In this document: piece by piece, positions 1 through 64,000 of the stretch
Position numbering within the stretch: position 1 is the stretch's first letter
How the letters are laid out: each line of letters begins with the position of its first letter
Origin: Mesorhizobium sp.
GTDB taxonomy: Bacteria > Pseudomonadota > Alphaproteobacteria > Rhizobiales > Rhizobiaceae
Direction of reading: 5' to 3'
DNA length: 64,000 nucleotides
Assembly (NCBI GenBank): GCA_004017535.1
Contig: SAJS01000002.1
Location: 248,001 to 312,000 of the forward strand
Program-made: the position numbers and the translations under genes
Notes under the pieces: model-generated
Databases searched by the model: none
Told to the model about the DNA's origin: nothing
The model's input: only the letters and a program-made list of their open reading frames with translations

Positions 1-660
1 GCCGTCGGCGGACTGTGCACCGGCGCGCATATCCTGGCCGCCGCGGGCCTGCTGTCCAACAAGCGCTGCGCCATCCATTGGGAGAACCTTCCGGGTTTTT
101 CCGAAGCCTTCCCGAAAGCCAATGTCTTTGCCGACCTCTTCGAAGTCGACCAGAACGTCTACACCTGCGCCGGCGGCACCGCCGCGCTCGACATGATGCT
201 GAAGCTGATCGGCGACGATTTCGACGAGAGCCTGGTCAACCGCGTCTGCGAACAGGTGCTGACCGATCGGGTGCGCAGCCCGACCGACCGCCAGCGCCTG
301 CCGCTGCGTGCCCGCCTCGGCGTCCAGAATTCCAAGGTGCTCACCATCATCGAGCTGATGGAGGCGAACCTCTCCGAGCCGCTGTCGCTGATCGAGATCG
401 CCGACCATGTCGATCTGTCACGCCGGCAGATCGAGCGCCTGTTCCGCACCGAGATGGGCCGGTCGCCCGCCCGTTACTATCTGGAGATCCGGCTCGACCG
501 CGCCAGGCATCTGCTGATCCAGTCGTCGATGCCGGTGGTCGAGGTGGCGGTCGCCTGCGGCTTCGTCTCCGCCTCGCATTTCTCCAAATGCTACCGCGAG
601 CTCTACGCCCGCTCGCCGCAGCAGGAGCGCGTCGACCGCAAGCAACTGCTGGCGGCTTAA
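1..660 (+). CDS. GlxA-family AraC-type transcriptional regulator (5' end missing)
   Basis: The reading frame is already open at base 1 and stops at 658-660, leaving 219 residues. The first part matches the end of the DJ-1/PfpI-like amidotransferase fold of the GlxA family ('GGLCTGAHILAAAGLL', then 'GGTAALDMML'). The rest is an AraC/XylS helix-turn-helix domain (roughly residues 117-215, with 'SRRQIERLFRTEMG' and 'VAVACGFVSASHFSKCYRE'). Regulators of this architecture often control genes for quaternary amines, arginine or glycine betaine. Its target here cannot be read from the sequence; the convergent ABC importer or a gene left of the window are both possible. Confidence 0.9.
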   Translation, partial: AVGGLCTGAHILAAAGLLSNKRCAIHWENLPGFSEAFPKANVFADLFEVDQNVYTCAGGTAALDMMLKLIGDDFDESLVNRVCEQVLTDRVRSPTDRQRLPLRARLGVQNSKVLTIIELMEANLSEPLSLIEIADHVDLSRRQIERLFRTEMGRSPARYYLEIRLDRARHLLIQSSMPVVEVAVACGFVSASHFSKCYRELYARSPQQERVDRKQLLAA

Positions 661-680
661 GTAGGCAACAGACGAAGTCT

Positions 681-781
681 AGAGCGGCTCACCGTTTCAC
701 GGAAACGGTGAGCCGCCCTATCTCTTTGTTTTTACGCAATTCCGGACGGAAACCGCTCACACTTTTTCTGGAATTGCTCTA
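681..781 (-). repeat. Two-module hairpin repeat, family B, copy 1 (reverse orientation)
   Basis: Read on the minus strand this has module 1, a palindrome around GAGCAATTCC and GGAATTGC with an AGTGTGAGCGGTTT centre, then a spacer containing ACAAAGAG, then module 2, a hairpin whose arms are GGCTCACCGTTT and AAACGGTGAGCC. The same architecture recurs at 2357, 6292, 21034 and 40959, with half copies at 47679 and 62541. The element starts inside the stop codon of the ABC ATPase gene at 779-781 and lies between convergent genes, so it could act as a bidirectional terminator. Confidence 0.75.
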
Positions 782-1570
782 AGCGGATAGCGCCTGCGCC
801 GTCCGCATCGCCTCGATGCGGATGTCTTCGGTGAGCTGCGCCTTGAGCGCGGAGAATTCCGGACTGGTCTTCAGCGTGTAGTGGCGCGGATGCGGCAGAT
901 CGACCGGCACGTCCGATTTGATGCGGCCGGGCCGGGCGCTCATCACGATCACCCGCGACGCCATGAAGATCGCCTCTTCGATGTCGTGGGTGACAAACAG
1001 CACCGTCTTCTTGCGCCGCTCCCAGATGCCGAGCAGCAATTCCTGCATCAACCCGCGCGTCTGGTTGTCGAGCGCACCAAACGGCTCGTCGAGCAGCAGG
1101 ATTTCCGGGTCGTTGGCCAGCGCCCGCGCGATTGCCGTGCGCTGCTGCATGCCGCCTGACAACTGTTTCGGCCAATGGTTCTCAAAGCCTTTCAGGCCGA
1201 CGAGATCGACATAGGAGGCGATGATCTCGTTGCGCTCGCGCTCGGGCCGGCCTTGCTCGCGCAGGCCGAAACCGATGTTTTCGGCGACCGTCAGCCAGGG
1301 AAACAGCGTGTAGGACTGGAACACCATGCCGCGGTCCGGTCCCGGCCTTGTGACCGCCTTGCCGTCGAGCAGCACGCGGCCCGTGCTCGGCGCTTCCAGT
1401 CCGGCGACGATCCTGAGCAAGGTCGACTTGCCGCAACCGGATGGCCCAAGGATGGTGATGAAGTCATTCGCCGCGACCGCGAGGTCGACCGGCTGCAGCG
1501 CCCGCACCGGCTGCCCGCCGCCGACCCCGGCAAAGGTCCGCGAAACGCCTTCGATTAGAAGCTTGCTCAC
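779..1570 (-). CDS. ABC transporter ATP-binding protein, nitrate/sulfonate/taurine type (SsuB/TauB-like)
   Basis: 263 residues with a complete ABC ATPase signature: Walker A 'GPSGCGKST', Q-loop, 'LSGGMQQRTAIARAL' signature, Walker B 'ILLLDEPFGALD' and H-loop 'THDIEEA'. This subfamily energises import of nitrate, alkanesulfonates, taurine or thiamine precursors at the cytoplasmic membrane. I chose the GTG at 1568-1570, which overlaps the permease stop as GTGA and gives the start MSKLLIEGVS; an ATG twelve bases upstream is a weaker alternative. It is the last gene of a substrate-binding protein, permease, ATPase operon. The substrate is unknown. Confidence 0.93.
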   Translation of the reverse strand: MSKLLIEGVSRTFAGVGGGQPVRALQPVDLAVAANDFITILGPSGCGKSTLLRIVAGLEAPSTGRVLLDGKAVTRPGPDRGMVFQSYTLFPWLTVAENIGFGLREQGRPERERNEIIASYVDLVGLKGFENHWPKQLSGGMQQRTAIARALANDPEILLLDEPFGALDNQTRGLMQELLLGIWERRKKTVLFVTHDIEEAIFMASRVIVMSARPGRIKSDVPVDLPHPRHYTLKTSPEFSALKAQLTEDIRIEAMRTAQALSA

Positions 1571-2343
1571 GCCAGGCTCCATGGAAAGAGCCAGCGGTTG
1601 AGCGCCTTGAAGGCGAAGTCGGACAGAAGCCCGATCAGCCCGATGACGATGATGCCGAAGATGATCTGTCCCGTCGCCAGCCGCGACTGGCTGTTGATGA
1701 TCATGTAGCCGATGCCGGAGGATGACCCGATCAGTTCGGCGACGATGACATAGGTCCACGCCCAGCCGAGCACCAGGCGCAGTGTTTCGGCGATCTCCGG
1801 CGCATTGGCCGGCATGATGACGCGCTTGACGATGCCGTTGTCGGTCGCCCCCAGCGTATAGGCGGCCTCGACCAGGTCTCGCCTCGTACTGCCGACCTTG
1901 ACCGCGACGATCAGGGTAATCTGGAATACAGAGCCGACGAAGATCACCAGGAGCTTCTCGAATTCTCCGATGCCGGCCCACAGGATGAGCAGCGGGATGA
2001 AGGCAGAGGCCGGCAGGTAGCGCGCAAAGGACACGAACGGCTCGAGGAACGCTTCGACCGGCTTCCAGGCGCCCATGGCGATGCCGATTGGCACCGCCAC
2101 GATCGAGGCCAGCACGAAGCCGCCGAAGACGCGCCAGATGGTGATCAATATGTCGAGCCAGAAGCGGTCTTCGACGAGCAGCCGCCAGCCGTCCTTGAGC
2201 ATCGACAGCGGATCGGCGAGGAAGATTCGGTTCACATGGCCGCCGAGCGTAATCCACGCCCAGAAGGCCACGAACAGCAAGAAGAAGGCGATACCGAGCA
2301 CGGTTCGCGTGCCCGGCGGAACGGGGTGCAAGGGACGCAGCAT
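1567..2343 (-). CDS. ABC transporter permease (SsuC/TauC family)
   Basis: 258 residues, normal for the family, with about six membrane segments beginning with a hydrophobic helix near residues 15-35. The EAA-type cytoplasmic loop ('EAAYTLGATDNGIVKRVIMP') lies around residue 160 and would contact the ATPase. It overlaps the ATPase start by four bases. A 160-bp gap containing a hairpin repeat separates it from the upstream substrate-binding protein gene, an arrangement that usually keeps permease expression below that of the binding protein. Confidence 0.92.
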   Translation of the reverse strand: MLRPLHPVPPGTRTVLGIAFFLLFVAFWAWITLGGHVNRIFLADPLSMLKDGWRLLVEDRFWLDILITIWRVFGGFVLASIVAVPIGIAMGAWKPVEAFLEPFVSFARYLPASAFIPLLILWAGIGEFEKLLVIFVGSVFQITLIVAVKVGSTRRDLVEAAYTLGATDNGIVKRVIMPANAPEIAETLRLVLGWAWTYVIVAELIGSSSGIGYMIINSQSRLATGQIIFGIIVIGLIGLLSDFAFKALNRWLFPWSLA

Positions 2344-2356
2344 CAGGCCCTGTCCT

Positions 2357-2460
2357 TAAAGCATGTCCCCCGAAAGTGGGAACCGGTTTCGGGTAAAGAC
2401 ATACGCAAATCAAGAGCTAAAGCGCGAGGAGCGTATCTGAAGGATCGCGACGCGCTTTAG
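2357..2460 (+). repeat. Two-module hairpin repeat, family B, copy 2
   Basis: Module 1 is the palindrome GCATGTCCCCCGAAAGTGGG with ACCGGTTTCGGG and the GCATGT/ACATACG ends. Module 2 follows AAGAGCTAAAGCGCG as an imperfect hairpin ending GACGCGCTTTAG. It lies inside an operon, between the substrate-binding protein gene and its permease gene, where a hairpin can protect the upstream mRNA or attenuate downstream transcription. Confidence 0.7.
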
Positions 2461-2504
2461 CGAGAAGGGATCGGCGGCCTTGCGCCGCCGATCGGCTGAC
2501 GCGA

Positions 2505-3455
2505 TCAGTTGGCCACCGCGCTGGTATCGGCAAGCGTCGTCACATCCGGGACTTCCTTGATCAGCCCCATCTGCAGCAAAAGCTCGGCCGCGGTCTTGGA
2601 AAAGTCCTGGAACTCCTTGGTGAAGAACTGCTTGTTCTCCTCCCTGTTCGCCCATTTCAGGTACTTGGCCGAATCCTCGAACTCCTTGGCCGACTGCTTC
2701 ACGTCGGCGCCCATGATCTCGTAGGATTTCTGCGGATCCTTCTTGATCAGGTCGAGCGCGTCGAAATAGCTGTCGGCGAGCGCCTTGGCGGCGTCGGGAT
2801 TGGCCTTGAGGAAGTCGGGCGTGCAGCCGACGGTGTCCAGAACCATCGGGTAGTCGAGCGTGGTCGCCAGGATGTGGCCCTGGTCGGCCTTGTTGCGGAC
2901 CGCCGAAATGAACGGCTCATAGGTGACGGCGGCATCGTTCTGGCCGGCCAGGAAGGCCTGCGCCGCCGCATCCGGCTCCAGATTGACGACGGTGACGTCC
3001 TTGGTCGACATGCCGTTCTTGTTGAGCACCCAGGCGAGCAGGAAATAGGGCGAGGTTCCGGGCGCGGACGAGGCGACATTCTTGCCTTTGAGGTCGGCGA
3101 CGGACTTGATGTCGTTGCGCACTACGATGCCGTCGGCGCCATAGGATTTGTCGAGCTGAAAGATCTGCTTGGTGGTGACGCCGCTGGCATTCCACACCAT
3201 CCAGGTCTCGACCGTGGTCGCCGCGCATTGCAGGTCGCCGCTGGCAATGGCCAGCGGGCGGCTCGCCTGCGGCACTTTCTTGAGCGTGACGTCGAGCCCG
3301 TGCTTTTCGAAAAGCCCGGCCTGCTTGGCCAGAGTAAGCGGCGCGAAGCCGGTCCAGCCGCTGATGCCGATGGTGAGCGAGGTGGCGGCCATCGCAGGCG
3401 CGCTGAGCTGGGCGGCCGCCGTCAGCGCCGCCGCGAAAATGGTGGTTCTTTTCAT
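2505..3455 (-). CDS. ABC transporter substrate-binding protein, taurine/sulfonate/nitrate type
   Basis: 316 residues. Residues 1-23 form a signal peptide ending 'APAMA', so the protein is periplasmic. The mature part is an NMT1/SsuA-like type II binding protein ('GISGWTGFAPLTLAKQAGLF' near the mature N-terminus, 'SAPGTSPYFLLAWVL' in the middle). It is the first gene of the three-gene importer operon on the minus strand. Ligand candidates from the family are sulfonates, taurine, nitrate or aromatic precursors; no residue seen here settles which. Confidence 0.92.
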   Translation of the reverse strand: MKRTTIFAAALTAAAQLSAPAMAATSLTIGISGWTGFAPLTLAKQAGLFEKHGLDVTLKKVPQASRPLAIASGDLQCAATTVETWMVWNASGVTTKQIFQLDKSYGADGIVVRNDIKSVADLKGKNVASSAPGTSPYFLLAWVLNKNGMSTKDVTVVNLEPDAAAQAFLAGQNDAAVTYEPFISAVRNKADQGHILATTLDYPMVLDTVGCTPDFLKANPDAAKALADSYFDALDLIKKDPQKSYEIMGADVKQSAKEFEDSAKYLKWANREENKQFFTKEFQDFSKTAAELLLQMGLIKEVPDVTTLADTSAVAN

Positions 3456-3579
3456 CGTGGTTCCCCTGTTTTTGGTTGGAGTACAATTGTCTCACAGAGG
3501 CCCTAAGGCTTGTCAATGAAGCGGCGTTTCAACGAAATGTCATCCTGATCGGGTAAGCTCAAGCTACCTTCTCCAACCC

Positions 3580-4422
3580 TCAAGGCGTGCCCCAGCCGCG
3601 GTTGCGCCACATCTTCTCGCCGACTTGGCAGTCGGCGGCCGGCCTGTCGTCGGCGCGCACGACCGGCGGATGCGCGGCCTCGTCCGCCGCCCATTGCGGC
3701 GACGTCGGACCGGCGAGCTCTAGCACCAGCTTGCGGCGGATCGCTTCCGGAAACTGCGTCCAGTCATTGACCGGGATCATGAAGGCACCCGGTCCGCCGA
3801 TGACGCAGTCGCTGTAATAGCGGTCGAGATTGTCGACGTCGAATGCGCCGCTGAAACCGCCACGGGTCATCAGCGGCAGTCCGTTGATGGTGATGCCTTG
3901 CCTGACCACCTCGTCGCGTGTGACATCGACCGGCGCGCCCTGGTTGTTGGGCCCATCGCCGGAAACGTCGATGACACGCTTGGTCCCTTGGAATCCGCTC
4001 TCTGCGAACAGGTCGCTGCCGAAGCTCAGCGCCCCGGAAATCGAGGTGCGCCGGGCACTGTCCGGCGGGTTGGCGTCGAGCTTCGCAACGAACCCCTCGG
4101 CGTCGGCGCGGTTGGCGATCACGGTCCACGGCACGACCACTCGCTGCCAGGTCGTGCCCGCCCATTCGACATAGGTGACGGCGATCTTGCCGTAGGCACC
4201 GTCGGCGATAGCCTTCAGCACGTTGTCATGCGTCAGCGCCGCCGCGTAGCCGTGGCGCTGGATCTCCAGCTCGGCCGGTGACATGGAAAGGGAGACATCG
4301 ACCGCCAGCACCAGCTCGACGTCCACCGGCTCGGCGGGAGAAGCCGCTTGCGTCAGCCAGAGCGCCAGCGCCAGAGCGGCGCTGCCTGAAAAGATATGCC
4401 TTGCGCTGGCATAGGCGGACAT
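3580..4422 (-). CDS. DUF1194 family secreted von Willebrand A-like protein
   Basis: 280 residues with an N-terminal signal or anchor segment (about residues 11-29), followed by 'ELVLAVDVSLSM', a DxSxS metal-ion-dependent adhesion site typical of VWA folds, and 'VIDVSGDGPNNQG', the second metal-contacting loop. The DUF1194 family is common in rhizobia, always secreted, and has no assigned role. The gene stands alone between the ABC importer and purC. Identification as DUF1194 is firm; function is unknown. Confidence 0.85.
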   Translation of the reverse strand: MSAYASARHIFSGSAALALALWLTQAASPAEPVDVELVLAVDVSLSMSPAELEIQRHGYAAALTHDNVLKAIADGAYGKIAVTYVEWAGTTWQRVVVPWTVIANRADAEGFVAKLDANPPDSARRTSISGALSFGSDLFAESGFQGTKRVIDVSGDGPNNQGAPVDVTRDEVVRQGITINGLPLMTRGGFSGAFDVDNLDRYYSDCVIGGPGAFMIPVNDWTQFPEAIRRKLVLELAGPTSPQWAADEAAHPPVVRADDRPAADCQVGEKMWRNRGWGTP

Positions 4423-4451
4423 GGCGGAAGGTTAGGCGAAAATCGCCGCGC

Positions 4452-4485
4452 GCAAAAGTCGGGAATCCGGGGCAGCGGATTCCGC
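4452..4485 (-). terminator. Possible Rho-independent terminator after purC
   Basis: GGAATCC (4462-4468) and GGATTCC (4477-4483) can pair around an 8-base loop just past the purC stop. On the minus strand the hairpin is followed by a short CTTTTG run. The U tract is short, so this is only a moderate candidate. Confidence 0.4.
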
Positions 4486-4498
4486 CGGCCCGGGCCTT

Positions 4499-5440
4499 TT
4501 AGAAATACCGCGCGAGGTTCGAACGGATGCGCTCCAGCACCGTATCGCCGGAAAGGTCGGGCACGAATTTTGCGCCGGTTATCGCTTCATAGGCCTGGAT
4601 ATAGACCGCAGAGGCCTGGTTGATGATCTCGTCCGGAATTGGCGGGATCGGGTCCTTGTAGGGATCGCACCGCGCCGACACCCATGAGCGGACGAAATCC
4701 TTGTCGAAGCTCTGCGGCCGCCCGCCGCTTGCGAACGCCTCGTCATAGCTCGCGGCGATCCAATAGCGGCTGCTGTCGGGCGTATGGATCTCGTCCGCCA
4801 GCACGATGGTGCCGTCCGGCGCGGTGCCGAATTCATATTTGGTGTCGGCGAGAATCAGGCCGCGTTCGGCGGCGCGCTGCTGGCCGCGAGCGAACAGCTG
4901 CAGCGCATAGCGCGATACCGTATCCCACTGTTCTTGCGTGAGCAGGCCCTGACCGATGATCTCGGCTTCCGACAGGGGCTCGTCATGGCCGCCATGTGCG
5001 GCCTTGCTGGTCGGCGTGATGATCGCCTGCGGCAGCTTTTCATTGTCGCGCAGCCCGTCGAGAAAGCTGTGGCCGTAGAAGCTCCGCTCGCCTTTCCGGT
5101 ACTTGGTCAGGATCGAGGTACTGGTGGTCCCCGCCAAATAGCCGCGCACGACCATCTCGACCGGCAGCATGTCGAGCCGCGTGCCGATGACGACGTTGGG
5201 GTCGGGATATTCCAGCACGTGGTTGGGACAGATGTCGGCGGTTTCCTCGAACCAGTAGCGCGCCGTCTGGGTGAGCACCTCGCCCTTGAACGGGATCGAG
5301 GCCAGGATGATGTCGAACGCGCTCAAACGGTCGGTAGCGATGATGATGCGCCGCCCGTCCGGCAGATCGTAATTTTCGCGCACCTTGCCGTGATAGTGAT
5401 TGGGAAGCTCGGGAATGAAGGCGTCGGACAGGATGCGCAT
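4499..5440 (-). CDS. purC: Phosphoribosylaminoimidazole-succinocarboxamide synthase (SAICAR synthetase)
   Basis: 313 residues of the longer SAICAR synthetase type. It condenses CAIR with aspartate using ATP in purine synthesis, in the cytoplasm. Recognisable segments are 'GKVRENYDL' (ATP loop), 'ATDRLSAFD', '[11 protein letters not shown]', 'LADTKYEFG' and '[14 protein letters not shown]'. The ATG at 5438-5440 gives the usual start [12 protein letters not shown]; the frame is open further upstream but that part is not conserved in character. The gene is monocistronic here, apart from the purSQL genes that flank it in some rhizobia. Confidence 0.95.
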
Positions 5441-5499
5441 GGGGGTGTGGCTTTCGCGGGCTTCTGATCGGGCCACATAAGCCGCTGATCCCCTGCACA

Positions 5500-6264
5500 T
5501 CAAGCCGGATGCTGCTGAACGGGCTTCTTATTGCCGGCAGCGCGAAACGCCCGCCAGTTCGGCCTGAAGGAAGGCGGGAACCACAACAGAATTCCGGCCA
5601 TGGCGGCTGGCACGATGATCGCGAAACGCAGGACCGAAAGCACGACGCCACAGAAGCCGACGATCCGCGTGGCGGCCTCCGCGCCGAAGCGCGGCGCAAG
5701 CAGATGCCTGGCGATCGCACCGCCATCAAGCGGAATGGCCGGAATGAGGTTGAGAATGGCCAGGGCAGCATTCACCAAGGCGCCAAGCCAAAGCGTCCAC
5801 TCAAGAAACGTGTCCGGTCTCGGCGGCGGCGAACTGAAAAGACCGTCTGGATCGACAGGCGACAAGGGCCGGGCAAGAAGGTGATAGGCAGCGGCAAAGC
5901 CTGCCGCCAGGACGATATTCACCAACGGCCCGGCGAAGGCGATCCACGCCCAGCCATAGGGCGAAGCCGCGCCGGGCTTGAACCAGGCAATTCCGCCAAA
6001 CAGGTAAAGGTCTATCCGTTGTGTGCCGATGCCGCGTCGTCGCGCTGCCCAGACATGGGCAAGTTCATGCAGAAACACTGACAGGAACAGGAGCGCGGCG
6101 AATATGACCGTATGGATCAGGGCGAGCCTGGGATGCCTCGACCATTCATGCAGGAACGGCAGGACGGCGGGAATGGCAAAGGTCCAGCTGACATGAACGG
6201 GAATGTTCCCCTTCATCACGAAGACGAATGCGTCGTTCTTCCTGTCCCAACCGAACCGTTGCAA
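5500..6264 (-). CDS. Site-2 protease-like M50 family membrane metalloprotease
   Basis: 254 residues with a zinc-binding 'HELAH' at residues 66-70 in a transmembrane helix and '[11 protein letters not shown]', the third zinc-ligand aspartate motif of M50 proteases, in a later helix. At least four hydrophobic segments are visible. Short M50 proteins of this kind lack PDZ or CBS domains and their substrates are unknown. Translation could also begin at the internal methionine of '[11 protein letters not shown]', which is where family members usually start to align. Confidence 0.85.
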
Positions 6265-6291
6265 ACCTGCTTACTCCGCCCGGCGCAACGC

Positions 6292-6392
6292 TAGAGCAAT
6301 TCCAGGAAAAGTGTGAGCGGTTTTCCGTCCGGAATTGCGTCAAGACAAAGAGCTGGAGCGGTTCACCGTTTCCTTCAACGGTGAACCGCTCC
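6292..6392 (+). repeat. Two-module hairpin repeat, family B, copy 3
   Basis: Module 1 pairs GAGCAATTCCAGGAAAA with TTTTCCGTCCGGAATTGC. Module 2 pairs GGAGCGGTTCACCGTT with AACGGTGAACCGCTCC (6355-6392). It is the mirror orientation of copy 1. It lies between two minus-strand genes, downstream of the FAD/GcvT dehydrogenase at 6467 and upstream of the M50 protease. Confidence 0.78.
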
Positions 6393-6466
6393 AGGTGGGA
6401 ATCTCGGCCCGCACAAAAGCAAAAGCCCGACCGAAGCCGGGCTTCGCATCTTTCTGCCTCCGATCC

Positions 6467-9028
6467 TCAGCTCCTCGGCTTGAGGTTCTCCGGGTCGTAG
6501 AGCGGCTTGTAACCGACCCCCGCCACCTCGACCGGATAGGTCTCGCCAAAGTACTCGACCTGCAGCTTGCGGCGCTCCTGGCAGTACGCCCAGGGGAGAT
6601 AGGCAAGCGCGATGTTCTTGCCGATCGTCGGGCCATAGGCGACCGAAGTGGTGAAGGAGCGGCGGCCGAGCTCGTCGACCAGCGTCTCGCCGCTCGCGGG
6701 ATCCTGCACCGGCATGGTGCCGACCGGATAGCGCGCCACGCCCTTGGAATCGATGTTCTCGGTCATCACCAGCGTGCACAGCATAGCCGGCTGATGCTCA
6801 CGGGCGCGATACTCCAGATGCTTGGCCTTGCCGCAGAAGTCATTCTCCTTGACCTTGGGACGGGCAAGGTCGGCCTCGAGCAGATTGTATTCGGTTAGCA
6901 GATCGGCGTTCTGGAGGCGTAGGCTCTTTTCCATGCGGCGCGTGTTCGCGTAGGTCTCGACGCCGAACGGCATGACGCCGGTCGAGCGCAGCGCGTCCCA
7001 GACGGCGAGCCCGTCCTCGTAGCGCATATGCAGTTCCCAGCCCTGCTCGCCGACATAGGAGATGCGGAAGGCCGTCACATCCTTGCCGCCGATCCGGATC
7101 GGCTTGATCGCCGCGAAGGGAAAATTCTCCGGCGTCAGGCCATTCGGATCCTCGACCACCTTCTGCAAGGTCGTGCGAGCGTTCGGCCCCCAGATACCGA
7201 TGGTGACGAATTTTTCCGTCACGTCGGTGACGGTGACGTCAAAACCTTTGTCCTGCGCGGTGCGCTGCATGTAGCGGAAGTCGCGCGGACCGGCGTCGGC
7301 GCCGTCGATCACCCGGCAGCGATCGGCCATGCGGATGACGGTGAAATCGGCGCGCACCATGCCCTCCTCGTCGAGGAAGTGGGTGTAGATGCCTTTGCCT
7401 ATGTTGTTGTCGCCGCCGATCTTGGCCGCGCACAACCACTCCAGCAGCGCGACATGGTCGGGTCCCTCGACGTCATACATCGAGAAGTGCGACAGGTTGA
7501 CGATGCCGCAATCCTCGCTCATCGCCAGATGCTCGGCATTGGAGACGCGCCAGAAATGACGGTTGTCCCACTCGTTCTCGCGCACAGGCACGCGGTTGCC
7601 GTATTTCTCCAGCAGATGCTCGTTGGCGGCGTAGCCGTGGGCGCGCTCCCAGCCACCCAGCTCCATGAAATAGCCGCCGAGTTCCTTCTCGCGCTCCCAG
7701 AAGGGCGAGCGGCGGATGTTGCGGCCCTTGGAGAAGGGCTCGCGCGGATGCACGGCCGGATTGTAGACCTTCATCGCCGTCTCGGTGCAGCGATCCCAGA
7801 TGAACTGTTCCTGCGTCTGGTGCGGGTAGAAGCGTGAATAGTCGATCTGGTGATGGTCGATCGCGGTGCGGCCGTCAGTCATCCAGTCGGCGATTAGCTT
7901 GCCCATGCCGGGGCCGTCCTTGACCCAGATGGCGACGGCGTACCACAGGCCCCTCACCTTCTGGCTCTCGCCCATGGACGGGCCGCCGTCGGTGGTCACC
8001 TGCAAGAGGCCGTTGAAGGAATGGCCTTCATTGTAGCCGAGCTCGCCCAGGATCGGCGTCAGCTCCATGGCGCGCTCCAGCGGCGCCATAATCTGCTCCA
8101 TGTCGAGGTCGCGCTGCGACGGCGACAGCCGCGCCTCATGTTTTTCAAGCAGATCGCGGGGGTGGCAGAGACGCGGATTGGTCTCTTCGTAGTAGCCCCA
8201 TTCGATCTGCCCGCCCTCGGCCGTCTTCGGATCGCCGGTGTCGCGCATGTAGGCCGAGTTGCCCTGGTCGCGCAGCAGCGGCCAGCCGATCTCCTTGCCG
8301 GTGCCGGCGAACTCGTTGTAGGGGCCGAAGAAGGTGAGCGGGTGGTCGATCGGCATGACCGGCAGGTCTTCGCCAACCAGCGCCGCGGTGAGCCGGCCCC
8401 AGATGCCGGTGCAGACCACGACATAATCAGCCTCGATCGTGCCGCGCTCGGTCACCACGCCCTTGATGCGCCCGTTCTCGACGATCAGCTCCTTGGCCGA
8501 AGTGTTGGCGAAGGCCTGAAGCTTGCCGGAAGCGACACCCCGGTCGACCAGCTTGCCGGCCACCGTCTGCGAGCGCGGGATGACGAGACCGGCGTCGGGA
8601 TCCCACAGGCCGCCCTGCACCAGATGCTCCTCGATCAGCGGGAATTTCTCCTTGATCTCGGCCGGCTCGATCAGCCGCGCGCGGGTGCCGAACGCCTTGG
8701 CGGAGGCGATCTTGCGCTTGATCTCGTCCATGCGGGCATCGTCGCCGACACGGGCAACCTCAAGGCCGCCGACGCGCGCGTAATGCCCCATCTTTTCGTA
8801 GAAATCGATGGAGTAGAGCGTCGTCCAGCAGGACAGGAAATCGTGGCTGGTCGTGTAGCAGAAGTCCGAGGCATGCGCGGTCGAGCCGATATCGGTCGGG
8901 ATGCCCGACTTGTCGACGCCGACGATGTCGTCCCAGCCGCGCTCAATCAGGTGATGCGCGACCGACGCGCCGACAATACCGCCCAGGCCGACGATGACGA
9001 CCTTCGCCTTGTTCGGAAACTCTGCCAT
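6467..9028 (-). CDS. FAD-dependent oxidoreductase fused to a GcvT-type aminomethyltransferase (dimethylglycine/sarcosine dehydrogenase family)
   Basis: 853 residues. An N-terminal DAO-type FAD domain (about 1-380) is followed by the FAO_M linker and a C-terminal GcvT tetrahydrofolate-binding domain (about 430-840, with 'SYVGEQGWELHM'). Proteins of this architecture oxidise N-methyl groups and pass them to tetrahydrofolate as methylene-THF. The segment 'GSTAHAS' (His52) occupies the place where dimethylglycine dehydrogenase has 'TTWH' and its covalently flavinylated histidine, so the histidine is kept but the tryptophan is alanine. The ATG at 9026-9028 gives MAEFPNKAKV. It is not in an operon with the other N-methyl genes; substrate unknown. 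Confidence 0.88.
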   Translation of the reverse strand: MAEFPNKAKVVIVGLGGIVGASVAHHLIERGWDDIVGVDKSGIPTDIGSTAHASDFCYTTSHDFLSCWTTLYSIDFYEKMGHYARVGGLEVARVGDDARMDEIKRKIASAKAFGTRARLIEPAEIKEKFPLIEEHLVQGGLWDPDAGLVIPRSQTVAGKLVDRGVASGKLQAFANTSAKELIVENGRIKGVVTERGTIEADYVVVCTGIWGRLTAALVGEDLPVMPIDHPLTFFGPYNEFAGTGKEIGWPLLRDQGNSAYMRDTGDPKTAEGGQIEWGYYEETNPRLCHPRDLLEKHEARLSPSQRDLDMEQIMAPLERAMELTPILGELGYNEGHSFNGLLQVTTDGGPSMGESQKVRGLWYAVAIWVKDGPGMGKLIADWMTDGRTAIDHHQIDYSRFYPHQTQEQFIWDRCTETAMKVYNPAVHPREPFSKGRNIRRSPFWEREKELGGYFMELGGWERAHGYAANEHLLEKYGNRVPVRENEWDNRHFWRVSNAEHLAMSEDCGIVNLSHFSMYDVEGPDHVALLEWLCAAKIGGDNNIGKGIYTHFLDEEGMVRADFTVIRMADRCRVIDGADAGPRDFRYMQRTAQDKGFDVTVTDVTEKFVTIGIWGPNARTTLQKVVEDPNGLTPENFPFAAIKPIRIGGKDVTAFRISYVGEQGWELHMRYEDGLAVWDALRSTGVMPFGVETYANTRRMEKSLRLQNADLLTEYNLLEADLARPKVKENDFCGKAKHLEYRAREHQPAMLCTLVMTENIDSKGVARYPVGTMPVQDPASGETLVDELGRRSFTTSVAYGPTIGKNIALAYLPWAYCQERRKLQVEYFGETYPVEVAGVGYKPLYDPENLKPRS

Positions 9029-9218
9029 TGCCCGCGACTCCAAAGGGATAGACGGGCGCGTTTGCGCCCCTTCGAATGGCGCACAATATGCAGAGGACGA
9101 CGGCTCGGCTACCGCCTGTTTGCGACACGCCGCAGGTGCCGCGCGACCCGGCACGCCGATCGATCATCCGAGGTGATTTGGTTCAGGCGAAGGCCCAGAA
9201 GTCCTCGGCCTGGACCGG

Positions 9219-9287
9219 GGATGACGCAGCGAACGTTAAAATGTCCGGTTGCAAGGCATGGTCATCCGGGTACTTCGGGCGTCATCC
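9219..9287. repeat. Inverted repeat in the 338-bp gap 9029-9366
   Basis: GGATGACGC at 9219-9227 is the exact reverse complement of GCGTCATCC at 9279-9287, with a further internal GGTCATCC. The gap upstream of the FAD/GcvT gene also holds a terminator at 9311-9337 and presumably the promoter of the dehydrogenase. I see no gene in it. Confidence 0.5.
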
Positions 9288-9310
9288 TTAAACGTCGGCG
9301 ACCGGAAACA

Positions 9311-9337
9311 ATAAAAGGCCGGACGGGCCCGGCCTTT
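9311..9337 (-). terminator. Rho-independent terminator of the small secreted protein gene
   Basis: On the minus strand AAAGGCCGG and CCGGCCTTT form a 9-bp stem with a 6-base loop, followed by TTATTG. It lies about 30 bases after the stop at 9367 of the preceding minus-strand gene. Confidence 0.75.
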
Positions 9338-9366
9338 GCCGATCTTACCGCGCAATTCGTGGCGCG

Positions 9367-9630
9367 TTACTTGATGCGGGCGGTTCCACCCGAAATTTCG
9401 ACCGTCTCCGAACCGGTCAGCGCTTCGAGGTCACCATTGGGGAGAGTGACGAAGCAGCCGTTCGAGCAGAACTCCACCGTCTCGCCGGCACCGAGCGTCA
9501 GCTCGCTCTTCGCGCCGCCCTCGGTCACCACCAGAGTCCGCGTCTGGGCGTCCCTGTTGATCGCGCTGGCGGCGAAAGCCGAACCGCCCAAGGCCAGCAA
9601 AGCAATGGCGGCAACGACAGACTTCCACAT
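9367..9630 (-). CDS. Small secreted protein of unknown function
   Basis: 87 residues starting at the ATG 9628-9630. Residues 1-21 are a clear signal peptide ending 'GSAFAAS', so the mature 66-residue protein should be periplasmic. It contains a single CSNGC pair of cysteines that could form a disulfide or bind a metal, in a beta-rich sequence ('TLVVTEGG', 'LTLGAGETVEFCSNGCFV'). A strong terminator follows, so it is its own transcription unit. I do not recognise a named family. Confidence 0.75.
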   Translation of the reverse strand: MWKSVVAAIALLALGGSAFAASAINRDAQTRTLVVTEGGAKSELTLGAGETVEFCSNGCFVTLPNGDLEALTGSETVEISGGTARIK

Positions 9631-9782
9631 TGCAATTCCGGTGTTCGCACACCGCCTCTGTTCAAATTCGCAAGGCATTTTCGCCCTTTGCATCGAAGCT
9701 TATATGAGATGTTACCTGAACCGCAACTGAATGCCGCATTCATGCCACAATCGGTTTCGGCCGCGCAGGGCATGCCGCAGAA

Positions 9783-9943
9783 GGTGTATCGATATTCGGG
9801 TCAGGTCGGAGTCGAAGACGGGCGCGAAGCGACCAAACTGGTGGGTTCCGAGAACCGGAGCGGAGCGTACTTGAAGTACGTGAGCACCGGAAGCACAGGA
9901 AACCGCCGTTTGCAGGCCGGCCTCACCCGAATGTTGATGCACC
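9783..9943 (+). repeat. Long hairpin repeat, family A, copy 1
   Basis: The core GGTTCCGAGAACCGGAGCGG ... GTACGTGAGCACCGGAAGC folds on itself, and the flanks GTGTATCGATATTCGGGT and ACCCGAATGTTGATGCAC extend the stem. The right arm ends at the base next to the TAA stop codon of the MscS-type channel gene (9944-9946, minus strand). It fills half of the gene-free stretch 9631-9943. Three other copies are at 17771, 54245 and 56044. Confidence 0.85.
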
Positions 9944-12433
9944 TTAGCCAGGGTCGGGCTTGCGGCCCCTTCGCTTCATCTTGGCAAGCCGTTCCCGTTC
10001 GGCCTCGGCTTCCTCCTCCAGCCTCTGGCGCTCAGCGAATTCGGCTTCGATCTTGTCGTCGTCGATCGGCCAGGCTTCATGCTTGTTCGTCTCGACCACG
10101 GCACGCGGCGTCGACGGGATTTCGATCCGCTCGTCCTCGAAGATATCGAAGATGGCGAAACGAATATCGTTCTGCACGACGCTGCTGTTCATGATGTCGG
10201 CAACGAAGACGCGAATTTCGAACTCGAGCGCGGCCGCCCCGAAATTGGCGAAGAGGACGAACGGCTCTGGATTCTTCAGCACCATCGGATGGGCGCGGGC
10301 GATATCCAGCAGGATGGCATGGACGCGCCTCACGTCGCTGCCATAGGCGACGCCGACCTTGATTTCGACCCGCCCCAGCTTGTTGCGATGCGTCCAGTTG
10401 CCGACCGCGTTGTTGATGAGGTTCGAATTGGGCAGGATCACCGACTGCCGCTGGAAGGTCTCGATCTCGGTGGCGCGCACGCTGATCTTGCGCACCGTGC
10501 CGCTGACATCGCCGGCGACGATCCAGTCGCCGACCTTGAACGGCCGTTCGGCAAGCAGGATGAGGCCCGACACAAAATTCGAGACGACGTTCTGCAGGCC
10601 GAAGCCGATGCCGAGCGAAAGGGCGCCGGCGACCAGCGCCAGGTTGGAAAGATCGATGCCGGCCGCCGAGATACCGACGAGGCCGGCAATCGCCACGCCG
10701 GCATAGCCGACGCCCAGGCGGATCGAATTGCGCACGCCGGCATCGACCTTGCCGCGCGCCATCACCGAGCCGTCGAGCCAGCCCTGGAACCAGCGCGTCA
10801 GGAAATAGCCGACGATGAAGACGACGATGCCGCTGAGGATGCCAAGGAAAGAGATGGTCACCGAACCAATCGAGACGCCGGTCGCCAGTTTATAGGCCCA
10901 GGCCTCGATATCGCCGGGCTGGAATCCCCACATCAACAGGATCAGCGGCAGGAACACCACGATGATCATCAGGTTGATGGCGATGCTTACCACCAGCCCG
11001 AGCTGGTCGAGCGCGGTATCCTCGTAGCTTGAATTTTCCGAAAGCCAGCGTCCGACCGAAGTATCGGCGAAGCCGCCCTCCTCGCCGATCGCGCGCGCCG
11101 AAAGGAAGCCGATATAGGCCGTCACCAGGACGGTCCCGGTCACCACGACCTGGAACGCGACGAAGAGCGACAGGCCGATATAGCCGAGCAGTGCCGCGGC
11201 AATGGTGAACAGGCCGAGCCCGACGGCAAGGAAACGAAGCCAGGCCGGCCAGGGATGCCATGAGCCGTCCTCCGCCCTGAAGGGCTTCAACCACCCCATC
11301 AGGATCAGGATGACGCCGATGATGACGGTTGCGATAAAGCTCCTGGCGATCGTCAGCGAAAGCGGCGAGCCCATCTTCTCGTTGACGACCGACAGGAAGT
11401 AATTCAAGCCGAGCACCAGGGCCATCGCGGTCGTCAGCCCGACCAGCCAGCGCGCCGGCCCCGTCGCGACGGGGATCAGGCGCCAGTTGGGCAGGCGCGG
11501 CTCAAGCGCGGCGTTGGTCAGCCGGTTGACGCAGAACACCATGCCGATCACCGTCAGCAAGGCGTTGAGGAACGTTCCGATGTCGCCGCGCAGCACATTG
11601 TAATAATTGAAGAAAAACACGGCAGAGGCGAAGAAGACGCCGAGCGCCAGGGTCGGCAGCAGCGTCGACCAGAAGGCGACCGACAGCCGGCTGAGATAGG
11701 ACGGCTCCTCGACGGTTGGGTCGGCCTCGAATATGCGGCCGAACAAGCGCCTGCCGCCGATCAAGAGCACGGCCGCCAGGGCCAGCGCCATGAGCGTCGC
11801 GGCAAGGATCGCCTGGAACTTGAATTTGAGGGCAAAGCTCAGCCAGGACGACACTGCCTTGTAAAGGCCGGTGATCTGGTCATGCGCGTCGGAAAAGGCC
11901 TGCGGGCTCAGCGCATCGTTCAGATCATAATGTTTGGTGATGACGCTGCGAAAAAGTTCGCTGCGCAAGAGGGCGATCTTGTCGACCAGCCCGTTGACGC
12001 GGATCGACAGATTCTGTGCGCTGGCGACGACCGCGTTGATCTCGGCCTTCTCCGAGACGAGCGCGCTCCGCTCGTTGCCGACGATCGCCGGCTCGGGTGG
12101 CTGCCCCTGTGCCGGAGGCGGCCCAAGCACTTCGACGCGAGCATTGATGTCGTTGAGGCGCTGACGGAATGCCAGTGCGCTGGTCAGCGCCGCCCGCGAG
12201 ATGTCCTCGAGCTGCAGGCGGATATCGACCAGCCCCGCATCGTCCTGGTCGGGGTCGCTCAGTTTCTTCTCCAGCCCGTCGGTCCTGGTCGTAAGGTCCT
12301 GGATGACCTTCGTCTGGTCGGCGATGAGTTGCGCCGAGCCGTGGCCGATCGCCTGCGCCGACGCCTCGAGCGCCGGCTGCCCAAACACAGCGACGATGAC
12401 GACCAAGATCAGGCATAGCAGGCGGAAAAACAT
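9944..12433 (-). CDS. Large MscS-family mechanosensitive channel with DUF3772-type N-terminus
   Basis: 829 residues from the ATG at 12431-12433, with a signal peptide (about 1-25). A long periplasmic helical region (about 26-180, the DUF3772-like part) is followed by around ten membrane segments. The MscS pore and beta domain ('LSLGIGFGLQNVVSNFVSGL', then 'RPFKVGDWIVAGDVSGTVRKI') is near 600-690, and the C-terminus is charged. Such channels release solutes on hypo-osmotic shock, which fits a genome that handles betaine-type osmolytes. The channel is divergent from soxB. Confidence 0.9.
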   Translation of the reverse strand: MFFRLLCLILVVIVAVFGQPALEASAQAIGHGSAQLIADQTKVIQDLTTRTDGLEKKLSDPDQDDAGLVDIRLQLEDISRAALTSALAFRQRLNDINARVEVLGPPPAQGQPPEPAIVGNERSALVSEKAEINAVVASAQNLSIRVNGLVDKIALLRSELFRSVITKHYDLNDALSPQAFSDAHDQITGLYKAVSSWLSFALKFKFQAILAATLMALALAAVLLIGGRRLFGRIFEADPTVEEPSYLSRLSVAFWSTLLPTLALGVFFASAVFFFNYYNVLRGDIGTFLNALLTVIGMVFCVNRLTNAALEPRLPNWRLIPVATGPARWLVGLTTAMALVLGLNYFLSVVNEKMGSPLSLTIARSFIATVIIGVILILMGWLKPFRAEDGSWHPWPAWLRFLAVGLGLFTIAAALLGYIGLSLFVAFQVVVTGTVLVTAYIGFLSARAIGEEGGFADTSVGRWLSENSSYEDTALDQLGLVVSIAINLMIIVVFLPLILLMWGFQPGDIEAWAYKLATGVSIGSVTISFLGILSGIVVFIVGYFLTRWFQGWLDGSVMARGKVDAGVRNSIRLGVGYAGVAIAGLVGISAAGIDLSNLALVAGALSLGIGFGLQNVVSNFVSGLILLAERPFKVGDWIVAGDVSGTVRKISVRATEIETFQRQSVILPNSNLINNAVGNWTHRNKLGRVEIKVGVAYGSDVRRVHAILLDIARAHPMVLKNPEPFVLFANFGAAALEFEIRVFVADIMNSSVVQNDIRFAIFDIFEDERIEIPSTPRAVVETNKHEAWPIDDDKIEAEFAERQRLEEEAEAERERLAKMKRRGRKPDPG

Positions 12434-12562
12434 GGCGATGTGGCGACTCGCGGCCGAAAAATCCCCGAAATTTCCGCCCTTGATAAAGACCGGCCTATCG
12501 GGCGGCAAGCCGTCCCGGTCGTGTCGAGCGGAGTCGGCCTGTCGAAAAGCGATGGCGCAATC

Positions 12563-12592
12563 TTGGCTTTGCGCTTCCCGCCTGCTCTATAG
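12563..12592 (+). promoter_or_regulatory. Candidate sigma-70-type promoter of soxBDAG
   Basis: TTGGCT at 12563-12568 and CTATAG at 12587-12592 are 18 bases apart, close to the alphaproteobacterial -35/-10 pattern, and end 34 bases before the soxB start codon. This is visual matching only. Confidence 0.4.
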
Positions 12593-12626
12593 TCTGCCGC
12601 CTCGCATCATAAGGACGATAGTAAGA

Positions 12627-13886
12627 ATGGCGGAATATTCAGCCTTTTCGCTGCTCAAGAATGCGCTGGCCGGCAACAAGGATTGGAAGCCCGCCTGGCG
12701 CAAGCCTGACCCGAAGGCTTCCTACGATGTGATCGTCATCGGCGGCGGCGGGCACGGTCTTTCGACCGCCTATTACCTTGCCAAGGAACACGGCATCACC
12801 AATGTCGCCGTGCTGGAAAAAGGCTGGCTGGGCTCGGGCAATGTCGGCCGCAACACCACCGCCGTGCGCTCCAACTATCTCTTGCCGCAGAACACCCGCT
12901 TCTACGAACATTCGATGAAGCTGTGGGAGAACCTTTCGCACGACCTCAACTACAATGTCATGTTCTCGCAGCGCGGCTGCCTGAATCTTGCGCACACGCC
13001 TGCCCAGCTCGATGATTATGCGAGGCGCGGGAACGCCATGCGCCATCTCGGCGTCGATGCCGAACTGATGAATGTCGAGCAGATCAAGCGGCTTGTGCCG
13101 GCGCTGGACGTGTCGGGTTCGGCGCGCTTCCCGGTGCTTGGCGGGCTGATGCAGCCGCGCGCCGGCACGGCCCGGCACGATGCGGTTGCCTGGGGCTATG
13201 CACGCGGCGCCGACCGGCGCGGCGTCGATATCATCGAGAATTGCGAGGTGATAGGCTTCCTGCGCGACGGCGGCCGCATCACCGGCGTTTCGACGACGCG
13301 CGGCGAAATCCGCGCCAAGAAGGTCGCGCTTGCCGTTGCCGGCAGCACCGGCCACGTCATGCAACTAGCCGGCATTTCGCACATGCCGATCGAAAGCCAC
13401 GTCCTGCAGGCCTTCGTCTCGGAATCGCTGAAGCCCATCGTCGACACCGTTCTCACCTTCGGCATGGGTCATTTCTACATCTCGCAGTCCGACAAGGGCA
13501 GCCTCGTCTATGGCGGCGACCTCGACGGCTACAACAGCTACGCCCAGCGCGGCAGCCTGCCGATCGTCGATGAGGTGATGAGCGAGATGCTGGCGCTGTT
13601 CCCGGGTCTCGCACGGGTGCGCATGCTGCGCTCCTGGGGCGGGCTGTGCGACATGACGATGGACGGCTCGCCGATCATCATCGCCGGCCCATTGCCGGGC
13701 ATGTATCTCAATTGCGGCTGGTGCTACGGCGGCTTCAAGGCGACGCCCGCCTCGGGCTGGTGCTTTGCCTACACCATCGCCAAGGATGAGCCGCACGAGT
13801 TCAACGCGCCCTTCACGCTCGACCGCTTCTATCGCGGCTTGATCATCGACGACAAAGGCCAGGGCGCGAACCCGCGGCTGCATTAG
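12627..13886 (+). CDS. soxB: Sarcosine oxidase subunit beta
   Basis: 419 residues, matching the usual SoxB length of about 416. The FAD-binding 'VIVIGGGGHGLSTAYYLAKE' is at residues 36-54. 'TARHDAVAWG' carries His184, the equivalent of the histidine that binds FMN covalently in heterotetrameric sarcosine oxidase. With the alpha, gamma and delta subunits it oxidises sarcosine to glycine, with methylene-THF and H2O2 as co-products. The start ATG follows the weak Shine-Dalgarno AAGGACGATAG. First gene of soxBDAG. Confidence 0.97.
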   Translation: MAEYSAFSLLKNALAGNKDWKPAWRKPDPKASYDVIVIGGGGHGLSTAYYLAKEHGITNVAVLEKGWLGSGNVGRNTTAVRSNYLLPQNTRFYEHSMKLWENLSHDLNYNVMFSQRGCLNLAHTPAQLDDYARRGNAMRHLGVDAELMNVEQIKRLVPALDVSGSARFPVLGGLMQPRAGTARHDAVAWGYARGADRRGVDIIENCEVIGFLRDGGRITGVSTTRGEIRAKKVALAVAGSTGHVMQLAGISHMPIESHVLQAFVSESLKPIVDTVLTFGMGHFYISQSDKGSLVYGGDLDGYNSYAQRGSLPIVDEVMSEMLALFPGLARVRMLRSWGGLCDMTMDGSPIIIAGPLPGMYLNCGWCYGGFKATPASGWCFAYTIAKDEPHEFNAPFTLDRFYRGLIIDDKGQGANPRLH

Positions 13887-13898
13887 GGCTGAAAGACA

Positions 13899-14177
13899 AT
13901 GCTTATCACCTGTCCCTATTGCGGCCCGCGCGACGTCATCGAATTCACCTACCAGGGTGACGGCAACCGCGAGCGGCCGCAGCCGGCCTCGCAAGATCTC
14001 GACGCCTGGAACGCCTATGTCTACGACCGGCTGAATCCGGCTGGCGATCACAACGAGATCTGGCAGCATTCCGGCGGTTGCCGCGCCCATCTGAGGGTCG
14101 TGCGCAACACCATCACGCATGAGATCCTGAGCACGGCCTTCGCCCGTGGTGGCCACAAGGCGGAGGGCCGTTCGTGA
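13899..14177 (+). CDS. soxD: Sarcosine oxidase subunit delta
   Basis: 92 residues. The structural zinc site is readable as 'CPYCG' (Cys5, Cys8) plus His57 and Cys61 in 'WQHSGGC'. Delta is the small zinc-containing subunit that packs against alpha. The gene lies 12 bases after soxB and overlaps the soxA start by four bases (GTGA). Confidence 0.97.
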   Translation: MLITCPYCGPRDVIEFTYQGDGNRERPQPASQDLDAWNAYVYDRLNPAGDHNEIWQHSGGCRAHLRVVRNTITHEILSTAFARGGHKAEGRS

Positions 14178-17167
14178 GCCCGCGCCGCACAGAGACCGGC
14201 GGCTGCATCGACCGGCTGCGCACCATCCGCTTCACCTTCGACGGCGCGCCTTACACCGGCCATATCGGCGACACGCTGGCCTCGGCGTTGCTCGCCAACG
14301 GCGTGACGCTGTTCGGCCGTTCGTTCAAATACCATCGCCCGCGCGGCCTGCTTGCCGCCGGCGTCGAGGAGCCGAACGCGCTGGTGACGGTGCTGCGCGG
14401 CGAGGTGCGGGAGCCGAACATTCCGGCCACCATGGTCGAGATCTATGACGGGCTCGTCGCCGTCAGCCAGAACCGCACCCCCTCGCTTACCTGGGACATC
14501 GGCGCCATCAACCAGCTCGGCGGCAAGATCCTGTCTGCCGGCTTCTACTACAAGACCTTCATGGGTCCGGTGTTCGGTCCGCTGAAGGGCACGCGCTTCT
14601 GGATGTTCTGCGAACATTTCATCCGCCGCGCCGCCGGCCTGGGCAAGGCAGGCACCGCTCCCGACCCGGCCCGCTACGAGCGCATGAATGCTTTCTGCGA
14701 CGTGCTGGTGGTCGGCTCCGGTCCGGCCGGCCTGATGGCGGCGAAGGCCGCCGCCGACCAGGGCGCCCGGGTCATCCTCGCCGATCTCGAAGCCCATTTC
14801 GGCGGCTCCGCCAACTGGTCGGGCGAAACCATCGACGGCATGCCTGCCGTCGACTGGGCCCAGCGTATGGCCGCGCAGCTCGCAGGCAACGACAATGTGC
14901 GCCTTTTGCCGCGCACGACGGTGTGGGGCTATTACGACGGCAACACGCTGGCCGCGCTTGAACGGGTGACCGACCACAAGGAAGTGGCCGCCAAGGGTGA
15001 GCCGCGCCAGCGCTACTGGGCGATCCGCGCGGGCACGGTGGTACTCGCCACCGGCTCCTTCGAACGGCCGCTGGTGTTCCCGGACAATGACCGCCCAGGC
15101 GTGATGCTTGCGCACGCCGCCGAGCGCTATGTCAATGAATATGGCGTGCTGCCTGGACAGCGCGTAGCGCTCTTCACCAACAACGACAGCGCCTACCGCT
15201 CGGCCGTCGCCCTGAAGGAGGCTGGCGCCGCGGTCGTCGCCATCATCGATGTCCGCAGCGATGTTACGAACGAGATGCGCCGGCTGGCGAGCGATGCGGA
15301 AGCCGAGCTGCTTGCCGGTCACGCCGTGGTCGCGACCGAGGGCGGGAAGGCGCTCACCGGCCTCAAGGTGCAGCGCTTCGACGCCATGAGCGGTTCGCTC
15401 AGCGGCGACGAGCGCAGCATCCACGCCGACAGCCTTCTGATGTCGGGCGGCTGGTCGCCGACCATCCACCTCGCCAGCCAGGCCGGCGCGAAAGCCGAGT
15501 GGGACCCTGCCAGGCAAGCTTTCCTGCCGCCGAAGCCGACGCAGCGCTGGATCGGCGCCGGCGCCTTCACCGGCAGTTTTTCGACAGCGGAGGCAATCGC
15601 GGAAGGTCGCGCCGCCGGTCTTCAGGCGGCTGGCGGTACGGCTTCATCCGGTCCCCTGCCCGTCGTCGAGGCGGCTCCGGGCGATTCCGATCCGGCTCCG
15701 GTCTTCGAGATCAGGGCCAAGGGCAAGAGCTTTGTCGACTTCCAGCACGACGTCACCGCCGAGGACGTGCGGCTGGCGCATCGCGAAGGCTTCGTCTCGG
15801 TCGAGCATCTGAAGCGCTACACCACGCTCGGCATGGCGACCGACCAGGGCAAGAACTCCAACGTACCGGGTCTCGCCATCATGGCCGAGGCGCTCGGCAA
15901 GCCTATTCCCGAAGTCGGCACGACGCGCTTCCGCCCGCCTTACACGGCGGTGTCGATCGGCTCGCTGGCGGCAGAGCGCTTCGGCGACCTTAAGCCCGAG
16001 CGGCTGACCCCGATGCATGACTGGCACATCGCCAATGGCGCAAGGATGTATTCGGCCGGCCTCTGGTACCGCCCGATGATCTATGGCCTCCCCGGCGAGA
16101 CGGTCGAGCAGGCCTATGTGCGGGAAGCAAGAGCCACGCGCGACAGCGCCGGCATCGTCGATGTCTCGACGCTGGGCAAGATCGCGGTGCAGGGACCGGA
16201 TGCGGCCGAGTTCCTCGATCGCGTCTACACCAACATGTTCTCCACGCTTGCGGTCGGCAAAGCGCGTTACGGCCTGATGCTGCGCGAGGACGGCCTTGCC
16301 TTCGACGACGGCACCACCTGGCGGCTCGGCGAGCAGGAATTCCTGATGACCACCACCACCGCCAATGCCGGCAAGGTGATGCAGCACCTGGAATATTTCC
16401 TCGACGTCATCTGGCCTGAGCTGAAGGTCACCGTCACCTCCGTCACCGACGAATGGGCGGGCGCTGCGATCGGCGGCCCGAACGCGCGCGCCATCCTTGC
16501 CGCTTGCGTCACCGGGACTGCCGTCGACAATGCCACCCTGCCCTTCATGGGCATCGTGCATGGCCGGATCGCCGGCGTGCCGGTGATGATCTGCCGGCTT
16601 TCCTTCTCCGGCGAAATGGCGTTCGAGGTCTATTCCGGCGCCGGCTACGGCACCCGCGTCTGGGAAGCGCTGATCGAGGCCGGCAAGCCTTTTGGCCTTG
16701 TCACCTACGGGCTCGAGGCGCTGGGCACGATGCGCATCGAGAAGGGCCATGTCACCGGCGCCGAGATCGACGGCCGCACCACGGCGCGCGACCTCCATCT
16801 CGACTGGATGCTGTCGAAGAAGAAGCCCTTCATCGGCTCGGCCATGATGGACCGCGAAGGCCTGATTGCCCCCGACCGGCTCGAGCTGGTCGGACTGATC
16901 GCCCTCGACAACCGCGCCCTCAACGGCGGCGGACATATCGTCGAGGAACTGGACGAAGCCAATCCGCACGATTCGCTCGGCCACATCACCGCCTGCTGCT
17001 ATTCGCCGGCGCTGGGCAAATATATCGCGCTGGCGCTGGTCAAGGGCGGCAAGGCGCGCCACGGCACCCGCGCCTTCGTCTCGGATCCGCTGCGCAACCG
17101 GTTCGGGCCGGTCGAGATCGTCTCCAGCCATTTCTACGACCCGGACGGGAGCCGCATGCATGGCTGA
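14174..17167 (+). CDS. soxA: Sarcosine oxidase subunit alpha
   Basis: 997 residues from a GTG start that overlaps the soxD stop, normal for the family. The N-terminal ferredoxin-like region contains 'SFKYHRPRGLLAAG'. A dinucleotide-binding domain follows ('VLVVGSGPAGLMAAKAAAD', about residue 176). The C-terminal GcvT-type folate domain (about 610-990) transfers the sarcosine methyl group to tetrahydrofolate. It is translationally coupled to soxD and overlaps soxG by eight bases. Confidence 0.97.
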   Translation: MSPRRTETGGCIDRLRTIRFTFDGAPYTGHIGDTLASALLANGVTLFGRSFKYHRPRGLLAAGVEEPNALVTVLRGEVREPNIPATMVEIYDGLVAVSQNRTPSLTWDIGAINQLGGKILSAGFYYKTFMGPVFGPLKGTRFWMFCEHFIRRAAGLGKAGTAPDPARYERMNAFCDVLVVGSGPAGLMAAKAAADQGARVILADLEAHFGGSANWSGETIDGMPAVDWAQRMAAQLAGNDNVRLLPRTTVWGYYDGNTLAALERVTDHKEVAAKGEPRQRYWAIRAGTVVLATGSFERPLVFPDNDRPGVMLAHAAERYVNEYGVLPGQRVALFTNNDSAYRSAVALKEAGAAVVAIIDVRSDVTNEMRRLASDAEAELLAGHAVVATEGGKALTGLKVQRFDAMSGSLSGDERSIHADSLLMSGGWSPTIHLASQAGAKAEWDPARQAFLPPKPTQRWIGAGAFTGSFSTAEAIAEGRAAGLQAAGGTASSGPLPVVEAAPGDSDPAPVFEIRAKGKSFVDFQHDVTAEDVRLAHREGFVSVEHLKRYTTLGMATDQGKNSNVPGLAIMAEALGKPIPEVGTTRFRPPYTAVSIGSLAAERFGDLKPERLTPMHDWHIANGARMYSAGLWYRPMIYGLPGETVEQAYVREARATRDSAGIVDVSTLGKIAVQGPDAAEFLDRVYTNMFSTLAVGKARYGLMLREDGLAFDDGTTWRLGEQEFLMTTTTANAGKVMQHLEYFLDVIWPELKVTVTSVTDEWAGAAIGGPNARAILAACVTGTAVDNATLPFMGIVHGRIAGVPVMICRLSFSGEMAFEVYSGAGYGTRVWEALIEAGKPFGLVTYGLEALGTMRIEKGHVTGAEIDGRTTARDLHLDWMLSKKKPFIGSAMMDREGLIAPDRLELVGLIALDNRALNGGGHIVEELDEANPHDSLGHITACCYSPALGKYIALALVKGGKARHGTRAFVSDPLRNRFGPVEIVSSHFYDPDGSRMHG

Positions 17168-17762
17168 GCAGCAATTGCCCGAGCGCCAATCGCCGCTCGA
17201 GCCGGACTACCATCCGGGTTCGCACGGCAATTTCGAACATGGCGTCGATGTCATCCTGTCCGAGACGCGGCCGGGCTCGATCCTGCAGCTTGCCGCCTGG
17301 CCGGGCGAAGAGAAGCGACTGATCGAGATCATCCGCAAGGTCACCGGTCTCACTCTGCCTGACGGCGCCGGCGGCGGCACAAGCAGCGGCGCCCGTGCCG
17401 TTTTCGGCTTCGCGCCGGGGAAATTCACCGTGGTCGACGAAGCCGAAGGACTGGCTGCGGCCTTCGCGGGAGTCATCACGCCGGCCATCGGCACGCTGAC
17501 CGATCTCTCGCATGGCCGCACCGCGATCCGCATCGCGGGCCCGAAGGCCGAATGGGTGATGGCGAAGTTTTTTGCCATCGACTTCGCCCTGCCGGCCTTC
17601 CCGCTCGGTGCCGGCCGTTCGACCAATCATCACGACATCTTCGCTCAGATCCAGCGCACAGGCGCCGACCAGTTCGACATCTATGTCTTCCGCTCCTTCG
17701 CGCGATCGTTCTGGAAGGCCTTGTGCCACGCCAGCGAAGAAGTCGGCTACGAGGTGCAGTAG
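17160..17762 (+). CDS. soxG: Sarcosine oxidase subunit gamma
   Basis: 200 residues of the SoxG family, a folate-domain-like subunit that contacts alpha. Typical segments are 'RTAIRIAGPKAEWVM' and 'GRSTNHHDIFAQI' followed by 'DQFDIYVFRSFARSFW'. It is the last gene of soxBDAG, and a family A hairpin repeat begins nine bases after the stop and probably ends the transcript. Confidence 0.95.
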   Translation: MAEQQLPERQSPLEPDYHPGSHGNFEHGVDVILSETRPGSILQLAAWPGEEKRLIEIIRKVTGLTLPDGAGGGTSSGARAVFGFAPGKFTVVDEAEGLAAAFAGVITPAIGTLTDLSHGRTAIRIAGPKAEWVMAKFFAIDFALPAFPLGAGRSTNHHDIFAQIQRTGADQFDIYVFRSFARSFWKALCHASEEVGYEVQ

Positions 17763-17770
17763 AGCATCCA

Positions 17771-17911
17771 AGGTGTGTTGAGATTCAGGTCAGGCCGTGC
17801 CGAAAGTGGCGGGTTCCGAGAACCGGAGCGGAGCGTACTAAAGTACGTGAGCCCCGGAAGCGCGGGAAGCCGCCATTTGCAGGCCGGCCTCACCTGAATC
17901 TCAACACACCT
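17771..17911 (+). repeat. Long hairpin repeat, family A, copy 2
   Basis: The outer arms AGGTGTGTTGAGATTCAGGT (17771-17790) and ACCTGAATCTCAACACACCT (17892-17911) are perfect 20-base complements. Inside lies the shared core with the GCGTAC/GTACGT apex. It starts nine bases after the soxG stop. Confidence 0.9.
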
Positions 17912-18050
17912 TTGGTCCAGCCGCTATCTGGCACTATGAACGGCTACAACTGCTGCTTGAGCGTTGGGCCAGCAGGCGCGATAGCTAAGGAATCACGGGC
18001 GTTTGCCAATCAAACGTCCGCTCAGGCAACCAATTCGACCATACTCTTCC

Positions 18051-19493
18051 ATGACTGTTGAGACTTCGGCGACGGCCACGACCCGCTTTGCTCCGGCGGA
18101 GGGTCCGTCCATGCTGTTGCCGGCAACCGTCGCTTGCGGCGTGTTCATGACGAGCCTGGACCAGAATGTCGTGGTCACCGCTCTGCCCGGCATCGGCGAG
18201 AGCCTCGACCGCCCGCCAAGCCAGCTTGGCCTTTTGATCACCGTCTATGTCGCCAGCCTCATCGTCACCATGCCGCTCGGCGGTTGGCTGGCCGACCGCT
18301 TCGGCCTGCGCAACGTCTATTGCTTCGCCCTGCTCGTCTTCGCCAGCGCCTCGGCGCTGTGCGGCCTTTCGGAAAACATCTGGATGCTGGTCGGCTCGCG
18401 CGCCCTGCAGGGCTGCGGCGGCGCGCTGATGGGCACGCTTGGCCAGGTCGTGATCCTGTCGAGTTTCCCGCGCGACCGCACGCTCAAGATCAACATGTAT
18501 ATTTCGCTGGCCGGCCAGTCCGGGCCGCTGGTCGGACCGCTGGTGGGCGGCGCGCTCACCACCTATGTCTCGTGGCGCTGGATCTTCTACATCAACATCC
18601 CGATCGCGCTGACCGCGGCGCTGCTGGCCGCCTCGCTGTTTCCGTCGACGATCAAGCCGGTGCGCACGCCGTTCGATTTTCCGGGCTTCCTGCTCGTCGG
18701 CAGCGGCATGGGCCTGCTGGTCTTCGGCATGGACTCGCTTGCCGCCAAGGATGCCGCGAGCAGTCTCATCGGCATCGAGCTTGGCCTGGCAATCGTCATC
18801 CTGGCGGTTGCCGCCTTCTACTGCCTGCGCGCCCGCAACCCGCTGCTCGATCTCAACCTGCTGCGCATCCGCACCTTCCGCATCTCCTTCCTCACCGGCG
18901 GCAGCCTCGACACGATCGGCCTCAGCTCGGTGGTCTTCCTGCTGCCGCTGATGTTCCAGCTCGGCTTCGGCATGAGCGCCGTGCAGGCCGGCTCGCTGAC
19001 CTTCGTCGCGGCGATCGGATCCCTGATCATGCGCTTCTTCATGCCGCGCCTTCTGAACCGCTTCGGCTTCAGGCGCGTGCTGGTCACCAACACCCCGATC
19101 GTCGCCTTGCTGGTCGCGGGCTTTGCCCTGATGCAGGAGAGCCTGCCGGCCTGGATCGTGCTGGCCTACATTTTTGTTTTCGGCGTCTTCCGCTCGGTGC
19201 AATGGGCCTCGACCGGCAATCTTTCCTATTCGGACATCGCGCCGGAGCAACTCGCCCGCTTCAGCGCGCTCTATTACATCCTGTGGCAGCTCGCGGTGGC
19301 GATCAGCGTCGGTCTCGCGGCGGCGCTGCTGTCGCTGCTTGCCGGCGGCGGCAAGGCCAGCGTCGACGACTATCGCATCCTGTTCGTCGTCGAAGGGCTG
19401 ATCACGCTTTGCGCGCTATCGGCTTACCTGCGGCTGACGCCGCGTGATGGCGCCCACGTCAGCGGCCACGGCGCGCATATGAGTACCGATTAA
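18051..19493 (+). CDS. MFS transporter, DHA2 (14-helix) drug exporter type
   Basis: 480 residues with around 14 hydrophobic segments. Motif C-like 'TSLDQNVVVTALPGIGESL' is in helix 1, the helix 2-3 loop motif is 'GGWLADRFGLRNVY', and 'GQSGPLVGPLVGGALTTYVS' follows near residue 155. These are hallmarks of DHA2 multidrug exporters. The ATG at 18051 (MTVETSATAT) is preferred over an upstream start because membrane helix 1 follows at the usual distance. Substrate unknown. Confidence 0.9.
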   Translation: MTVETSATATTRFAPAEGPSMLLPATVACGVFMTSLDQNVVVTALPGIGESLDRPPSQLGLLITVYVASLIVTMPLGGWLADRFGLRNVYCFALLVFASASALCGLSENIWMLVGSRALQGCGGALMGTLGQVVILSSFPRDRTLKINMYISLAGQSGPLVGPLVGGALTTYVSWRWIFYINIPIALTAALLAASLFPSTIKPVRTPFDFPGFLLVGSGMGLLVFGMDSLAAKDAASSLIGIELGLAIVILAVAAFYCLRARNPLLDLNLLRIRTFRISFLTGGSLDTIGLSSVVFLLPLMFQLGFGMSAVQAGSLTFVAAIGSLIMRFFMPRLLNRFGFRRVLVTNTPIVALLVAGFALMQESLPAWIVLAYIFVFGVFRSVQWASTGNLSYSDIAPEQLARFSALYYILWQLAVAISVGLAAALLSLLAGGGKASVDDYRILFVVEGLITLCALSAYLRLTPRDGAHVSGHGAHMSTD

Positions 19494-19500
19494 GCCAGCA

Positions 19501-20205
19501 CTATTCCGCGAAGGTCACCCAGTCCTCGAGCGGCGCTCGGTCGGTGCGGAACTCGTTCTCCGGCTTGGATGTATCCTCATAGCCGAGCGCCATGCCGCAG
19601 ACGACGATCTCCTCGTCGGGAATGTTGAGCACCGGTCGGATCTGCCGATGGTAAGGAGCGAAGGCCGCCTGCGGACAGGTATGCAGCCCCCTGGCCCGTG
19701 CAGCGACCATGATGTTCTGCAGGAACATGCCGTAGTCGATCCACGAGCCCTGGTTCAGTCTCCGGTCGATCGTGAAGATCATGCCGACCGGCGCATCGAA
19801 GAAGATGAAGTTGCGGTCGTGCTGCGCCCGCATCTTGTCAACCTCGCGCCGGCCGATGCCCAGCGCGCCGTAAAGGCCGAAGCCATTGGCGCGGCGGCGC
19901 GTCAGATAGGGTTCGAAGAACTGATCAGGATAATAACGATACTCGTCCCACTCGGCCTTTTCGGCGCGGATGCCGGAGTTGAGGATCGCGTCACTGATGC
20001 GCTGCTTGACCTCGCCCTTGGTCACATAGACGCGCCAGGGCTGCATGTTGGTGCCGGACGGCGCGCGCGAGGCGACCGCCAGGATCGCGCGGATCGTGTC
20101 GTCATCGACCATATCGGGCAGGAAAGCGCGCACCGACCGGCGCGAGGTGATCGCCTCATCGACGATCTCCGCATCCGACGCGATCCGGATGTTCTTCTCA
20201 AGCAT
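19501..20205 (-). CDS. Nitroreductase family FMN oxidoreductase
   Basis: 234 residues from the ATG at 20203-20205. 'RRSVRAFLPDMVDD' and 'APSGTNMQPWRVYV' are the FMN-binding N-terminus of the NfsA/NfsB fold, and 'PDEEIVVCGMALGYED' is the C-terminal core. Such enzymes reduce nitroaromatics, quinones or enones with NAD(P)H. It diverges from the XRE-cupin regulator, with 236 bp between that hold two operator-like sites, so it may be a target of that regulator. Confidence 0.9.
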   Translation of the reverse strand: MLEKNIRIASDAEIVDEAITSRRSVRAFLPDMVDDDTIRAILAVASRAPSGTNMQPWRVYVTKGEVKQRISDAILNSGIRAEKAEWDEYRYYPDQFFEPYLTRRRANGFGLYGALGIGRREVDKMRAQHDRNFIFFDAPVGMIFTIDRRLNQGSWIDYGMFLQNIMVAARARGLHTCPQAAFAPYHRQIRPVLNIPDEEIVVCGMALGYEDTSKPENEFRTDRAPLEDWVTFAE

Positions 20206-20368
20206 GGGTCGTCCCTTTCGGCATGGCCAGAAACCCACAACCCGGTTTCCTTGACGACCATCCGCAGACTATGAACTAGAATTGGTCTCCGACCGGGCGC
20301 CCCACTCGCCGCTCGTGCGCGAGCCTTTGCATCAACAGCCGAAAACGCGCAAGCAAATCTTGTGGCAT

Positions 20369-20433
20369 ATGAAAATCTCCTTGATTTTTTCATGGTTTTA
20401 CCCTCTCATGAAATTTATCCGGATTTTTTCACG
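20369..20433 (+). promoter_or_regulatory. Pair of 26-bp operator-like pseudopalindromes upstream of the XRE-cupin regulator
   Basis: Two sites of identical length, 20369-20394 and 20408-20433, read ATGAAAATC ... GATTTTTTCATG and ATGAAATTT ... GATTTTTTCACG. They agree at most positions, are each nearly palindromic (TGAAAA/TTTTCA) and start 39 bp apart. The region is far more AT-rich than its surroundings. They end eight bases before the regulator's start, the typical position of an autoregulatory operator. Confidence 0.6.
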
Positions 20434-20441
20434 AGAAGCCT

Positions 20442-21029
20442 TTGAGCTCGACCACGGCCAGATCGGAGCAGGACAACGGTGACCGGCTGCTGGCCGGCGA
20501 CATCCGCGCGCTGCGCAAGGCACGCGGCCTCACGCTCAGTGAAATTGCGCTCAAGTTGGGCCGTTCGGTTGGCTGGGTCAGCCAGGTCGAGCGCGGCCTC
20601 TCGGTGCCTTCGGTCGGCGACTTGCGGGCCTTCGCCGACCTCTTCGATGTACCGATCAGCCTGTTCTTCAGTCATGACGTGCCGGCCGAGGAAGAGCGTG
20701 GCGTGATCGTGCGCGCCGGCCGCCGCCGGGTGCTTGGCACAAGCGAAACGGGTCTGGTGGAGGAGCTTCTGTCGCCCGATCTCGGAGGTAGTTTCGAGGT
20801 GGTACGCTCGGTGTTCGCGCCCGGCGCCGAGATGAAGGCCGCAGCATTTCGGCCAACCGAGGAGGCCGGATACATCGTCTCCGGACTGTTCGACATCGAG
20901 ATAGCGGGCGTCTGGCATCGGCTTGGCGAAGGTGACTCGTTTCGCTTCGAGGGCAAGCCTTATCGCTGGCGCAATCCGGGCACCGAGCCGGCCGTGGTGA
21001 TCTGGGTGGTTTCACCACCGGTATATTGA
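20442..21029 (+). CDS. XRE-family transcriptional regulator with C-terminal cupin domain
   Basis: 195 residues. The helix-turn-helix lies at about 18-72 ('IRALRKARGLTLSEIALKLG', 'SVGWVSQVERGLSVPSVGDL') and a small-molecule-sensing cupin barrel at about 115-192 ('EEAGYIVSGLFDIEIAGVWH', 'LGEGDSFRFEGKPYRWRNPG'). The PuuR-like architecture usually controls catabolism of amines or amino acids by binding the substrate in the cupin. The start is a TTG with a weak ribosome-binding site, so the exact N-terminus is uncertain. It lies 102 bp upstream of the demethylase operon and is the obvious candidate regulator. Confidence 0.88.
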   Translation: MSSTTARSEQDNGDRLLAGDIRALRKARGLTLSEIALKLGRSVGWVSQVERGLSVPSVGDLRAFADLFDVPISLFFSHDVPAEEERGVIVRAGRRRVLGTSETGLVEELLSPDLGGSFEVVRSVFAPGAEMKAAAFRPTEEAGYIVSGLFDIEIAGVWHRLGEGDSFRFEGKPYRWRNPGTEPAVVIWVVSPPVY

Positions 21030-21033
21030 ACAT

Positions 21034-21114
21034 TGCATGCCGCCCAAAAGTGCCCAGCGGTTTTGGGGCAACTGCATGCATAAAAGGAAGCAAAGCGCGA
21101 TATGTCGCGCTTTG
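21034..21114 (+). repeat. Two-module hairpin repeat, family B, copy 4, in the leader of the demethylase operon
   Basis: Module 1 is GCATGCCGCCCAAAAGTG ... AGCGGTTTTGGGGCAACTGCATGC. Module 2 is a perfect hairpin with 10-base arms CAAAGCGCGA (21091-21100) and TCGCGCTTTG (21105-21114) around TATG. The Shine-Dalgarno GAGGAG of the next gene begins only a few bases later, so the hairpin could affect translation or act as an attenuator. Confidence 0.8.
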
Positions 21115-21131
21115 AACTTGAGGAGAAAAAC

Positions 21132-23585
21132 ATGGCCGGTTTGCCGACCACGGCACGCGTGGTGATCATCGGAGGCGGTGTCGTCGGCTGCTCATCGCTT
21201 TATCATCTGTGCAAGGCGGGCTGGACAGACTGCGTGCTTCTGGAAAAGAACGAGCTGACCTCGGGCTCAACCTGGCATGCCGCCGGCAACGTGCCGACCT
21301 TCTCCTCGTCCTGGTCGCTGATGAACATGCAGCGCTATTCGACCGAACTCTACCGGGGCCTGGCCGAAGCCGTCGACTATCCGATGAACTACCATGTCAC
21401 CGGCTCGCTCCGGCTCGCTCACACCAACGAACGCATGCAGGAATTCCAACGCGCCAAGGGCATGGGCCGCTACCAGGGCATGGACATTGACGTGGTCGGC
21501 CTCGACGAGATCAAGCGACGCTACCCCTTCATCGAGACGCATGAGCTGAAGGGCGCCCTTTACGATCCGAGCGACGGCGACATCGATCCGGCGCAGCTGA
21601 CCCAGGCGCTGGCCAAGGGCGCGCGCGACATGGGCGCCAGGATCATCCGCTTCTGCCCGGTGACCGGCGTGCGCCGCGAGAACGGCGAATGGGTGGTCGA
21701 AACACCGCAAGGCGAGATCCGCTGCGAGATCGTCATCAACGCGGCCGGCTACCGCGCGGCTGAAGTCGGCAAGATGTTCGGCCGCGACGTGCCGATGATG
21801 GTGATGAGCCACCAGTATATATTGTTCGAGGAAATCCCCGAGCTTGCCGCCTGGACGAAGGAGCAGGGTCACAAATTGCCGCTGCTGCGCGACGTCGACA
21901 CGTCCTATTACCTGCGCCAGGAAAAGAGCGGCATGAATCTCGGGCCCTATGAGCGCAATTGCCGCGCGCATTGGGCGACCCACAACGATCCGATGCCGGA
22001 GGATTTTTCCTTCCAGCTTTTCCCCGATGATCTCGACCGTCTCGAGCATTATCTGGCGGATGCCGTCGCGCGCGTGCCGATCCTCGGCACAGCCGGTCTT
22101 TCCAAGGTGATCAACGGCCCGATCCCCTACGCGCCGGACGGCAACCCGCTGATCGGGCCGATGCCCGGCGTGCCGAACGCCTTCGAGGCCTGCGTCTTCA
22201 CCTTCGGCATCGCGCAAGGCGGCGGCGCCGGCAAGGTGCTGGCCGAATGGGTGACCGAGGGCCAGACCGAATGGGACATGTGGTCCTGCGATCCGCGCCG
22301 TTTCACCAGCTTCGCCTCGGCGCCCGACTATTGCGTCGCAAAGGGGATGGAGATCTACGGCAACGAATACGCCATCCAGTTCCCGCGCCATGCCTGGCCG
22401 GAGGGGCGCAACCGCAAGCTGTCGCCGCTGCACGAGCGCATCAAGGCGCTGGGCGGCCAGTTCGACGCCTATAATGGCTGGGAACGCGCCACCTGGTATG
22501 CGAGGTCCGGCGACGACACCTCCGAGGAAGCGACACTCACCTTCCGCCGCGAAGGGCCGTGGCATAGCGCGACCCGGGAAGAATGCCTCGCCGTGCGCGA
22601 CGCCGCCGGCATCCTCGATCTGCCCGGCTTCTCGCGCTTCAACCTCGAAGGTCCGGGCGCCGCCGACTGGCTGTCGCTGCAGGTCACCGGCCTGGTGCCA
22701 AAACCCGGCCGCATCGGCCTCGCCTATTTCGCCGATGACAAGGGCCGCATCGTCACCGAAATGTCGGTCGTGCGCCATGGCGAAGACCAGATGACGCTGA
22801 TCACCGCGGCGGTGGCGCAGTGGCACGACTTCGAATGGCTGAAGTCGCGCATGCCGGCCGACGCAGCCTTCACGCTGACCGACCGTACAGAGGAATACTC
22901 GACCCAGATTCTCGCCGGCCCGAATTCGCGCAAAATCCTGGCTGAAGTCTGCGATGCCGACCTGACCCTGCCCTGGCTCACGCATCAGGAAACGACGGTT
23001 GCCGGGCGCTGGGCGAAGCTGGTGCGCGTCTCCTTCGCCGGCGAGCTCGGCTGGGAAATCCACACCAAGGTTGCCGACACGCTTACTGTCTTCGATGCCG
23101 TCTGGGCCGCCGGCCAGAAGCACGGCCTGAAGCCTTTCGGGATGTATGCGCTGGATTCGCTGCGGCTGGAAAAAGGCTACCGCACCTGGAAGGGCGATCT
23201 GTCGACCGACTATTCGATCCTGCAGGGCGGACTGGAGCGCTTCGTCAAATGGGACAAGCCCGATTTCCGCGGCAAGGCGGCCTTGCTCAATGAGAAACAG
23301 CAAGGCGTGAAGAAGCGCTTCGTCACGCTGGTGGTCGAGAACCCCGGCGACTGCGACGCGCCCTACATGTCGACGCTCTGGCACGACGGCAGGATCGTCG
23401 GCGAGACGACCTCGGGCGGCTGGGGCCACCGTGTCAGCAAGTCGATCGCGCTCGGCATGCTCCGCACCGACCTGACCGAGCCAGGCACGGCGGTCGAGGT
23501 TGAGATTTTTGGCGATCGCTTCAAAGCCATCGTGCAGAAGGACGAGCCGCTATGGGATCCGAAGAACGAGAGATTGCGCGCATGA
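21132..23585 (+). CDS. FAD/GcvT-type N-methyl dehydrogenase (dimethylglycine/sarcosine dehydrogenase family), first of operon
   Basis: 817 residues. The FAD motif 'VVIIGGGVVGCSSLYHL' is near the N-terminus. 'SGSTWHAAGNV' contains His49, the position of the histidine that carries covalent FAD in dimethylglycine and sarcosine dehydrogenases. The C-terminal half (about 425-810) is a GcvT tetrahydrofolate domain ('VSFAGELGWEIH'). The predicted reaction is oxidative N-demethylation with transfer of the methyl carbon to THF. The ATG at 21132 follows TTGAGGAGAAAAAC, a strong ribosome-binding site. The stop overlaps the next start (ATGA). Confidence 0.92.
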   Translation: MAGLPTTARVVIIGGGVVGCSSLYHLCKAGWTDCVLLEKNELTSGSTWHAAGNVPTFSSSWSLMNMQRYSTELYRGLAEAVDYPMNYHVTGSLRLAHTNERMQEFQRAKGMGRYQGMDIDVVGLDEIKRRYPFIETHELKGALYDPSDGDIDPAQLTQALAKGARDMGARIIRFCPVTGVRRENGEWVVETPQGEIRCEIVINAAGYRAAEVGKMFGRDVPMMVMSHQYILFEEIPELAAWTKEQGHKLPLLRDVDTSYYLRQEKSGMNLGPYERNCRAHWATHNDPMPEDFSFQLFPDDLDRLEHYLADAVARVPILGTAGLSKVINGPIPYAPDGNPLIGPMPGVPNAFEACVFTFGIAQGGGAGKVLAEWVTEGQTEWDMWSCDPRRFTSFASAPDYCVAKGMEIYGNEYAIQFPRHAWPEGRNRKLSPLHERIKALGGQFDAYNGWERATWYARSGDDTSEEATLTFRREGPWHSATREECLAVRDAAGILDLPGFSRFNLEGPGAADWLSLQVTGLVPKPGRIGLAYFADDKGRIVTEMSVVRHGEDQMTLITAAVAQWHDFEWLKSRMPADAAFTLTDRTEEYSTQILAGPNSRKILAEVCDADLTLPWLTHQETTVAGRWAKLVRVSFAGELGWEIHTKVADTLTVFDAVWAAGQKHGLKPFGMYALDSLRLEKGYRTWKGDLSTDYSILQGGLERFVKWDKPDFRGKAALLNEKQQGVKKRFVTLVVENPGDCDAPYMSTLWHDGRIVGETTSGGWGHRVSKSIALGMLRTDLTEPGTAVEVEIFGDRFKAIVQKDEPLWDPKNERLRA

Positions 23586-24481
23586 CTTCCGTCATCCTCA
23601 CCGACGGCGGCATGGGTCAGGAACTGGTCCGGCGCAGCAAATCCGAGCCGACGGCGCTTTGGTCGGCCAGGGTGCTGATCGACGAGCCGGATCTGGTGCG
23701 CGACCTGCATGTCGAATTCATCAAGGCAGGTGCTCGCGTCATCACCATCAACACCTATGCGGCAACGCCGGAGCGCCTGGCGCGCGAGAGCGCAGAAGAT
23801 CTGTTCAAGCCTCTGCAGAAGCGCGGCATCGAACTGGCGACGCAGGCTCGCGACGAAGCGGGCGACACCGCGATCGCCGGGTGCCTGTCGCCTCTCTTCG
23901 GCAGCTACGCGCCGGCGCTGACTATCTCCTACGACGAAACGCTTGGTATCTATCGCCGCATCGTCGCCGAACAGGTCGATGGCGTCGACCTGTTCTTGTG
24001 CGAGACGATGGCCTCGGCTGACGAAGCGCGCGCGGCCGTCACCGCCGCCTCGGAAAGCGGCAAGCCGGTATGGGTGTCATGGACGCTCGCCGACCACGGC
24101 GCGCCACGCCTACGCAGCGGCGAGACCATTGCCGACGCGGTCGGCGCGCTCTGCGACCTCCCGGTCGCGGCCCGGCTTCTCAACTGCTGCCGGCCAGAAG
24201 CAATCTCCGCCGCGTTGCCGGAACTCATCGCGCTCGGCGGACCGGTTGGCGCTTACGCCAATGGCTTCACATCTGTCGAAGCGCTGAAGCATGGCGGCAC
24301 CGTCGACGTGCTGCACGCGCGCCACGATCTCGATCCGCAAGCCTATGCCGAGCAAGCCATGGGCTGGGTGGATGCCGGCGCCCGTATCGTCGGTGGCTGC
24401 TGCGAGGTCGGTCCCGCTCATATCGCTGCATTGCGCGACCGGCTCGAGCAGGCCGGCCATCGGATCTCGGGAGTTTCCTGA
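23582..24481 (+). CDS. Homocysteine S-methyltransferase family protein
   Basis: 299 residues of the Pfam S-methyl_trans barrel. Zinc-binding cysteines are in 'LLNCC' (Cys202/203) and 'GGCCEVGP' (Cys273, Cys274), the site that activates homocysteine thiolate. The family uses betaine, S-methylmethionine or other methyl donors to make methionine. Its place between two N-methyl dehydrogenases makes a betaine-homocysteine methyltransferase role attractive, since such an enzyme turns glycine betaine into dimethylglycine, the substrate class of its neighbours. Both ends overlap the adjacent genes. Confidence 0.9.
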   Translation: MTSVILTDGGMGQELVRRSKSEPTALWSARVLIDEPDLVRDLHVEFIKAGARVITINTYAATPERLARESAEDLFKPLQKRGIELATQARDEAGDTAIAGCLSPLFGSYAPALTISYDETLGIYRRIVAEQVDGVDLFLCETMASADEARAAVTAASESGKPVWVSWTLADHGAPRLRSGETIADAVGALCDLPVAARLLNCCRPEAISAALPELIALGGPVGAYANGFTSVEALKHGGTVDVLHARHDLDPQAYAEQAMGWVDAGARIVGGCCEVGPAHIAALRDRLEQAGHRISGVS

Positions 24482-25662
24482 TGCCAAGACCATCAAAGCG
24501 CATTACCGCTATCGTTCCTTCGGGCAAGGACGGCTGGGAGGTCCATTCGGCCGCCTGGGCCCGCCAGCAGGCCGGCGAGGACATCATCATGCTGTCGGTC
24601 GGTGACCACGACTTCGACACGCCTTCGGAAACGATCGAAGCCTGCGTCAACGCCGTGCGCGGCAGCAACCATCATTATACGCCGCTGCCCGGCCTGCCGC
24701 GTCTGCGCAAGGCAATGGCGGCGGCATCCACCGCCTGCACCGGCATCGAGACGGAGCCGGACGAGATCATCGCCACGCAAGGCGGCCAGGCAGCACTTTA
24801 CGCCGCTGTGCAGACCGTGCTCGATCCTGGCGACCACGCCATCGTCGTTGCGCCCTATTACGCCACTTACCCCAACACCTTCAGCGCCGCCGGCGCGACC
24901 TTCACTGTGGTCGAGACACCGGCAGAGGACGGGTTCCAGCCCCGCGCGGACATGATCCGCGCCGCGCTGAGGCCCAACACCCGCGCCATCCTGATCAACA
25001 CGCCGAACAATCCGACCGGCGCCGTCTATTCGCGCGAGCGACTGGAGGAGTTGGCCGCGATCTGCAAGGAGCACGATCTCTGGCTGCTGTCCGACGAGGT
25101 CTACTGGACGCTGGGCGGCGGCGAGCACATCTCGCCGCGCTCGCTGCCCGGCATGGCCGAGCGCACGCTGGTCATCAATTCGATGTCGAAAAGCCACGGC
25201 ATGACGGGATGGCGCATGGGCTGGCTGACCGGCCCGACTGAGATGATCCGGCTGCTCACCGATCTCAACCTCGTGACGACCTACGGCCTGCCGGCCTTCA
25301 TCTCGATCGCCTGCGCCGAAGCGCTCGAGAACCACTATGGCGTAAAAGAGATCGCCGAACGCTACGCCGCGCGCCGCGCCCTGATGCTGGAGGCCATACG
25401 CGGCATGAACGACGTCACCGTGCACGGCTCGGAAGGCGGCATGTATGTCATGCTCGATATCTCCGCCATCGAGCCCGACGACGAGAAATTCGCCTGGGGG
25501 CTGCTCGACAAGGAGAAGGTCGGCGTTATGCCCGGATCGAGCTTCGGCGAGGCCGCCGCCGGGCACATCCGCATCAGCCTCTGCCAGCCGGAGCCCATCC
25601 TTAAGGAAGCAGCGCTTCGCCTGCGCCGCTTCGCTTCCAATTACCGCCGCGAGGCCGCATGA
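24481..25662 (+). CDS. Class I/II pyridoxal-phosphate aminotransferase
   Basis: 393 residues with the fold-type I signature: 'TPNNPTG' (174-180), 'LSDEVYW' (Asp205) and the Schiff-base lysine Lys237 in 'SMSKSHGMTGWRMGW'. It transfers an amino group between an amino acid and a 2-oxo acid; the specific pair is not evident. TGATG overlaps couple it to the methyltransferase gene, and its own stop overlaps the next start as ATGA. In this operon it may handle the amino acid left after demethylation (glycine or another amino acid), but that is inference. Confidence 0.92.
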   Translation: MPRPSKRITAIVPSGKDGWEVHSAAWARQQAGEDIIMLSVGDHDFDTPSETIEACVNAVRGSNHHYTPLPGLPRLRKAMAAASTACTGIETEPDEIIATQGGQAALYAAVQTVLDPGDHAIVVAPYYATYPNTFSAAGATFTVVETPAEDGFQPRADMIRAALRPNTRAILINTPNNPTGAVYSRERLEELAAICKEHDLWLLSDEVYWTLGGGEHISPRSLPGMAERTLVINSMSKSHGMTGWRMGWLTGPTEMIRLLTDLNLVTTYGLPAFISIACAEALENHYGVKEIAERYAARRALMLEAIRGMNDVTVHGSEGGMYVMLDISAIEPDDEKFAWGLLDKEKVGVMPGSSFGEAAAGHIRISLCQPEPILKEAALRLRRFASNYRREAA

Positions 25663-28106
25663 CCAAGACTGTCCCCAGCAAAGCCCGCGCTGTGATCATC
25701 GGCGGCGGCGTCTCCGGCTGCTCGGTCGCCTATCATCTGGCCAAGCTCGGCTGGACTGACATCGTGCTGCTCGAACGCAAGCAGCTCACTTGCGGCACCA
25801 CCTGGCACGCGGCCGGCCTGATCGGCCAATTGCGCGGCTCGCAGAACATGACGCGGCTGGCGAAATACTCGGCCGACCTCTACGTCAAGCTCGAAGCCGA
25901 GACCGATGTCGGCACCGGCATGCGCCAGGTCGGCTCGATCACCGTCGCTCTGACCGAGGAACGCAAGCACGAGATCTACAGGCAGGCCTCGCTCGCCCGT
26001 GCCTTCGATGTCGACGTGCGCGAGATTTCGCCGCGCGAGGTCAAGGAGATGTATCCACACCTCAATGTCTCCGACGTGGTCGGCGCCGTGCATCTGCCGC
26101 TCGACGGCCAGTGCGACCCGGCCAACATCGCCATGGCACTGGCCAAGGGCGCGCGCCAGCGCGGCGCGACAATAATCGAGAACGTCAAGGTCACCAAGGT
26201 CCACACGAAGAACGGCCGCGTCTCCGGCGTCTCCTGGGCGCAAGGCGAGGACCAGGGCACGATCGAGACCGACATCGTCGTCAACTGCGCCGGCATGTGG
26301 GCGCGCGAGCTCGGGCGTCAGAACGGCGTCACCATCCCGCTGCATGCCTGCGAGCATTTCTACCTCGTCACCGAACCTATCCCGGGCCTGTCGCGCCTGC
26401 CGGTGCTGCGCGTGCCGGACGAGTGCGCCTATTACAAGGAGGACGCCGGCAAGATGATGCTGGGCGCCTTCGAGCCGGTGGCGAAACCCTGGGGCATGGA
26501 CGGCATCCGCGAGGATTTCTGCTTCGACCAGCTACCCGAGGACATGGATCATTTCGAGCCGATCCTCGAAATGGGCGTGAACCGTATGCCGATGCTGGGC
26601 ACCGCCGGCATCCACACCTTCTTCAACGGTCCCGAGAGTTTCACGCCCGACGATCGCTATTATCTCGGCGAGGCGCCCGAGCTTTCAGGCTACTGGATGG
26701 CTACCGGCTATAATTCGATCGGCATCGTCTCGTCGGGCGGCGCCGGCATGGCGCTGGCGCAATGGATCAACGACGGCGAGCCGCCCTTCGACCTGTGGGA
26801 GGTCGACATCCGCCGCGCCCAGCCCTTCCAGAAGAACCGCCGCTATCTCAAGGAGCGCGTCTCCGAAACGCTTGGCCTGCTCTATGCCGACCATTTCCCC
26901 TACCGCCAGATGGCGACCTCGCGCGGCGTGCGCCGCTCGCCCTTGCATGAACATTTGAAGGCACGCGGCGCCGTCTTCGGCGAGGTGGCGGGTTGGGAGC
27001 GCGCCAATTGGTTTGCCCGCGAAGGCCAGGAGCGCGAATACCGCTATTCCTGGAAGCGGCAGAACTGGTTCGACAACCAGCGCGAGGAACATCTCGCGGT
27101 GCGCAACGGCGTCGGCCTGTTCGACATGACCTCCTTCGGCAAGATCCGCGTCGAGGGCCGCGACGCCTGCGCGTTCTTGCAAAGGCTCTGCGCCAACGAC
27201 ATGGACGTCGCGCCGGGCAAGATCGTCTACACGCAGATGCTCAACCAGCGCGGCGGCATCGAGAGCGACCTCACTGTGACGCGGCTTTCGGAAACAGCCT
27301 ATTTCCTGGTCGTGCCAGGCGCCACGCTGCAGCGTCATCTTGCCTGGCTGAGAAAGCATGTGGCCGACGAGTTCGTCGTCATCACCGACGTCACCGCCGC
27401 CGAAGCCGTGATCTGCGTGACGGGTCCGGAGGCGCGTAAACTGATCCAGAAGGTCAGCCCGAACGACTTCTCCAACGAAGCCAATCCGTTCGGCACGTTC
27501 CAGGAGATCGAGATCGGCATGGGGCTGGCCCGCGCCCACCGCGTCACCTATGTCGGCGAGCTTGGCTGGGAACTCTATGTCTCGACCGAGCAGGCCGCCC
27601 ATGTCTTCGAGGCGATCACTGAAGCCGGCGCCGATGTCGGCCTGAAGCTCTGCGGCCTGCATACGCTCGATTCCTGCCGCATCGAAAAGGCCTTCCGCCA
27701 TTTTGGCCACGACATCACTGATGAGGACAATGTACTGGAGGCCGGCCTGGGCTTCACGGTGAAGACCAGCAAAGCCGACTTTATCGGCCGCGATGCCGTG
27801 CTCAGGAAGAAGGAAGCCGGCCTGTCTCGCCGGCTGGTGCAGTTCCGCCTGAAAGACCCTGAGCCCCTGCTCTTCCACAACGAGGCCATCCTGCGCGACG
27901 GCCGGATTGTCGGCCCGATCACCTCGGGCAATTACGGCCACCACCTCGGCGGCGCGATCGGGCTTGGCTATGTGCCCTGTGAGGCTGAGAGCGAGGCGGA
28001 TGTGCTGGCTTCCTCCTACGAGGTGGAGATCGCAGGAGAACGCTTCGCGGCGGAGACTTCGCTTAGGCCGATGTATGATCCGAAGGCGGAGCGCGTGAAG
28101 ATGTAG
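25659..28106 (+). CDS. FAD/GcvT-type N-methyl dehydrogenase (dimethylglycine/sarcosine dehydrogenase family), last of operon
   Basis: 815 residues with 'AVIIGGGVSGCSVAYHLAKL' near the N-terminus and 'CGTTWHAAGLIGQL' containing His50, the covalent-FAD position. An FAO_M linker and a C-terminal GcvT domain (about 425-810, 'TYVGELGWELYV') complete it. It is a paralogue of the first gene of the operon and resembles true dimethylglycine dehydrogenase more closely in the 'TTWHAAG' region. Having two different demethylases in one operon suggests successive demethylation steps. Confidence 0.93.
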   Translation: MTKTVPSKARAVIIGGGVSGCSVAYHLAKLGWTDIVLLERKQLTCGTTWHAAGLIGQLRGSQNMTRLAKYSADLYVKLEAETDVGTGMRQVGSITVALTEERKHEIYRQASLARAFDVDVREISPREVKEMYPHLNVSDVVGAVHLPLDGQCDPANIAMALAKGARQRGATIIENVKVTKVHTKNGRVSGVSWAQGEDQGTIETDIVVNCAGMWARELGRQNGVTIPLHACEHFYLVTEPIPGLSRLPVLRVPDECAYYKEDAGKMMLGAFEPVAKPWGMDGIREDFCFDQLPEDMDHFEPILEMGVNRMPMLGTAGIHTFFNGPESFTPDDRYYLGEAPELSGYWMATGYNSIGIVSSGGAGMALAQWINDGEPPFDLWEVDIRRAQPFQKNRRYLKERVSETLGLLYADHFPYRQMATSRGVRRSPLHEHLKARGAVFGEVAGWERANWFAREGQEREYRYSWKRQNWFDNQREEHLAVRNGVGLFDMTSFGKIRVEGRDACAFLQRLCANDMDVAPGKIVYTQMLNQRGGIESDLTVTRLSETAYFLVVPGATLQRHLAWLRKHVADEFVVITDVTAAEAVICVTGPEARKLIQKVSPNDFSNEANPFGTFQEIEIGMGLARAHRVTYVGELGWELYVSTEQAAHVFEAITEAGADVGLKLCGLHTLDSCRIEKAFRHFGHDITDEDNVLEAGLGFTVKTSKADFIGRDAVLRKKEAGLSRRLVQFRLKDPEPLLFHNEAILRDGRIVGPITSGNYGHHLGGAIGLGYVPCEAESEADVLASSYEVEIAGERFAAETSLRPMYDPKAERVKM

Positions 28107-28151
28107 TGCGGCTCTCCCTCCTCCCCTTGCAAAGGGAGAAGGAAAGGCGCT

Positions 28152-28739
28152 TCAAAACCTTTCCAGCTTCGCCCGCACCTTCCCCAAAAATGCCGCCCGG
28201 CTCTTCGGCGTCGACGAATCCATCAGATAATGCGCCAGGAAGAACGTCTTGCAGCGCGTGGCGCAGAGCGCCCGCATGCCGCGCAGGATGGTCTTGCGGC
28301 CCGGCTGGCCGACGACGACGCTCCACCAGGTCGGCGCGCCGCAGGTGGTGATGACGCCGACCTTGGTGACATGCCGCATCAGCGACGTGATCCGCCCCTT
28401 GCCGGCCGGCAGCTTGAAGGCGATGTCCGTCGCCCAGACACGGTCGAACCAGCCCTTCAGCATCGCCGGCAGACCATACCACCAGGTCGGATAGATGAAG
28501 AGGATCGCTTCTGCCCACATAAGAAGATCGAAGTGCGGCTTGAGCGCCGGATCCTCCGGCGCCCGGTCATTGTAGAAGCGCCGCTCCTCGCAGCTCATCA
28601 CCGGATCGAAATTCTCGGCATAGAGGTCGAGCAGCCGCACGTCCCAGCCTCTTCGCGTCAGCACCTCGACGGCGGTGTCGCGGATCGCCGCGCAGTAGCT
28701 TTCCGGCACTGGATGGCAATAGACCACCAGCACGCGCAT
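28152..28739 (-). CDS. Flavodoxin-fold NAD(P)H oxidoreductase, NQO1/MdaB type (copy 2)
   Basis: 195 residues of the Flavodoxin_2 family: 'VLVVYCHPVPESYCAA' at the N-terminus binds FMN/FAD phosphate, and 'ILFIYPTWWYGLPAMLKGWFDRV' in the middle contacts the isoalloxazine. It is similar along its length to the adjacent gene, so the two arose by tandem duplication. The stop and start codons of the pair overlap (TGATG). It is the last gene of the amidohydrolase operon and probably supplies reduced flavin or reduces a quinone-like intermediate. Confidence 0.88.
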   Translation of the reverse strand: MRVLVVYCHPVPESYCAAIRDTAVEVLTRRGWDVRLLDLYAENFDPVMSCEERRFYNDRAPEDPALKPHFDLLMWAEAILFIYPTWWYGLPAMLKGWFDRVWATDIAFKLPAGKGRITSLMRHVTKVGVITTCGAPTWWSVVVGQPGRKTILRGMRALCATRCKTFFLAHYLMDSSTPKSRAAFLGKVRAKLERF

Positions 28740-29320
28740 CAGAATTGATCCATGCTGGCCGCGACCTTTGCCATGAACGCGTTGCGCGTCTCGTCGGTCG
28801 AAAGGTTCATCGAATAATGCGCGAGGTAGGAGACGGGAGCGCCGGGCAGAATCGTGGCCCGCAGCATGCGCTTGACGATCTTGCGCGGCGGGTCGCCCAT
28901 CAGCATGGCGCGAAAGCGGCTGCCGCCATAGGTGGTCACGGCAGCGAGCTTGCGGATGTTGTGCAGCGTCGGTCGTACTTTGCCATCGACCAGCTTGAAC
29001 GACACGCCTGGCAGGAAGACGCGATCGAAGAAACCTTTCAGGATCGCCGGATAGCCGTAATTCCAGACCGGAAAAGACAGCACCAGCGCCTCAGCATTTT
29101 GCAACCTTTCGATGTAGCCGGCGACGGCATCGGCCGGGCTGCGTGGATCGTGGTAGCCAAGCCGCTCGGCGCGCGTCAGCCGCGGATCGAAATCCTCGGC
29201 ATAAAGATCGCAGTCATCAATCGCGTGGCCCGCCGCGGTCAGCCGCTCGATGATCGTCCGGTGCAGGCCGGCATTGAAGCTGGTCTCCACCGGATGCGCG
29301 TAAAGCACGAGGATGTTCAT
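28739..29320 (-). CDS. Flavodoxin-fold NAD(P)H oxidoreductase, NQO1/MdaB type (copy 1)
   Basis: 193 residues with 'ILVLYAHPVETSFNAGLH' and 'LVLSFPVWNYGYPAILKGFF', the same motifs as its neighbour. Start and stop codons overlap with both flanking genes, which indicates strict translational coupling. Family members reduce quinones, nitro compounds or free flavin with NAD(P)H. Which of these applies is unknown. Confidence 0.88.
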   Translation of the reverse strand: MNILVLYAHPVETSFNAGLHRTIIERLTAAGHAIDDCDLYAEDFDPRLTRAERLGYHDPRSPADAVAGYIERLQNAEALVLSFPVWNYGYPAILKGFFDRVFLPGVSFKLVDGKVRPTLHNIRKLAAVTTYGGSRFRAMLMGDPPRKIVKRMLRATILPGAPVSYLAHYSMNLSTDETRNAFMAKVAASMDQF

Positions 29321-30720
29321 CAGCCCGCCTCTTGCAGGCCCTTGAAAAGGAAGGGCTTGCCCGAGCGATAGTCGTAGGCGGGATTCTCCCAGGCGATCAT
29401 CTTGCCGGGATTGAGCAGTCCTTGCGGATCGGTCTCGCGCTTGAAGGCAAGCTGCACATCATCCGTACGCTTCATGCCGCCCTCTTCCAGCGTGTAACGA
29501 TGCGGATTGAAGATCCAGCAGCCATTGTCCTCGTGGATGCGGATGATCTCGTTGAGCCGTTCTTCCGTGGTGTAGCGCACCAGCGGCAGGCCGGCCGCGC
29601 CAATCGCGCCGTCGAAACGGATGAATTCGAGATGCGCCGGCACCTCGTCGCCGAAGCGCTCGACCATCGCCTTGACGTGGGCGAGATGATCCGGCGACGG
29701 ATAGCGCGCCTGCAGATAGGTGATCGTCGGATCGACCCGGATGGCGCGTAGCGTCGTGTGGTTCCAGGTGAGTTCATAGGCTGGCGGCAATCCTTTGAGA
29801 TCGGCCTCACGGTCGGCCCGGAACACGATCTCGCCCCTGGTGCTCCGGACAAAAGCGACGAAGGCGTCCATTGCATGCGGCGCGATCATGCACACCACGA
29901 TGCTCTGCTCGCGCCGGAAGAATTTCTGGTGCCGCTTAAAATAATCGTAGGGAATGGGCGCGGCGATCGGCGTGATCAGCTTCGCCAATATCCCGTCCTG
30001 GACGGCGAGGTCGTTGCCGAAACCGGCCGCATCCATGAAATCGTCAAAGCCGACAATGACGTCGATCCAGTCGTAGGAAGCGGTCAGCGGCATCTCGACT
30101 TCGGTGATGATGCCGTTGGTGCCATAGGCATGCATGACCTTGAGCACCTCCTCGCCGGTGAGGTCCATCACGCGCGGCTCGGCTTCCATTGTCACGGTCC
30201 GCAGCCGGATGACGTTGCCGAGGTCGCGCAACCCGCCCCAGCGGATTGAACCGACGCCGCCCGAGCCGCCGGCGACGAAGCCTCCGATCGAGGCTGTGTT
30301 GTAGGTCGAGGGTGACATGCGCAGCTCCTGGCCGGAATGCGCCCGCGTCGCCTTGTCGATCTCGGCCAGCACCGCGCCCGGGCCGGCCACCACGCGCCCC
30401 GGCGCGATCGACTTGATGTCGTTCATCTCGGCGAGGTTGAGCACCACACCGCCCGACAGCGGCATCGCCTGCCCATAATTGCCGGTGCCACTGCCGCGCG
30501 GCGTCACCGGGACACCGTGCCGGTGACAGGCCGCGAGCACGCGGATCACCTCGTCCTCGCTCTTCGGCGTGACGATGAGATCGCCTTTGACATGATCGAG
30601 CTGTGCCTTCAGCACCGGGCTGTACCAGTAGAAGTCGCGGCTCTTCTGCTGGACGATCGCCGGATGGTCGTCGATCTTGATTCCGTCGAGATCGCGCTTC
30701 AGCGCTGCGATATCCATCAT
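29320..30720 (-). CDS. FAD-binding oxidase, GlcD/lactate-dehydrogenase-like (FAD_binding_4)
   Basis: 466 residues. The PCMH-type FAD domain occupies about 40-220 ('VTPRGSGTGNYGQAMPLSGG', 'GGFVAGGSGGVGSIRWGGLR') and an FAD-oxidase C-terminal domain ends with 'LLNPGKMIAWENP'. Enzymes of this family oxidise 2-hydroxy acids, aldonolactones or similar alcohols. Here it is coupled to an amidohydrolase on one side (ATGATG overlap at 30717-30720) and to two flavodoxin-fold reductases on the other, so it probably acts on a ring or acid released by the amidohydrolase. Confidence 0.9.
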   Translation of the reverse strand: MMDIAALKRDLDGIKIDDHPAIVQQKSRDFYWYSPVLKAQLDHVKGDLIVTPKSEDEVIRVLAACHRHGVPVTPRGSGTGNYGQAMPLSGGVVLNLAEMNDIKSIAPGRVVAGPGAVLAEIDKATRAHSGQELRMSPSTYNTASIGGFVAGGSGGVGSIRWGGLRDLGNVIRLRTVTMEAEPRVMDLTGEEVLKVMHAYGTNGIITEVEMPLTASYDWIDVIVGFDDFMDAAGFGNDLAVQDGILAKLITPIAAPIPYDYFKRHQKFFRREQSIVVCMIAPHAMDAFVAFVRSTRGEIVFRADREADLKGLPPAYELTWNHTTLRAIRVDPTITYLQARYPSPDHLAHVKAMVERFGDEVPAHLEFIRFDGAIGAAGLPLVRYTTEERLNEIIRIHEDNGCWIFNPHRYTLEEGGMKRTDDVQLAFKRETDPQGLLNPGKMIAWENPAYDYRSGKPFLFKGLQEAG

Positions 30721-32018
30721 CCCACCATCAATTCATCGAGTTCAGCATAGTCGGGCAACTGGCGTTCGATCGCCTTGCCGTCGCGCACCACGATGCGATC
30801 CGATTCGGGCCGCGACAGCAATTCGGTCCAGCTCCGTCCTTTGAATACGATGAAGTCGGCGCTGCCACCGGCAGTGAGCACGCCGTCGCCGTCAAGCCGC
30901 ATCACCTCCGCCGGTGTCGCCGCCACCGCCTTCGGCCAGTCTCCGACCGGATGGTCGAAATGCAGGATGCGCGTCGCCATGCGGTAGACTTCCAGCATGT
31001 CGAGATCGCCATAGGCGTAGAATGGATCGCGCGTGTTGTCGGACGCGACCGCCACCTTGATGCCTCGCGCCCGCATCTCGTGCAGCAGCGTCACGCCGCG
31101 CCAGCGCGGTGTCGTTTGGTTGTTGCGGCGGTCTTGCAGATAGAGGTTGCACATCGGCAGCGACACCACGGCGAGCCGCGCCTTTGCCACCTTGTCCAGC
31201 GTGTCGAGAACCTCAAGGTCCGGCTGCCGCGCCAGCGAGCAGCAATGGCCGACCAGGATGTTGCCCTCGAAACCGTTCCAAAGCGACGCCTCGGCGATCT
31301 TCTTCAGTGAAATCGCCGCGACATCGTCGGTCTCGTCGGCGTGGAAATCGAGGTCGAGCCCGTGCTTGATGGCTTCAGCGAAAACCTGGTCGAGCAGTTC
31401 CTCGAGGTCGGGCACCATATAGGTGACGACGCCGAGCACGCCCTTGGCCGCGGCGACGCGCTTCGCCAGCCGCTCGAACCAGGCCTTGTCGCGCACGCCT
31501 TCGATGCCGAGCAGGCAGGCGGCCTGCAGGTCGATCCGCCCGCGCCATTTTTCCCGCATCGCCTCGAAAACCGGCCAGGAGATTTCCTCCTGCGGCGGCA
31601 CGCTGTCGAGATGCGTGCGCACCGCCTTGGTGCCATGTGCATAGGCTGAGCGCAGCGAGAAATCCATGCGCCGCGCGACGTCCTCCGCGCTCCAGCGCGC
31701 GGTCCTGTCGGCGCCTGTGGCGTTGAGCGCGCCCATGAAGGTGCCGTCCGGATTGGGCCTTCGCGGCCAGATATGGCCCTTGTCGATATGGGTGTGGCAA
31801 TCGACGAAGCACGGCAGCACGATCCGGCCGCCAAGGTCGATCGCGTTGGCTTCTGCCTTCGACTTGGCTTGGGCGACAATATTTGTGATCTTGCCATCCG
31901 CGACAGGCAGTTCGGCCAGCGCAAAACCGTCCGTGTCGAACGGTGCTGCAAGCCCGAGCGTTAGCGAACGGTGAAGCCGAACGTTAGCCAGTCGATAAGA
32001 ACCAGATGTAGGTATCAA
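30717..32018 (-). CDS. Cytosine deaminase-like amidohydrolase
   Basis: 433 residues of the CodA branch of the amidohydrolase superfamily. The metal and catalytic residues are all visible: 'CHTHIDKGH' (His75, His77), 'HADETDD' (His226, Glu229), 'GHCCSL' (His258) and 'SDNTRDPF' (Asp327). Their spacing matches E. coli CodA. The glutamine in CodA 'FPQEGI' that binds the cytosine ring is not present in the equivalent segment ('CLLGIEGV'), so the substrate is probably another N-heterocycle. The only plausible start is a TTG at 32016-32018. First gene of a four-gene overlapping operon. Confidence 0.88.
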   Translation of the reverse strand: MIPTSGSYRLANVRLHRSLTLGLAAPFDTDGFALAELPVADGKITNIVAQAKSKAEANAIDLGGRIVLPCFVDCHTHIDKGHIWPRRPNPDGTFMGALNATGADRTARWSAEDVARRMDFSLRSAYAHGTKAVRTHLDSVPPQEEISWPVFEAMREKWRGRIDLQAACLLGIEGVRDKAWFERLAKRVAAAKGVLGVVTYMVPDLEELLDQVFAEAIKHGLDLDFHADETDDVAAISLKKIAEASLWNGFEGNILVGHCCSLARQPDLEVLDTLDKVAKARLAVVSLPMCNLYLQDRRNNQTTPRWRGVTLLHEMRARGIKVAVASDNTRDPFYAYGDLDMLEVYRMATRILHFDHPVGDWPKAVAATPAEVMRLDGDGVLTAGGSADFIVFKGRSWTELLSRPESDRIVVRDGKAIERQLPDYAELDELMVG

Positions 32019-32130
32019 GGCCTGCCCCCAGCTGTCCTAGGCAACACCGTTCTGTTGGGTCGGAAACACGCCTCTTCGGTGTATCTCCGGTTCAACCGGC
32101 CTCGCGCCGTTCTCAATCACGCCAACCACT

Positions 32131-32982
32131 CTAATGCTCCTGCTTGAGCGCGCTCTCGTGCCAGCGACGCAGGATCAGATGCGACACCAGCGACAGCACC
32201 AGGAAGATCAGGATGCCGGTGAGCGAGATCAGGATCAGCGCCGCGAACAGGCGCGGCGCGTTGAGCCGGTAACCGGCCTCGATGATGCGCGAGGCGAGCC
32301 CCGACGACTGCCCCTGCGCGCCGGCGACGAATTCGGCGACCACGGCGCCGATCAGCGACAGGCCGCCGGCAATCTTCAGCCCGCCGAGGAAATAGGGCAT
32401 CGCCGCCGGCAGGCGCAGATAGCGCAATTGCTGCCAGCGCGTCGCGCCATTCAGCTTGAACAGGTCGCGCAGGTTCCGGTCGACGGAATTCAGCCCGAGC
32501 GTCGTGTTGGACAGGATCGGGAAGAAGGCGACGATCCATGCGCAGAGCAGCAGTTTGACGGTCTGGTTGTTCACATAGATGTTGATCAGCGGGAAGATGG
32601 CCACGATCGGCGTCACCTGCAGCACGATGGCGAAGGGGAAGAACGACATCTCCACCCATTTCGACTGTGCGAACAGCACCGCCAACCCGACGCCGCCGAT
32701 CACGGCGAGCAGCAGGCTAAGGAAGGTGATCCTGAGCGTCACCAGCAGCGAGGAGAACAATAGGCCGGCATCATTGTGCAGCGTCTGCAGCACCACGCCC
32801 GGCCGCGGCAGGATGTATTGCGGGATCTCGTTCCAGACGCAGATGCGGTCCCACAGCACGATCGCCAGCACCATGATCGCCAGCGGCAGCACCCATTTGC
32901 CGATGCGCTCAAGACGTTCCTGGCGGGCGCGTCGCGCCTCTTCCGGATCGAGCTTCAGCGCGGTGTCGTCAACGACCGTCAT
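32131..32982 (-). CDS. ABC transporter permease (SsuC/ThiX-like)
   Basis: 283 residues, six predicted membrane segments after a charged N-terminus ('EEARRARQERLERIGK'), and the inner-membrane component loop 'LFKLNGATRWQQLRYLRLPAAM'. It overlaps the ATPase gene by 14 bases. With the binding protein at 33806 it would import a small nitrogen heterocycle or thiamine-precursor-like compound. The amidohydrolase operon starts 112 bp downstream on the same strand and may be co-transcribed. Confidence 0.92.
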   Translation of the reverse strand: MTVVDDTALKLDPEEARRARQERLERIGKWVLPLAIMVLAIVLWDRICVWNEIPQYILPRPGVVLQTLHNDAGLLFSSLLVTLRITFLSLLLAVIGGVGLAVLFAQSKWVEMSFFPFAIVLQVTPIVAIFPLINIYVNNQTVKLLLCAWIVAFFPILSNTTLGLNSVDRNLRDLFKLNGATRWQQLRYLRLPAAMPYFLGGLKIAGGLSLIGAVVAEFVAGAQGQSSGLASRIIEAGYRLNAPRLFAALILISLTGILIFLVLSLVSHLILRRWHESALKQEH

Positions 32983-33790
32983 GGTGCGATCCCGCGGTTG
33001 AGTTGATGGCGTCGACCAGCACGTCCGAGGCCTGTCGGCAAAGCGCGGCGTAGCCGGGTGAGGTCCGGAACACCTCGTCGCGCGGATAAGGCGCGCTGAT
33101 GGCGAGCTCGCCGAAGACGCGGCCCGGTCGCGCGGCCATGACGACGACGCGGCTGGACAGGAACACGCTTTCGAAGACGCTGTGGGTGACGAAGACGACC
33201 GTGAAACGCTCGTCCTGCCACAGTTCCAGAAGATCGTTGTTGAGCTTGAAGCGGGTGATCTCGTCGAGCGCCGCGAAGGGCTCGTCCATCAGAAGGATGC
33301 GCGGCTTGGTCACCATGGCCCTGGCGATCGAAACGCGCATCTTCATGCCGCCGGAAAGTTCGCGCGGCACGGCATTCTCGAAGCCGGTGAGATGGACGCG
33401 CGACAGCATCTCCATCACCGTCGGCGCCGCCTTGGCCCGCGACACGCCCTTGAGCCTCAGCGGCAGCCAGACATTGTCGAAGACGTTCGCCCAAGGCAGC
33501 AGCGTCGGCTCCTGGAAGACGAAGCCGATGTTCGAGCGGTCGATCGAGCCGCGCCAGTCGAGCTGGCCTGAGGTCGGCGTCGACAGGCCGGCGATCAGCC
33601 TGAGCGCCGTCGACTTGCCGCAGCCGGACGGGCCGAGCAGGCTCAGGAAATCGCCCTCGCGGATCGCGAGATCGACCTTGCTCAGCGCAGTCACGCCGTT
33701 GGAAAAGACCTTGCCGACGTTGCGCAACGAAAGCAGCATCGGGGCCTCGTCCGATGCCGCCGGCGTCTCAGCCACTTTCTCCTGGATCAT
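32969..33790 (-). CDS. ABC transporter ATP-binding protein (SsuB/ThiZ-like)
   Basis: 273 residues with Walker A 'GPSGCGKSTALRLIAG', signature 'LSGGMKMRVSIARAMV', Walker B 'ILLMDEPFAALDE' and 'THSVFESVFL'. The 14-base overlap with the permease and the 15-base gap to the binding protein define one operon. Related ATPases serve nitrate, sulfonate and pyrimidine-precursor importers. Confidence 0.93.
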   Translation of the reverse strand: MIQEKVAETPAASDEAPMLLSLRNVGKVFSNGVTALSKVDLAIREGDFLSLLGPSGCGKSTALRLIAGLSTPTSGQLDWRGSIDRSNIGFVFQEPTLLPWANVFDNVWLPLRLKGVSRAKAAPTVMEMLSRVHLTGFENAVPRELSGGMKMRVSIARAMVTKPRILLMDEPFAALDEITRFKLNNDLLELWQDERFTVVFVTHSVFESVFLSSRVVVMAARPGRVFGELAISAPYPRDEVFRTSPGYAALCRQASDVLVDAINSTAGSHHDGR

Positions 33791-33805
33791 CTAAGGTAGG
33801 CCGCC

Positions 33806-34810
33806 TTACTTCTTCAGCTCCAGCCCAACGCCCTTGTTGATGAAAGCCAGCGTGTAGGCCTTCTTGATGTCGATGCCCGGCTGCGCCACCTTGGCCTTGA
33901 CCATCTTGTCGTAAAAACTCTGGATGCGCGCGTCGGTCATGGCGCCGATGCCGAGCTTTTCCGAATCGCCGGAATCGACCACGCCGAACTTCTTCAGCTG
34001 CTCGATCGAGAAGGCGATCTGCTCATCCGTCATATCCGGATTGTCCTTCTTGATCATGTCGTTGGCGGCCTTGTTGTCGCCGTAGAGATAGTTGTACCAA
34101 CCCTTGGCCGAGCCATCGACGAAGCACTGCACGACTTCCGGCCGCTTGTCGATCGTGTCCTGCATCACCTCGACGGTCGTCGCATAGGTATCCCAGCCAT
34201 AATCGGCGAGCAGGAACTGGTTCGGCACGAAGCCGCCCGCCTTCTGCACCGCGAAGGGCTCAGACGTGACATAGCCCTGCTGGATCGACTTCTTGTTGGC
34301 GATGAAGGGCGCCGGGTTGAAGGTGTAGGGCACGCGCTTTGCCGCATCGAAGCCAAGCTCGGTCACCATCCACTGGAAGAAGGTCTGCGCGCCCTCGTCG
34401 CCGAGGATATACTGGTCGGCGTTCTTGAGGTCTTCCCACTTGTCCAGCCCCTGCCCCGGCTGGGACATGATGACCTGCGGATCCTTCTGGAAATCGGCGG
34501 CGACGACGCGCATCGGAATGCCCTGCTGCACGGCGTCGAAGGCCGACAGCAGATTGCCGCCCATGTAGAAATCGATCTTGCCGGCAAGCAGCATCGGCCG
34601 GCCGCTGACCTGCGGGCCGCCCTGCATGATGGTGACGTCGAGGCCGCAGGCGGCGTAGGTGCCGTCGGCAACGGCCTGATAGTAGCCGCCATGTTCCGGC
34701 TCGGCCAGCCAGTTGGTGCCGAACGTCACTTTCTCGTTCGCACTCGCCGCCAGCGTGCTCGCGGCAAGCAGGGCGATCGAGCCCGCCAGGATCTTCCCAT
34801 TTCCGATCAT
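33806..34810 (-). CDS. ABC transporter substrate-binding protein, NMT1/THI5-like
   Basis: 334 residues from the ATG at 34808-34810. A signal peptide covers about 1-24 ('LAASTLAASA'). 'VTFGTNWLAEPEHGGYYQAV' just after it resembles the NMT1/THI5-like fold of pyrimidine-precursor binders such as ThiY, and 'GRPMLLAGKIDFYMGGN' follows. A thiamine-precursor or pyrimidine-like ligand would agree with the downstream cytosine-deaminase-like enzyme. First gene of the operon, divergent from the RidA gene across 251 bp, where the promoters of both should lie. Confidence 0.9.
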   Translation of the reverse strand: MIGNGKILAGSIALLAASTLAASANEKVTFGTNWLAEPEHGGYYQAVADGTYAACGLDVTIMQGGPQVSGRPMLLAGKIDFYMGGNLLSAFDAVQQGIPMRVVAADFQKDPQVIMSQPGQGLDKWEDLKNADQYILGDEGAQTFFQWMVTELGFDAAKRVPYTFNPAPFIANKKSIQQGYVTSEPFAVQKAGGFVPNQFLLADYGWDTYATTVEVMQDTIDKRPEVVQCFVDGSAKGWYNYLYGDNKAANDMIKKDNPDMTDEQIAFSIEQLKKFGVVDSGDSEKLGIGAMTDARIQSFYDKMVKAKVAQPGIDIKKAYTLAFINKGVGLELKK

Positions 34811-35061
34811 AAACTCACCCTCTCTTGGCCCGGGCGCGCAACGCGCTGAGCTCGACACCTTGATTCAAGAAGCAAGACACATGCCACCGCCTGGGCCGCC
34901 TGCTTGCGCGGCAGTCATTGCCGAGACCGGGCGGGTCATGCCGTACGCGAGGCATCGTGCCTATTTTTTGGACGCCTGTCCATAATCGCCCGGGAGGCAT
35001 GCACCGCATCTTGAACGTTTCATGAATCGAGCCTTAGTCTGCGAGCGCACAGGAGAATGCC

Positions 35062-35445
35062 ATGCTGAAATACCTCGCCCCCAAGACCATCAAGCCGCCC
35101 TTCGCCCGCTACAGCCACGGCGTTGAAATACCTGCCGGAAAACGGCTGGTGCTATGCTCCGGTCAGTTGGGCATCGGGGCTGACGACCACGTTCCCGAGG
35201 ACGCCGGCGCGCAGGCTGAGCTCTGCTTCAAGAACATCGCTGCAATCTTGAGCGAAGCCGGGCTGACCTTGAACGACATCGTGCGCATCAACGCCTTCGT
35301 CACCGATCGTGCCCACCTGCAGCCCTATATGGATGTCCGCAACCGGCTCTTTTCCGATCCGGCGCCGGCCTCTACGCTGATGATCGTCTCCGGCTTCGCC
35401 CGCCCGGAATTCAAGGTCGAGGTGGAGATTTTGGCGGCAGGCTAG
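35062..35445 (+). CDS. RidA (YjgF/YER057c/UK114) family protein
   Basis: 127 residues, full length for the family. 'LCSGQLGIGADDHV' and 'VRINAFVTDRAHLQPYMDVR' are typical, with the arginine that contacts a carboxylate. RidA proteins hydrolyse reactive enamines/imines or aminoacrylate; RutC in pyrimidine breakdown is a relative. Its position beside the amidohydrolase/ABC cluster suggests it removes an unstable imine from that pathway. ATG preceded by AGGAGAATGCC. Confidence 0.9.
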   Translation: MLKYLAPKTIKPPFARYSHGVEIPAGKRLVLCSGQLGIGADDHVPEDAGAQAELCFKNIAAILSEAGLTLNDIVRINAFVTDRAHLQPYMDVRNRLFSDPAPASTLMIVSGFARPEFKVEVEILAAG

Positions 35446-35510
35446 CGTTGCCCGTAGCCAATAAGCGCATTACACCGACCGTGCGGACGGCAGAGCAATC
35501 GGAGACTAAA

Positions 35511-36308
35511 GTGGCCAAAAGACGTGTGTGGTGGGGCGATTACCGGACGACGGAATACGCCTCGATCGATGCGGAGGAGACGATCGCCGTCCTGCCGGTG
35601 GCGGCGATCGAGCAGCACGGCCCGCATCTGCCGGTCTCGACCGACACCTCGATCATGATGGGCATGCTTGAGACGGTGATCGCGCGCCTGCCCGACGATC
35701 TGGACATCCGCATCCTGCCGGTGCAGGCGGTCGGCAAGTCGAACGAGCACCTGCATGCGCCCGGAACGCTCACCTTGTCGGCCACGACTTTGGTGGATGC
35801 ATGGACCGAGCTTGGCCTGTCGATCGCGCGCGCCGGGGTCAGGAAACTGATCATCGTCAACTCGCATGGCGGCAATGAAGAGATCATGGGCATCATTTCG
35901 CGCGAATTGCGTGTGCGCGCCAAAATGCTGTCGGTGAAGACGAGCTGGCAGCGCTTCGGCCGCCCGGCCGGCATGTATACCGAGTTGGAGGACCGTCACG
36001 GCATCCATGGCGGTGATGTCGAGACCTCGCTGATGCTGCACTTCCGGCCCGACCTCGTCGACATGAGCAAGGCGGACAATTTTGTCTCCAATGTCGGCCG
36101 CGCCGAAAAAGAATTCGCCCTGCTGCGCCACACCGGCACACATGCCTTCGCCTGGATCGCCAGCGACCTCAACCCGAACGGCGTGGTCGGCGATGCAAGT
36201 ATCGCCACCGCCGAGAAAGGTCGGCTCACCGCCGAGCATCAGGCAGACGGTTTTATCAGTCTGGTCAGGGATGTGCGTAAGGCCAATCTTACCGAATGGC
36301 TGTCGTAG
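35511..36308 (+). CDS. Creatininase-family amidohydrolase
   Basis: 265 residues from a GTG with GGAG six bases upstream; a longer TTG-initiated version is less likely. Metal-binding residues are readable as 'IEQHGPHLPVSTDT' (Glu34, His36, Asp45) and 'NSHGGNEE' (His119). True creatininases carry GHYEN at the second site, whereas this protein has the GHGGN form found in other family members such as formamidopyrimidine hydrolases, so creatinine itself is an unlikely substrate. It lies 65 bases after the RidA gene and belongs to the same locus. Confidence 0.85.
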   Translation: MAKRRVWWGDYRTTEYASIDAEETIAVLPVAAIEQHGPHLPVSTDTSIMMGMLETVIARLPDDLDIRILPVQAVGKSNEHLHAPGTLTLSATTLVDAWTELGLSIARAGVRKLIIVNSHGGNEEIMGIISRELRVRAKMLSVKTSWQRFGRPAGMYTELEDRHGIHGGDVETSLMLHFRPDLVDMSKADNFVSNVGRAEKEFALLRHTGTHAFAWIASDLNPNGVVGDASIATAEKGRLTAEHQADGFISLVRDVRKANLTEWLS

Positions 36309-36326
36309 CGTGCGTCCGCTGCAATT

Positions 36327-36836
36327 CTAAGCTTCGATCCCCAATTCGAAGGGGACTCCTTCAAACGCATCGGCGCCCCGGCCGATCGCCTCGATCGCCG
36401 CGATCATACGGCCATCCCGCTGAAGCAGCGCGTCGGCAACTGCGATTAGCCGTGGATTGGGTGTCGCCGTCGGCGATAGAAAGCGAAGCGTGTGGGCGAG
36501 TTCCATCTCGTCGCGCCGCGGCGCTAGCGCGGCGGCGATGATGTAGGCCGATGCGGTCGAACGGCTGACGCCGGCATAGCAATGCACGACCAGCGGCTTC
36601 ACGCGGTCCCAGCGATAGGCGAAGTCGAGCAAGGCCCGCACATGCTCCTCGCCGGGCATCGTCATGCCTTCCTGCGCCACGGCGATGTCGTGCATGACGA
36701 GATGCAGGTGGTTTTCCGCCAGGATCGAGGCCGGGCGGATCACTTCAGTGCCGGCAGCAAGCAGTGACAGCAAGCGCTGCGCGCCGGTCCTCGCCACAGT
36801 CTCGTCGACCTTCGACAGCGAACAGACATGGATCAT
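36327..36836 (-). CDS. Tyrosine/dual-specificity phosphatase-like protein
   Basis: 169 residues. The active-site loop C(x5)R is 'HCYAGVSRST' with Cys86 and Arg92, and a possible general acid is Asp50 in 'VMHDI'. Small phosphatases of this sort sit next to cobalamin genes in other rhizobia, but the substrate is unknown. It overlaps the end of cobC by four bases, so it is translated from the cobC message. Confidence 0.82.
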   Translation of the reverse strand: MIHVCSLSKVDETVARTGAQRLLSLLAAGTEVIRPASILAENHLHLVMHDIAVAQEGMTMPGEEHVRALLDFAYRWDRVKPLVVHCYAGVSRSTASAYIIAAALAPRRDEMELAHTLRFLSPTATPNPRLIAVADALLQRDGRMIAAIEAIGRGADAFEGVPFELGIEA

Positions 36837-37888
36837 CGTCCGATCTCCTTCGACGCATCCTTACGCCGTGCGGCCCAGGCGGCAAGCGCGCTTTCGAGGC
36901 GCTGCCATTCTGGTTCGCTGCCAGGCAAACCGATGCGCAACACTCCGGGCCGCTCGGCGAAATGGCGCACCAGCACGCCATCCTCGCCGAGCGCCGAAAA
37001 CAGGCTTGGGGCCTCGGCAAATGACAAGTAGCGGAACAGACTGGTGCCGCGGACGACAGGAACGTCGAATCGGCCAAGCAACGCGTCGAGCCGGGCGGCG
37101 TCCTGTCCCAGGCGTTGCCGCATCGCGGCCTGCCATTTCGTATCCGACAGCGCGCGGATGCCATATTCGAGCGCCGGACCCGCAACCGCCCAGGGGCCCA
37201 GCTGCGCGTCCAGCCGCTCGGTCGTCAGTTGATCGGCGAGCGCGAAGCCAAGCCGAACACCGGCGAGGCCAAAAAACTTGCCGAACGAGCGCAGCACGAC
37301 AATGCCGCCCTCAACGACATCGCCGGCCAGGCTGTGTTCAATCGGGCCGGCATCCATGAAAGCCTCGTCGACGACCAGCAGCCCGCCCTTGGCGCGAAGC
37401 CAAGCGGCAAGCTCTAGCAGGCGCGCCTTTTCGATCACCCGTCCGTCCGGATTGTTAGGATTCACCAGCACCGCAAGGTCCGCGTCGGCCAGCTCGTCGA
37501 AATCGCTGACTTCCGCGACCACATGGCCGGCAATAGCCGCGGCGCGGGCGTGTTCGGCATAGGTCGGGCCAAGCACCAGCGCCTTGCCGGGCCGTACCAG
37601 CGAGGCGACGCGCGGCAGCAGAATTTGCGTACCGGGCGCCGCCGCCACATGCGCCGCAGATGGCGCGCCGTAGGCCGCAGCCGCAATTTCGGCCAATTCG
37701 CGCAGTTGTCCTGCCTCCGGCAATCGGGTCAGGGCGGTGGCGGGCAATTCGAAAAGCGGATAGGAGTGCGGATTGATACCTGTCGAGAGGTCCACGAAAG
37801 GTTGTGGCGCATGAGGAAAAAGAGCGCTTGCCCGGCCAAGGCTGCCGCCATGATCAACCGCCGCAATCGCGCCGCTTAGAAGCTTCAT
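36833..37888 (-). CDS. cobC: L-threonine-O-3-phosphate decarboxylase of cobalamin synthesis
   Basis: 351 residues, PLP fold type I. 'DLSTGINPHSYP' at the N-terminus and 'RSFGKFFGLAGVRLGFA' with the PLP lysine identify the CobC (Salmonella CobD) family. It forms (R)-1-amino-2-propanol phosphate, the linker of the cobalamin nucleotide loop. The ATG at 37886-37888 shares two bases with the divergent cobD ATG (37887-37889). No alternative start exists within the first dozen codons. Confidence 0.9.
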   Translation of the reverse strand: MKLLSGAIAAVDHGGSLGRASALFPHAPQPFVDLSTGINPHSYPLFELPATALTRLPEAGQLRELAEIAAAAYGAPSAAHVAAAPGTQILLPRVASLVRPGKALVLGPTYAEHARAAAIAGHVVAEVSDFDELADADLAVLVNPNNPDGRVIEKARLLELAAWLRAKGGLLVVDEAFMDAGPIEHSLAGDVVEGGIVVLRSFGKFFGLAGVRLGFALADQLTTERLDAQLGPWAVAGPALEYGIRALSDTKWQAAMRQRLGQDAARLDALLGRFDVPVVRGTSLFRYLSFAEAPSLFSALGEDGVLVRHFAERPGVLRIGLPGSEPEWQRLESALAAWAARRKDASKEIGR

Positions 37889-38894
37889 GTCTGTCCTGAT
37901 CGCTTTCCTGTCACTCGCCGTCGAACGGGTCCTCGGCTATCCGGACTGGCTGTTCAACGCCATCGGCCATCCGGTCACCTGGATCGGCAGGCTGATATCC
38001 TTTCTCGATCGCCGGCTCAACCGCGCCCCAGATTCCGACGAAATCCGTCGCCGCCAGGGTGTGCGGGCGTTGCTCATTATCTTGCTGGTGCCTGGCCTCA
38101 TCGGCCTGGCGCTGCATCTCCTGCTCTGGCTGATCTTCCCGACGGGTCTGGTCATTGCCGCCGTCCTCGGTTCCGCGCTGCTGTCGCAGAAAAGCCTCGC
38201 CGAGCATGTCGAAGAGGTCGCGGATGCGCTGGAGACCGGCGGGCTGACGCTTGGCCGCATCGCCGTTTCGCGCATTGTCGGCCGCGATCCTGAAAAGTTG
38301 GACAAGGCAGGCGTCGCCCGCGCGGCGATCGAAAGCCTGGCCGAGAATTTCTCCGACGGCATCGTCGCGCCCGCCTTCTGGACCGGCGTCGGTGGTCTCG
38401 CTGGCGGAGCTGCCTACAAGGCCGCCAACACCGCTGATTCGATGATCGGCCACCGCACCCCGAAACACGAAGCCTTCGGCCGTGCGGCCGCCCGCTTCGA
38501 CGATCTGATCAACCTGCCGGCATCGCGGCTGACCGGCCTGCTCATCGTGCTGGCGGCTTTCCTTGTGCCGGGCGCCGATCCGCGCGCCGCCTGGAAGGTG
38601 ATGCGGCGCGATGCCAGGAAACACCGCTCGCCCAATGCCGGCTGGCCGGAAGCCGCGATGGCCGGCGCGCTCGGACTTTCCCTCGCCGGACCGCGCAGCT
38701 ATCGCGGCGAGGTCGTGGAGGACGCTTTCATGGGCGAAGGCGGCCGCCGCGAGGCCGAGAGCACAGATATCCGCCAGGCGCTGAAGCTCTACCGTGTCGC
38801 CGACTGGCTGCTGCTTGGCCTGTTCGCGTTTCTGTCGGCGATCGTGATCTACCTGACCATCCAAATCAGCGGCCAAGGCGTCAACACGCTTTAG
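37887..38894 (+). CDS. cobD: Adenosylcobinamide-phosphate synthase (CbiB/CobD)
   Basis: 335 residues with 4-5 membrane helices and the family blocks 'GYPDWLFNAIGHPVTWIGRL', 'AIESLAENFSDGIVAPAFW' and 'NTADSMIGHRT'. It attaches the aminopropanol (phosphate) arm to adenosylcobyric acid at the inner membrane. Its stop overlaps that of the convergent cobO gene. The divergent overlap with cobC means its promoter must lie within cobC. Confidence 0.94.
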   Translation: MSVLIAFLSLAVERVLGYPDWLFNAIGHPVTWIGRLISFLDRRLNRAPDSDEIRRRQGVRALLIILLVPGLIGLALHLLLWLIFPTGLVIAAVLGSALLSQKSLAEHVEEVADALETGGLTLGRIAVSRIVGRDPEKLDKAGVARAAIESLAENFSDGIVAPAFWTGVGGLAGGAAYKAANTADSMIGHRTPKHEAFGRAAARFDDLINLPASRLTGLLIVLAAFLVPGADPRAAWKVMRRDARKHRSPNAGWPEAAMAGALGLSLAGPRSYRGEVVEDAFMGEGGRREAESTDIRQALKLYRVADWLLLGLFAFLSAIVIYLTIQISGQGVNTL

Positions 38895-39505
38895 AATTCG
38901 ATGCCCTGCTGCGCCTTCACCCCGGCGGAAAAATGGTGCTTCGTCAGGCCCATCTCCGTGACGAGATCGGCCGCCTCGACGAGCAGCAGCTTGGCGTTGC
39001 GGCCGGTGACGATGACATGCAGATCGCCCCGGCGCGCCTTGAGCGCCGCGACCACTTTTTCCAGGTCCAGATAATCGTAGCGCAGCGCGATGTTGAGCTC
39101 GTCGAGCACGACCAGGCTGATCGACGGATCGGCCATCAACTCAAGCGCCTTGGCCCAGGCGGCTTCAGCGGCGGCGATATCGCGCTTCAAATCCTGCGTT
39201 TCCCAGGTGAACCCCTCGCCCATCGCGTGCCAGACGACGCGGTCGCCGAAGGCTGCGAAGGCGTCCTTCTCGCCGGTGTGCCATTTGCCCTTGATGAACT
39301 GCACGACGCCGACGCGTTTGCCGTAACCCAGCATTCTCAGCGCCAGGCCGAAGGCAGCTGTGGTCTTGCCCTTGCCCGGCCCGGTGTTGACGATCAGCAG
39401 CCCCTTCTCGATCGTCTTGCCGGCGACCTCGGCGTCCTGCACCGCCTTGCGCTTGGCCATCTTGGCGCGGTGGCGCTCGGCGTCCTTCTCCTCGATTTCG
39501 GCCAT
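38891..39505 (-). CDS. cobO: Corrinoid adenosyltransferase (BtuR/CobO)
   Basis: 204 residues with P-loop 'NTGPGKGKTTAAFGLALR' (about 40-57) and 'VVLDELNIALRY', both diagnostic for CobO. It transfers the 5'-deoxyadenosyl group from ATP to the cobalt of the corrinoid. The gene lies directly after cobP (one intervening base) on the minus strand and its stop overlaps that of cobD. Confidence 0.95.
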   Translation of the reverse strand: MAEIEEKDAERHRAKMAKRKAVQDAEVAGKTIEKGLLIVNTGPGKGKTTAAFGLALRMLGYGKRVGVVQFIKGKWHTGEKDAFAAFGDRVVWHAMGEGFTWETQDLKRDIAAAEAAWAKALELMADPSISLVVLDELNIALRYDYLDLEKVVAALKARRGDLHVIVTGRNAKLLLVEAADLVTEMGLTKHHFSAGVKAQQGIEF

Positions 39506-39506
39506 G

Positions 39507-40052
39507 TCATTTCACCTTGAGCGGCAGCCCCGCCACCATCATGAGAACGCTGTCGGCAGCGGCCGCGACCTGCTGGTTGAGCCGGCCCGCGGCGTCGCGG
39601 AATCGGCGCGCCAGCGCATTGTCGGGCACGATGCCGAGCCCGACTTCGTTCGAGACCACGAACCAAGGCCCGCGCGGCCGCGACAGCACTTCGGCCAGCC
39701 GCCGGCATTCGGCCTCGACATCATGTTCGGCCAGCATGTGATTGGTCAGCCACAAAGTCAGGCAATCGATCAGCACAGGTTCGTGATTCGGCAAAGCCTC
39801 GATTGCGCCAACCAGGTCGAGCGGCGCATCGACGGTGACCCAGCCTTCGCCGCGCCGCGAGCGATGCAGCGCGATGCGCTCACGCATCTCGTCGTCATAG
39901 GCCTGCGCTGTGGCGATGTAGGACCAGGGCGACGGATGGGCGATCGTGAGGCTCTCGGCATGCGAGCTCTTTCCCGAGCGCGCGCCGCCCAAGACGAAGG
40001 TTAGTTTGCGATCGGAAGTTTTGTTGCCGCTCGCAGCTGTCGCGCCGGTCAT
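39507..40052 (-). CDS. cobP: Bifunctional adenosylcobinamide kinase / adenosylcobinamide-phosphate guanylyltransferase
   Basis: 181 residues with P-loop 'VLGGARSGKSSHAE' (about 20-33), 'YIATAQAYDDEM', 'LIDCLTLWLTN' and 'VSNEVGLGIVP', all signature blocks of CobP/CobU. It phosphorylates and then activates cobinamide with GTP. No cobalamin riboswitch is visible upstream (40053-40184). Confidence 0.95.
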   Translation of the reverse strand: MTGATAASGNKTSDRKLTFVLGGARSGKSSHAESLTIAHPSPWSYIATAQAYDDEMRERIALHRSRRGEGWVTVDAPLDLVGAIEALPNHEPVLIDCLTLWLTNHMLAEHDVEAECRRLAEVLSRPRGPWFVVSNEVGLGIVPDNALARRFRDAAGRLNQQVAAAADSVLMMVAGLPLKVK

Positions 40053-40184
40053 TCCCTGTCTTCGTCCCTAGATGAAATCTTGCGGCAGCCAACGGCTGAC
40101 GGGGCGCGACTTTAGGCAGAAGCACAACCACCGGCAAACCAATTTCCGCCGTGTCCCGGCGCGATTGCGGCAAGCGTTTCGGCG

Positions 40185-40871
40185 CTAAGAAGCGGCGATC
40201 CGCGCCGCGACCAGCTGCTGCAGCCGCCACAAATGAGCGTCGTGGATGCCGCGCAGCTCGAGATTCTTCACGGTGTTGTAGAGATAGTCGGCGCCCGAGC
40301 CCCAGTGGCCGCACGACGTCGCGAGCCTCTCGACAACATCCTCCTCGGTGAGCGGGCCGGCATAGGTAGTACCCTGGCGGTTGATAACGAAGGCCAGCGC
40401 CCGCAACGGACCGGCATCGCTCGTCATATTGATCAGGCGCGGATGATAGCTGGTCGGCTTCAGCGTCACCTCTCGCCGCAGCAGCCTGTCGAGTTGCTCG
40501 CGCCGGTCGCCATCGCCAAGCCGAAAGGCGACGCCCTTGCATTGTCCGCCACGGTCCAGCGCCATCATCAGGCCCGGGCTTTCCTTGGTGCCGCGCCAAC
40601 GCGTCATCTTCATGCAGAAGGACCTGTGCCAGCCGCGCAGCAGAGCGACCCGCTCTTCGACATGCTCGATCTCGGGTTTCCAGATCAGGGAGCCATAGCC
40701 AAACAGCCAGAGCGGTTCGTCGGCGGGAAGCTGAGCCTCCAGCATGCGCACCATTGCGTCGTAGTCCGCGTCATCCAGATGCGCAGCGTCAGGATCCGGC
40801 CCGCTGTCCTCGACAACGCGAAAGCAGCGGGCGACCAGTTCCTCGGTGAGCGACATGGTTCTTGCAGGCAT
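40185..40871 (-). CDS. ChaC-like gamma-glutamylcyclotransferase
   Basis: 228 residues. 'LWLFGYGSLIWKPE' is the substrate-binding loop of the ChaC/GGCT fold, followed by 'RVALLRGWHRSFCM' and the C-terminal 'GYLYN'-like segment 'GSGADYLYNTV'. ChaC enzymes split glutathione into 5-oxoproline and Cys-Gly in the cytosol. The ATG at 40869-40871 has AAGG upstream; a second ATG five codons later is possible. Confidence 0.9.
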   Translation of the reverse strand: MPARTMSLTEELVARCFRVVEDSGPDPDAAHLDDADYDAMVRMLEAQLPADEPLWLFGYGSLIWKPEIEHVEERVALLRGWHRSFCMKMTRWRGTKESPGLMMALDRGGQCKGVAFRLGDGDRREQLDRLLRREVTLKPTSYHPRLINMTSDAGPLRALAFVINRQGTTYAGPLTEEDVVERLATSCGHWGSGADYLYNTVKNLELRGIHDAHLWRLQQLVAARIAAS

Positions 40872-40958
40872 GCGCGCGACCTTAAGGTTCTCCCTCCGCC
40901 GCCACAATGCGCCAGAGCCCGCAATTGACAACAGCTTTGCCCGGGTGTCGGCTGTCGC

Positions 40959-41044
40959 TAGAGCAATTCCAGGAAAAGTGCGCAGCGGTTTTCCGTCCGG
41001 AATTGCGCAAAGACAAAGAGCTAGAGCAGCCGCCAGGCTGCTCT
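40959..41044 (+). repeat. Two-module hairpin repeat, family B, copy 5, in the leader of the Rieske oxygenase gene
   Basis: Module 1 pairs GAGCAATTCCAGGAAAA with TTTTCCGTCCGGAATTGC. Module 2 is a perfect hairpin with arms AGAGCAGCC (41023-41031) and GGCTGCTCT (41036-41044). It ends two bases before the GCAGGAGA Shine-Dalgarno of the downstream gene, the same placement as copy 4. Confidence 0.8.
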
Positions 41045-41058
41045 GGCAGGAGAAGCCG

Positions 41059-42249
41059 ATGCAGCCCAATCCGAGCGAACGCGATCCCTACAACGGCCTG
41101 ACCAGCCTCCAGCCGACCTTGCCGTCGGCGGCCTATTGGGATGCTGAGGCCTACCGGCGCGATCTGGAGGTCATCTGGTACCGAAGCTGGCTGATGGTCT
41201 GCCGAGAGGCCGATCTCGCCGAGCCGCTTGCTTTCCGAACGGTACGCATCGGCAGCCAGGAAATCGTAGTTCTGCGCGACGAGACCGGCGCCCTGCGCGC
41301 CTTCCACAACACCTGCCGGCATCGCGGCTCGCAGCTTTGCCAGGAAAGCGCCGGCCGGCTGAAGGCCAGGCTGCTCACCTGCCCCTACCACGCATGGTCC
41401 TATTCGCTGCGCGGCGATCTCGTGCGCGTGCCGTCGAAATCGCTGCCCGAGGGCTTCGATAAGGCCGACTATCCGCTCTATCGCGTGGCGCTCTCGCTCT
41501 GGCGCGGCTTCGTCTTCATCAACCTCGCCGAGGAACCCGACGGCTCGGCGGAAAGCTCCTTCGATCGTGCCTCCGGCGATCTCTCCAACTGGCCGCTGGA
41601 GACGCTCGTCACCGGCCACCGGCTCACCAAGGTGATGAACTGCAATTGGAAGATCTTCTGGGAGAACTTCAACGAGTGCCTGCACTGCCCGGGCGTGCAC
41701 AAGGATCTGTCGCGGCTGGTGCCGATCTATGGCCGCGGCCTGATGGCAAGGCATGACGATCCCGAATGGGCGCGCCACGCCGACAATGACGATCCGGAGT
41801 TTTCCGGCCGCCTGCGCGCCGGCGCCGAAACCTGGTCGCGCGACGGCCACGTCCATGGCCCGGTCTTTTCCGGCTTGACCCAGGCCGAGCGCGCCGCCGG
41901 ACAGACCTATGCGACCTCGTTGCCATCGATGTTCATCGTCGGCCATGTCGACTACATGCGCACCGTGCGGCTCGCCCCGCTCGGCCCCGAGCAGACCGAG
42001 CTCACCGCGGAATGGCTGTTCGCGCCGGACGCGCTGGGAAACACCGATATCGACAACATCGTCGCCTTCGGCACGCAGGTGCTGGAGGAAGACGCCGCGA
42101 TATGCGAGGTCAACCAGAAAGGCCTTCGCTCGATACGCCACGAAGCCGGCGTGCTGATGCCGGAAGAGTACGAGCTGCACCGCTTTCACGATTGGGTGCG
42201 CGAGCGCCACGCGGCGTTCAAAACGCCTTCGGCAGATAGCGCCAGGTGA
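41059..42249 (+). CDS. Rieske non-heme iron oxygenase alpha subunit, quaternary-amine class (GbcA/CntA/Stc2-like)
   Basis: 396 residues. The Rieske cluster ligands are Cys86/His88 ('NTCRHRG') and Cys108/His111 ('TCPYHAW'). The mononuclear iron ligands are His209 and His214 in 'NECLHCPGVH', with Asp345 in 'EEDAAICE' as probable third ligand. Glu206 bridges the two centres where most Rieske dioxygenases have aspartate, a mark of carnitine, glycine-betaine and stachydrine oxygenases. The predicted action is oxidative cleavage of an N-methyl or N-alkyl quaternary amine. A reductase partner is not adjacent. Strong ribosome-binding site AGGAGA. The 3' end overlaps the convergent MFS gene by 32 bases. 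Confidence 0.9.
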   Translation: MQPNPSERDPYNGLTSLQPTLPSAAYWDAEAYRRDLEVIWYRSWLMVCREADLAEPLAFRTVRIGSQEIVVLRDETGALRAFHNTCRHRGSQLCQESAGRLKARLLTCPYHAWSYSLRGDLVRVPSKSLPEGFDKADYPLYRVALSLWRGFVFINLAEEPDGSAESSFDRASGDLSNWPLETLVTGHRLTKVMNCNWKIFWENFNECLHCPGVHKDLSRLVPIYGRGLMARHDDPEWARHADNDDPEFSGRLRAGAETWSRDGHVHGPVFSGLTQAERAAGQTYATSLPSMFIVGHVDYMRTVRLAPLGPEQTELTAEWLFAPDALGNTDIDNIVAFGTQVLEEDAAICEVNQKGLRSIRHEAGVLMPEEYELHRFHDWVRERHAAFKTPSADSAR

Positions 42250-43405
42250 CGAAGCCGCAGAAGGCCGCCAGGATGCCGAGCGTGACGAACACCGATCCCA
42301 GGCCGAAGAAGGTGAGCACCACCGAATAGACGAGCGGCGGCGTCAGCTCGGAGAAATCGAGATAGGTGCGGTAGACCGCCGCCATCTGCGCCTTCTCGTA
42401 CGAACGAACCGAGCGCATGAAGGCGGTCGAGCCGAGCGCGTCGAGGGCGATAGTGAACAAGGCGCCGCAGAGCAGCAGCGCCGCCGTGAGCAGCGGCGCG
42501 GCCTCGCCGATGCCGCCCGCAGCGAACAGCATGGCCGACATGGCGAAATAGGCGAAGGTCATGACCCGGCGCGCACCGAAGCGCGCGCCGGCCCTGCCCC
42601 AGAAGATCGCCGCGAAAAGAAGCGCATTGCCGGCCGACACTAGCAAGCCGCCGGCAAGCTTACCCTCGCCGGTGATCACCATGAACAGCGGGCCATAGAC
42701 GAAGAACGTCGTCCAGAAGCAGGAGCGGCCGAAGGCGATCAGCCAGGCTAGTCTCAGCCTCGGCTGCTTCACGAAGCGGCCGATATTGGCGAGCGGATTG
42801 GCCGGGCGCGACTTGCCGGGCCGGATCGACTGGTTGTCGCTCAGCCGATAGAACCAGAACAGGCAAAGCAGCGCGAACGCAAAGACCACGACCGCGCCAT
42901 GCGCGGCATAGATGCCGAAATGGGTGTAGAGGAAGATGCCCAGCGTCGGCCCGCCCGTCCAGGCGAACATCGACCACGCCATGCGCAGCGATTCCGCCTG
43001 CATGAAGTCGGTCTTGCGGATGTGGTCCATGATGTAGAGGTTGAGCGTGATCGACAGCGCGCTCGCCCCCATGACGCGGCAGAGCATGCCTGCGATCTGT
43101 CCGGCCAGCGTGTGGGTAATGAAGAAGGCGGAGCCGATCGCCAGCAGCACGCAGCCGGCCGTGTAGACCCAGCGCCGCGCGAAGCGGCGGATCAGCATCG
43201 GCATGAACAGCGTCACCGAAAGGCCCATCAGCGACACGATGGTGTAGAGGATCGAGACGATCCGCTCATTGTGCAGGATCTCGTAGGCCTGGATCGGGAT
43301 CACGCTGGAGATCGTGGCGCGGGCGAAGGATTCGACCGCATAGAGCGAGGCGAAGGTGCGCGCATCCGCCGGCCGCAGGGCCGGAAGCCAGATCGGATGG
43401 CGCAC
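42218..43405 (-). CDS. MFS transporter of unknown substrate
   Basis: About 395 residues and 12 hydrophobic segments, with 'SVTLFMPMLIRRFARRWVYT' in the helix 2-3 loop region. The start is uncertain: the GTG at 43403-43405 (MRHPIWLPALRP) begins just before the first helix, but a longer frame reaches 43519. It is convergent with the Rieske oxygenase gene and overlaps it by 32 bases. Its substrate cannot be read from the sequence; neighbourhood would allow uptake or export of an amine. Confidence 0.82.
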   Translation of the reverse strand: MRHPIWLPALRPADARTFASLYAVESFARATISSVIPIQAYEILHNERIVSILYTIVSLMGLSVTLFMPMLIRRFARRWVYTAGCVLLAIGSAFFITHTLAGQIAGMLCRVMGASALSITLNLYIMDHIRKTDFMQAESLRMAWSMFAWTGGPTLGIFLYTHFGIYAAHGAVVVFAFALLCLFWFYRLSDNQSIRPGKSRPANPLANIGRFVKQPRLRLAWLIAFGRSCFWTTFFVYGPLFMVITGEGKLAGGLLVSAGNALLFAAIFWGRAGARFGARRVMTFAYFAMSAMLFAAGGIGEAAPLLTAALLLCGALFTIALDALGSTAFMRSVRSYEKAQMAAVYRTYLDFSELTPPLVYSVVLTFFGLGSVFVTLGILAAFCGFVTWRYLPKAF

Positions 43406-43646
43406 ATGGGTGGACGTCGGCCCTCCGGAACGTGAATCGCTTTGCCAAATCTGGCCGGACCAGCAGCCGGCCAGTAGCAGGAAACCGACCCCCGGAGGCC
43501 GAAAAGCGAAGCCTGCCAAAGGCTTTCCGCCGCTGGCCTAAAGCGAAATTTCATGGCTGCCATGAAACGCATTGATGGCCGCCCGCTTCTGTCGTCGGCT
43601 TGAACCGTGATAATCGTTTGGCACGACTGAATCGGATTGCCAGACG

Positions 43647-44648
43647 ATGAGCCTTCAAACGACCAGCGAACCCGATCAGGACTCGCCCAAGCAGGGCCGC
43701 ATCGCCGCCTTCGACATTCTGCGCGGCATCGCGCTTATCGCGATGGCGAGCTACCACTTCACCTGGGATCTTGAGAATTTCGGCTATACCGCGCCCGCTT
43801 TGACCGCATTCGGCTGGTGGAAATTCTATGCGCGCTGCATCGCCTCGACCTTCCTGTTCCTGGTCGGCGTCAGTCTCTTCCTCGCCCATTGCCGCCGGAT
43901 CCGCTGGCCAGGCTTCTGGAAGCGCCTCGCCATGGTCGCCGTGGCGGCGATCGCCATTTCGGCAGTCACTTATTTCGTCACGCCGGACGGTTTCATCTTC
44001 TTCGGCATCCTGCACGAGATCGCGCTGGCCAGCCTGCTCGGCCTCGCTTTTCTCAGGCTGCCCTGGCTGCTGACGGCAATCGTCGCTGCCGCTGTCATTG
44101 CAGCCCCCTACTATCTGCGGTCGGAGTTCTTCGATCATCCGGCGCTGTGGTGGGTCGGCCTTTCCGCCACCAATCCGCGTTCCAACGATTATGTGCCGCT
44201 CTTTCCCTGGTTCGGCGCAGTGCTTGCCGGCATCGCCGCGGTCAAGCTGGCTTCCGTCACAGGCCTGCTCGCCCGGCTGGGGACATGGATGCCTGGCCGC
44301 TGGTCAAAACCCCTGACTTTCATCGGCCGCCACAGCCTCGCCTTCTACCTCATCCACCAGCCCCTTCTGTTCGGCTCGGTCTGGCTGTTCGCGCAGATCA
44401 TGCCCGCTGCCCCCCAGGACAGGGAAGCCGGCTTCCTGCCGGCCTGCCAGGCGCAGTGCGAACAGCAGCGCGACAGCAAGTTCTGTACGAGCTATTGTGG
44501 CTGCATGCTGGACACGCTGAAGGGCGAAGGGTCGCTCGACAAGCTCTACGCCAATGACCAGTCCAGCGTCTGGAAATCGCACCTGTCCGATCTTGCGGAA
44601 ACCTGCACCGCCGCGACCGAGGACCAGATGGAGGGAGGACAGCAATGA
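43647..44648 (+). CDS. DUF1624/heparan-alpha-glucosaminide acetyltransferase-like membrane protein with Cys-rich tail
   Basis: 333 residues. The first 250 contain 7-8 membrane helices with 'FDILRGIALIAMASYHFTWD' and 'FIGRHSLAFYLIHQPLLFG', typical of DUF1624/acyltransferase-3-like proteins that move acyl groups across membranes. After the last helix comes a soluble tail (about 253-333) with six cysteines at 267, 271, 280, 284, 286 and 320 (C-x3-C, C-x3-C-x-C), which could form disulfides or a metal site. It is translationally coupled (ATGA) to the next gene. Confidence 0.82.
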   Translation: MSLQTTSEPDQDSPKQGRIAAFDILRGIALIAMASYHFTWDLENFGYTAPALTAFGWWKFYARCIASTFLFLVGVSLFLAHCRRIRWPGFWKRLAMVAVAAIAISAVTYFVTPDGFIFFGILHEIALASLLGLAFLRLPWLLTAIVAAAVIAAPYYLRSEFFDHPALWWVGLSATNPRSNDYVPLFPWFGAVLAGIAAVKLASVTGLLARLGTWMPGRWSKPLTFIGRHSLAFYLIHQPLLFGSVWLFAQIMPAAPQDREAGFLPACQAQCEQQRDSKFCTSYCGCMLDTLKGEGSLDKLYANDQSSVWKSHLSDLAETCTAATEDQMEGGQQ

Positions 44649-45124
44649 TGGGCATCGAAAAGCCCAAACACGGGATCATTCCCTGGCCGCCGGTGATCTA
44701 TGTCGTGGCGATTGCGGCAAGCATTGTCCTCGGCATGTTTTATCCGCTGCCCTGGATCGGCGACATTTTTGGCGATCTCCTGTTCGGCGTCGGCTGGGTG
44801 GCGCTGTTCGGCGTCACCATGCTCTGGATCACTGCCATCCGCGCCATGTTCAGGGCCAAAACGACGCTTGACCCCAATGCCGAGCCCGACCATCTGGTGA
44901 CGTCGGGTCCTTTCGGCATCACCCGCAACCCGATGTATCTCGCCAACACGCTGCTCTTGATCGGCGTCGCCTTCATCACCGGCATCGCCTGGTTCCTGAT
45001 CTTCGCCTTCCTCGCCGCCTTCGCGACGCAGAGGCTGGCGATCGAGAAGGAGGAAAAGATCCTGGCGGCGAAATTCGGCAAGAAATATCGCGACTATGCA
45101 AAAAGGGTACGGCGCTGGATCTAA
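44645..45124 (+). CDS. Isoprenylcysteine carboxyl methyltransferase-like (ICMT/PEMT) membrane protein
   Basis: 159 residues with four hydrophobic segments and the C-terminal S-adenosylmethionine-binding pattern of the family: 'GITRNPMYLANTLLLIG' and then 'EEKILAAKFGKKYRDY'. Bacterial members methylate lipids or small thiols/carboxylates, and phospholipid N-methylation is a possibility. ATGA overlap with the DUF1624 gene indicates a joint role. Confidence 0.85.
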   Translation: MMGIEKPKHGIIPWPPVIYVVAIAASIVLGMFYPLPWIGDIFGDLLFGVGWVALFGVTMLWITAIRAMFRAKTTLDPNAEPDHLVTSGPFGITRNPMYLANTLLLIGVAFITGIAWFLIFAFLAAFATQRLAIEKEEKILAAKFGKKYRDYAKRVRRWI

Positions 45125-45135
45125 GCAAGACAAGA

Positions 45136-45666
45136 TCAGCGGTGCGCTCGGTGTGATGCCATTTCGCTGGAGGGCCATAGTTTCCGGCCGAGATAAAACA
45201 GTGCTGGAATGAGCAGCACGATCGCCAACACGATAGCCGGCCCCGCCAACGCAAAACGTGCAGAAGAGATATATCCCTCTGCAAACGCCCGATGCAGCAG
45301 GGTGACGCTGACCGGCAGGTTGAAGGCAAGAGCAGTCGCCGTGCCCGGCATGTAGCGACGCATGGCTATTGTGGCGAGGAGGTGCGGAAAGACCACATTG
45401 AGCAGCATCGCCAGGGCGTAGCCGGACAGCAGATAGGCACCCATGCTTTCCTGCCCTTGCAGGGCGGCGAGCAATGCGGCACCGATGGCAAGAGCCGCGA
45501 GCACGAGGACGGCGAACCGGAATTCGCGCGCCCCGACAGGACTGTGCCAACGCCCCGCCTGCTTCGACCAGGCGGGCAACAGAATTGCTTCTTCCAGATT
45601 GTGGACGACGACTGCGGCGGCGAACAGCCAAGCCAGAATTATGAACACGGTTCGATCGATCGCCAA
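45136..45666 (-). CDS. HXXEE domain membrane protein
   Basis: 176 residues, about five membrane helices, with 'VVHNLEEAILLPAW' near residue 21, the HxxEE motif that names this family. Function is unknown. It is convergent with the ICMT-like gene (11 bases between stops) and 23 bases downstream of the MerR gene on the same strand. Confidence 0.85.
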   Translation of the reverse strand: MAIDRTVFIILAWLFAAAVVVHNLEEAILLPAWSKQAGRWHSPVGAREFRFAVLVLAALAIGAALLAALQGQESMGAYLLSGYALAMLLNVVFPHLLATIAMRRYMPGTATALAFNLPVSVTLLHRAFAEGYISSARFALAGPAIVLAIVLLIPALFYLGRKLWPSSEMASHRAHR

Positions 45667-45689
45667 TCAAACGGAAGCAAGCGGTTCCT

Positions 45690-46076
45690 TCAGGTGTTGA
45701 CGCCCAGTTCAGCCAGCCGCTCCACGCAGGATTCCTCGGCCTGGTCGAGCTCGGCCAGCGTCTCTTCCAGGTCGCGCCGCTTCTGGCGCAGATCCTCGCG
45801 CTTTTCCTCGATACGCCGGATCATCAGTTTGAGCTGGCCGACCTCGCCGGGCGGCTCCTTGTACATCTGGATGATCTCGCGGATCTCGTTGATTGAGAAG
45901 CCGAGCCTTTTTCCCCGCATGATCTGACGGATGAGATGCCGGTCGGACGGCCGGAACAGCCGCGTGCGGCCGCGTCTCACCGGCTGCACCAGCCCTTCGT
46001 CCTCGTAGAAACGCAACGTCCGCGTCGACACGTCGAACTCGCGTGTCAGCTCGGTGATCGTGTAATATTCCCGCAT
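45690..46076 (-). CDS. MerR-family transcriptional regulator
   Basis: 128 residues. The winged-helix DNA-binding part is 'YYTITELTREFDVSTRTLRF' followed by 'YEDEGLVQPVRRGRTRLF'. The C-terminal helix (about 75-128) is a coiled-coil dimerisation arm rich in E, R and K. It resembles the LiuR type that controls branched-chain amino acid or fatty acid breakdown in proteobacteria. No effector-binding cysteine cluster is present, so it is not a metal sensor. The ATG of MREYY is taken as start. Confidence 0.88.
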   Translation of the reverse strand: MREYYTITELTREFDVSTRTLRFYEDEGLVQPVRRGRTRLFRPSDRHLIRQIMRGKRLGFSINEIREIIQMYKEPPGEVGQLKLMIRRIEEKREDLRQKRRDLEETLAELDQAEESCVERLAELGVNT

Positions 46077-46219
46077 TCCCACTCCCAAGCCAAGGCATCG
46101 CCGCGTTCAGCGTGGCCCTTCCCTACGGTGATACCCATGCAGCGCCGGAATCGGCACCTGACCCCGCGGCAACCTCGCACGGCATTTACGTAAAAGTCAA
46201 TTAACGCCGGCCAGTTGAT

Positions 46220-47653
46220 TTAGGGCACTCTAAACCACCACGTCGCCAGCCCCAGAAAGGCAAAGAAGCCGACGCAATCGGTGACCGTGGTGACGAAGAC
46301 CGCAGAGGCCACCGCCGGATCGACCTTGAAGCGGTCGAGCACCAGCGGGATGAGGATGCCGGCGAGTGCTGCGGCGAACATGTTGATGATCATGGCCGCC
46401 GCGATGATGCCGCCTAGATTGGGGTCGCGGAACCAGAAACCGGCGACCATGCCGATCAGCGCCGCAAAGACCACGCCGTTGATGAAACCGACGCCGAGCT
46501 CGCGGCGGATGATGCGCGCGGCGTTGTAGATATCGAGGTCCCTGGTCGCCAGCGCACGCACGGTGACGGTCATGGTCTGCGAGCCAGCATTGCCGCCCAT
46601 GCCGGCCACGATCGGCATCAGCACGGCAAGCGCCACGATATGCTCGATCGTGCGGTCGAACAGGCCGATCACCGACGCGGCGAGGAAAGCGGTCAGCAGA
46701 TTGACCAGCAGCCAGGGCACGCGCGAGCGCGATGTGGCGAGCACGGTGTCGGACAGTTCTTCGTCGCCGACGCCGCCCATGCGCAGAAGGTCCTCTTCCG
46801 CCTCTTCCTGGATGACGTCGACCACGTCGTCGATGGTGAGCACGCCGACCAGCCGCCCGTTCTCGTCGACCACGGCGGCGGAGAGCAAATTATACTGCTC
46901 GAACTCGCGCGCCGCCTCTTCCTGGTCCATCGTTGCCGGGATCGCGTGCAGCGTCTCATGCATCACCTCCTCGACCTTCACCGCGCGCCTGGTGCGCAGG
47001 ATCTGGTCGAGCTCGATGGCGCCGAGCAGCTTGAAGCTCGGATCGATGACGAAGATCTGGCTGAAGCGCTCGGGCAGGTTCTTGTCCTCGCGCATGTAGT
47101 CGATGGTCTGGCCGATCGTCCAGAATGGCGGCACGGCGACGAACTCGGTCTGCATGCGTCGGCCGGCGGTCTCTTCCGGATAGTCCAGCGCGCGCCGCAA
47201 CCTGATCCGCTCGGTGAACGGCAGTTGCGACAGGATTTCGTCCTGGTCTTCCTTCTCGAGGTCCTCGAGAATGTAGACGGCGTCGTCGGAATCGAGCTCC
47301 TGCACCGCCTGCGCGATCTGCTCATTCGGCAGATTGTCGACGATATCCATGCGGATCGCTTCGTCGACCTCGGTCAGCGCGGAGAAGTCGAAATCCGAAC
47401 CGAGCAACTCGACCAACGCCCGGCGCTGTTCGGGATGAAGCGCCTCCAGCACGTCGCCGAGTTCCGACTGGTGCAGGTCGTCGACTTCGCGCTTGAGCGT
47501 GATCGTGTCGCGGTCGGCGATCGCCGCGCCGATCTGGGCAAGGAAGGAAGCGCGCACCGCGCCGTCCTCGCCATAGATGTCGGCGTGATGCTCCTCGGCG
47601 GGCGCGGCCTCGGTCGTCTGTCTGTCCTGGCCTTCCACCAGCGCCTCCCGCAT
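46220..47653 (-). CDS. mgtE: Magnesium transporter MgtE
   Basis: 477 residues: N-terminal MgtE superhelical domain (about 30-145), two CBS domains (about 150-275), a plug helix and five membrane helices from about 310. The pore signature is 'PIVAGMGGNAGSQTMTV'. The channel imports Mg2+ and closes when Mg2+ binds the cytosolic domains. Single-gene unit. The 342-bp gap upstream (47654-47995) holds half of a family B repeat and presumably the mgtE promoter; I see no gene there. Confidence 0.95.
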   Translation of the reverse strand: MREALVEGQDRQTTEAAPAEEHHADIYGEDGAVRASFLAQIGAAIADRDTITLKREVDDLHQSELGDVLEALHPEQRRALVELLGSDFDFSALTEVDEAIRMDIVDNLPNEQIAQAVQELDSDDAVYILEDLEKEDQDEILSQLPFTERIRLRRALDYPEETAGRRMQTEFVAVPPFWTIGQTIDYMREDKNLPERFSQIFVIDPSFKLLGAIELDQILRTRRAVKVEEVMHETLHAIPATMDQEEAAREFEQYNLLSAAVVDENGRLVGVLTIDDVVDVIQEEAEEDLLRMGGVGDEELSDTVLATSRSRVPWLLVNLLTAFLAASVIGLFDRTIEHIVALAVLMPIVAGMGGNAGSQTMTVTVRALATRDLDIYNAARIIRRELGVGFINGVVFAALIGMVAGFWFRDPNLGGIIAAAMIINMFAAALAGILIPLVLDRFKVDPAVASAVFVTTVTDCVGFFAFLGLATWWFRVP

Positions 47654-47678
47654 CGAGGAATCCCCAAATGAGGTCTAG

Positions 47679-47720
47679 TGCATTAGCCCAAAAAGTGGAA
47701 ACCGCTTTTCGGGAAATCCA
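47679..47720 (+). repeat. Family B repeat, module 1 only
   Basis: TGCATTAGCCCAAAAAGTGG then ACCGCTTTTCGGGAAATCC matches module 1 of the family B repeats (compare 2357 and 21034), without the second hairpin. It lies immediately upstream of mgtE. Confidence 0.55.
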
Positions 47721-47995
47721 AGCCCTGTGCGGCAGATAGCGCGGCAACAGGATTCGTCCCGCAAAGATGTCGCTCTAGCGCGCGGAATAGCCAAGGAAAT
47801 GTGACGGTCGCCTTGGTCTCGCAACCTCTCGGCAGCAGCGCGCGTCCGCGTCGCGGGTGTGACAATCGCTTCAGCCGGCGCGACAGCGCATGTCGCTGGG
47901 GAAAGAGCACCCCTTCCCCGTTGAGGCAGAATTGTCATGATGCAGGGTCCAGCAGGGTCTGAGCATCCCTAACCGGTCGAGGACAAACGCTGCCC

Positions 47996-48667
47996 TTGAA
48001 CATCAAGTCCGCAAAGACGAACGAGGCAAATACCGAGCGGCGCGTTCGCGTGGTGGTCGCCGAGCGCAATCCTTTCGTCGTTTCGGCGCTGCGCGAAATG
48101 CTTGAATGCGACGGCCGCTTCGATTTGCTCGGCACCGTGCATAGCGGCGCGCAATTCCTCGATATGGCTGCCACCACGCCGTTCGACGTCGCCGTCGTCG
48201 GCTGGAAGCTCGCCGACATGGACGGCGCCGACGTGCTTACGGAAGTGCAAAGCCGTGAGCTTGGCGTGCGCATCACGATCTTTTCCAACGACCACGACAT
48301 CGGCATTCTGAAGCAATGCGTGCGCCTCGGCGCTCAAGGGTATTGCTTCCAGTTCGACGAGCCGCAGGTGATCTTCGAGACGATCCTGGCCGTCGCGCAT
48401 GGCCGCATCTGCATTCCCTATATCGATATCAACAAGGTCAACGACACGCCTTTGTCCAGGCTCACCGTGCGCGAGCGCGAGTTGCTGGCGGTGTTGTCCG
48501 ACGGCTGGACCAATTTGCAGATCGCCACGCGTACAGGGATTTCCGAGAACACGGTGAAGTACCACCTGAAGAATCTTTACGACAAGCTGGACGTGCGCAA
48601 CCGCGCCATGGCCGTCGCGCTCTATTCGAGCGAGAGACAACGCACGTCCAAACCCCCTGTCGGGTAG
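47996..48667 (+). CDS. LuxR/NarL-type regulator with a degenerate receiver domain
   Basis: 223 residues. The N-terminal response-regulator-like domain (about 15-135) lacks key residues: the phosphoacceptor aspartate is Gly69 in 'DVAVVGWKLADMDG', the first acidic-pair residue is Ala22 ('VVAERNP'), and the conserved lysine is Gln119 ('GAQGYCFQ'). The C-terminal LuxR helix-turn-helix (about 152-212, 'LTVRERELLAVLSDG', 'GISENTVKYHLKNLYDKL') looks intact. It therefore probably works without phosphorylation. It is 122 bp upstream of the serine-cycle operon and in the same direction. The start is a TTG, with GAGGA some 12 bases upstream. Confidence 0.85.
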   Translation: MNIKSAKTNEANTERRVRVVVAERNPFVVSALREMLECDGRFDLLGTVHSGAQFLDMAATTPFDVAVVGWKLADMDGADVLTEVQSRELGVRITIFSNDHDIGILKQCVRLGAQGYCFQFDEPQVIFETILAVAHGRICIPYIDINKVNDTPLSRLTVRERELLAVLSDGWTNLQIATRTGISENTVKYHLKNLYDKLDVRNRAMAVALYSSERQRTSKPPVG

Positions 48668-48789
48668 GCCGATCGGGTAGGATCATCTCACCCACAAGGG
48701 CCAACAACTTACCCGGCAAGGTGTTGTTGGCGAGCCTCGCCAAGACGAAACTTCCTCCACAATCCAAAACGATCGGAGGAATTTCACGC

Positions 48790-49980
48790 ATGGCTGGGTT
48801 CACGCATCTGTTCATCCCGGGACCCACCAACATTCCCGAGCAAGTCCGGCAGGCCATGAACCTGCCGATGGAGGATATGCGCGCCGCCTCCTTCCCCACC
48901 CTGACGCTGCCGCTGTTCGAGGACATCAAGCGAGTCTTCAAGAACGAGACCGGCCGCGTCTTCATCTACCCGTCCTCCGGTACCGGCGCCTGGGAAGCAG
49001 CGATGACCAATGTGCTCAGCCCCGGCGACAAGGTGTTGATGTCGCGCTTCGGCCAGTTCTCGCATCTGTGGGTCGACATGGCCGAGCGCCTCGGCTTCGA
49101 GGTCGACGTCATCGATTGCGAGTGGGGCACCGGCGTTCCGCTCGATCTCTATGCGGAGAAGCTGCGGGCCGACAAGGCGCACCGCATCAAGGCGGTCTTC
49201 TGCACGCAGAACGAGACCGCGACCGGCGTCGCCAGCGACGTCGCCGGCTGCCGCGCCGCGCTCGATGCCACGAACCACCCAGCACTCCTTTTCGTCGATG
49301 GCGTGTCCTCGATCGGCTCGATCGATTTCCGCCAGGAGGAATGGGGCGTCGATTGCGCCGTAAGCGGTTCGCAGAAAGGCTTCATGCTGCCCGCCGGCCT
49401 CGGCTTCCTGTCGGTCAGCCAGAAGGCGCTTGCCGCTTCGCGGGTCGCGACGCACCGGCACTGCTACTTCTCCTTCGAGGACATGATCCGCACCAACGAC
49501 GCAGGCTATTTCCCCTACACGCCGGCGACGCAGCTGCTGCGCGGCCTGCGCGCTTCGCTCGACCTCATCGCCGAGGAGGGGCTGGAGAACATCTTCGCCC
49601 GCCACCATCGGCTCGCCGAAGGCGTGCGCAAGGCGGTCGACGCCTGGGGCCTGAAGCTTTGCGCCAAGGCGCCGCAATGGCACTCCGACACGGTCAGCGC
49701 CATCCTGGTTCCGGAAGGCATCGACAGCGCCAACGTCGTCAAGCGCGCCTACAGCGCATACCAGACATCGCTTGGCGGCGGCCTCAACAAGGTTGCCGGC
49801 AAGGTCTTCCGCATCGGCCATCTCGGCTGGCTGAACGAGGTGATGGTGCTGGCCTCGCTGTCCGCGGCCGAAATGGCGCTGCTCGACTGCGGCGTGCGCC
49901 TGGCGCCGGGCTCAGGCGTGGCGGCGGCGATCGAACACTTCCGCCGCACGGCCGAAATGCCGGTCGCAAAGGCGGCGTGA
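48790..49980 (+). CDS. sgaA: Serine-glyoxylate aminotransferase
   Basis: 396 residues, PLP fold type I. 'LFIPGPTNIPEQV' at the N-terminus, 'YPSSGTGAWEAAMTNVLSPG' and the PLP lysine Lys196 in 'SGSQKGFMLPAGLGF' are specific to the SGA/AGT group. It makes glycine and hydroxypyruvate from serine and glyoxylate, the entry reaction of the serine cycle. The GGAGGA ribosome-binding site precedes the ATG at 48790. First of four co-directional serine-cycle genes. Confidence 0.95.
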   Translation: MAGFTHLFIPGPTNIPEQVRQAMNLPMEDMRAASFPTLTLPLFEDIKRVFKNETGRVFIYPSSGTGAWEAAMTNVLSPGDKVLMSRFGQFSHLWVDMAERLGFEVDVIDCEWGTGVPLDLYAEKLRADKAHRIKAVFCTQNETATGVASDVAGCRAALDATNHPALLFVDGVSSIGSIDFRQEEWGVDCAVSGSQKGFMLPAGLGFLSVSQKALAASRVATHRHCYFSFEDMIRTNDAGYFPYTPATQLLRGLRASLDLIAEEGLENIFARHHRLAEGVRKAVDAWGLKLCAKAPQWHSDTVSAILVPEGIDSANVVKRAYSAYQTSLGGGLNKVAGKVFRIGHLGWLNEVMVLASLSAAEMALLDCGVRLAPGSGVAAAIEHFRRTAEMPVAKAA

Positions 49981-49990
49981 GGAGCGGACG

Positions 49991-50950
49991 ATGAGCCACA
50001 CCATCAACCATTTGAAGAAACTGCGGCTCCAGCGCAGCGAGCTGGCCGTTCCGGGCTCCAGCCCGGAGATGATCGACAAGGCCGCGAACAGCGCCGCCGA
50101 CTTCGTCTTCCTCGACATCGAGGACGCGGTCGCGCCGCCCGACAAGGAACGCGCCCGCAGGAACATCATCCAGGCGCTGAACGACATCGATTGGCGCGCC
50201 AGGGGCAAGACCGTCTCGGTGCGCATCAACGGCCTCGACACCCATTATATGTACCGCGACCTCGTCGACGTCATGGAACAGGCCGGCGACAGGCTGGACA
50301 CCATCCTGGTGCCGAAGGTCGGCGTGCCGGCCGATCTCTACATGGTCGAGGCCATGGTCAACCAGATCGAGATGGCTAAGGGCTTCAAGACCCGCGTCGG
50401 CCTCGAAGCGCTGATTGAGACCGCGCTCGGCATGGCCAATGTCGAGGCGATCGCCGCCACGCCGGGACGGCTGGAGGCCATGCATTTCGGCGTCGCCGAC
50501 TATGCCGCCAGCAACAAGGCGCGGACCGTCAATATCGGCGGGTTGAACCCCGACTATCCTGGCGACCAATGGCATTTTGCGCTGTCGCGGATGACCGTCG
50601 CCTGCCGCGCCTATGGCCTGCGCGCCATCGACGGGCCGTTCGGCGATTTCTCCGATCCTGAAGGCTACAAGGCGGCCGCCAGGCGCGCCGCGGCCCTCGG
50701 CATCGAAGGCAAATGGGCGATCCATCCCTCGCAGATCGCTCTCGCCAACGACGTGTTTTCGCCGCCGGAGAAAGAGGTCACCCGCGCCCGCCGCATCCTC
50801 GAGGTGCTGAAGGAGGCGGAGGCGCTGGGCAAGGGCGCAGCCGCGCTCGACGGCAAGATGATCGACGCCGCGTCGGAACGGATGGCGCGCAACGTGCTGG
50901 TGGTGAACGAGGCGATCGAGCGCGCCGGCCAGGTTCACGCCGCGCAGTAA
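49991..50950 (+). CDS. mcl: Malyl-CoA lyase (HpcH/HpaI-type, CitE-like)
   Basis: 319 residues. '[17 protein letters not shown]', '[19 protein letters not shown]', '[15 protein letters not shown]' and '[14 protein letters not shown]' are the blocks of malyl-CoA/beta-methylmalyl-CoA lyases. It splits malyl-CoA into acetyl-CoA and glyoxylate. It lies ten bases after sgaA and before the malate-CoA ligase genes, which supply its substrate. A beta-methylmalyl-CoA role in the ethylmalonyl-CoA pathway is also possible. Confidence 0.93.
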
Positions 50951-50969
50951 AAAAAACCGGGAGGACAAG

Positions 50970-52157
50970 ATGGACATCCACGAATACCAGGCCAAGGAGC
51001 TGCTTGCCCGCCACGGCGTGCATGTGCCGCGCGGCGGCCTCGCCTACAGCCCCGAGCAGGCGACCTACCGGGCCAGAGAGATCGGCGGCTCGAAATGGGT
51101 GCTTAAGGCGCAGGTTCATTCCGGCGCGCGCGGCAAGGCCGGCGGAATAAAACTCTGCTCGAATGACGAGGAGATCTCCAACGCCGCGGAAGCCATGCTC
51201 GGCCGCAAGCTGGTGACCCAGCAGACCGGCCCGCGCGGCAAGCTGATCTCTCGCCTCTATCTCGAGGAAGCCGTCGATATCGCGCAGGAGCTCTATCTCG
51301 GCTTCGTGCTCGACCGTAAGGAAGAACGCGTCATGATCGTGGCCTCGGCCGCCGGCGGCATGGAGATCGAGGACATCTCCGAAAAGCAGCCGGATTCCAT
51401 CATCCGCGCCACCGTCGATCCCGGCGTCGGCATGCAGGGTTTCCAGGCGCGCGAGATCGCCTTCGGCCTCGGGCTCGAAAGCAGCCTGATCGGCAAGGCG
51501 ACGGAAACCATCCTCGGCTGCTACCAGGTGTTCCGCGACTACGACGCCTCGATGCTGGAGATCAATCCGCTGGTTGTCACCCGCGACGGCAGCCTGGTTG
51601 CGCTCGACGCAAAAATGTCGTTCGACGAGAACGCGCTGTTCCGCCGCCCGGAAATCTCCGAGTTGCGGGACAAAAGCCAGGAAGACCCGCGCGAGACCTT
51701 CGCCAGCGACCGCGGCCTCTCCTATGTCGGGCTCGACGGCAATATCGGCTGCATCATCAACGGCGCCGGTCTCGCCATGGCGACGATGGACATGATCAAG
51801 ATCGCCGGCGGCGAGCCGGCCAATTTCCTCGACATCGGCGGCGGCGCCTCGCCAGAGCGGGTGGCAAAGTCCTTCCGCGCCGTGCTCGGCGACAAACAAG
51901 TCGAGACCATCCTGGTCAACATCTTTGCCGGCATCAACCGCTGCGACTGGGTGGCCGAAGGAGTCATCAAGGCGATCCGCGAGGTCGGCGTCGACGTTCC
52001 GCTGGTGGTGCGCCTTTCCGGCACCAAGGTGGAGGAAGGGCGCAGGATCCTGGCCGACTCCGGCGAGGCGGTGATCGTCGCCGACACGCTGGCCGAGGCC
52101 GCCGAAAAGGCCGTCGCCGCCTGGCGCGAAGCAACCAAGAACAAGAAAGCAGCCTGA
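50970..52157 (+). CDS. mtkA: Malate-CoA ligase (malate thiokinase) beta subunit
   Basis: 395 residues of the SucC/ATP-grasp family ('[20 protein letters not shown]', '[19 protein letters not shown]', '[13 protein letters not shown]'). Location directly behind sgaA and mcl distinguishes it from succinyl-CoA synthetase. With the alpha subunit it converts malate, ATP and CoA to malyl-CoA. Confidence 0.92.
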
Positions 52158-52171
52158 GGGAGGTCGAGAAA

Positions 52172-53071
<900 letters not shown>

Positions 53072-53107
53072 TCCAGCCCGAGCTTTTGAACCGGCTAGGA
53101 ATACCAG

Positions 53108-53144
53108 GCGGTGGCGCGGTCTTCATGACCCGCCGCCGCTTTTC
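53108..53144 (+). terminator. Rho-independent terminator of the serine-cycle operon
   Basis: GCGGTGGCG (with one bulged C) and GGTC pair with GACC and CGCCGCCGC around TTCAT, followed by TTTTCG. It lies 37 bases after the mtkB stop. Confidence 0.75.
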
Positions 53145-53222
53145 GTTTGGCAAACGAGCACCGCAGGCAGCAACGACAACAGTCGCAGGGCAGCGCTAAT
53201 TCCAAGGCCTTTGGAGAAGGTT

Positions 53223-53307
53223 TGGTGCGGTCGAGAAGACTCGAACTTCCACGGGTTGCCCCACAGCGACCTCAACGCTGCGCGTCTACCAATTCCGCCA
53301 CGACCGC
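53223..53307 (-). tRNA. tRNA-Leu (anticodon GAG)
   Basis: On the minus strand the acceptor stem GCGGTCG pairs with CGACCGC, followed by A and an encoded CCA. The D-arm is GGCGGAATTGGTAGACGC. The anticodon stem CAGCG/CGCTG frames the loop TTGAGGT with anticodon GAG. A variable arm and the T-loop GTTCGAGTC follow. The long variable arm fits a class II leucine tRNA; 85 nt including CCA. Confidence 0.95.
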
Positions 53308-53489
53308 ACGTGGTAGGAGCCGGAACCGTCCGGCCCGGGGCCTGTAGCAAATCGTTTCCGGCGAAACAAGTGCGCTGAGCGGAATATTCGTCGCTCATTC
53401 GCACAACCCTCTACGGCCCGGCTTCACACCGGTGAAACTGGACGTTTTGGCCAATTGCCGCCATATGAGAGGAACATCGAGAAAGTTCC

Positions 53490-54233
53490 ATGACAGAACG
53501 CAGCCAGATCGCCACGTCATTCCTGCCCCTGCCCGGTTCGGCGCCGGTGGAATGGGTGATCGAACCAGGCCTGACCTCCTATCCGGACGCGCTGGCCTTC
53601 ATGGAGGCGCGCGCAGAGGCAATCCGCAGCGGCGCTGCCGGCGAGATGGTCTGGCTGGTCGAGCATCCGCCGCTCTACACCGCCGGAACCAGCGCGCGGA
53701 GCGAAGACCTGATCGATCCCGACCGCTTTCCGGTCTTTGCCGCGGGTCGCGGCGGCGAATACACCTATCACGGTCCGGGGCAGCGTGTGGCCTATGTCAT
53801 GCTCGACCTCAAGAGCCGGCGCGAGGATGTGCGCGCCTTCGTCGCGGCACTCGAACGATGGATCATCGAAACGCTCGCCGCCTTCAATGTGCGCGGCGAG
53901 CGGCGCGAGGATCGCGTCGGCGTCTGGGTGGTGCGGCCGGATCGCCCTGCCCTGCCGGGCGGCACGCCTGCGGAGGACAAGATCGCGGCAATAGGCATCC
54001 GGCTGCGCCGCTGGGTGAGCTTCCACGGCATCGCCATCAATGTCGAGCCAGATCTCGGCCATTTCAGCGGCATCGTGCCCTGCGGCGTCTCGGACCATGG
54101 CGTGACCAGCCTCGTCGACCTCGGCCTGCCGGTCACGATTGCCGACCTTGACCTGGCCCTGAAAGCCGCTTTCGAGGATGTGTTCGGACCTGCCGCCGTT
54201 CCGGCCACCGAGCTGGCGCGCAAGGCCGGCTAA
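53490..54233 (+). CDS. lipB: Octanoyl-[acyl carrier protein]:protein octanoyltransferase
   Basis: 247 residues. '[19 protein letters not shown]' (about 84-102), Lys164 in 'EDKIAAIGI' and Cys198 in '[10 protein letters not shown]' are the catalytic blocks of LipB. It moves octanoate from ACP to lipoyl domains of 2-oxoacid dehydrogenases and the glycine cleavage H protein. Single gene, convergent with the M50 gene; a family A repeat fills the gap between. Confidence 0.95.
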
Positions 54234-54244
54234 GCCGCTCCGCC

Positions 54245-54390
54245 TAGGGTGTGTTGAGATTCAGGTCAGGCCGAGTCGAAAATGGTGGGTTCCGAGAACC
54301 GGAGCGGAGCGTACTTTTCGTACGTGAGCACCGGAAGCGCAGGAAGCCGCCATTTGCAGGCCGGCCTCACCTGAATATCAACATACCCTA
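54245..54390 (+). repeat. Long hairpin repeat, family A, copy 3
   Basis: The arms TAGGGTGTGTTGAGATTCAG and CTGAATATCAACATACCCTA pair with two non-identical positions. The core GGTTCCGAGAACCGGAGCGG is present. It lies between the convergent lipB and M50 genes and its last three bases are the M50 stop codon. Full transcription from either side would form the hairpin. Confidence 0.9.
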
Positions 54391-55638
54391 CATCAACTGG
54401 GCGGAAGCCCACAGCATCCCATAGCCATGGATGGCGAAGACCGCGAGCAAAGCGCCGGCCATGATCAATCGGTCGAAGGTCTTGATCGGCTTCAGCTCGT
54501 GTCGCGGCTTCACGCCGCTGCCCACGGTGATCAGGCTGAGCATCGAGAACACCGCGCCGGCGATCAGCAGGAAGGTCAGCGAGAAACCGGCCCGCCAGCC
54601 GAGCGCGAGAAGCGCGGACAAGAGCAGGAAGGACGCCAGCGCGAGTGCCGCCGGGCCGGGGCAGATCTGGCGCAGCACCTGGCCGCCGTCGAATTTCCAC
54701 ACCGGCACCAGATTGGCGATATTGAACAGCGATGCGCAGCCGGCAAGCGTCGCCAAAAGCGTCGCGCCCAGGCGATGTCCTTCGCTGCCGGCGAGGCCGC
54801 TGGCGGCGATCAGCACCGGCACCAGGAAGGCGGAGAAGCCGGCGCCCATCAACGCCACAAACGCCACCTCGAAGCGGCTGTCATAGGGCCGGCCGCCGAT
54901 GGCAATCCCGCCAAGCAGCGGTATGAAGATCATCCGCGCCCGGCGATGCCCCGTCAGCCGGAAGGCGGCCATATGACCGAGCTCATGCAGGGCGACCACA
55001 GAGGTCAGGATCGCGGCCAGGGCCAGGCCGCCGAGGTTGAGGCCGAAGAACGGCCACAGGATCAGGGCCGAAAGCACGGCGAAGCCGATCTGGCTAACCG
55101 GATGCTCGAACCAGCCGCCCTTGCGATAAGTGCCGGTTGCCGCCCAGACATCCAGCTTGCGCAGCTCGCGGCGCATGGCGAAGAAGCGGAAGACCAGGAA
55201 GGCAACGCCGCGATAGCGGTCGGTCTGGGTAAGCGTGACCCGCGTTGCATCGCCCTCCGGCACGAGCTCGGCGGTTTCGCGATAGTTCGCCCAGAACGAC
55301 GGATCGAGCGCCGTGTCCTCGATGACGCTCATCGAGAATCGGCTACCCTCGCCGACATCCTCGAACCGCGCCTTGCGTTCGATCGGCCGGCCGTCCCGGC
55401 CGTCCCAGGACAATCTGATCAGTGCCGTTCCCTCGCCGTCCAGCGGCTCGGCCGAAAGGATTTCGCCGGACCACCCGGCATCGCTGCCGAAAGGCCACAA
55501 CGCCTGCCAGAGGCGCTCGCGGTCGGCCTTGATCGCGCGGCTGACCGTCACCGTGCGCGCCCCAAGCGGCACGGTCATCAAAAGGAAGATCAGTCCGAGA
55601 TTGCCGGCCACGAGGGTGACCGTGACGAAGACCGACAC
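54388..55638 (-). CDS. M50 family metalloprotease with an N-terminal SRPBCC domain
   Basis: 416 residues from a GTG. After one membrane helix (about 6-26) comes a START/SRPBCC-like domain (about 30-165, beginning 'VSRAIKADRERLWQALWPF'). The site-2 protease module follows, with 'HELGH' at 218-222, 'NLVPVWKFDGG' as third zinc-ligand motif and several further helices. The combination of a lipid/small-ligand-binding fold with an intramembrane protease is uncommon. It could sense a ligand that gates proteolysis. Substrate unknown. Confidence 0.85.
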   Translation of the reverse strand: MSVFVTVTLVAGNLGLIFLLMTVPLGARTVTVSRAIKADRERLWQALWPFGSDAGWSGEILSAEPLDGEGTALIRLSWDGRDGRPIERKARFEDVGEGSRFSMSVIEDTALDPSFWANYRETAELVPEGDATRVTLTQTDRYRGVAFLVFRFFAMRRELRKLDVWAATGTYRKGGWFEHPVSQIGFAVLSALILWPFFGLNLGGLALAAILTSVVALHELGHMAAFRLTGHRRARMIFIPLLGGIAIGGRPYDSRFEVAFVALMGAGFSAFLVPVLIAASGLAGSEGHRLGATLLATLAGCASLFNIANLVPVWKFDGGQVLRQICPGPAALALASFLLLSALLALGWRAGFSLTFLLIAGAVFSMLSLITVGSGVKPRHELKPIKTFDRLIMAGALLAVFAIHGYGMLWASAQLM

Positions 55639-55787
55639 TGCCTTGGCTCCCTTCTTGGGATCCTGTCTGGAGGGGGCAGCCTACGTCGGCGCAGCCAAGA
55701 AAGACTTAACAATAATGGGCCGGTCTTGCCCGTCCCAGGCGGGTTCTTGCCCATTCCGCAAGGGCGGGGCCTCGCCCGCCCGAAACA

Positions 55788-55806
55788 GCGGCGGCAAGGC
55801 CGCCTG
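55788..55806 (-). terminator. Possible terminator after the SOS-linked small gene
   Basis: GGCGGC (55790-55795) and GCCGCC (55799-55804) form a short GC-rich hairpin beginning four bases after the stop of the small gene. The following minus-strand sequence GCTGTTTCG has only a weak U run. Confidence 0.35.
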
Positions 55807-55807
55807 A

Positions 55808-55894
55808 TCACATGGCGCCGATCCAGATCGCCATGGAAACGAGAAAGGTGCTCATGCAAACCAGCGAGACGACATCCTGAACCAGATCAGACAT
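55808..55894 (-). CDS. 28-residue single-span membrane peptide, probably SOS-induced (SidA-like in size and control)
   Basis: ATG at 55892-55894, TGA at 55808-55810, 28 residues. It begins MSDLVQDVV; residues 8-27 are almost wholly hydrophobic with one tryptophan (Trp24) and can cross the membrane once. The Shine-Dalgarno GGAGAG lies six bases before the ATG. Three GTTC repeats at 11-bp spacing lie 22-47 bp upstream. In Caulobacter, SidA is a 29-residue inner-membrane peptide under LexA control that blocks division. Homology cannot be established from such a short sequence, and I claim only similar size, topology and regulation. The reading frame is real by ribosome site and promoter context, not by conservation. 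Confidence 0.7.
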   Translation of the reverse strand: MSDLVQDVVSLVCMSTFLVSMAIWIGAM

Positions 55895-55915
55895 AACTCT
55901 CTCCGTTGTTAATAT

Positions 55916-55941
55916 GTTCTCAATTTGTTCTAATTTTGTTC
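55916..55941 (-). promoter_or_regulatory. Triple GTTC SOS (LexA) box of the alphaproteobacterial type
   Basis: GTTC occurs at 55916-55919, 55927-55930 and 55938-55941, separated by exactly seven bases each time (GTTC-N7-GTTC-N7-GTTC), giving two overlapping copies of the alphaproteobacterial LexA consensus. The local sequence is AT-rich and its minus strand reads toward the small gene, so the box would cover the promoter of that gene. Confidence 0.75.
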
Positions 55942-56043
55942 GAATGTCAACGACCGTCGATAGCCCGGCGGAGCGAATTCAGCCGGTCCGTTTGGGCAGG
56001 GTTAAGGAAAGGTTGACGAGGAAGAGGTTCGTTGCGTGGAGCC

Positions 56044-56187
56044 GGGCCAAGCCGAGATCCGGATCAGGCTGAGTCGAGGATGGTGGGTTCCGAGAACCGG
56101 AGCGGAGCGTACTTAAAGTACGTGAGCACCGGAAGCGCAGGAAACTGCCGTCCGCAGGCCAGCCTCATCCGAATACCGGCTTGGCCT
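56044..56187 (+). repeat. Long hairpin repeat, family A, copy 4
   Basis: The arms GGGCCAAGCCGAGATCCGGAT and ATCCGAATACCGGCTTGGCC differ wholly in sequence from the arms of copies 2 and 3 but are again complementary to each other. The core is conserved. The right arm runs into the lolD stop codon (56186-56188). Confidence 0.88.
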
Positions 56188-56866
56188 ACAGGGGCACCAC
56201 CTTGCCTTCGGCCAGCGTCACCCGCCGGTCCATGCGCGAGGCCAGCTCGTGGTTGTGCGTGACGATCAGCGCCGCCAACCCCGATTGCCGGACCAGCGCT
56301 TCGAGTGCATCGAACACATAGGAGGCGGTCGTCGGATCGAGATTGCCGGTCGGCTCGTCGGCCAGGAGCACCAGCGGCGCATTGGCGACCGCGCGGGCAA
56401 TGGCGACACGCTGCTGCTCGCCGCCGGAAAGCTCGGCCGGCCGGTGCTGCGCGCGTTTGCCGATCTGCATGTAGTCCAGAAGCTGTGCCGCCCGCTCCGA
56501 CGCCTCCTTGGGAGGGAGCCCCTTGATCAGCTGCGGCATCATGATGTTCTCGAGCGCCGAGAATTCCGGCAGCAGATGATGGAACTGGTAGACGAAGCCG
56601 ATATCGTTGCGGCGGATCGCGGTTCGCTCTTCGTCGGAGAGCCGGCCACAGGCGCGGCCGCCAAGGATCACGTCGCCCGCATCGGGCCGCTCCAGCAATC
56701 CCGCCGTATGCAGCAAGGTCGACTTGCCAGTGCCCGACGGCGCCACCAGCGCCACCATCTCGCCGCGCCGGAGCGAAAAATCGGCGCCGTTCAGAATGGT
56801 GAGCTTGCGCGGCCCCTGGACATAGTGCCGCTCGACGCCCTTCAGCTCGATAATGGCTTCGGCCAT
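56186..56866 (-). CDS. lolD: Lipoprotein-releasing ABC transporter ATPase LolD
   Basis: 226 residues. Walker A '[20 protein letters not shown]', signature '[15 protein letters not shown]', Walker B '[11 protein letters not shown]' and H-loop 'THNHELA' with the Lol/MacB-type spacing. Together with LolC it releases lipoproteins from the inner membrane. The start ATG overlaps the lolC stop (TGATG). A longer in-frame start upstream lies inside lolC and is rejected. Confidence 0.94.
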
Positions 56867-58152
56867 CACTCGTACCTCAAGGCTTCGACAGGATCGAGCC
56901 GGGCGGCCCGCCAGGCCGGAAACACCGTCGCAATGAAGGACAGGCCCAGCGCCATGATGACGACATAGGTCGTCTCGCGCGGGTCCATCTTCGCGGGCAG
57001 CTGACTGAGGAAATAGAGCTCGGGGTTGAACAGGATCCTGCCGGTCATCCACGAGAAGAACTGGCGGATCGATTCGATGTTGATGCAGATGACGACGCCA
57101 AGCAGAACACCGGCGAGCGTGCCGGTGACGCCGATCGCCGCCCCCGTCATCAGGAAGATGCGCAGGATCGCGCCGCGCGAGGCGCCCATGGTGCGCAGGA
57201 TGGCGATGTCGTGCCCCTTGTCCTTCACCAGCATGATGAGGCCGGAAATGATGTTGAGCGCCGCCACCAGCACGATCAGCGTGAGAATCATGAACATGAC
57301 GTTGCGCTCGACCTGCAGCGCCGAGAAGAAGGTTTCGTTGCGCTGGCGCCAGTCGACGAGGTCGACCGGCCGCTGCGCCGCCTGCTCGACCAGCGGCTTC
57401 AGCGCATCGACATTGTCCGGATTGTCGACATAGATCTCGATGGTCTGCGCGCGCCCGTCCATGTTGAAATAGAGCTGCGCTTCCGAGAACGGCATGTAGA
57501 CGATCGAGCTGTCATATTCCGACATGCCGACCTCGAAGATCGCGGCCACCTTGTAGCCCTTCATGCGCGGCGTCGTGCCGAGCGGCGTCACGTCGCCGTC
57601 CGGTGAGATCAGCGTGATAGTGTCGCCGAGCACCAGCCCGAGGCTTTCCGCCATGCGCTTGCCGATCGCCACGCCCTCGCCGGTGTCGAAACCGTCGAGC
57701 GTGCCCTGCTTGATGTTGCTGGAAACGATCGAGATCTTGCCGAGGTCCTCGCCCCGGATGCCGCGCACCAGGGCGCCCGTGCCGCCGCCGACATTGCCTT
57801 GCGCCAGCACCTGGCCGTCGATCAGCGGGATGGCGTATTTGACGCCTGAGACGCCGTTGATGCGGCTCGCAACCTGGGCGTAGTCCTCCAGCGGCGAATC
57901 GAGCGGCTGCACGATGAGATGGCCGTTGACGCCAAGGATTCGCGTGAGCAGCTCGGCGCGAAAACCGTTCATAACCGCCATGACGACGATCAGCGTCGCG
58001 ACGCCGAGCATGATGCCGAGGAAGGAGATCGAGGCGATAACGGAGATCACCGTCTCCTTGCGCCGCGAGCGCAGATAGCGCCACGCCACCATGCGCTCAA
58101 AGCCGGAAAAGGCGCCCGCTCCTGACCTGGCCGCTGTCGCCGCCTCGCTCAT
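56866..58152 (-). CDS. lolC: Lipoprotein-releasing system transmembrane protein LolC/LolE
   Basis: 428 residues of the FtsX/LolCE type: one helix at about 38-63 ('[20 protein letters not shown]'), a large periplasmic domain, then three helices (about 285-310, 335-360, 395-415) and the C-terminal '[17 protein letters not shown]'. As in other rhizobia one gene serves for LolC and LolE. The ATG at 58150-58152 overlaps the proS stop by four bases. Confidence 0.94.
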
Positions 58153-59477
58153 GCGGCGATACCCAGGCGCTTCTTGGCCTCGGCGACCGGCAGCGTCTCG
58201 CGCTCGCCCGACTTGCGATTCTTGATCTCGACCTCGCCCGCCGCCACGCCGCGCGGACCGACGATCACCTGCCACGGCAGGCCGATCAGGTCCGCAGTGG
58301 CGAATTTGCCGCCGGGCCGCTGGTCGGTGTCGTCATAGAGCACGTCCTTGCCGGCCGAGGTCAGCGCCGCATAGAGATCGTCGCAGACGCGGTCGCACTC
58401 GGCGTCGCCGACCTTCATATTGATCAGGCCGATGTCGAACGGCGCCACCGCTTCCGGCCAGATGATGCCGTTCTCGTCATGGCTCGCCTCGATGATTGCC
58501 GCGACCAGGCGCGACGGGCCGATGCCATAGGAACCGCCGGACGCATAATGATCCTTGCCATCGGGGCCGGTCACCTTGGCGTTCATCGGCTTGGAGTACT
58601 TCTCGCCGAAATGGAAGATATGGCCGACCTCGATGCCGCGCGCCGAAAGCCGGTCGCCTTCGGCGACTTTCTCCCAGGCTGCCTCGTCATGCATTTCGTC
58701 GGTGGCCGCGTAAGGCGTCGTCCACTTCTGCACGATGCCGCCGATCTCGGCATCGTCGGCGAAGTTGGTGTTCGCATCCGGCACGTCGAGCGCGAGATAG
58801 GTGCGGTCGCAGAACACCTGGCTCTCGCCGGTCTCGGCCAGGATGATGAACTCGTGGCTGAGGTCGCCGCCGATCGGGCCGGTATCGGCGCGCATCGGGA
58901 TGGCCTGCAGGCCCATGAGCGTGAACGTCCTGAGATAGGAGACGAACATGCGGTTGTAGGCGGCCCGGGCGCCTTCGAAATCAAGGTCGAAGGAATAGGC
59001 GTCCTTCATCAGGAACTCCCTGCTGCGCATGACGCCGAAGCGCGGGCGCACCTCGTCGCGGAACTTCCACTGGATGTGGTAGAGATTGAGCGGCAGGTCC
59101 TTGTAGGACTTGACGTAGGCGCGGAAGATCTCGGTGACCATCTCTTCGTTGGTCGGGCCGTAGAGCATGTCACGGTCCTGGCGATCCTTGATACGCAGCA
59201 TCTCCTTGCCGTAGTCGTTGTAGCGGCCGCTTTCGCGCCAAAGATCCGCCGACTGGATGGTCGGCATCAGGATTTCCAGCGCGCCGGCGCGGTTCTGCTC
59301 CTCACGGATGATCTGGCAAACCTTGTCCAGCACGCGCTTGCCCAGTGGCAGCCACGAGAAGCTGCCCTGCCCCTGCTGGCGGATCATGCCCGCGCGCAGC
59401 ATCAGCCGGTGCGAGACGATTTCGGCCTCGCGGGGATTTTCTTTGAGAATGGGCAGGAAGTAGCGCGACAAACGCAT
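58149..59477 (-). CDS. proS: Prolyl-tRNA synthetase
   Basis: 442 residues of the short alphaproteobacterial form, which lacks the editing insertion found in E. coli ProS. Class II motifs are visible ('[20 protein letters not shown]', '[18 protein letters not shown]', '[13 protein letters not shown]', '[15 protein letters not shown]'). It charges tRNA-Pro. The start [11 protein letters not shown] (ATG at 59475-59477) matches the family. First gene of proS-lolC-lolD. Confidence 0.95.
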
Positions 59478-59727
59478 GGACTGGTCCGTGAGTGAAAATG
59501 GCGGCGCGGGGAATCGGCGCAACCGAGGCTGCTTGCCCGGGCTTCATAGCCATTTCATGGCCGAATGGAAACCCGAGTGCCCCAAAGTATCGGGCCTTCT
59601 GCACCTTACCAAAAAGGCGATTTTGACCGCAAAGTGCCGCAATGGCATTTTGATCGATTCACAAGCAAGCCTTGCCGCACTATTGTGCAGTGCAGCACGA
59701 TATTGCCCGTTTCCAGGCAAAATTCTT

Positions 59728-59757
59728 CGTGACATTTTCACCTGCCTTGGTCTAGTG
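59728..59757 (+). promoter_or_regulatory. Candidate promoter of the sRNA at 59764
   Basis: CGTGAC (59728-59733), close to the rhizobial -35 CTTGAC, is followed after 18 bases by CTAGTG (59752-59757), a partial match to the -10 CTATAT. Predicted transcription start near 59764. Confidence 0.45.
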
Positions 59758-59763
59758 TGCGCC

Positions 59764-59912
59764 GATAACCGAGAGGGCGGAGAAAAATCTGCTCTCCTAC
59801 GCGGTCAAAGTCTTGGGAGGATGCGATCTAGGCGCGGTAACTCGCTGCCGCCGGACACCGGAAACGGATCGGACGCGTTTAAATTGCAAGGCCTCGTGCC
59901 TTGCATTTTTTT
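59764..59912 (+). ncRNA. Candidate trans-encoded sRNA of about 149 nt, possibly alpha-r9 (Smr9C) family
   Basis: A promoter-like sequence, a stretch with an internal stem-loop (GAGAG ... CTCTC near 59771-59796), then an excellent terminator delimit an independent transcript in the 573-bp gap between proS and the DUF1467 gene. The length fits alpha-r9 RNAs of Rhizobiales (144-158 nt), and I recall those lying next to proS, but I cannot align sequences here. The rest of the gap (59478-59727 and 59914-60050) shows no gene apart from a terminator at 59973. Confidence 0.6.
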
Positions 59913-59913
59913 T
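59885..59913 (+). terminator. Rho-independent terminator of the sRNA
   Basis: TGCAAGGC (59885-59892) pairs with GCCTTGCA (59898-59905) around a 5-base loop, and eight Ts follow (59906-59913). No plus-strand protein gene precedes it, which argues for a non-coding transcript. Confidence 0.85.
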
Positions 59914-59972
59914 GTGCAATCATCTGCTTAGCCCAGCCCTCTGCCAAACAGCTTGACCATCCTGCGCACGCG

Positions 59973-59995
59973 AAAATCGGAAGCCGGCTTCCGAT
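59973..59995 (-). terminator. Rho-independent terminator of the birA-rnj-mce-DUF1467 strand
   Basis: ATCGGAAGCC (59976-59985) and GGCTTCCGAT (59986-59995) are perfect complements, and on the minus strand the hairpin is followed by TTTTCGCG. It lies 56 bases beyond the DUF1467 stop. Confidence 0.7.
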
Positions 59996-60050
59996 CTCAA
60001 CCCTTGCGCGCGCATGGTTCGCAATACTTGCGGAGACTGTGTCCTCAGCC

Positions 60051-60335
60051 TCAGCGATGGGTATTCGGACTAAAGTCCGGCATGATCCGCATGATGTCGT
60101 CGAAGCTGAACCCCAGTCCCATCGTCAGGCCGTAGAGAATACCCATCACGACCACCGTCACGACCGTCGCGCGCAGGAAGGCGCGCCGCATATGCGGCCC
60201 GCGCGGCGCGCTGGAAACTGTGCCAAGCGTGACATCCCTGTCGTCGTCCTGCGTGCGCAGGCTGAACGGCAGAACGATGAACAGCGCCAGCCACCAGGTG
60301 ACGAAGAACAGCGCGGCGAGCAGGACCCAGTTCAT
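60051..60335 (-). CDS. DUF1467 family small membrane protein
   Basis: 94 residues with two membrane helices (about 3-25 and 57-77), 'TWWLALFIVLPFSLRTQDD' in the first half and 'FSFDDIMRIMPDF' at the end. DUF1467 proteins of this size are widespread in alphaproteobacteria beside mce; their function is unknown. The start overlaps the mce stop (ATGA). Confidence 0.88.
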   Translation of the reverse strand: MNWVLLAALFFVTWWLALFIVLPFSLRTQDDDRDVTLGTVSSAPRGPHMRRAFLRATVVTVVVMGILYGLTMGLGFSFDDIMRIMPDFSPNTHR

Positions 60336-60736
60336 GCCTGCTCCAGTTCGACCAGCGTGCCGAAGAAATCCTTGGGATGCAGGAACAGCACTGGCTTGCC
60401 ATGCGCACCGGTCTTCGGGTTGCCGTCGCCCAGCACGCGGGCGCCGCTTTGCTTCAAATGATCGCGCGCGGCCAGGATATCGTCCACCTCGTAGCAGACA
60501 TGGTGCATGCCGCCCGAAGGGTTTTTCCCGAGAAACGCCGCGATCGGCGAGGCATCGCCCAGCGGCTCCAGCAACTCGATCTTCGTGTTGCCGACATCGA
60601 CGAACACCACCGTCACACCATGCTCCGGCAGCGCCTGCGGCGCACTCAATCGCGCGCCCAGCATATCGCGATAGGCGGCCGACGCCGCAGCCAAATCCGG
60701 CACGGCAAGCGCGACATGGTTCAGGCGTCCAAGCAT
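60332..60736 (-). CDS. mce: Methylmalonyl-CoA epimerase
   Basis: 134 residues of the glyoxalase/VOC fold: 'LNHVALAVPDLAAASAAYRD' with metal ligand His7, 'KIELLEPLG', 'GGMHHVCYEVDD' and 'FFGTLVELEQA' with the final metal-binding glutamate. It interconverts (R)- and (S)-methylmalonyl-CoA in propionyl-CoA and ethylmalonyl-CoA metabolism, feeding a B12-dependent mutase; cob genes lie elsewhere in the window. The ATG of MLGRLNHV is chosen rather than the upstream TTG, which lies inside a repeat. Confidence 0.93.
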   Translation of the reverse strand: MLGRLNHVALAVPDLAAASAAYRDMLGARLSAPQALPEHGVTVVFVDVGNTKIELLEPLGDASPIAAFLGKNPSGGMHHVCYEVDDILAARDHLKQSGARVLGDGNPKTGAHGKPVLFLHPKDFFGTLVELEQA

Positions 60737-60749
60737 TGGCGGTTTCCTC

Positions 60750-60821
60750 AGGCAGTAGGCAGTAGGCAAGAAGCAAATTTGGCGAGCTAAAAGCAATCGC
60801 CTTTCCTATTGCCTACTGCCT
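60750..60821. repeat. Inverted repeat between rnj and mce
   Basis: AGGCAGTAGGCA (60750-60761) and TGCCTACTGCCT (60810-60821) are perfect 12-base complements, and each arm is flanked by a second partial CAGTAGGCA unit. The element fills the 97-bp gap between rnj and mce. It is a different family from repeats A and B. Confidence 0.6.
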
Positions 60822-60833
60822 AATCCCACTGCC

Positions 60834-62504
60834 TCATCTCGTAACAAACACCGTCACCAGCGGCTTCTTGCCCCAGGCGTCGTTGGCGGCGGCGCGCACG
60901 GCGCGCCGCACGGCTTCCTGCACCAGGTCAAGGTCTTTTCGGCGCTGGCGCGGAATGGAGTCCACCGCGCCGATTGCCGCATCGAGCATCAGGTCTTCCA
61001 GCGTCTCGCCGCTGGCATCCGCCTCGGCCACGCCGATCGCCACCAGGTCGGGATCGCCGGCAAGCTCGTATTTGTCGTCGAGCACGACATTGACCGCGAC
61101 ATGCCCGGCGAAGGAGAGTTTGCGGCGATCGCGTATCCCCATCGCCTGGTCGGTGCCGATCAAGAACCCGTCCTTGTACAGCCGGCCGAACGGCAGCTGG
61201 TCGATGATCGTCGCCGGGCCGGGCCAGAGTCTGAGCATGTCGCCGTCGCGCACCTGCGCCACCTGGCCGATACCCGACATTGACATCAGCGAGCCCTGCG
61301 CCACCAGATGCGCCGCCTCGCCATGCACGGGAACGCCGATCTGCGGCCGCACCCATTCATACATCTTGCGCAATTCGCTGCGGCGCGGGTGGCCAGACAC
61401 ATGCACCAGCGCGTCGCCATCCTCGATGATCTTCATGCCGAGGTCGATCAGCCGGTTCTTGATTTCCAGGATCGCCCTCTCGTTGCCGGGAATGGTGCGC
61501 GAGGAAAACACCACCGTGTCGCCGGCCGTCAGCGCCACCGACTTCATCTCGTCGCGCGACAGCTTTGCAAGCGCCGCCAGCGGCTCGCCCTGGCTGCCGG
61601 TGCAGATGATCACCAGGTTCTCGCGCGGGATATAGCCATAGTCTTCTTCGGAGATGAACTCCGGCAGGCCGTCCATATAGCCGAGCTCGCCCGCCACATC
61701 GATGACGCGCTTCAGCGAGCGGCCGAGCACCAGGCACTGCCGGCCGGCATCGCGCGCCGCGCGCGCTATCGAGACGATGCGCCCGACATTGGAGGAGAAG
61801 GTAGTGACCGCGACGCGGCCCTTGGCCTTCTCGATGACGCCCTTGAGGCCTTCGCCCACCGCCACTTCCGACGGCGACTCTCCTTCCCTCAACGCGTTGG
61901 TGGAATCGCAGATCAGCGCCAGCACGCCCTTGTCGCCATAGGTGCGGAACCGCGCCTCGTCGGTCTTCGGCCCGATCGTCGGCTCCGGGTCGATCTTCCA
62001 GTCGCCAGTGTGGATGACGGTGCCGGCCGGCGTGGTGATCGCCAGCGACATCGGTTCGGGAATCGAGTGCGCCACCGGAATGGCCTCGATCTCGAAAGGT
62101 CCGATGGTGAATTTCTCTCCGGCCCGGTAGATCGACGCCGGGATCTTCGGCGCATTCTGCTCGCCCTGCCGCTTGGCTTCGAGCAGACCGGCGGTGAACG
62201 GCGTCATCCAGACCGGCGCCTTGAGCCTCGGCCAGATGTCGAGCAGCGCGCCGTAATGGTCCTCATGCGCGTGGGTGATGACGATGCCGCGCAAGCCGTC
62301 GATGTTCTCCTCGATGAAGCGCGTATCGGGCAGGATGAGATCGACGCCGGGATGCGCGCTATCGGGAAAGGTGACGCCGACATCGACGACGATCCATTCG
62401 CGCGCATCAGCGGGCCCATAGCCGTAAAGGGCGAAATTCATGCCGATCTCGCCGACGCCGCCCAGCGGCGCGAAGACGAGCTCGGCGTTTTCTCTATTCG
62501 CCAT
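60834..62504 (-). CDS. rnj: Ribonuclease J
   Basis: 556 residues of the beta-CASP metallo-beta-lactamase family. 'HAHEDH' (78-83) is the zinc site, with further ligands in 'AHSIPEP' and 'IHTGDWKID', then the beta-CASP domain ('CTGSQGEPLAALAKLS', 'VHVSGHPRRSEL'). RNase J matures rRNA and degrades mRNA in rhizobia. Normal length. Located between birA and mce as in other Rhizobiales. Confidence 0.95.
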   Translation of the reverse strand: MANRENAELVFAPLGGVGEIGMNFALYGYGPADAREWIVVDVGVTFPDSAHPGVDLILPDTRFIEENIDGLRGIVITHAHEDHYGALLDIWPRLKAPVWMTPFTAGLLEAKRQGEQNAPKIPASIYRAGEKFTIGPFEIEAIPVAHSIPEPMSLAITTPAGTVIHTGDWKIDPEPTIGPKTDEARFRTYGDKGVLALICDSTNALREGESPSEVAVGEGLKGVIEKAKGRVAVTTFSSNVGRIVSIARAARDAGRQCLVLGRSLKRVIDVAGELGYMDGLPEFISEEDYGYIPRENLVIICTGSQGEPLAALAKLSRDEMKSVALTAGDTVVFSSRTIPGNERAILEIKNRLIDLGMKIIEDGDALVHVSGHPRRSELRKMYEWVRPQIGVPVHGEAAHLVAQGSLMSMSGIGQVAQVRDGDMLRLWPGPATIIDQLPFGRLYKDGFLIGTDQAMGIRDRRKLSFAGHVAVNVVLDDKYELAGDPDLVAIGVAEADASGETLEDLMLDAAIGAVDSIPRQRRKDLDLVQEAVRRAVRAAANDAWGKKPLVTVFVTR

Positions 62505-62540
62505 GAATCTTTTCCTTCCTGGCCGTCAAGCCAAGCCGTT

Positions 62541-62598
62541 GGAGCAATTCCGGGAAAAGCGTGGTCAATGGCTTCGTCCGGAATGGCGCAAAATAAAA
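62541..62598 (+). repeat. Family B repeat, module 1 only, diverged
   Basis: GAGCAATTCCGGGAAAAGCG then GGCTTCGTCCGGAATGGCGC resembles module 1 of the copies at 6292 and 40959, with several differences and no second hairpin. It lies between birA and rnj, ending just before the birA stop. Confidence 0.55.
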
Positions 62599-63420
62599 CT
62601 ATACCCGGGCCGAGGCGACAGCGCCGAAATGCACGTCACCGGCCGCGATCGTCAAAACCGATCCTTCATCGTCGCGGATCACGAAACGGCAGTCTTCGTC
62701 AATGGTTTCGAAGACGCCGCGCACCACATTGCCGTCAATTCTGACAGCAACCTCGCCCCCGAGCCCCGCCGCGCGGGCAAGCCAGCGCTTTCTGATGGCA
62801 TCGAGCCCGCGCCCGTCATCCCAGAGCCTGGCATTCTCGCTCCAGGCGTCGGACAGCGCCAGGAACAGTATTTCGGCGTCGCAATCGGCGCCCAGCGCCT
62901 GCAGCGATGTCGCCGGATAAGGCAGATCCTGCGGATAGGCCACGACATTGACGCCGATGCCGATGCCGACCGCGAAACGGCCGCCTTCCAGCATCGTCGA
63001 TTCCAGCAGGATCCCGGCAAGCTTGGCGCCCGAGGCCAGCACATCGTTCGGCCATTTCAGCTCGAAGCGGTTGCGGCCCTGGCTCGCGCCATCCAAGGCG
63101 ACGGCGATCCGGCCTTTCGGCACGACGGCGTCGAGCGCGTCGGCCAGCGCCAGCCCCGCGACGAAGCCAAGCGTCGCTGCCAGCCGCAGCTCGCCGCCCG
63201 GAACCAGGAGCAGTGTCGCCGCAAGATTGCCTTCCGGGGTCGCCCAGGCGCGGCCACGCCGGCCGCGGCCGCTCTCCTGCTTCTTCGACACGACCCAGAG
63301 CTTGCCGGGATCGCCGGCGCGCGCGTGCTCCAGCGCCAGCGCGTTGGTGGAGCCGACGCTGTCATGCGCCTCGAGCCGGAACCCCTCCGACGCCGCGGTT
63401 GGAGCCAGCCGAAACGCCAT
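62599..63420 (-). CDS. birA: Biotin-[acetyl-CoA-carboxylase] ligase
   Basis: 273 residues. 'ESGRGRRGRAWATPEGNLA' (about 49-67) is the biotinyl-AMP loop and 'LKWPNDVL' (121-128) the catalytic lysine block. It lacks the N-terminal DNA-binding domain of E. coli BirA, so it is a ligase and not a repressor. Four bases separate it from nuoN, whose message probably includes it. Confidence 0.94.
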   Translation of the reverse strand: MAFRLAPTAASEGFRLEAHDSVGSTNALALEHARAGDPGKLWVVSKKQESGRGRRGRAWATPEGNLAATLLLVPGGELRLAATLGFVAGLALADALDAVVPKGRIAVALDGASQGRNRFELKWPNDVLASGAKLAGILLESTMLEGGRFAVGIGIGVNVVAYPQDLPYPATSLQALGADCDAEILFLALSDAWSENARLWDDGRGLDAIRKRWLARAAGLGGEVAVRIDGNVVRGVFETIDEDCRFVIRDDEGSVLTIAAGDVHFGAVASARV

Positions 63421-63424
63421 CCGG

Positions 63425-64000
63425 TCAGAAAAAGGTCTTCGCGGCGGCTTCGGCGTAGCTGCCGATCGGCCCGCCGATCAGCACGTAGAACAGCACGAAG
63501 GCGCCGCTGACGCCGAGCACAAGGCGCAACTCGCTGGCCATCGGGACGAAGCCGCCGACGGGCTCGTCGAACCACATGATCTTGATGATGCGCAGGTAAT
63601 AGTAGGCGCCCACCACTGAGGCCAGAACGCCGATGATCGCCAGCGCGTAAAGATGCGCGTTGATGGCGGCGAGGAACACATACCATTTTCCCCAGAAGCC
63701 CGCGAGCGGCGGAATGCCGGCCAGCGAGAACATCAGGATGGTGAGGATGGTGGCCATGACCGGGTTGGTCGAGGCGAGACCGGAAAGGTCGCTGATCTGC
63801 TCGACATTGCCTTCCTTGCGCCGCATGGCCAGGATGAAGGCGAAGGTGCCGAGCGTCATCACAAGATAGATCAGCATGTAGATGGCGACGCCACGCACGC
63901 CGGCCTGGCTGTTGGCGGCAAGGCCGACCAGCGCGTAGCCCATATGGCCGATCGAGGAATAGGCCATCAGGCGCTTGATGTTGGTCTGGCCGATGGCCGC
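63425..64000 (-). CDS. nuoN: NADH-quinone oxidoreductase subunit N (5' end beyond the window)
   Basis: The last 191 residues of NuoN are present, with the reading frame still open at base 64000. '[17 protein letters not shown]', '[20 protein letters not shown]' and '[20 protein letters not shown]' are conserved helices of this proton-pumping, antiporter-like subunit of complex I. The rest of the nuo operon should lie to the right. Confidence 0.96.

Follow-up and report, generated by a model that had tools for sequence, protein, structure and literature searches.

A conserved LexA-type operator upstream of a candidate single-span membrane micropeptide in Mesorhizobium and its relatives

A 28-codon frame of Mesorhizobium, flanked by lolD and a gene for an M50 peptidase, is under selection, encodes one hydrophobic span, is preceded by conserved LexA-type operators, and has phage copies upstream of recombination genes. 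The best explanation for these observations, and one toward which we lean, is a LexA-repressed, single-pass inner-membrane micropeptide that would halt cell division. We know of no SOS-induced division inhibitor from rhizobia and their relatives. A literature search likewise returned neither an SOS division inhibitor of rhizobia nor a description of this peptide family, although subscription journals lay mostly outside its scope, making it weak evidence. The family would thus offer a precise candidate for the SOS division brake of rhizobia, one small enough for gene callers to miss.

Results

A short conserved gene next to lolD

The features of the locus are collected in Table 1, with positions counted within the window, by which we mean the whole 64 kb stretch of DNA that was analysed. 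A preliminary description had placed a 29-codon frame (28 codons plus stop) between the M50 gene and lolD, and had reported a GGAGAG ribosome-binding site before it, a single hydrophobic span in its 28-residue product, and three GTTC units at exact 11-bp spacing that make up two overlapping GTTC-N7-GTTC boxes. Each of these elements is present: domain matches bear out both neighbours, the ribosome-binding site lies 4 bases 5' of the ATG, the span can be seen in the sequence, and the GTTC units start at 55916, 55927 and 55938 on the plus strand. The 28-aa product, MSDLVQDVVSLVCMSTFLVSMAIWIGAM, combines an acidic N-terminus with one hydrophobic span (Kyte-Doolittle mean of 2.1 over residues 8-28) and is uncharged beyond residue 9. 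GGAG-type ribosome-binding sites are also visible in the listed relatives of the gene. The order proS-lolC-lolD-peptide is frequent among relatives, and downstream of the peptide gene other genera have dnaE, lipB or other genes instead of the M50 gene. The window also contains four copies of a 137-base repeat (9812-9948, 17779-17915, 54256-54392 and 56054-56190), one of them between lolD and the peptide gene and another just beyond the M50 gene; the other three copies are 61-83% identical to the reference.

Table 1. Features of the peptide locus, in window coordinates.
Feature	Position	Strand	Basis
28-codon gene plus stop, product MSDLVQDVVSLVCMSTFLVSMAIWIGAM	55808..55894	(-)	read directly
GGAGAG ribosome-binding site, 4 bases 5' of the ATG	55899..55904	(-)	read directly
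Proximal LexA-type site GAACAAATTGAGAAC	55916..55930	(-)	site class conserved, 143/147 distinct loci
Distal LexA-type site GAACAAAATTAGAAC, one half-site common to the proximal site	55927..55941	(-)	
TTGACA, -35-like hexamer, its TTGAC 4 bases 5' of the first GAAC	55945..55950	(-)	read directly
lolD, upstream neighbour, outside the proposed mechanism	56189..56866	(-)	ABC_tran match
M50 peptidase gene, downstream neighbour	54388..55638	(-)	PF02163 match

Comparison of related sequences indicates, with near certainty, that the 28-codon frame is a real gene under purifying selection. Among 62 distinct frames from Mesorhizobium and close relatives dN/dS was 0.08 (bootstrap 0.02-0.16), and the variable columns at the three codon positions numbered 10, 2 and 22 of 27; one locus with a 30-aa product (L175) was excluded from the codon counts. 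An ATG start was found in 146 of 147 frames. The gene occurred in all 13 of the same-genus genomes searched, the window's own genome counted, and an intact 28-codon frame together with an exact operator site was present in 80/80 of the relatives kept from a named collection (the best 80 of 146, of which 76 are labelled Mesorhizobium). Because dN/dS is low and the frame and the site are conserved together, the frame is best read as a gene. A profile search of the GTDB family at E 0.01 detected the peptide in 146 of 394 genomes, representing 45 of 109 genera. Two contigs of a single genome, G096, carry an identical peptide. Amino-acid conservation runs along the whole peptide. No charged residue lies past position 9 in any of the 68 distinct core peptides, and K and R are absent from 65 of them. 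A conserved helix face at 90-110 degrees was not significant (permutation p 0.33).

LexA-type operators accompany the gene

Of 147 distinct loci, 143 have an exact GAAC-N7-GAAC site within 90 bp of the start codon, as compared to 8 of 27,635 same-size control windows from the same loci; one locus with too little upstream DNA was omitted from this count. Counted by genus, an exact site was present in 41 of 44, and 80 of the 143 site-bearing loci had two or more. In the window a TTGACA hexamer lies immediately upstream, so that both sites fall just within the promoter. This arrangement recurs among relatives, for the gap from TTGAC to the first GAAC is 4 bases in 104 of the 143 box-bearing loci and 15 bases (4 + 11) in 25 more. 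From the last half-site to the ATG there are 21 bases. A simple sigma-70 consensus scan of the locus returned no complete promoter and no terminator.

The site pattern is unremarkable by itself, with 3 GTTC-N7-GTTC matches in 64 kb against 1.59 expected by chance, and the case therefore depends on conservation. The further match in the window, GTTCCAGGTGAGTTC at 29761-29775, is within this chance expectation. Genome-wide, the looser GAAC-N7-GAAC pattern showed no enrichment (156 occurrences versus 172 in the control), which means that a bare match says little without conservation, and a stricter pattern, GAACANAANNNGAAC, occurred 11 times in the same genome versus 0 for the reversed control, the sites of lexA and of a putative imuA (a name assigned from the translation) being among these 11. 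The exact site at lexA begins 79 bp before the lexA match of this genome, and recA carries a one-mismatch site. The peptide operator is thus of the same kind as that at lexA and, with one mismatch, recA of the same genome. The LexA consensus of Caulobacter is given as GTTC-N7-GTTC in PMC12700426. Judged from these sequence comparisons, LexA control of the peptide gene is very probable.

Diverged members across the order

Beyond the core group, 30 Rhizobiaceae genera gave no match at E 0.01 or only a weak one, and in these we scanned the 1.5 kb that follows lolD for operator sites and short reading frames. In 18 of the 30 an exact site was accompanied by a diverged frame, about 27-43 aa in length and mostly 28-32; this count began from sites and is hence not independent of them. 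The same 1.5-kb stretch gave no sign of the gene in the remaining 12 genera; for one of these, a later search placed the gene 1.8 kb past lolD, under a site with one mismatch.

A widened profile that took in these diverged frames was then applied to the order at E 0.05 and matched 93 of 392 genomes, 18 in the family itself and 75 outside it. The matches occupied 95 listed places: 10 had been found earlier, inspection covered 60 (including 8 in the family), and those left out comprised 24 weaker places and one at a contig end. An exact site was present at 41 of the 52 inspected loci outside the family, three of which resemble unrelated matches yet were kept in the count, as compared to 86 of 19,642 control windows. 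The inspected non-family loci with an exact site span 14 of 16 families. Of the remaining 11, eight had a site with one mismatch, the control windows having been scored for the exact site only. Because these places were sought with the peptide profile and nothing else, the operator outside the family constitutes largely independent support, with the qualification that some seeds of the widened profile came from looking for sites near lolD. The preliminary description had named joint conservation of the frame and the GTTC repeats as the check on its reading, and such conservation is indeed found, both within the family and among the members inspected from 14 other families of the order. Its claim of a hidden, SOS-controlled membrane peptide is accordingly strongly supported by comparative genomics as regards the co-conservation of frame and operator, with induction and membrane insertion predicted from sequence. 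It had also cast the peptide as a brake of rhizobia, and this proved too narrow, since diverged members occur across the order.

Members elsewhere in the order are 26-38 aa long. They share with the core group an acidic residue at position 7, a small residue at 10, Phe 17 and often Trp 24. In many of them, unlike in the core group, position 6 is basic and an acidic residue lies close to the C-terminus. Outside the order, the wider profile was run on 31 chosen genomes and, with E values as high as 1 allowed, produced 17 matches. Seven were read: two, from the same family, had a site and a plausible frame (E 0.0097 and 0.088), and five did not. These two, L334 and L336, are 44-47 aa forms with an N-terminal extension and an exact LexA-type site. 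In a class-level search with a Rhizobiaceae-based profile, the matches outside the family came from 24 genomes and were all weak (E 0.015-0.1).

Phage and prophage copies

Six further copies of the peptide gene have no operator in the upstream DNA that was read. Three precede genes for exonuclease VIII and RecT, two lie within 5 kb of integrase genes, and one belongs to an island whose nature is uncertain. The core profile had no hits in a viral scan, and a scan of viral contigs with a phage-type alignment identified 12 contigs that carry the peptide. In 12/12 of these the operator was absent within 120 bp and an exonuclease VIII-like match lay within 2.3 kb downstream, several of these matches being only 24-30% identical; a RecT match was present in 9. 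The 12 contigs are not all independent: L355 and L356 have identical peptides and upstream bases, and L353 and L240, which are of equal length and agree in sequence over the compared genes, are probably one contig. A tblastn search of plasmid and phage records found nothing, a result that says little given so short a query, and a PHROG scan of three peptides, two of them phage-type, gave no match.

Comparison with known systems

Curated families did not account for the peptide. A Pfam scan of six peptides and a PADLOC scan of 84 gave no match. The NCBIfam model for SidA, NF033228, was run on 84 real and 84 shuffled peptides and had one match in each set, at E 0.067 and E 0.017 respectively. 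The real match had at first looked promising as a sign of SidA homology and was dropped when the shuffled control scored better; weak matches to this model mean little, because a shuffled hydrophobic peptide beats every real one. Other NCBIfam matches were single and weak, like those of the shuffled set.

By analogy, SidA of Caulobacter crescentus would nevertheless be the closest functional model. SidA is described as a LexA-regulated inner-membrane protein of 29 aa that interacts with FtsW and FtsN (PMC4211646). The two peptides are of nearly equal length (29 versus 28 aa), and both have a single hydrophobic span and an operator of the GTTC-N7-GTTC type; they differ in having no detectable sequence relation, as judged against the NCBIfam model rather than the SidA sequence itself.

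Other small proteins offer partial parallels. YneA of Bacillus and SosA of Staphylococcus are larger, Gram-positive proteins, and SosA has a membrane span. In the accounts of PMC13396833 and PMC6851548 the two are SOS-induced division inhibitors, YneA having a membrane span, as the peptide is predicted to have, and YneA is stated to act on FtsW (PMC13396833). The phage copies, and these only, recall kil of lambda and kilR of Rac, which are likewise small phage genes ahead of phage recombination genes and are annotated as host-killing and as an inhibitor of FtsZ. The annotated genes are longer (222 bases for kilR, 144 or 165 for kil), and in a comparison made by description, the peptide differs in being a hydrophobic span with a chromosomal version that bears a LexA-type site. 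According to PMC12482147, KilR inhibits both the division and the elongation machinery. A further candidate relative is SEP6 of Sinorhizobium meliloti, described in PMC10117765 as a translated protein of fewer than 30 aa, conserved in Hyphomicrobiales, with one predicted membrane helix and found chiefly in the membrane-containing fraction; likened to the peptide by this description only, SEP6 could be a member of the family.

TisB and DinQ of Escherichia coli are small hydrophobic peptides induced in the SOS response, as the peptide would be. TisB has a length of 29 and forms a charged amphipathic helix. According to PMC3567139, tisB is SOS-induced, DinQ is a LexA-controlled peptide of 27 aa that depolarises the membrane, and the mRNAs of both are processed and restrained by antisense RNAs. 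The two are thus antisense-RNA-controlled toxin loci, whereas nothing of this kind was seen at the peptide locus in an Rfam scan, whose matches near the gene were all sub-threshold and implausible.

Discussion

A candidate SOS division brake

In the mechanism that we propose, the peptide gene would be free-standing and kept silent by LexA bound to its two overlapping promoter sites, and RecA-triggered cleavage of LexA would release it. The peptide would most likely insert in the inner membrane, as its single hydrophobic span suggests, and would stall division while DNA is repaired, probably through contact with membrane components of the divisome, in the way that SidA interacts with FtsW and FtsN. 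The phage copies have no LexA site and would presumably be under control of their own, probably serving to arrest the host in lytic growth. A division brake best explains the peptide because it appears to be LexA-repressed, is hydrophobic, and is kept by phages before recombination genes. The SOS brakes of other lineages are small membrane proteins (SidA, YneA), and 12 viral contigs and three prophages have the peptide where kil stands in lambda and kilR in Rac. This position is merely suggestive, racC and ydaE being also small genes at that place in Rac. On these analogies we consider a role in division somewhat the better supposition.

The same features can be read in other ways. An SOS-induced membrane peptide might instead modulate an inner-membrane protein outside the divisome, such as a protease, a transporter or a sensor, since single-span peptides of this size do regulate other membrane proteins (MgtR and KdpF are listed beside SidA in PMC3567139) and the peptide sequence names no divisome partner. 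Carriage by phages before exonuclease VIII/RecT-type genes, which is circumstantial, fits division better, and we regard such a target as rather unlikely. The length, single span and LexA-type control would also suit a toxin of the TisB/DinQ kind that depolarises the membrane and brings on dormancy. Against this, the mRNAs of TisB and DinQ are processed and under antisense control, whereas the leader of the peptide gene is short (21 bases) and has no credible Rfam partner, and the near absence of K and R and the lack of any charge after residue 9 would set the core peptides apart. The argument from charge is limited to the core group, because the wider family is often basic at position 6 and acidic near the C-terminus; overall a toxin seems improbable.

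Two further readings were weighed. As a leader peptide or upstream frame, it would regulate the gene that follows, and of 50 loci tested with six neighbour proteins, 11 do have dnaE next on the same strand and 6 have the M50 gene. In 13 of the 50, however, the nearest tested downstream neighbour was lipB, which is encoded on the opposite strand and lies no more than about 270 bp from the peptide start; the amino-acid sequence is conserved throughout its length, and the phage copies precede various genes. With downstream genes that vary and are often convergent, this reading is very doubtful. That the frame is a chance one next to a genuine LexA site could be entertained from the window alone, where the site is not rare, but the dN/dS value and the co-conservation of frame and site, intact in each of the 80 named relatives, rule it out for practical purposes.

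Taken more broadly, the division-brake reading would make the peptide a member of an old LexA-controlled micropeptide family that acts as a general SOS division brake across Hyphomicrobiales and at least one family outside the order, with phages using operator-free copies ahead of recombination genes for a Kil-like arrest of the host. We put this forward tentatively, with rather more doubt than belief. If phages do arrest their hosts with the same peptide, the phage and host copies would provide two handles on its target. Many nodule bacteroids stop dividing and elongate, and division arrest is therefore relevant to them as well.

Other LexA-type sites in the same genome

LexA-type sites were also seen near other frames at six loci of the window's own genome (L225, L224, L073, L068, L222 and L223), and these frames are possibly further SOS genes. 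In L225, for example, a 105-aa frame lies 70 bases past the start of a LexA-type site.
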